Virus record (IMG/VR): IMGVR_UViG_3300003324_000290 | Location: 21,408-43,538 of that record | DNA: 22,131 bases | Strand: one strand, 5' to 3' | DNA from: a virus | Shown: positions 1 through 22,131 of the stretch, piece after piece | Numbering within the stretch: the first letter of the stretch is position 1 | How the letters are laid out: every line of letters begins with the position of its first letter | Made by a program: the position numbers and the translations under genes | The notes under the pieces: model-generated | What the model was told of the DNA's origin: nothing | Database searches by the model: none | The model's input: only the letters and a program-made list of their open reading frames with translations

Positions 1-3000
1 ACAGAGCCGCCACTAATGTATGACCAGTGAGCAGTGTCGCCCCAAGTACCGCTTCCACCAACCCAGTACCTGTCTGGCCCTGTCTTGAAGGCGTCGGTGC
101 TGTGGCTTACAGACGTTGTCTTCTTCTTGTTGGAATCAGTCGTGTGAGAGACTGCGGTTTGCTTTCTCTTCAATGAGTCTGTCGTATGTGAGACTGTAAT
201 TCCACTCTTACGCTTATTCGCGTCAGTAGTGTGGGTCTTGACTGTTTGCTTACGAGTGTTCGCGTCAGTTGTGTGAGACTTAGTAGTCGCCTTTCGTTTA
301 TTTGCGTCGGTTGTATGAGTCTTGGTAAACTGATTGCGAATCAAGGAATCAGTCGTATGAGTAACTGTGACACCGGTCTTCCGCTTATTAGCGTCCGTAG
401 TATGTGTTCTAGTAAGTCCACTCTTCTTTTTATTAGCGTCAGTAGTGTGAGAGACTGTAACACCGCTCTTCTTTTTATTAGCGTCAGTCGTATGAGACTT
501 TGTAAATTGCTTCCTTTTCAAGGCGTCTGTTGTGTGCGTTTTGGTAGTACCGCTAACCTTTTTATTGGCGTCTGTTGTGTGGGTCTTTGTTGATTGCTTC
601 CGCTTTAAGGCGTCAGTCGTGTGGGTTTTAGTGTACTGAGCAGGACCTCCACTACCGATAGTGAAGTCAGCGGCTGATTCAGCGTTACCACCAAACGAGA
701 CGAGTGATGTGTCAGTTGAGCTCTCAGTGTACCACTCTTGCCAGTGGTAAGACGTTCCGTTGGTTCCTCCCGTGTAGCGTCCGTACATCGGGTTGTAGAC
801 CTTAGGAGCCTTGTTTGACCACGTGCTTGATGAGACGGTTGAGTAATTAGGTGTAAGCTCCCAAGTATCCTTATACCAAGTACCTGAGTTTGGACGACCT
901 GATGAAGTATAAAACTTACTGTTAAAGTAAGCACCTGCTCCAGAGCGCCGTGGGTCAGGACTTGTTCCTGGTGTACCAGCTGACATTGAGTTTCCAGCGA
1001 TGTCGTAGATTTGGATTAGGTTCAACGGGTTCGAACCGTCAAATCCTCCGAAGATGATAATCTTACCGTTAGCGGAGTCAAACCCGAATGCTGGTGTTCT
1101 CGTTGGAGTATTAAGCGTTGTTAAAGCTGAAGACCAGGCACCGTTAGTCGTCGAGTAATCGAATGACCGTACTTGAGAGTTAGTTGTTGACAGCGCGGAG
1201 TTTGTCGCACCACCAAGAATGTACATTTTCTTGTTTGCTGAGTCGTTGATATATGCCATACCAGCGACGTCTGTAACTGAACCGCTTGGAGACAACGTTG
1301 TCCAGGCTCCGTCTGCGCTACCAGTAAAGCTTAGTGAGTAAACACCCCCAGTAGTACCAGAGCCGTCACCACCGAGAGCAACGATTAACCTGTCAAGTGT
1401 TGCGTCGTATGCCATTGCAGAAAACCACCTTGGAGAAGGAGGTGTTCCTGTTGGGTTTAACCGAGCAGCCTTGTAGTTACCGTTAGCGTCTCTTGTGAGC
1501 GTCCAGACTTCGTTTCCTTCTTGAGAGACACCAGATAGACCACCGAATAATAGGATTCGCTGTCTTGATGTGTCGTATGCTGCGTTTCGTCCCTCAGTTG
1601 GAGGAAGGCCAAGGTATCCTGTCGCTGCCCAGCGCCAAGTGTTCGATGAAGCACTGTAGACCCAAACGTCGGACGTGTGGCCACCTGCAGCGATTGTAGA
1701 CTCGTCGTATATGTCGTCAAAACCGCCAATCATTAAGAACTCGCTTGCATCAGGGTTGTACAGCATTCCAGGGGCGTCACGTCCCTTCATGTACTCTGAT
1801 TCAAGAAGTCCATAGACTGGCATATTGCTTGAGCTGGCGTCGTCTAGGTCAATCGCAAAGCCGTAGCGCTCAGTTGAGTCATAGGTAAACATACCCTTCT
1901 CAAAGAGGATTCTGCGGTTGGTGTCGATTATAGATGGAGCCAATGCGTGAGGAGGATACTGATGGTTTCCAGTCGACCCATTGTCGTTTGCTCTCTTTTC
2001 AACCCAAGCTCTCGTTCCAGACGAAACGTTCGTGATGTAGCCGATGTCGTTTCGAGTTGAGGCTCCAGTTGTTCCTGTCCAACCTCCAGCGTACCAGAAT
2101 CTGTTGTTGGTTGGGTCGTATCCACCTGAACCCATTTCACGTCCTGCAGGAGCAGTTCCTGTAACTGTAATCTGAGTTAATGTTCCTGAGCCTGAATCGT
2201 CCCACTCGTAGAAGTCTGTTAGGTAAGATGAGCCAGTGTAGCCACCGAAGAAGTAGATTTTACCGTTGTTGCTGTTGTAGTCTGCAACGACACCAGACCG
2301 GACAGAGATTGTACCGCTAGCTACTCGTTGAGTCCAAGTAACTGACGTAGGAGTGTCAACGTCGAACGTACACCTCTGAATGTCTGAGTACCGAGCTGAA
2401 CCCCAACCACCTATGAGGTAGATGTAGTTTTGGTCACTTGCTCCGGTCACAGGAGCAGACGTCATAGCATTCGTGATGTAGCCTCTAGCAAGAGGAGTGT
2501 TCGTCTGTGTGATTGTGGTCCAAGCTTCTGAACCTGGAGTATCTAGTCGAAGCGAGAACATGTCTTGCTTGTCGTTCGGGTCGTTACCTCCCCAGATAAT
2601 CATGTATGAGCGAAGAGCACCACCTGAGGTCAGGTTTCCTTGGACGTATGTTGAACCAGCTAAGTTTCTACCGCTTGGCGGTGTTCCTGATGGACTAAGC
2701 TGTCTCCAAGCTTGTCCAGGACGGTCCATTGGAAGCTCCCAGACGTCGTTGTACCTTGTTGTGCCGTCATAACCACCGAAGTAGATGTACCGGTCGTTGC
2801 TCTTGTCCCAGACCATAGCACCACCACGACGAGAGATAAAGTTTCCTGTCGTGTTGTTTTGGACTCGTGCTCTGTTCGTGATTGTCGCACTGTTTGAGAA
2901 TGACGTTCCAGTTGCCTTGACCTCAAACTTAGGTGTGATTGAATCTGTGGTAATACCAGATGTGTACTCACCTTCTAGGAAGACTGGGTTTGTGATTCCG

Positions 3001-3572
3001 TCCGTTCCTGTGGCTCCACCGACCGCGATTGGAGTCTTAGCGTCACTTGCGTATTGTCCAACTGCCCTAACCGTACCAACGATTGCTGGGAACGGCGTCG
3101 CAATCTCAGTGTTTGACGTTCCTGTCTCAATCGTGACAGATGCAGCACCACCGTGAGAGTTTGTGCTTCTAAACTGATAAAGAACTCTCAAGCGGTCTGT
3201 TGATGAGCCAGCAGACCATGTTAGTGAGCTGAACGTGTACGTTTTAACGCCTGCCGTCAACGTCTGCTCAGAGCTGATTGTCTGAGATTGTTGGACCGTA
3301 CCAGAGCTGTTTACTCTCTGAAGCTGGACAGCAAGCAAAATCGAGCTGCTACCAGTGGTAACATTAACCTTAACTGTAATCGTACCGGAGGTAAACGTGC
3401 TTAGATTCGGTTGGCCTGCGTCAGTCCATGCGTAACTGGTCTCGGTCGCAGAGTTAGCAACTGAGACGTTGATTGAACCAGCGCCCTCTTGCTCATACGG
3501 CAAGGACTTACTAAAGTCAGCACCGCCAGAGAGGTCGCTGTTCGCAGAGCCGAGGTAGTATGACCTAGCCAT
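1..3572 (-). CDS. Kelch-propeller tail/fibre-type protein with HTTD repeat array (partial)
   Basis: An open frame of 1190 complete codons that is still open at the window edge, so the C-terminus is missing. The start is ATG at 3572, with AAGGAG about 11 nt upstream; it overlaps the previous gene's stop by 8 nt (ATGGCTAG). Residues 1 to about 250 are Ser/Thr-rich and look like beta-sandwich. Residues about 255-910 carry some eleven kelch-like units with the GG core followed by an aromatic strand (for example YIYFGGYDG, KIYFFGGYTG, RILLFGGLSG, KIIIFGGFDG), so one or two beta-propellers. Residues 983-1163 are a tandem HTTD repeat array. A YWVGGSGTW-type segment follows at about 1170. Kelch propellers commonly bind glycans or proteins. 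Size and position downstream of the head genes suggest a tail fibre, spike or adhesin; the exact virion role is inferred. Confidence 0.9.
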   Translation of the reverse strand, partial: MARSYYLGSANSDLSGGADFSKSLPYEQEGAGSINVSVANSATETSYAWTDAGQPNLSTFTSGTITVKVNVTTGSSSILLAVQLQRVNSSGTVQQSQTISSEQTLTAGVKTYTFSSLTWSAGSSTDRLRVLYQFRSTNSHGGAASVTIETGTSNTEIATPFPAIVGTVRAVGQYASDAKTPIAVGGATGTDGITNPVFLEGEYTSGITTDSITPKFEVKATGTSFSNSATITNRARVQNNTTGNFISRRGGAMVWDKSNDRYIYFGGYDGTTRYNDVWELPMDRPGQAWRQLSPSGTPPSGRNLAGSTYVQGNLTSGGALRSYMIIWGGNDPNDKQDMFSLRLDTPGSEAWTTITQTNTPLARGYITNAMTSAPVTGASDQNYIYLIGGWGSARYSDIQRCTFDVDTPTSVTWTQRVASGTISVRSGVVADYNSNNGKIYFFGGYTGSSYLTDFYEWDDSGSGTLTQITVTGTAPAGREMGSGGYDPTNNRFWYAGGWTGTTGASTRNDIGYITNVSSGTRAWVEKRANDNGSTGNHQYPPHALAPSIIDTNRRILFEKGMFTYDSTERYGFAIDLDDASSSNMPVYGLLESEYMKGRDAPGMLYNPDASEFLMIGGFDDIYDESTIAAGGHTSDVWVYSASSNTWRWAATGYLGLPPTEGRNAAYDTSRQRILLFGGLSGVSQEGNEVWTLTRDANGNYKAARLNPTGTPPSPRWFSAMAYDATLDRLIVALGGDGSGTTGGVYSLSFTGSADGAWTTLSPSGSVTDVAGMAYINDSANKKMYILGGATNSALSTTNSQVRSFDYSTTNGAWSSALTTLNTPTRTPAFGFDSANGKIIIFGGFDGSNPLNLIQIYDIAGNSMSAGTPGTSPDPRRSGAGAYFNSKFYTSSGRPNSGTWYKDTWELTPNYSTVSSSTWSNKAPKVYNPMYGRYTGGTNGTSYHWQEWYTESSTDTSLVSFGGNAESAADFTIGSGGPAQYTKTHTTDALKRKQSTKTHTTDANKKVSGTTKTHTTDALKRKQFTKSHTTDANKKKSGVTVSHTTDANKKKSGLTRTHTTDANKRKTGVTVTHTTDSLIRNQFTKTHTTDANKRKATTKSHTTDANTRKQTVKTHTTDANKRKSGITVSHTTDSLKRKQTAVSHTTDSNKKKTTSVSHSTDAFKTGPDRYWVGGSGTWGDTAHWSYISGGS
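84..626 (-). repeat. 13-copy HTTD tandem repeat inside the tail protein
   Basis: Thirteen in-frame repeats of a unit close to [ST]HTTD[AS][NL]KRK plus 4 to 5 variable residues. The His codons sit at 621, 579, 534, 492, 447, 402, 357, 315, 273, 231, 186, 144 and 102, so spacing is always 42 or 45 nt (14 or 15 residues). The last copy is degenerate (HSTDAF). The Thr-Thr-Asp core hardly varies, while the tails alternate between QST/QFT and SGVTV/SGLT types. Regular spacing with one conserved His per unit suggests a repetitive beta-structured stem, perhaps trimeric. That structure is inference. Confidence 0.92.
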
Positions 3573-3963
3573 CTTTTCCTAGCTCCTTGTGAGGGTCATG
3601 CCTTGGCTTTCGGACGTTTGGAAGGTTAATGTTCAACCAACCGTCGCCATAATCAGCAAGGGCCGCATCCTGTATCTCAAGAAGCTTATTGAAGTCCATA
3701 AACTTCCCGAACTTGATGTAGCCTTTACCGAGTACTGGTTCTATCTTGTTGAAGTGAGTGCTGAAGTTACCTTGCTTGTCAATTGCGTAGTAATCGTTTC
3801 CATGCTCGATGTGTCGTGTAGGACGTCCTTGTCCGTCACGGTCTTTGAAGTATAAAACAACTACCTGGACGTCATCATCTTGTGTCTTCGTCCAGTCTTC
3901 ATAGGTTTTACCGGTCTCAGCGTGGTCACTGTACCAAACTTTGAAGCCATCGAGCTTGAACAT
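3565..3963 (-). CDS. Hypothetical protein, 132 aa, between head genes and tail protein
   Basis: I do not recognise the family. The protein starts MFKLDGFKVWYSD and is charged and rich in aromatic residues, with alternating strands such as VQVVVLYFKDRDG; the end is basic (NVRKPRHDPHKELGKDG). No signal peptide or membrane segment is visible. The ATG lies 2 nt after the previous stop, and its own stop overlaps the next ATG by 8 nt, so translation is probably coupled to the kelch protein. Its place between two virion-type regions suggests a small structural or assembly role, but nothing in the sequence proves that. Confidence 0.8.
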   Translation of the reverse strand: MFKLDGFKVWYSDHAETGKTYEDWTKTQDDDVQVVVLYFKDRDGQGRPTRHIEHGNDYYAIDKQGNFSTHFNKIEPVLGKGYIKFGKFMDFNKLLEIQDAALADYGDGWLNINLPNVRKPRHDPHKELGKDG

Positions 3964-3965
3964 TC

Positions 3966-4367
3966 TTACTCATCGCTCTCAGGCTCCTCTGTCTCGCTCG
4001 ATGGCGGGTAGAACCACTCACTATTTGGTAGAAAATCACTAACGGTTTCAATGTGGCCGTCTGATTCGAATATACCAAGAATGCCCTTGTAGCCGTCGCC
4101 TATCTTACCAACGATGTGGCAAGCCTCGCTGACGCCTGTTCCAGGGCTCATTTCAATTCGGCGACGCCATACTAGACGCTCACCTTTTTTGAACGTGACA
4201 AGAAGAACGCGCTGGTTCGCTTCCCAATCCCACAGCTCGAAGCTCTTGAGATTATCCAGTGGAAGGTCTTCGTAAGCGTTCTTCTCACCACTGGCTGCGA
4301 CTTGACTGACGCTGCCTCCGTCATTCGTGTACGCAACCCACCTAAACTTAGTTCCTATAGCTGACAT
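3966..4367 (-). CDS. Hypothetical protein, 133 aa, acidic C-terminus
   Basis: An unrecognised soluble protein. It begins MSAIGTKFRWVAYTNDGG, has a central segment with RVLLVTFKKGERLVWRRR, and ends in an acidic tail (ETEEPESDE). No transmembrane segment is seen. The start has a clear site, AAAGGA with 7 nt before ATG. The 41 nt upstream hold a weak TCCCA/TGGGA hairpin at about 4384-4399 but no other gene. It sits in a run of small genes between the Ser/Thr-rich virion protein and the kelch tail protein, so a virion or assembly role is possible. Confidence 0.8.
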   Translation of the reverse strand: MSAIGTKFRWVAYTNDGGSVSQVAASGEKNAYEDLPLDNLKSFELWDWEANQRVLLVTFKKGERLVWRRRIEMSPGTGVSEACHIVGKIGDGYKGILGIFESDGHIETVSDFLPNSEWFYPPSSETEEPESDE

Positions 4368-4408
4368 TGCATTGTCCTTTCATCCCATTGCATTGGGACT
4401 TAACTTGT

Positions 4409-4657
4409 TTAAGATTCTACTTGGACATTGTCCTCTGTAGTCCACCAACCCAAGCCAACTACAGGAAGGCCTTCGCCTTGCTCTCGCTCGTCGGTCTCGC
4501 CGTCAAGTGAGTGGGCGTAGGGTGTGTACTCATCTAGTTCTACACCAACGCGCTTGCCTGGTACGTCCTGGACAACCTTAACGGTTCCCTTGACAGGCTT
4601 GTGCTCTGGTGTATCGACCAAGACTGTAACTCGGTCTCCAACTTTAAGCTTTGCCAT
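4409..4657 (-). CDS. Small SH3/KOW-like beta-barrel protein, 82 aa
   Basis: The first 50 residues read like a small beta-barrel: LKVGDRVTVLV, then a turn, KGTVKVVQDVPGKRVGVELD. That is the hydrophobic-Gly-Asp-x-Val pattern of SH3, KOW or CAP-Gly-type domains. The second half is acidic and contains LGWWTTEDNVQVE. Purine-rich AAGGAAAGGAA lies about 10 nt before ATG. The gene follows the 179-residue virion protein closely. The fold class is suggested by pattern only, and the partner is unknown. It could be a small head or tail accessory protein. Confidence 0.75.
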   Translation of the reverse strand: MAKLKVGDRVTVLVDTPEHKPVKGTVKVVQDVPGKRVGVELDEYTPYAHSLDGETDEREQGEGLPVVGLGWWTTEDNVQVES

Positions 4658-4681
4658 CTCTCGATGTTCCTTTCCTTAATC

Positions 4682-5221
4682 TTAGCTTGATGTATCGTCG
4701 TAGCGCCACGTGAAGGTTTCCTGTGCAGTTGCACCGGAAGCTGCTGTGGTACCGACTTCAATTTGGTAAACGACTCGGTCACCGAACTGACCTGTACCAG
4801 TTGTTGAACCAGTAACAGATAGAGGTGAGCCTGAAGTGTAACCGAACACGTCTGATGGTGCTCCAGCTAGGGTTGCGTAGTTACCAGTTGTAAGCTGAGT
4901 ACCAGATGTACCTGCTGTACCAGTAGCCTGAACGTAACCTGAAGCTGTGTTACCCTTACAAGTAACGCCTGTACCGAAGTTGTTCGAACCGTCTGTGTAC
5001 CACTTAACGTTGTCAACTGTACCAGAAGTGATAGCAGTTACGTCAAGGCGAGTAACGACCCAATAGCTGTAGTTTGTACCTGCAGCAGGGACCAAGATAC
5101 TGTTTGAAGTACCAGCGGTTGTGTGAGCGTCTTCAGCGTTAGCGCGTGTGTTGATAGACGTAATATCGGTTGCAGTTGGACCTGCTCCGGTAAGGCGTCT
5201 AATTAGTACTGTTGCTGCCAT
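4682..5221 (-). CDS. Ser/Thr/Gly-rich probable virion protein, 179 aa
   Basis: Thr, Ser, Gly and Ala dominate, and charged residues are few: the look of a beta-rich phage surface or tail component. It begins MAATVLIRRLTGAGPT and includes YSYWVVTRLDVTA, VKWYTDGSNNFGTG, FGDRVVYQIEV and the end ETFTWRYDDTSS. The pattern resembles small virion proteins often annotated as hypothetical in environmental phages; I cannot assign it to decoration, tube or fibre. It is too short and too low in charge for a typical HK97 capsid protein. GGAG lies about 11 nt before ATG. It has its own extended -10 promoter just after the portal stop, which fits strong late expression. Confidence 0.83.
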   Translation of the reverse strand: MAATVLIRRLTGAGPTATDITSINTRANAEDAHTTAGTSNSILVPAAGTNYSYWVVTRLDVTAITSGTVDNVKWYTDGSNNFGTGVTCKGNTASGYVQATGTAGTSGTQLTTGNYATLAGAPSDVFGYTSGSPLSVTGSTTGTGQFGDRVVYQIEVGTTAASGATAQETFTWRYDDTSS

Positions 5222-5257
5222 TTCGCATTATCTCCTTAATTTGATATGCCTAACCTT

Positions 5258-5266
5258 ATTATACCA
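5258..5266 (-). promoter_or_regulatory. Extended -10 promoter for the 179 aa virion gene
   Basis: On the minus strand this reads TGGTATAAT, a perfect -10 with the TGn extension, in the short gap after the portal stop and about 37 nt before the next ATG. No good -35 box is visible, as is usual for extended -10 promoters. The assignment rests on the motif alone. Confidence 0.6.
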
Positions 5267-5275
5267 AGTGGAGGC

Positions 5276-7624
5276 TTAGTTCTTGATGACCAACTTGTAA
5301 ATGCAAGAGCAGTTGACGTGGGCATTGCCCGCGTGGATTTCCTCGAAGTCAACGACTTGTTTCTTGACTCGTGTTCTTCCCTTCTCATCGACGTAGGTCG
5401 CAACTAACTCGTCACCGAGGTCTGCGAAGTTCTCCGTGAATGGAATCGGACCCTGAGCAGCTAAGTCTACGCAAATCGGGCAGGGATTTGAGCTTCTAGT
5501 CTCCCAGGTCTTGTATGCTCTTGGCATTAGGTCATTGTCAACCAAGAACTGTAGGTCAGCTTCGTACTGGCTTCTGGTGAAGGCTCGGTTTGTTTCAGTC
5601 CGAGCAATCGCCTTCGCACGGTTTGTTGAAATTGAACCGTATTCTTGCTTGATTGCATTTATTATTTGCTGTTGGTTAGCACCTTCTAACGCCTTTTTCC
5701 TAGCGAGGACTAAGTCAGCGTCAGTAACCTTACGACCAGTCTTTGCAATCTTATCGACCTCAGCTTGCACGAGACCGTCGTATGTTTGCTTGGTGGCCTG
5801 TCGAAGGTCCTCCAAGATGGTGTTAATATGGCTCTCACCAGCCTTTTGGCTGATTTGCTTGATGTACGCCTTAACTTGTGGCGTCATCTTGAACTCAGCT
5901 GGGTACCCGAACTCTGCAGTTCGTTTACTTGCAGTCTGGCGAGCAAAGAGAGGAATGATAACTGTGTAGAAGGCAGCCAGCGCTAGGATTAGCTCCTTCT
6001 CACTTTCACGCTTGTCGGTCTTGTTGATGATGTCTGATTCATCGTCAAAAGCGTTCTTAGTTACCTTGTTAATGACGGAATTGGTAACGCGACCCTCGAT
6101 GTTGACGATTGCGTTCTGGAGAGCAGCCTGTTGGTTGTTCAAGATACCTTTTGTCTCGGTCTCGAACTGCTGGATGATAGACTCGAAGTCATGGTTGTGG
6201 TCATGGCTCTCCTCTGTCTTATCAGCTTTCTTAGGAGGCTTCTTCTCCTTCTTACCTTTACCGTCTTCCGCTGGCGGAGCTACCTGAGGGTTCTTTGGGT
6301 CCTGTCCAGCCTTGAGCATTGCTGCCTCAATAATTGGATTAGGCCGAGGTTCCTCAGTGGGTTCACCAAGCTCTTCTAGTGTAATCTCACCTTGAGAATA
6401 CTTAGCAGCAAGGTCACGCTTGTAACCCTGTGCAACTAGTTTGTCATAGAGCTTGTAACTCTCGTCTCGGATTTCAATGTCCTTAAGTTCGGCTTCCCTG
6501 TCCGTGCCGAGCGGGTTGTCGATGTACAGGCGGTATCTGTCCTTCAAGTAGGCTTCATGATAATACTTCTTGTAGTCTTGATTCAATGCTGAAAGGATAA
6601 GCTTGAGTTGAGGCATGACATGGTTCTCAATGAACAAGTCCTTTTGAACCTTCGCAGTCTCTCTAGTCGTACCGCTTTCCTCGATTGCCATCATTGTCTT
6701 ACCGACGCCAGAAACAGCAAACAGTTCAGAACGGTTAATCTCGTTAATGTCCTTCAGGCCAGCCTTGTCCATGTCAATCTGCATGGAATCCCACGTGATG
6801 GCTCCGGCACCATTACCGAATAGCGGCAAACCTTTTTCTTGGTTAGTTACACGACTGACGAAGTTCTGGAACTGTTGAGGGTCTAGAAGGACGTCTGTCG
6901 ATATGATACCTGGAGCCGCCATGTTGTTCTTAAGCGAGTGTCGGGTGTAGTCTCCACCTTGCTTAATGGTGAATTGTGCAGTCTTTGCAGCGTCTGTCAT
7001 CGCAAACGGGTCGTCCTCACTGAACGGGTTGAGCTTGCGAATCTCAATAATCATCTGTGGAGGTATCTCACGAATCAGTCCCATGCGAGACTCGACGTAA
7101 CCGCCAATCTCAAGAGTGTCCTTGTTTCGGATTCGTCGGACGTCATACGGGTTGAGTAGCTTGAACTCTTGGATGTTCCCGACTCTCGTAGACCCGTCAG
7201 TGTTCGCACCGACGTTTCTAACTGCAAGCAAGTAATAAACACCTTCCAAGTCTAGGTAGGTTGAAATGTCATACCAAAAAGAGTCGTTGTCAAAGCTTAA
7301 CGACTCGTCGATGATTGTCAGGTATGGGTGGACAATCTCTTCACCCTTTGATTTTGCAGCAAGAATGGCTTGCTTCGTAGCGTCAGTCTTCAAGTTCGAT
7401 TCAGCAAGCTGTGCAACCTTGTTGGCTCGGTTGTTGATTGCAGCGTAAGGATAGCCGGAGTACATCTCCTTGTCGTCCATGACGACCTTTGACCAGTCCT
7501 GGACAAGAGCTTTTCTATCACCGTACTTCAAAAATTGGCGACCAAGCTTGATGTCGTCGCCAACGGCATTCTCTGCCTTTGTGAATCCTTCTATTCCTGC
7601 TCTTACTCTATCTGTGAATTTCAT
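5276..7624 (-). CDS. Portal protein fused to MuF head-morphogenesis domain
   Basis: At 782 residues this is much longer than an ordinary portal (about 400-550). Residues 1 to about 430 fit a phage portal, the dodecameric ring at the packaging vertex; the stretch around LFAVSGVGKTMMAIEESG, then a long helix ending near YKKYY, is typical. A Pro/Lys/Glu linker with SHDHNHD lies at about 430-490. A mainly helical region follows, and residues about 625-782 look like a MuF/SPP1 gp7 minor head domain: NRAKAIARTETNRAF around 669-683, then CPIC at 715-718, H764, H769, C772 and C774, a plausible zinc site. The ATG at 7624 has only a weak ribosome site. The two functions are usually separate genes, so the fusion is notable. 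Confidence 0.93.
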   Translation of the reverse strand: MKFTDRVRAGIEGFTKAENAVGDDIKLGRQFLKYGDRKALVQDWSKVVMDDKEMYSGYPYAAINNRANKVAQLAESNLKTDATKQAILAAKSKGEEIVHPYLTIIDESLSFDNDSFWYDISTYLDLEGVYYLLAVRNVGANTDGSTRVGNIQEFKLLNPYDVRRIRNKDTLEIGGYVESRMGLIREIPPQMIIEIRKLNPFSEDDPFAMTDAAKTAQFTIKQGGDYTRHSLKNNMAAPGIISTDVLLDPQQFQNFVSRVTNQEKGLPLFGNGAGAITWDSMQIDMDKAGLKDINEINRSELFAVSGVGKTMMAIEESGTTRETAKVQKDLFIENHVMPQLKLILSALNQDYKKYYHEAYLKDRYRLYIDNPLGTDREAELKDIEIRDESYKLYDKLVAQGYKRDLAAKYSQGEITLEELGEPTEEPRPNPIIEAAMLKAGQDPKNPQVAPPAEDGKGKKEKKPPKKADKTEESHDHNHDFESIIQQFETETKGILNNQQAALQNAIVNIEGRVTNSVINKVTKNAFDDESDIINKTDKRESEKELILALAAFYTVIIPLFARQTASKRTAEFGYPAEFKMTPQVKAYIKQISQKAGESHINTILEDLRQATKQTYDGLVQAEVDKIAKTGRKVTDADLVLARKKALEGANQQQIINAIKQEYGSISTNRAKAIARTETNRAFTRSQYEADLQFLVDNDLMPRAYKTWETRSSNPCPICVDLAAQGPIPFTENFADLGDELVATYVDEKGRTRVKKQVVDFEEIHAGNAHVNCSCIYKLVIKN

Positions 7625-7640
7625 ACGTTTCTCTATCTTA

Positions 7641-7649
7641 ATTGTATCA
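7641..7649 (-). promoter_or_regulatory. Candidate extended -10 promoter for the portal gene
   Basis: The minus strand reads TGATACAAT, a TGn-extended -10, 16 nt before the portal ATG. A TTGAGA lies 15 nt further upstream, a short spacing. The expected leader is only about ten nt, which fits the weak ribosome site of the portal gene. Confidence 0.45.
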
Positions 7650-7671
7650 AGAATAAGAGACTCTCAATTGC

Positions 7672-7833
7672 CTAGGCTTGCTTGAAGGGAATCTTGAGAG
7701 CCTTGCTTAAATTGTTAGCTGCTCTCAGTGCGTTGGCTTTTGAGAAGTATGTCTCACTCGAGAGTACTGTTTCACCGTTCCTTGCAACGATGTTGACATG
7801 CCATAGGACCCGACCCTTTAGCTCTACGTGCAT
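7672..7833 (-). CDS. DUF1508-like small protein, 53 aa
   Basis: This short gene starts at ATG 7833, with GGAGG 6 nt upstream. The product has the DUF1508 (YegP-type) pattern: a strand with LWHVNIVARNGETVLSS followed by the hallmark YFSKANALRAANNL helix. In YegP the unit occurs twice; here there is one copy, so it may act as a dimer. The biochemical role of the family is unknown. It lies between the glutaredoxin and portal genes and has its own extended -10 promoter overlapping the glutaredoxin stop. Family assignment is by eye but fairly secure, because the S-K-A-N-A-L motif and the Gly-Glu turn are both in place. Confidence 0.8.
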   Translation of the reverse strand: MHVELKGRVLWHVNIVARNGETVLSSETYFSKANALRAANNLSKALKIPFKQA

Positions 7834-7851
7834 AGTGGCCTCCTACTTCTA

Positions 7852-7860
7852 ATTATAACA
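7852..7860 (-). promoter_or_regulatory. Extended -10 promoter for the DUF1508 gene
   Basis: The minus strand reads TGTTATAAT, a perfect extended -10, overlapping the stop of the glutaredoxin gene and 18 nt before the DUF1508 ATG. A weak TTGGTT is 16 nt upstream. No other gene starts nearby. Confidence 0.6.
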
Positions 7861-8092
7861 TTTGTTGCTGTCTAACCAAATCAGAAAGTGCGCCTACGTT
7901 CCACCCTACGATAAACTGCTCACCATCCGACGTGACTGGTACGCTCATCATGCCAGTTTTCTCGAATAACATCTGTCTCGTCGCTTGGTCGTCGTCGATG
8001 TAGACCTTCTCATACTGGACCTGTTTTAGTTGAAGAAACTTCTCGACTTGCTTGCACCAGACACAAGTGCGAGTTGCGAATACCTTGACCAC
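7853..8092 (-). CDS. Glutaredoxin-like thioltransferase
   Basis: A 79-residue protein of the thioredoxin fold. The redox motif CVWC is at residues 10-13 after the first strand (VKVFATRTC). The cis-proline segment MSVPVT and a Gly-rich end (IVGWNVGALSDLV) match glutaredoxin, NrdH or mycoredoxin proteins. I chose the GTG at 8092 because AAGGAGG lies about 6 nt upstream; a longer reading from a TTG at 8119 has no such site. Such proteins reduce ribonucleotide reductase or mixed disulphides. No reductase gene is in the window, so the partner may be host-encoded. Together with the peroxiredoxin near 21405 it suggests that the phage carries redox functions. Confidence 0.9.
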   Translation of the reverse strand: MVKVFATRTCVWCKQVEKFLQLKQVQYEKVYIDDDQATRQMLFEKTGMMSVPVTSDGEQFIVGWNVGALSDLVRQQQML

Positions 8093-8108
8093 CTGACCCT
8101 CCTTTTGT

Positions 8109-8429
8109 TTAGTTACCAAACACTGACTTGGGAGCGGTCTGTGGGTCCCAAATCAAGACCTTGTTGCGGTTTTTATCAAAGTTGAACGACCGATAGCTTG
8201 TCGGGTTCTCTAAACTCATTCTACCACAATTCATACAGCGAAGGTCTCTTGGTCCACTCGTCAAGCTAGTCTTTGTCTCTGGGTGCTCGTCCTCGTATTG
8301 TGTATACCAACCACAACTACGACATGTTTTGATAAGCGTCAACCAGTGCGGGTCATTTTTCCAATCCACCTCCATGTGCTCATACGCTTGGCGCGTCAAC
8401 TCGTCAGGAACACCATTCTTCCAACCCAT
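8109..8429 (-). CDS. Zinc-ribbon-like hypothetical protein, 106 aa
   Basis: Two CxxC knuckles, C36-C39 (CRSCGWY) and C65-C68 (CMNCGR), are 26 residues apart, the layout of a zinc ribbon. The N-terminal third is helical and acidic (DELTRQAYEHMEVDW), and the C-terminal third is rich in Asn and Lys (SFNFDKNRNKVLIWD). The family is not recognised. Zinc ribbons of this type bind nucleic acid or act as small structural units, and nothing here decides between the two. It follows the small membrane protein gene after a 5 nt gap and precedes glutaredoxin, apparently in the same transcript. Confidence 0.8.
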   Translation of the reverse strand: MGWKNGVPDELTRQAYEHMEVDWKNDPHWLTLIKTCRSCGWYTQYEDEHPETKTSLTSGPRDLRCMNCGRMSLENPTSYRSFNFDKNRNKVLIWDPQTAPKSVFGN

Positions 8430-8434
8430 ACGGT

Positions 8435-8560
8435 TTACCTAGGACCTCCCAAACTCAAGATTAGTAGTTGTAACCATAATATCACTAAAAGCGCGATAGG
8501 GGTCACGAGAATGGCCAGAAACCACTTAAAATAACGAGACTTGACCAGGGAACGGCTCAT
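8435..8560 (-). CDS. Small single-span membrane protein, 41 aa
   Basis: This reading starts at ATG 8560 and overlaps the end of the upstream 117-residue gene by 35 nt in another frame. The product has a basic N-terminus (SRSLVKSRYFKW) and then about 22 hydrophobic residues (FLAILVTPIALLVILWLQLL), so one membrane segment with the N-terminus probably inside, and a short tail. AAAGGA lies about 11 nt upstream, a loose fit. The frame is open further upstream to 8617, but the extra residues have no ribosome site. Small one-span proteins in phages include holin- or spanin-like factors, but this position near packaging genes does not support a lysis call. Function unknown. Confidence 0.5.
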   Translation of the reverse strand: MSRSLVKSRYFKWFLAILVTPIALLVILWLQLLILSLGGPR

Positions 8561-8879
8561 TTCCGTTACTGTCCTTTGGTTTTTCTTTACGAATTGAGGC
8601 GTCTGTCTTAGTCTCAACCTTGTTGACTGGCTTGACTTCGACTCTCGTAAAACCTTGATAATAGTTGATTGTGTTCCACTCAGGATTGACTGTCAGTCCA
8701 TAGAAGACGTTTCCCTCTTGTACGTAGCGCATCCAATCATGCATGGAGGTTGGAAGGTTCGCCTTGTATTCTTTGTTAGTGTCTAGCTCACGAAAGACGA
8801 GCTTAATGCACTCTCGTCCAGCGTTCGCTCCCTTTTGAGCTGTGAACTTAGTACCGACCTTCCAAAGAACTGCGTTCAT
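8526..8879 (-). CDS. Hypothetical protein with C-terminal beta-clamp-binding motif
   Basis: A 117-residue protein whose last five residues are QVSLF, very close to the bacterial sliding-clamp consensus QL[SD]LF and placed at the extreme C-terminus after a flexible Lys/Asp/Asn-rich linker (about 83-112). Residues 1-80 look like a compact beta-rich domain (LWKVGTKFTAQ, CIKLVFRELD, VFYGLTVNPEWNTINYYQGF), possibly OB-like and DNA-binding, but I cannot name a family. The start is translationally coupled: its ATG overlaps the stop of a 24-residue ORF, and GAGG lies 5 nt before. The layout suggests a factor recruited to the host or phage clamp, in replication or repair. That role is inference. Confidence 0.85.
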   Translation of the reverse strand: MNAVLWKVGTKFTAQKGANAGRECIKLVFRELDTNKEYKANLPTSMHDWMRYVQEGNVFYGLTVNPEWNTINYYQGFTRVEVKPVNKVETKTDASIRKEKPKDSNGNEPFPGQVSLF

Positions 8880-8950
8880 GCTAACCTCAACACGATGTGC
8901 TTGAAAAAAGTTGCGATTGCTTTTCTCAGGCTTGCTTGTTCATATTTCAT
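8876..8950 (-). CDS. Short leader ORF, 24 aa
   Basis: A small frame beginning at ATG 8950 with a good AAAGGA site 7 nt upstream. It encodes a basic amphipathic peptide starting MKYEQASLRKAIATFFKH. Its TGA overlaps the ATG of the clamp-motif gene (ATGA). The ribosome site is nearly identical to that of the TROVE-like gene (AAAGGATACAGCAATG against AAAGGATGCAGCAATG). It may be a real microprotein or simply a leader peptide that couples translation of the next gene. Confidence 0.55.
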   Translation of the reverse strand: MKYEQASLRKAIATFFKHIVLRLA

Positions 8951-9190
8951 TGCTGTATCCTTTAAGCTTTTATTTGAGGGTAAGCTTGTGCCTTATCGGT
9001 ATTTACGGCGTAGGACCATCTCTATCCTGAAGCTTTTCCCACCAGTTGTAACCCTCTGAGATTTAGCGTTTGCTGCATCCAAACGATTACATGAACAATT
9101 ATAACTCAAATTATAATAGAATGTACATAGCTTTTTTCATAAAATGCCAAAAAACTACTGCTAATAGATTGAAAACTGTTCATAACTAAT
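8951..9190 (-). promoter_or_regulatory. Structured leader with tandem -10 boxes; no long gene
   Basis: Between the terminator at 9191 and the leader ORF there is no supported long gene. Two perfect TATAAT boxes lie on the minus strand at 9110-9115 and 9098-9103, without good -35 partners, in AT-rich DNA. Downstream of them come a CGTTTG/CAAACG hairpin (9067-9085, loop containing GATGCAG), a GAGGGT segment that can pair with ACCCTC further on, and two AAGCTT sites that can pair with each other just before the AAAGGA ribosome site. The expected 5' untranslated leader is roughly 140 nt, long for this genome. It could be a cis-regulatory RNA, but no known riboswitch is recognised. Confidence 0.4.
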
Positions 9191-9213
9191 AAAAAGGAGG
9201 CCTTTCGGCCTCC
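9191..9213 (-). terminator. Rho-independent terminator after the terminase operon
   Basis: The minus strand gives GGAGGCC, a GAAA loop, GGCCTCC and then TTTTTA: seven perfect G/C-rich pairs with a stable tetraloop and a U-tract. It lies 20 nt after the stop of the 56-residue gene and closes the TerS-TerL transcript. Confidence 0.95.
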
Positions 9214-9233
9214 AATCTAATGAGCAGAGCGTG

Positions 9234-9404
9234 TTAGTTTTCGCTATCACGGTCTCGCGTGTTAACCAACGCGTGCAGTGCGTCAGACTTCGCTTGGCCG
9301 TAACGGCTTCGTACCTGGTGGGTTGACTTCAGGTTACCACGCTCACCGTAGTAACCGACGTATCCTCTTTTCCCATGACGGACGAAGATGTCGAGAGTCT
9401 TCAT
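9234..9404 (-). CDS. Small basic hypothetical protein, 56 aa
   Basis: Starts at ATG 9404 with GGAAGGAG about 7 nt upstream; a longer reading from 9488 would cross the operator-like palindrome and has no ribosome site. The product is basic and rich in Gly, Arg and Tyr (FVRHGKRGYVGYYGERGNL, then HQVRSRYGQAKSDALHAL), and may bind nucleic acid. No family is recognised. It sits between the TerL stop and a strong terminator, and the 8+8 palindrome in its leader suggests that it is regulated separately from the packaging genes. Confidence 0.8.
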   Translation of the reverse strand: MKTLDIFVRHGKRGYVGYYGERGNLKSTHQVRSRYGQAKSDALHALVNTRDRDSEN

Positions 9405-9432
9405 AGCGCTCTCCTTCCTATAATCTCTATGG

Positions 9433-9452
9433 ATTACAATAGAAATTGTAAT
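9433..9452 (-). promoter_or_regulatory. Perfect 8+8 palindrome, operator-like
   Basis: ATTACAAT, 4 nt and ATTGTAAT form a perfect inverted repeat about 30 nt before the ATG of the 56-residue gene. A TATATT that could be a -10 box overlaps its upstream edge at 9450-9455. The AT content makes a terminator unlikely; an operator for a dimeric repressor fits better. The regulator is unknown. Confidence 0.5.
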
Positions 9453-9490
9453 ATATAAGATAAAATAATGATGTATGATACCTAGCACTG

Positions 9491-10954
9491 CTAGAACACA
9501 ATTCGGCTTGTATCGTTCTTCGGGTCGTTAACCCCGCCTCTTCTAATCCAGTTTGCAATCATCGCTGAGTCTGAGTAGTCTGGTGAATAGCCAAGCTCTT
9601 CCTTAACCTTCTTCTTTTGGAGTACTTTAGGCTCAAGGTTCTCATCGAACTCATATGTTAAAACCATCAGCTCCTTTCGAAGCTCGTCCATGGTCTCTAG
9701 TTGATTCCAGATTTGAGCGTCGCCACTGTCCATGTCCTTGTGGTAAGCGTAGTATGCAGCAGACCGAGACTTAGCTGTTGCCTCGTAAACAGACACGAAC
9801 CAACCCTTGGTCCTCATGAAGTCACGCATTCCAACACCGACGCCGTTGCCTTCAAGTCCAATCCTTCTGGCTTCGTTCGCTGTGATTCCACGCTGTTGGC
9901 AGAACTTGATTAACTCGAGAGCATATAGTTCAGAGATTGCTTTCTCTCCGCTCGTGTCAACTTGGAGGTGCTTCTGCTCGACGAGAATACCGTCAACCAT
10001 GTACGAGACAACCGTCTTGTCCTTGCCTTTGTCTGCAACGTCAACTCCGAAGAACTTATCACCCTCACGCTTCTCTCCAACTGTAGACCTGTCGAGGAGC
10101 TGGCTCGTGAAGAGCATGTCATCGTCGTCCATGTAGTCCCAGTCACCGAGAAGCAAACGCTTACGCTCTCTTGGTGGTAAGCTTTTCAAGACCTCAATGT
10201 AGTTCTGTGGTAGGAATGGGTTGTCGGTTGGAAGAGACTTGATAAAGCACCTGTACGCTGTCTTCATGACGCCAGGCTCAACCTCTACGTCTCCAATCGG
10301 CCACTTCTGATAACTGCCCATTCCAAGCTTCTTGTAGGGCTCATAGAACTCATCTCTCGTAAAGTTCTGACTAGGGTTTTGTGTTAGAACAGTCTTACCA
10401 ACAATGTGGTACTTGTCGTTCATGAAACGGTTTTTCCTAGAACCAAACACGTCTCGGGCCTTCTTCTTAATCTCACCTGCTTCCTCTATAACGACATGGG
10501 TGAAGTTCAACGAACCCAATGTATCGAAGTCGGGGTCAGACGGTTGATAGTTTAAGTCAACGAGCTGAATCTGGCTTCCATTGTTGTACTGGATAACTCC
10601 ACGCTGGTCATGGTACTTATACTCAGACTGCTTGACGCCCATAATCTCATGGACCTCACGTAAGAGAGTAACAACGGTCGTCTGCTTCAACCTCGTGAGC
10701 TCTTTACGTCCTAATCCAATGCGGATTCCAGCGTACTTCTTGCATTCAAGCAACATCCAGAGACAAACTGTCCAGGTCTTGGCACCGCCAGCAGCTCCTC
10801 CGAAGTCTAACTCAACAACCTGTGGGTCAGCTAACAGCTCCAGCGCTAGGTCCTGGCGAGTGCTCAGTCTCAGTATTTGTCTCACTGGTTCCTGATTGCT
10901 CTCCGTCTCTAACGCTGTTGTCGATGACTTCTCCTTCAACAACGTCTCGCTCAT
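9491..10954 (-). CDS. terL: Terminase large subunit (ATPase and nuclease)
   Basis: A 487-residue DNA-packaging motor. The ATPase half has the Walker A-type loop FGGAAGGAKT at 51-60, the Walker B strand VVIEEA at 154-159 and the coupling motif TQNP at 191-194. The nuclease half has the acidic residues expected of an RNase H-like fold: D305 in FFGVDVADKG, E368 in GLEGNG and D462 in YSDSAMI. It pumps DNA into the prohead through the portal and cuts concatemers. The start is ATG 10954 with AAAGGA 5 nt upstream, although this lies 128 nt inside the end of the upstream gene. The deviant Walker loop, with Ala in place of the usual Gly/Arg pattern, is common in phage terminases. Confidence 0.96.
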   Translation of the reverse strand: MSETLLKEKSSTTALETESNQEPVRQILRLSTRQDLALELLADPQVVELDFGGAAGGAKTWTVCLWMLLECKKYAGIRIGLGRKELTRLKQTTVVTLLREVHEIMGVKQSEYKYHDQRGVIQYNNGSQIQLVDLNYQPSDPDFDTLGSLNFTHVVIEEAGEIKKKARDVFGSRKNRFMNDKYHIVGKTVLTQNPSQNFTRDEFYEPYKKLGMGSYQKWPIGDVEVEPGVMKTAYRCFIKSLPTDNPFLPQNYIEVLKSLPPRERKRLLLGDWDYMDDDDMLFTSQLLDRSTVGEKREGDKFFGVDVADKGKDKTVVSYMVDGILVEQKHLQVDTSGEKAISELYALELIKFCQQRGITANEARRIGLEGNGVGVGMRDFMRTKGWFVSVYEATAKSRSAAYYAYHKDMDSGDAQIWNQLETMDELRKELMVLTYEFDENLEPKVLQKKKVKEELGYSPDYSDSAMIANWIRRGGVNDPKNDTSRIVF

Positions 10955-11543
10955 CGATGTCCTTTCCTACTCTCAAAATTATTAACTCAGTTGGTCTCGA
11001 GAAGAATCCACCCTCAATCTCTAGCTTCTCTGGCACCTTACCGACCGCTCTGTTCATGAGTGAATCAAGAGCTTGGTTATTTGCAGGCCTTGTAGTTAGG
11101 TAAAAGAAGTTGTCGCTGTCTGACGGGTCCTCTGCGCCATTGTTCTCACCGAACTCATAATCGAGGTATTGTTTTATGGTCTCAATGTCAGTAACTTGCT
11201 CGAAGTATGTTCTAGTCACTCTACCCTTAGCGTCGCGCTCCTTGATTTTAACCATCAAGACCTGTTCGCCAACAGCTAGATTGTATTGAGCATTCCAGAT
11301 TTCATCTACGTGCTTCAGGACACGTTGAATGAAATGCTCCTTGACCTTAGCAGCCTCAAGTGTTCTCTTCCTTGGTCCAGGCACTCCTCCTTGATTAGCA
11401 CGAAGTCCACCTAACTTTCCATGCTCAGAGGTAGGATGTCCAGTGCTTCCACACGTAGAGCAAAGGTACGTTTTCTCTGTTTTCTTTGACAGGTTGGCAG
11501 ACTTTGAGTCTAACGTCTCCTTGATTGGCTCTGGGTCAGCCAT
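10827..11543 (-). CDS. terS: Probable terminase small subunit with zinc knuckle
   Basis: A 238-residue protein directly before TerL. Near the N-terminus is C28-x2-C31-x4-H36-x4-H41, a CCHH knuckle. A Gly-rich turn and a basic helix follow (GPRKRTLEAAKVKEHFIQRVLKHVDEIW). The segment ALDSLMNRAVGKVPEKLEIEG near 177-197 resembles the C-terminal region of many small terminases. TerS binds the packaging site and presents DNA to TerL. AAGGAG precedes ATG, and the start follows the upstream stop by 2 nt. The last 42 residues, acidic and rich in Ser and Thr, are encoded in DNA that also encodes the first 42 residues of TerL. The assignment rests on position plus the GKVPEKLEI segment. Confidence 0.78.
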   Translation of the reverse strand: MADPEPIKETLDSKSANLSKKTEKTYLCSTCGSTGHPTSEHGKLGGLRANQGGVPGPRKRTLEAAKVKEHFIQRVLKHVDEIWNAQYNLAVGEQVLMVKIKERDAKGRVTRTYFEQVTDIETIKQYLDYEFGENNGAEDPSDSDNFFYLTTRPANNQALDSLMNRAVGKVPEKLEIEGGFFSRPTELIILRVGKDIDERDVVEGEVIDNSVRDGEQSGTSETNTETEHSPGPSAGAVS

Positions 11544-11545
11544 GT

Positions 11546-12034
11546 CTACTCTCCTTCGTTCGAAGGTCTCATGAAGTACGGAAGAACGTACAGTCCGATT
11601 CCACCTTGATAATTAAGCTTCTTTTGATTGACGAGGTCTACGAACTTCTTCTTCTGGTCGGTATCTAGGTGTTGGAAGTAAAACTTAGCGTGTCTCGTAA
11701 CCTCAGGCTCTGTCTTATACCACTCGTTCTTGAACGGTACCTTCTTAAAGCCTTCTCCCTTTTGAGGCTTGAAGTTCTGTGAGATTGTCTTGACCTTCTT
11801 TCCTGAACCAGGGAGGTCGATGTACATCTTGTAATTCTTGTCTGTCGCTCCGACTGGGTTTCCTAACTCGACGGCCTCTAGGAACGTCTCTGGGTCTAGG
11901 CTTCCACAGTATGAACAGGTATTATCTTTTCTCCAAGTGTCTAGATTAGAGCCAGAGTATGTAAATGGACTGTTTTCATCCGCCATTCCGTCCTCAATGC
12001 GCCTGGGACAAGTGAAGTACTCTTTCTTTGCCAT
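11546..12034 (-). CDS. Zinc-site hypothetical protein, 162 aa, upstream of terminase
   Basis: Candidate metal ligands are C9 (FTCPRR), C40 and C43 (CSYCGS), H115 and H122. The sequence CSYCGSLDPETFLE followed later by TDKNYK and KFYFQHLDTDQKKKFVDLVN is a pattern I associate with an uncharacterised phage family found near terminase genes. No nuclease motif is complete. The protein is rich in Lys, Phe and Tyr and has no membrane segment. There is no ribosome site. Instead a -10 box, TAGAAT, ends exactly 6 nt before the ATG, so the mRNA is probably leaderless. It starts the transcript that continues into TerS and TerL, and may be a packaging or DNA-binding accessory. Confidence 0.85.
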   Translation of the reverse strand: MAKKEYFTCPRRIEDGMADENSPFTYSGSNLDTWRKDNTCSYCGSLDPETFLEAVELGNPVGATDKNYKMYIDLPGSGKKVKTISQNFKPQKGEGFKKVPFKNEWYKTEPEVTRHAKFYFQHLDTDQKKKFVDLVNQKKLNYQGGIGLYVLPYFMRPSNEGE

Positions 12035-12040
12035 AATCTT

Positions 12041-12046
12041 ATTCTA
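12041..12046 (-). promoter_or_regulatory. Leaderless promoter -10 for the zinc-site gene
   Basis: TAGAAT is followed by AAGATT and the ATG at 12034, so transcription should begin at or next to the start codon. A TTGTAA (4 of 6 against consensus) lies 18 nt upstream. The same layout recurs at 14334 and 21996. A second TATAAT lies about 10 nt further upstream on the minus strand. Confidence 0.6.
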
Positions 12047-12064
12047 ACCCTATAATTATAATTT

Positions 12065-12235
12065 TTACAATAATCCTCTTGCACGCTTGGCCTCGAAGAC
12101 GTTATCTGGGTCGTGGTTACACTCGCTGCCTCTGCAGTTGTACCCTAGAATCTCTCTCGGACACTCCTCTGGCTCATAGGTCATGGCCTTGCCAATAATG
12201 AATCCGAGTATGAATAAAACAATAAACGTTATCAT
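12065..12235 (-). CDS. Small membrane-anchored protein with Cys-rich tail, 56 aa
   Basis: ATG 12235 overlaps the upstream stop (ATGA). Residues 2-15 are hydrophobic (ITFIVLFILGFIIG), giving a short N-terminal membrane segment or an uncleaved signal anchor. The tail holds three Cys (CPREILGYNCRGSECNHD), which suggests disulphides or a metal site outside the membrane. The family is not recognised. Its place at the end of the small-gene operon and its size would suit an accessory membrane factor; no lysis partner is nearby. Codon use and the exact overlap support a real gene. Confidence 0.7.
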   Translation of the reverse strand: MITFIVLFILGFIIGKAMTYEPEECPREILGYNCRGSECNHDPDNVFEAKRARGLL

Positions 12236-12561
12236 CCTGAGAATGGTCCTTTGTCGGTGTTACGGTTTGGTATCTTCTTGGTGTACTTCTCGACAGTCTG
12301 TCTGACGAGAGTCTGGGCTTTCACCTTCTCTGATTGGTCTCCCTTGTAGAAGACAATCGCTTGCATGGTCCTGCCTTGGTGAGTGAATGCCTTAGAGACA
12401 GTTGAGATTGAGTCCTCTCCCTCCAGCTTCTGAATAGCGCCGTCAGTAACGTAGCTCATCTTGATGTCGGTGGCTTCAAGAAAGTCGTCGTTGCCCTTCG
12501 TTAGAGCCTCAGCTTCCTTGATGACTCCGATAATGTAGACTTTATTCAGTTCGACTAGCAT
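12232..12561 (-). CDS. Hypothetical protein, 109 aa
   Basis: An unrecognised soluble protein beginning MLVELNKVYIIGVIKEAEAL, with strands such as TMQAIVFYKGD and a basic end. The alternation of strands and helices suggests one compact alpha/beta domain. The ATG lies 20 nt inside the end of the upstream gene, and the stop overlaps the next start, so it is translated as part of a coupled set of small genes. No catalytic motif or membrane segment is visible. Confidence 0.8.
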   Translation of the reverse strand: MLVELNKVYIIGVIKEAEALTKGNDDFLEATDIKMSYVTDGAIQKLEGEDSISTVSKAFTHQGRTMQAIVFYKGDQSEKVKAQTLVRQTVEKYTKKIPNRNTDKGPFSG

Positions 12562-12985
12562 TTCTTCCTGCTCTCTCTAGCTGCCTTTGGCGGTGAGCTG
12601 TATGGTTAGTTATAGCTGGGTCACGTGGCAGTTCGTAGGTGTGAGGGTTTACCTTGTGCTTCTCCACTCTCTTGATGATTTTCTCGCCCTTCTTGTTGAC
12701 CTCTCCAGTGTCGACCTCTAGGTATCGTCCCTTTTTCGTAAATGGACTGTGACCTGGCCTCTGATAGGCACGCGCTTCTCGCCGATTTGTCTTCTTGAAA
12801 CCTTTACCCCCGAAATTAACCAGGTGGCTGCCTTCGGCATTCGGCCATTCAACCTCCACGCCGTTCTTGAGGTAGGTGAGCTTCTCACCCTTCGGGTAAA
12901 ACTTCTGATTGTCATCTTTTGGCCCTTGGCCTCTTAGTCCCTTTTTTCGGTTCTTCCAGTATTCGGTCGATGTAGTCTGGGTCAT
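12542..12985 (-). CDS. Basic hypothetical protein, 147 aa
   Basis: A strongly basic, Gly/Lys/Arg/Asn-rich protein starting MTQTTSTEYWKNRKKGLRG, with a middle segment NFGGKGFKKTNRREARAYQR and an end rich in His, Arg and Gln. Low hydrophobicity suggests that it is partly disordered and may bind nucleic acid. No family is recognised. ATG 12985 overlaps the previous stop by 4 nt (ATGA). It belongs to the tightly coupled group between the peptidyl-tRNA hydrolase and the zinc-site gene. Other frames here are also open, but they lack ribosome sites and fit the overlaps less well. Confidence 0.78.
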   Translation of the reverse strand: MTQTTSTEYWKNRKKGLRGQGPKDDNQKFYPKGEKLTYLKNGVEVEWPNAEGSHLVNFGGKGFKKTNRREARAYQRPGHSPFTKKGRYLEVDTGEVNKKGEKIIKRVEKHKVNPHTYELPRDPAITNHTAHRQRQLERAGRNASRTE

Positions 12986-13290
12986 GACTCTCCTCCGTTA
13001 GAAACGTCGACGACCGTGATTTTGCTGAGCTCCTCGACGACTTCTCTTTGGATTCTCTCTGTAATAATTTGCTTAGCTTTCTCGAGACTATCGAACGTAT
13101 CTTCAGGGCTAACCCAGTTGTCGTCTCCTGAATCTCCATAGCCACGCTTCTCGCCTCTGATAAGAAAGTAGGTTTTTGTAACTTCTTTGCCATTCTCGTC
13201 CTTTTCTAGAAGGTCCTTCTTGCCGATGACCCTCGTCTTAGTTATCGTCCGGTCGTTGATGGTAAATACAATGTCCTTAATCTTCGTCAT
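12982..13290 (-). CDS. Hypothetical protein, 102 aa
   Basis: Begins MTKIKDIVFTINDRTITKTRV, a pair of beta strands, and continues with a charged loop, the strand KTYFLIRGEKRG and a long helix, SLEKAKQIITERIQREVVEEL. This reads like a small alpha/beta domain with an amphipathic helix that could dimerise. The family is unknown. The start overlaps the end of the upstream gene by 14 nt, and the stop overlaps the next ATG by 4 nt. No signal, metal site or catalytic motif is seen. Confidence 0.78.
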   Translation of the reverse strand: MTKIKDIVFTINDRTITKTRVIGKKDLLEKDENGKEVTKTYFLIRGEKRGYGDSGDDNWVSPEDTFDSLEKAKQIITERIQREVVEELSKITVVDVSNGGES

Positions 13291-13501
13291 GCTCGTCTGC
13301 CTCCATTAGCACATTAGCTATCCTTGCAACCATCTCGTTTTGAGTCTCGGTTAGCTTTTCAGTCATCTCCTTGGTCTTGCCAGCCTTTTGAAGTTCCTCT
13401 AGAATGGGAGCAGTCTGCATAAGCTTATCAAACAGGCTTCCTTGGTGAGCAAGGTCATGCCAAACGTGTTCAGCGAGGTGGAGGGCTTTCTTACTCTTCA
13501 C
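13277..13501 (-). CDS. Helical hypothetical protein, 74 aa
   Basis: Almost entirely helical by pattern: HLAEHVWHDLAHQGSLFDKL, then APILEELQKAGKTKEMTEKL and a last helix that ends acidic (EADEHDED). The heptad-like spacing of Leu, Met and Ile suggests a helical bundle or short coiled coil. The start is GTG 13501, overlapping the previous gene by 11 nt; no strong ribosome site is visible, so coupling is likely. Family unknown. Confidence 0.72.
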   Translation of the reverse strand: MKSKKALHLAEHVWHDLAHQGSLFDKLMQTAPILEELQKAGKTKEMTEKLTETQNEMVARIANVLMEADEHDED

Positions 13502-13733
13502 TCTTCTTGCCCTTCTGCTCCATTAGCTTCTTACTGACCTGTTGTCCTCGAATCATGCCAAATCCAACGAGCTCTGCCTTGCCGTCGCTCTGCCAGACAA
13601 TGTAGCCAGGGCTTAGAATGAACCCGTCGTCCTCGTTGGAGTGCTGCTCAAGAATCTCTTGGCCCTTCTTGGTTAGCTCGACAGTTCCAATGACGTTTTC
13701 CTCATCGAAGTTCAAAGTAATCGGTACCTTCAT
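13491..13733 (-). CDS. Hypothetical protein, 80 aa
   Basis: Starts MKVPITLNFDEENVIGTVELTKKG, two beta strands, followed by a short helix and the strands GFILSPGYIVWQ and KAELVGFGMI, ending in a Lys-rich helix. The order of strands suggests a small beta domain. ATG 13733 overlaps the stop of the peptidyl-tRNA hydrolase gene by 4 nt (ATGA), so the two are translated together. No family is recognised and no function is proposed. Confidence 0.76.
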   Translation of the reverse strand: MKVPITLNFDEENVIGTVELTKKGQEILEQHSNEDDGFILSPGYIVWQSDGKAELVGFGMIRGQQVSKKLMEQKGKKSEE

Positions 13734-14137
13734 CTCTCTACCTCCATCGACACCCGAATCGTGTCCTTATACTTGTTAAAGCTGCTGAACGTGTCCTTAA
13801 TGTAAGAGTCGTTTCGGTCGACCACTTGGACACCTAAAGCCGTGATTGAGTGAGGGTCTACCTCAGTTGCCCCCTCGTCGATAATCGCTCTGCACATGAG
13901 CTTTCGGTCTTGTAAGTACTGGCTGATGTTTCTGATGTGGGCTTCGTCTCTAGCCTCTAATACGATTACGGTTTGAAGTGGCGAGTTAGACCACTCGTTG
14001 AGAGTTTCAACCGGAGTCAATAGAATAATTGACGCTGCTGCGTGCACCGCTTGGCTTGCAGCCTTTCCGGCGCTCATCTGCAAGCTCTTGTTCAAGAAAA
14101 TGTAGATAGTCGGCCTCTTATCGTTTTCAGTCTCCAC
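13730..14137 (-). CDS. Peptidyl-tRNA hydrolase, type 2 (archaeal/eukaryotic family)
   Basis: A 135-residue protein matching the PTH2 fold throughout: the first strand IYIFLNKSLQMSAGKAASQAVHA (about 11-33) carries the family signature with K25, Q29 and H32, and IIDEGATEVDPHSITALGV (85-103) matches the second conserved block. PTH2 enzymes release tRNA from prematurely ended peptidyl-tRNA. The family is typical of archaea and eukaryotes; many bacteria use the unrelated Pth1 instead. The start is GTG 14137 with AAAGGAGG 6 nt upstream, overlapping the end of the RHH gene by 11 nt. Recycling peptidyl-tRNA when translation is disturbed during infection is a reasonable but unproven role. It could also act on another ester-linked tRNA. 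Confidence 0.86.
   Translation of the reverse strand: METENDKRPTIYIFLNKSLQMSAGKAASQAVHAAASIILLTPVETLNEWSNSPLQTVIVLEARDEAHIRNISQYLQDRKLMCRAIIDEGATEVDPHSITALGVQVVDRNDSYIKDTFSSFNKYKDTIRVSMEVER

Positions 14138-22131: not shown

Follow-up and report, generated by a model that had tools for sequence, protein, structure and literature searches.

A conserved, unnamed HTTD repeat in viruses of uncultivated hosts is most likely the stalk of a virion fiber

What does a virus build from a protein in which a His-Thr-Thr-Asp motif returns every 14 or 15 residues? Such a protein begins in the window analyzed here, a stretch of 22,131 nucleotides (G000:C1:21408-43538) within a virus record of 43,538 bases, where 13 HTTD repeats in strict register had originally been predicted in a tail protein. 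The gene is cut by the window edge, directly left of which lies a 34-N scaffold gap, and the reading frame runs across this gap (11 unknown residues) to give a protein of 2335 aa. Because the stated length of such a gap may be nominal, continuity of the frame over it is likely rather than certain. The protein and its parts are the following (window coordinates unless a locus is named):

L011:5973-12980, minus strand: full repeat protein, 2335 aa
3..3572, minus strand: N-terminal 1190 residues of the repeat protein, continuing left past the 34-N gap
801..2798, minus strand: N-terminal kelch beta-propeller repeats of the repeat protein (residues 259-924, Pfam)
63..623, minus strand: first HTTD array, 13 units of 14/15 residues, the last motif being HSTD and its tail degenerate

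The window part of the gene encodes 13 units with the motif H[TS]TD (12 HTTD and a final HSTD), their His residues lying at protein positions 984-1157 with gaps of 14, 15, 14, 15, 15, 15, 14, 14, 14, 15, 14, and 14 residues. Residue shuffling (20,000 trials) gave at most 3 motifs per shuffle, and random placement of the motifs (200,000 draws) reproduced an all-14/15 spacing 0 times; a chance origin of the array is excluded, and the predicted strict register is borne out. The frame [ST]HTTD[AS], also part of the original prediction, holds in the window units apart from the HSTD of the last one, with S or T before every H and A or S after every D, and the basic patch that had been ascribed to each unit is present in 12 of the 13, the last (AFKT) being barely basic. 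The count of 13 is correct for the window and understates the protein, which has 68 units: the 13 in the window and 55 in a second array to the window's left, separated from the first by a break of 360 residues. Across both arrays, the gaps comprise 51 of 14 residues, 14 of 15, and one of 17.

The arrays alternate with other domains. Residues 259-924 match Pfam PF24681 (E 1.2e-48) as well as Kelch_1/3/4/6, a membership confined to the N-terminal half of the protein, and the domain order is kelch, array 1, a middle region of ~340 residues, array 2, and a short C-terminal tail. The middle region gave no convincing match in Pfam, NCBIfam, or PHROGs. In the relatives L014, L034, and L045, arrays likewise alternate with non-repeat domains, some of which look LamG-like by eye. 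A tail-tip protein with a Laminin_G_3 domain (L012:3961-8226) starts with the motif RYWVGGSG, which also follows HTTD array 1.

The repeat is not a peculiarity of this virus. In IMG/VR, a DNA pattern of 2 HTTD motifs 14 residues apart matched 36 stretches on 29 contigs, and convincing arrays recur in 28 other IMG/VR contigs, the L036 match looking spurious as an array. When 84,980 genomes of bacteria and archaea were scanned by pattern, 22 loci came up, only 2 of which are credible: L072 (bacterium ADurb.Bin212), with 23 units adjoining capsid, protease, and head genes, and L071 (a Candidatus Methanoperedens contig), with 2-3 units adjoining phage-like genes. Since both lie beside phage-like genes, a cellular origin of the repeat was rejected. 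The mostly small genomes listed for its phylum tentatively suggest that L072 belongs to the Patescibacteria. Among the other loci of the scan, L053 is a 7-residue repeat and was rejected as an HTTD array, and the remainder look like chance. A profile search of the fetched loci matched 69 frames and none among the reversed proteins. Two weak plasmid matches to the L072 protein (27-30% identity) were judged composition-driven. In cultured phages, tblastn found no match to the arrays, which its low-complexity filter may hide, or to p179, a companion protein described below that is not low-complexity.

Across viruses, 951 distinct units yield the consensus x-T-[VL]-[TS]-H-T-T-D-[AS]-[LN]-[LK]-[RK]-x-x, in which H, T at +2 from the His, and D at +3 are kept, partly because the search pattern imposes them. 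Of 37 units that this pattern missed, 30 have the D and 25 the T at +2. Pro and Gly together stay below 3% at positions -3 to +7 and reach 5-11% at +8, +9, and -4, the positions at which, by inspection, changes in unit length are located. In the virus of the window (G000), Asn occupies +5 in 14/14 of the 15-residue units versus 18/51 of the 14-residue units (p=7.7e-6), and Asn at +5 also marks the 15-residue units of relative 4463 (p=1.4e-10); 12001 shows a weaker link, and 44745 and 20201 show none. Thus, loop length is tied to sequence in 2 viruses, a link that shared descent of unit subtypes could partly explain.

Comparisons between units show saturation at silent sites (pS about 0.81) and a pN of 0.09 for HTTDA, the H, T, and D values being partly imposed by the search pattern. 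For the H, T, T, and D residues, synonymous codons are used as in the genome as a whole (entropy at T+2, 1.91 vs 1.95 bits), and neighboring units are no more similar to each other than random pairs. Saturated silent sites combined with a near-invariant HTTDA point to old units maintained by purifying selection. Recent tandem duplication of DNA was rejected on the same saturation, with TRF detecting fragments only.

Consistent with the original view that no named domain covers the repeat, profile searches found no named Pfam or NCBIfam family along the array, the array sequence had no match in the PDB, and the literature on an HTTD repeat yielded nothing relevant. The only matching families are unnamed PHROGs with no function or structure attached, neither of which spans the HTTD family: phrog_30105 matches the arrays of L038 (5.5e-15), L072, L044, and L018, and phrog_7303 weakly matches array 2 of G000 (1.9e-6). 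A match to CRA_rpt (22.8 bits, cut-off 21.4) was judged spurious, with no stretch significant alone, as were scattered matches of L072 to coiled-coil families in Pfam; other scattered Pfam matches, in 1-2 of 47 arrays, are chance-like.

We also compared the array with known fibrous folds. The triple beta-spiral of adenovirus fiber and reovirus sigma1 has tandem units of ~15 residues that form a shaft bearing globular heads (PMC3150272, PMC8869412). The HTTD array resembles it in having many tandem units of about 15 residues, but differs in its usual unit of 14 and its near-invariant His, Thr, and Asp. In the published consensus (PMC3150272), positions c, e, g, k, and m are hydrophobic and turn position j is Pro or Gly. 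Of the 14 registers possible for the array, the best has a mean hydrophobic fraction of 0.36 at those five positions, and the best registers have Pro or Gly at j in 0-5% of units, which does not fit this fold. A heptad coiled coil (14 = 2 x 7), which calls for hydrophobic a and d positions in both heptads, fails as well, every register having a core position that is <=0.03 hydrophobic. That neither of these known trimeric registers fits counts against the stalk reading given below. The triple-stranded beta-helix of T4 gp5, built on an 8-residue VxGxxxxx repeat (PMC4576200), shares with the array a regular repeat in a phage protein, gp5 being rod-like; however, HTTD units have 14-17 residues, no VxG, and near-zero Gly in the core.

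Our favored reading, held with moderate confidence, is that the HTTD units are the stalk or spacer repeat of a large virion surface fiber (adhesin) of tailed viruses of uncultivated hosts, a class to which the protein is putatively assigned on its architecture and gene position. In each unit, ~11 residues (-3 to +7 relative to the His) would make up a structured core, probably one short beta-strand with HTTD at its center, and the surface loop after it would take up the differences in unit length (14 to 17 residues). Repetition of the unit would generate a long, presumably oligomeric rod that carries or separates globular domains, e.g., the kelch propeller. The elongated stem of the original prediction is thus the part of its functional proposal that best describes the array, and the HTTD repeat is a conserved, unnamed repeat of fiber type, most likely a stalk.

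The alternative that fares best sees the array as a multivalent chain, intrinsically disordered and evenly spaced, in which HTTD units act as binding motifs on a flexible tether and the spacing arises from gain and loss of blocks. An AlphaFold2 model of the array monomer, built from 47 aligned arrays, is of low confidence throughout (mean pLDDT 45.9, pTM 0.31, 0 residues >70), as would be expected of such a chain, and disorder of the array is possible on this model; in a monomer model, however, low pLDDT alone cannot tell an obligate oligomer from disorder. The same low-confidence model places one weak strand per unit on 7 consecutive HTTD motifs. Disorder would also agree with the paucity of hydrophobic residues in units of the G000 lineage and with a net charge per unit that drifts freely among relatives (means of -1.81 to +2.36). 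Against it, positions -2, +5, and +6 remain hydrophobic at 53-70% in the wider family, Pro and Gly are excluded from the 11-residue core, and the spacing stays near 14 despite divergence to saturation of silent sites. We therefore regard a disordered chain as unlikely.

The drift in charge also bears on the proposal that the basic patches form a general track for binding polyanions such as teichoic acid or nucleic acid. G000 and 4 relatives carry about +1.5 to +2 net charge per unit, and the 2 G000 arrays combined have 181 K+R vs 70 D+E, as such a track would require. However, units with the same HTTD core are neutral or acidic in 28315 (net -1.35), 5825 (-1.5), and 13120 (-1.8), so that charge is a trait of lineages. 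A strongly basic unit tail characterizes the G000-like group together with a few other members. With net charge ranging from -1.8 to +2.4 among relatives, the basic patch loses its standing as a general feature, and a general polyanion-binding role is improbable. The weakest alternative, a trimeric stem with metal-binding rows of His, is very improbable: although HxH metal sites are known in phage fiber tips, all 68 units of the G000 protein have one His each, and an Asp 3 residues further could join in coordination, His is replaced in 25 of the 37 pattern-missed units, mostly by Gln, Tyr, Phe, or Asn, of which Phe cannot bind metal, Asp gives way to Ser in about 21% of units in the G000-like group, and Thr at +2 is conserved about as well as His, a pattern that fits side-chain packing no less well. 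Neither the metal nor the teichoic-acid idea is supported by the family-wide comparison; for the G000 virus alone, both remain candidates.

Further indications for a fiber stalk come from the genes that accompany the array gene:

3565..3963, minus strand: p132, directly upstream of the array gene, common to the L013 virus
3966..4367, minus strand: p133, companion present in about 12 array contigs, its gene situated between those of p179 and the array protein
4409..4657, minus strand: p82, small companion, kept in several relatives
4682..5221, minus strand: p179, 179 residues, conserved companion
5276..7624, minus strand: portal protein fused to a MuF-like domain (Pfam PF04860, E 7.2e-15; phrog_2662 portal, E 1.1e-26)

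The gene order in G000 is terminase, portal-MuF, p179, p82, p133, p132, array protein, capsid-like protein, connector, major tail protein, tape measure, Dit, and tail tip. The capsid-like assignment draws on gene place, a protease-like start, and resemblance to the protein that L013 encodes at this position, with no match in Pfam or PHROGs; in L072, the corresponding place holds clear Peptidase_S78 and Phage_capsid domains. The position of the portal-MuF gene places the array gene beside the head module, and the label "tail protein" of the original prediction is accordingly unproven, the gene lying between the portal and capsid-like genes, outside the tail module. A fiber encoded in the head region recalls virion head fibers such as that of phi29, a helix-turn-helix, or Orsay CP-delta, a beta-bracelet pentamer (PMC7565637), but the HTTD array has no sequence match to solved structures.

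The companion p179 (52-87% identity among relatives) has no confident match in Pfam, PHROGs, the PDB, or INPHARED. It is present in 28 of 30 array-bearing records that were picked by the repeat alone, without reference to p179, and in 0 reversed-sequence controls; the count includes related viruses and near-duplicates (G019/G029/G030 and G007/G027), so that independent cases are fewer. In most cases its gene sits close to that of the array, either within the head module or following baseplate genes. Conversely, a strict array is found within the fetched flank of 14 of 35 p179 loci, the strict pattern missing related HTID or HG-type repeats in L101 and L088. This fraction and the 2 array records without p179 (G009 and G010) indicate that p179 and the array are not obligate partners. 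In G000 and L072, the cassette is flanked by portal and protease-capsid genes, and in L104 it comes after a Baseplate_J gene; its presence in both head and tail-fiber slots argues for a fiber. The fiber would be part of a transferable cassette (p179, p133, and the array protein), within which p179 probably attaches or assembles the fiber on the virion.

Several other loci touch on this cassette. p179 marks it in at least 35 viral contigs, and remote p179 relatives occur in archaeal genome bins (L110-L112), adjoining fiber-like genes. In L071, from an archaeal bin, p179, p133, and the HTTD protein of 2-3 units adjoin 2 copies of a fiber-like protein; this locus is possibly an archaeal virus or a binning error. 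Units of similar length but of the HTID, HG, and SDSLxLSDSV types lie in or near the p179-linked slot (L101:12028-13866, L088:13108-15630, and L094:4880-6061), which suggests a wider superfamily of fiber repeats. Elsewhere in the window, a block of glycosyltransferase-like genes with an FkbM methyltransferase and a Fic-domain gene (14750-19210) gives this 43-kb phage record a considerable accessory load. A VWA-domain protein with DUF7788 and DUF2828 matches (19607-21067) is TROVE-like in outline, and peroxiredoxin (AhpC-TSA) and glutaredoxin-like genes lie at 21405-22058 and 7853-8119, respectively.

Taken as a whole, it is possible, and we put it forward tentatively, that the units form a fibrous fold not seen before, each 14-residue unit contributing one near-invariant rung of His-Thr-Thr-Asp, and that p179 assembles them on virions as part of a portable fiber cassette common to phages of uncultivated bacteria, one of them in a small-genome, Patescibacteria-like bin, and to a virus-like contig of a Methanoperedens bin. 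Recurring in ~30 further sequences, viral or prophage-like, from uncultured hosts and unnamed in the libraries tried, the HTTD repeat looks like a widespread, undescribed building block of phage fibers. Fibers decide which host cells a phage infects, and rod repeats are useful as building material. As a candidate for a new fibrous fold, the array is defined and open to testing, and the repeat family, together with its conserved companion gene as a marker, offers a handle on fibers in viral dark matter.
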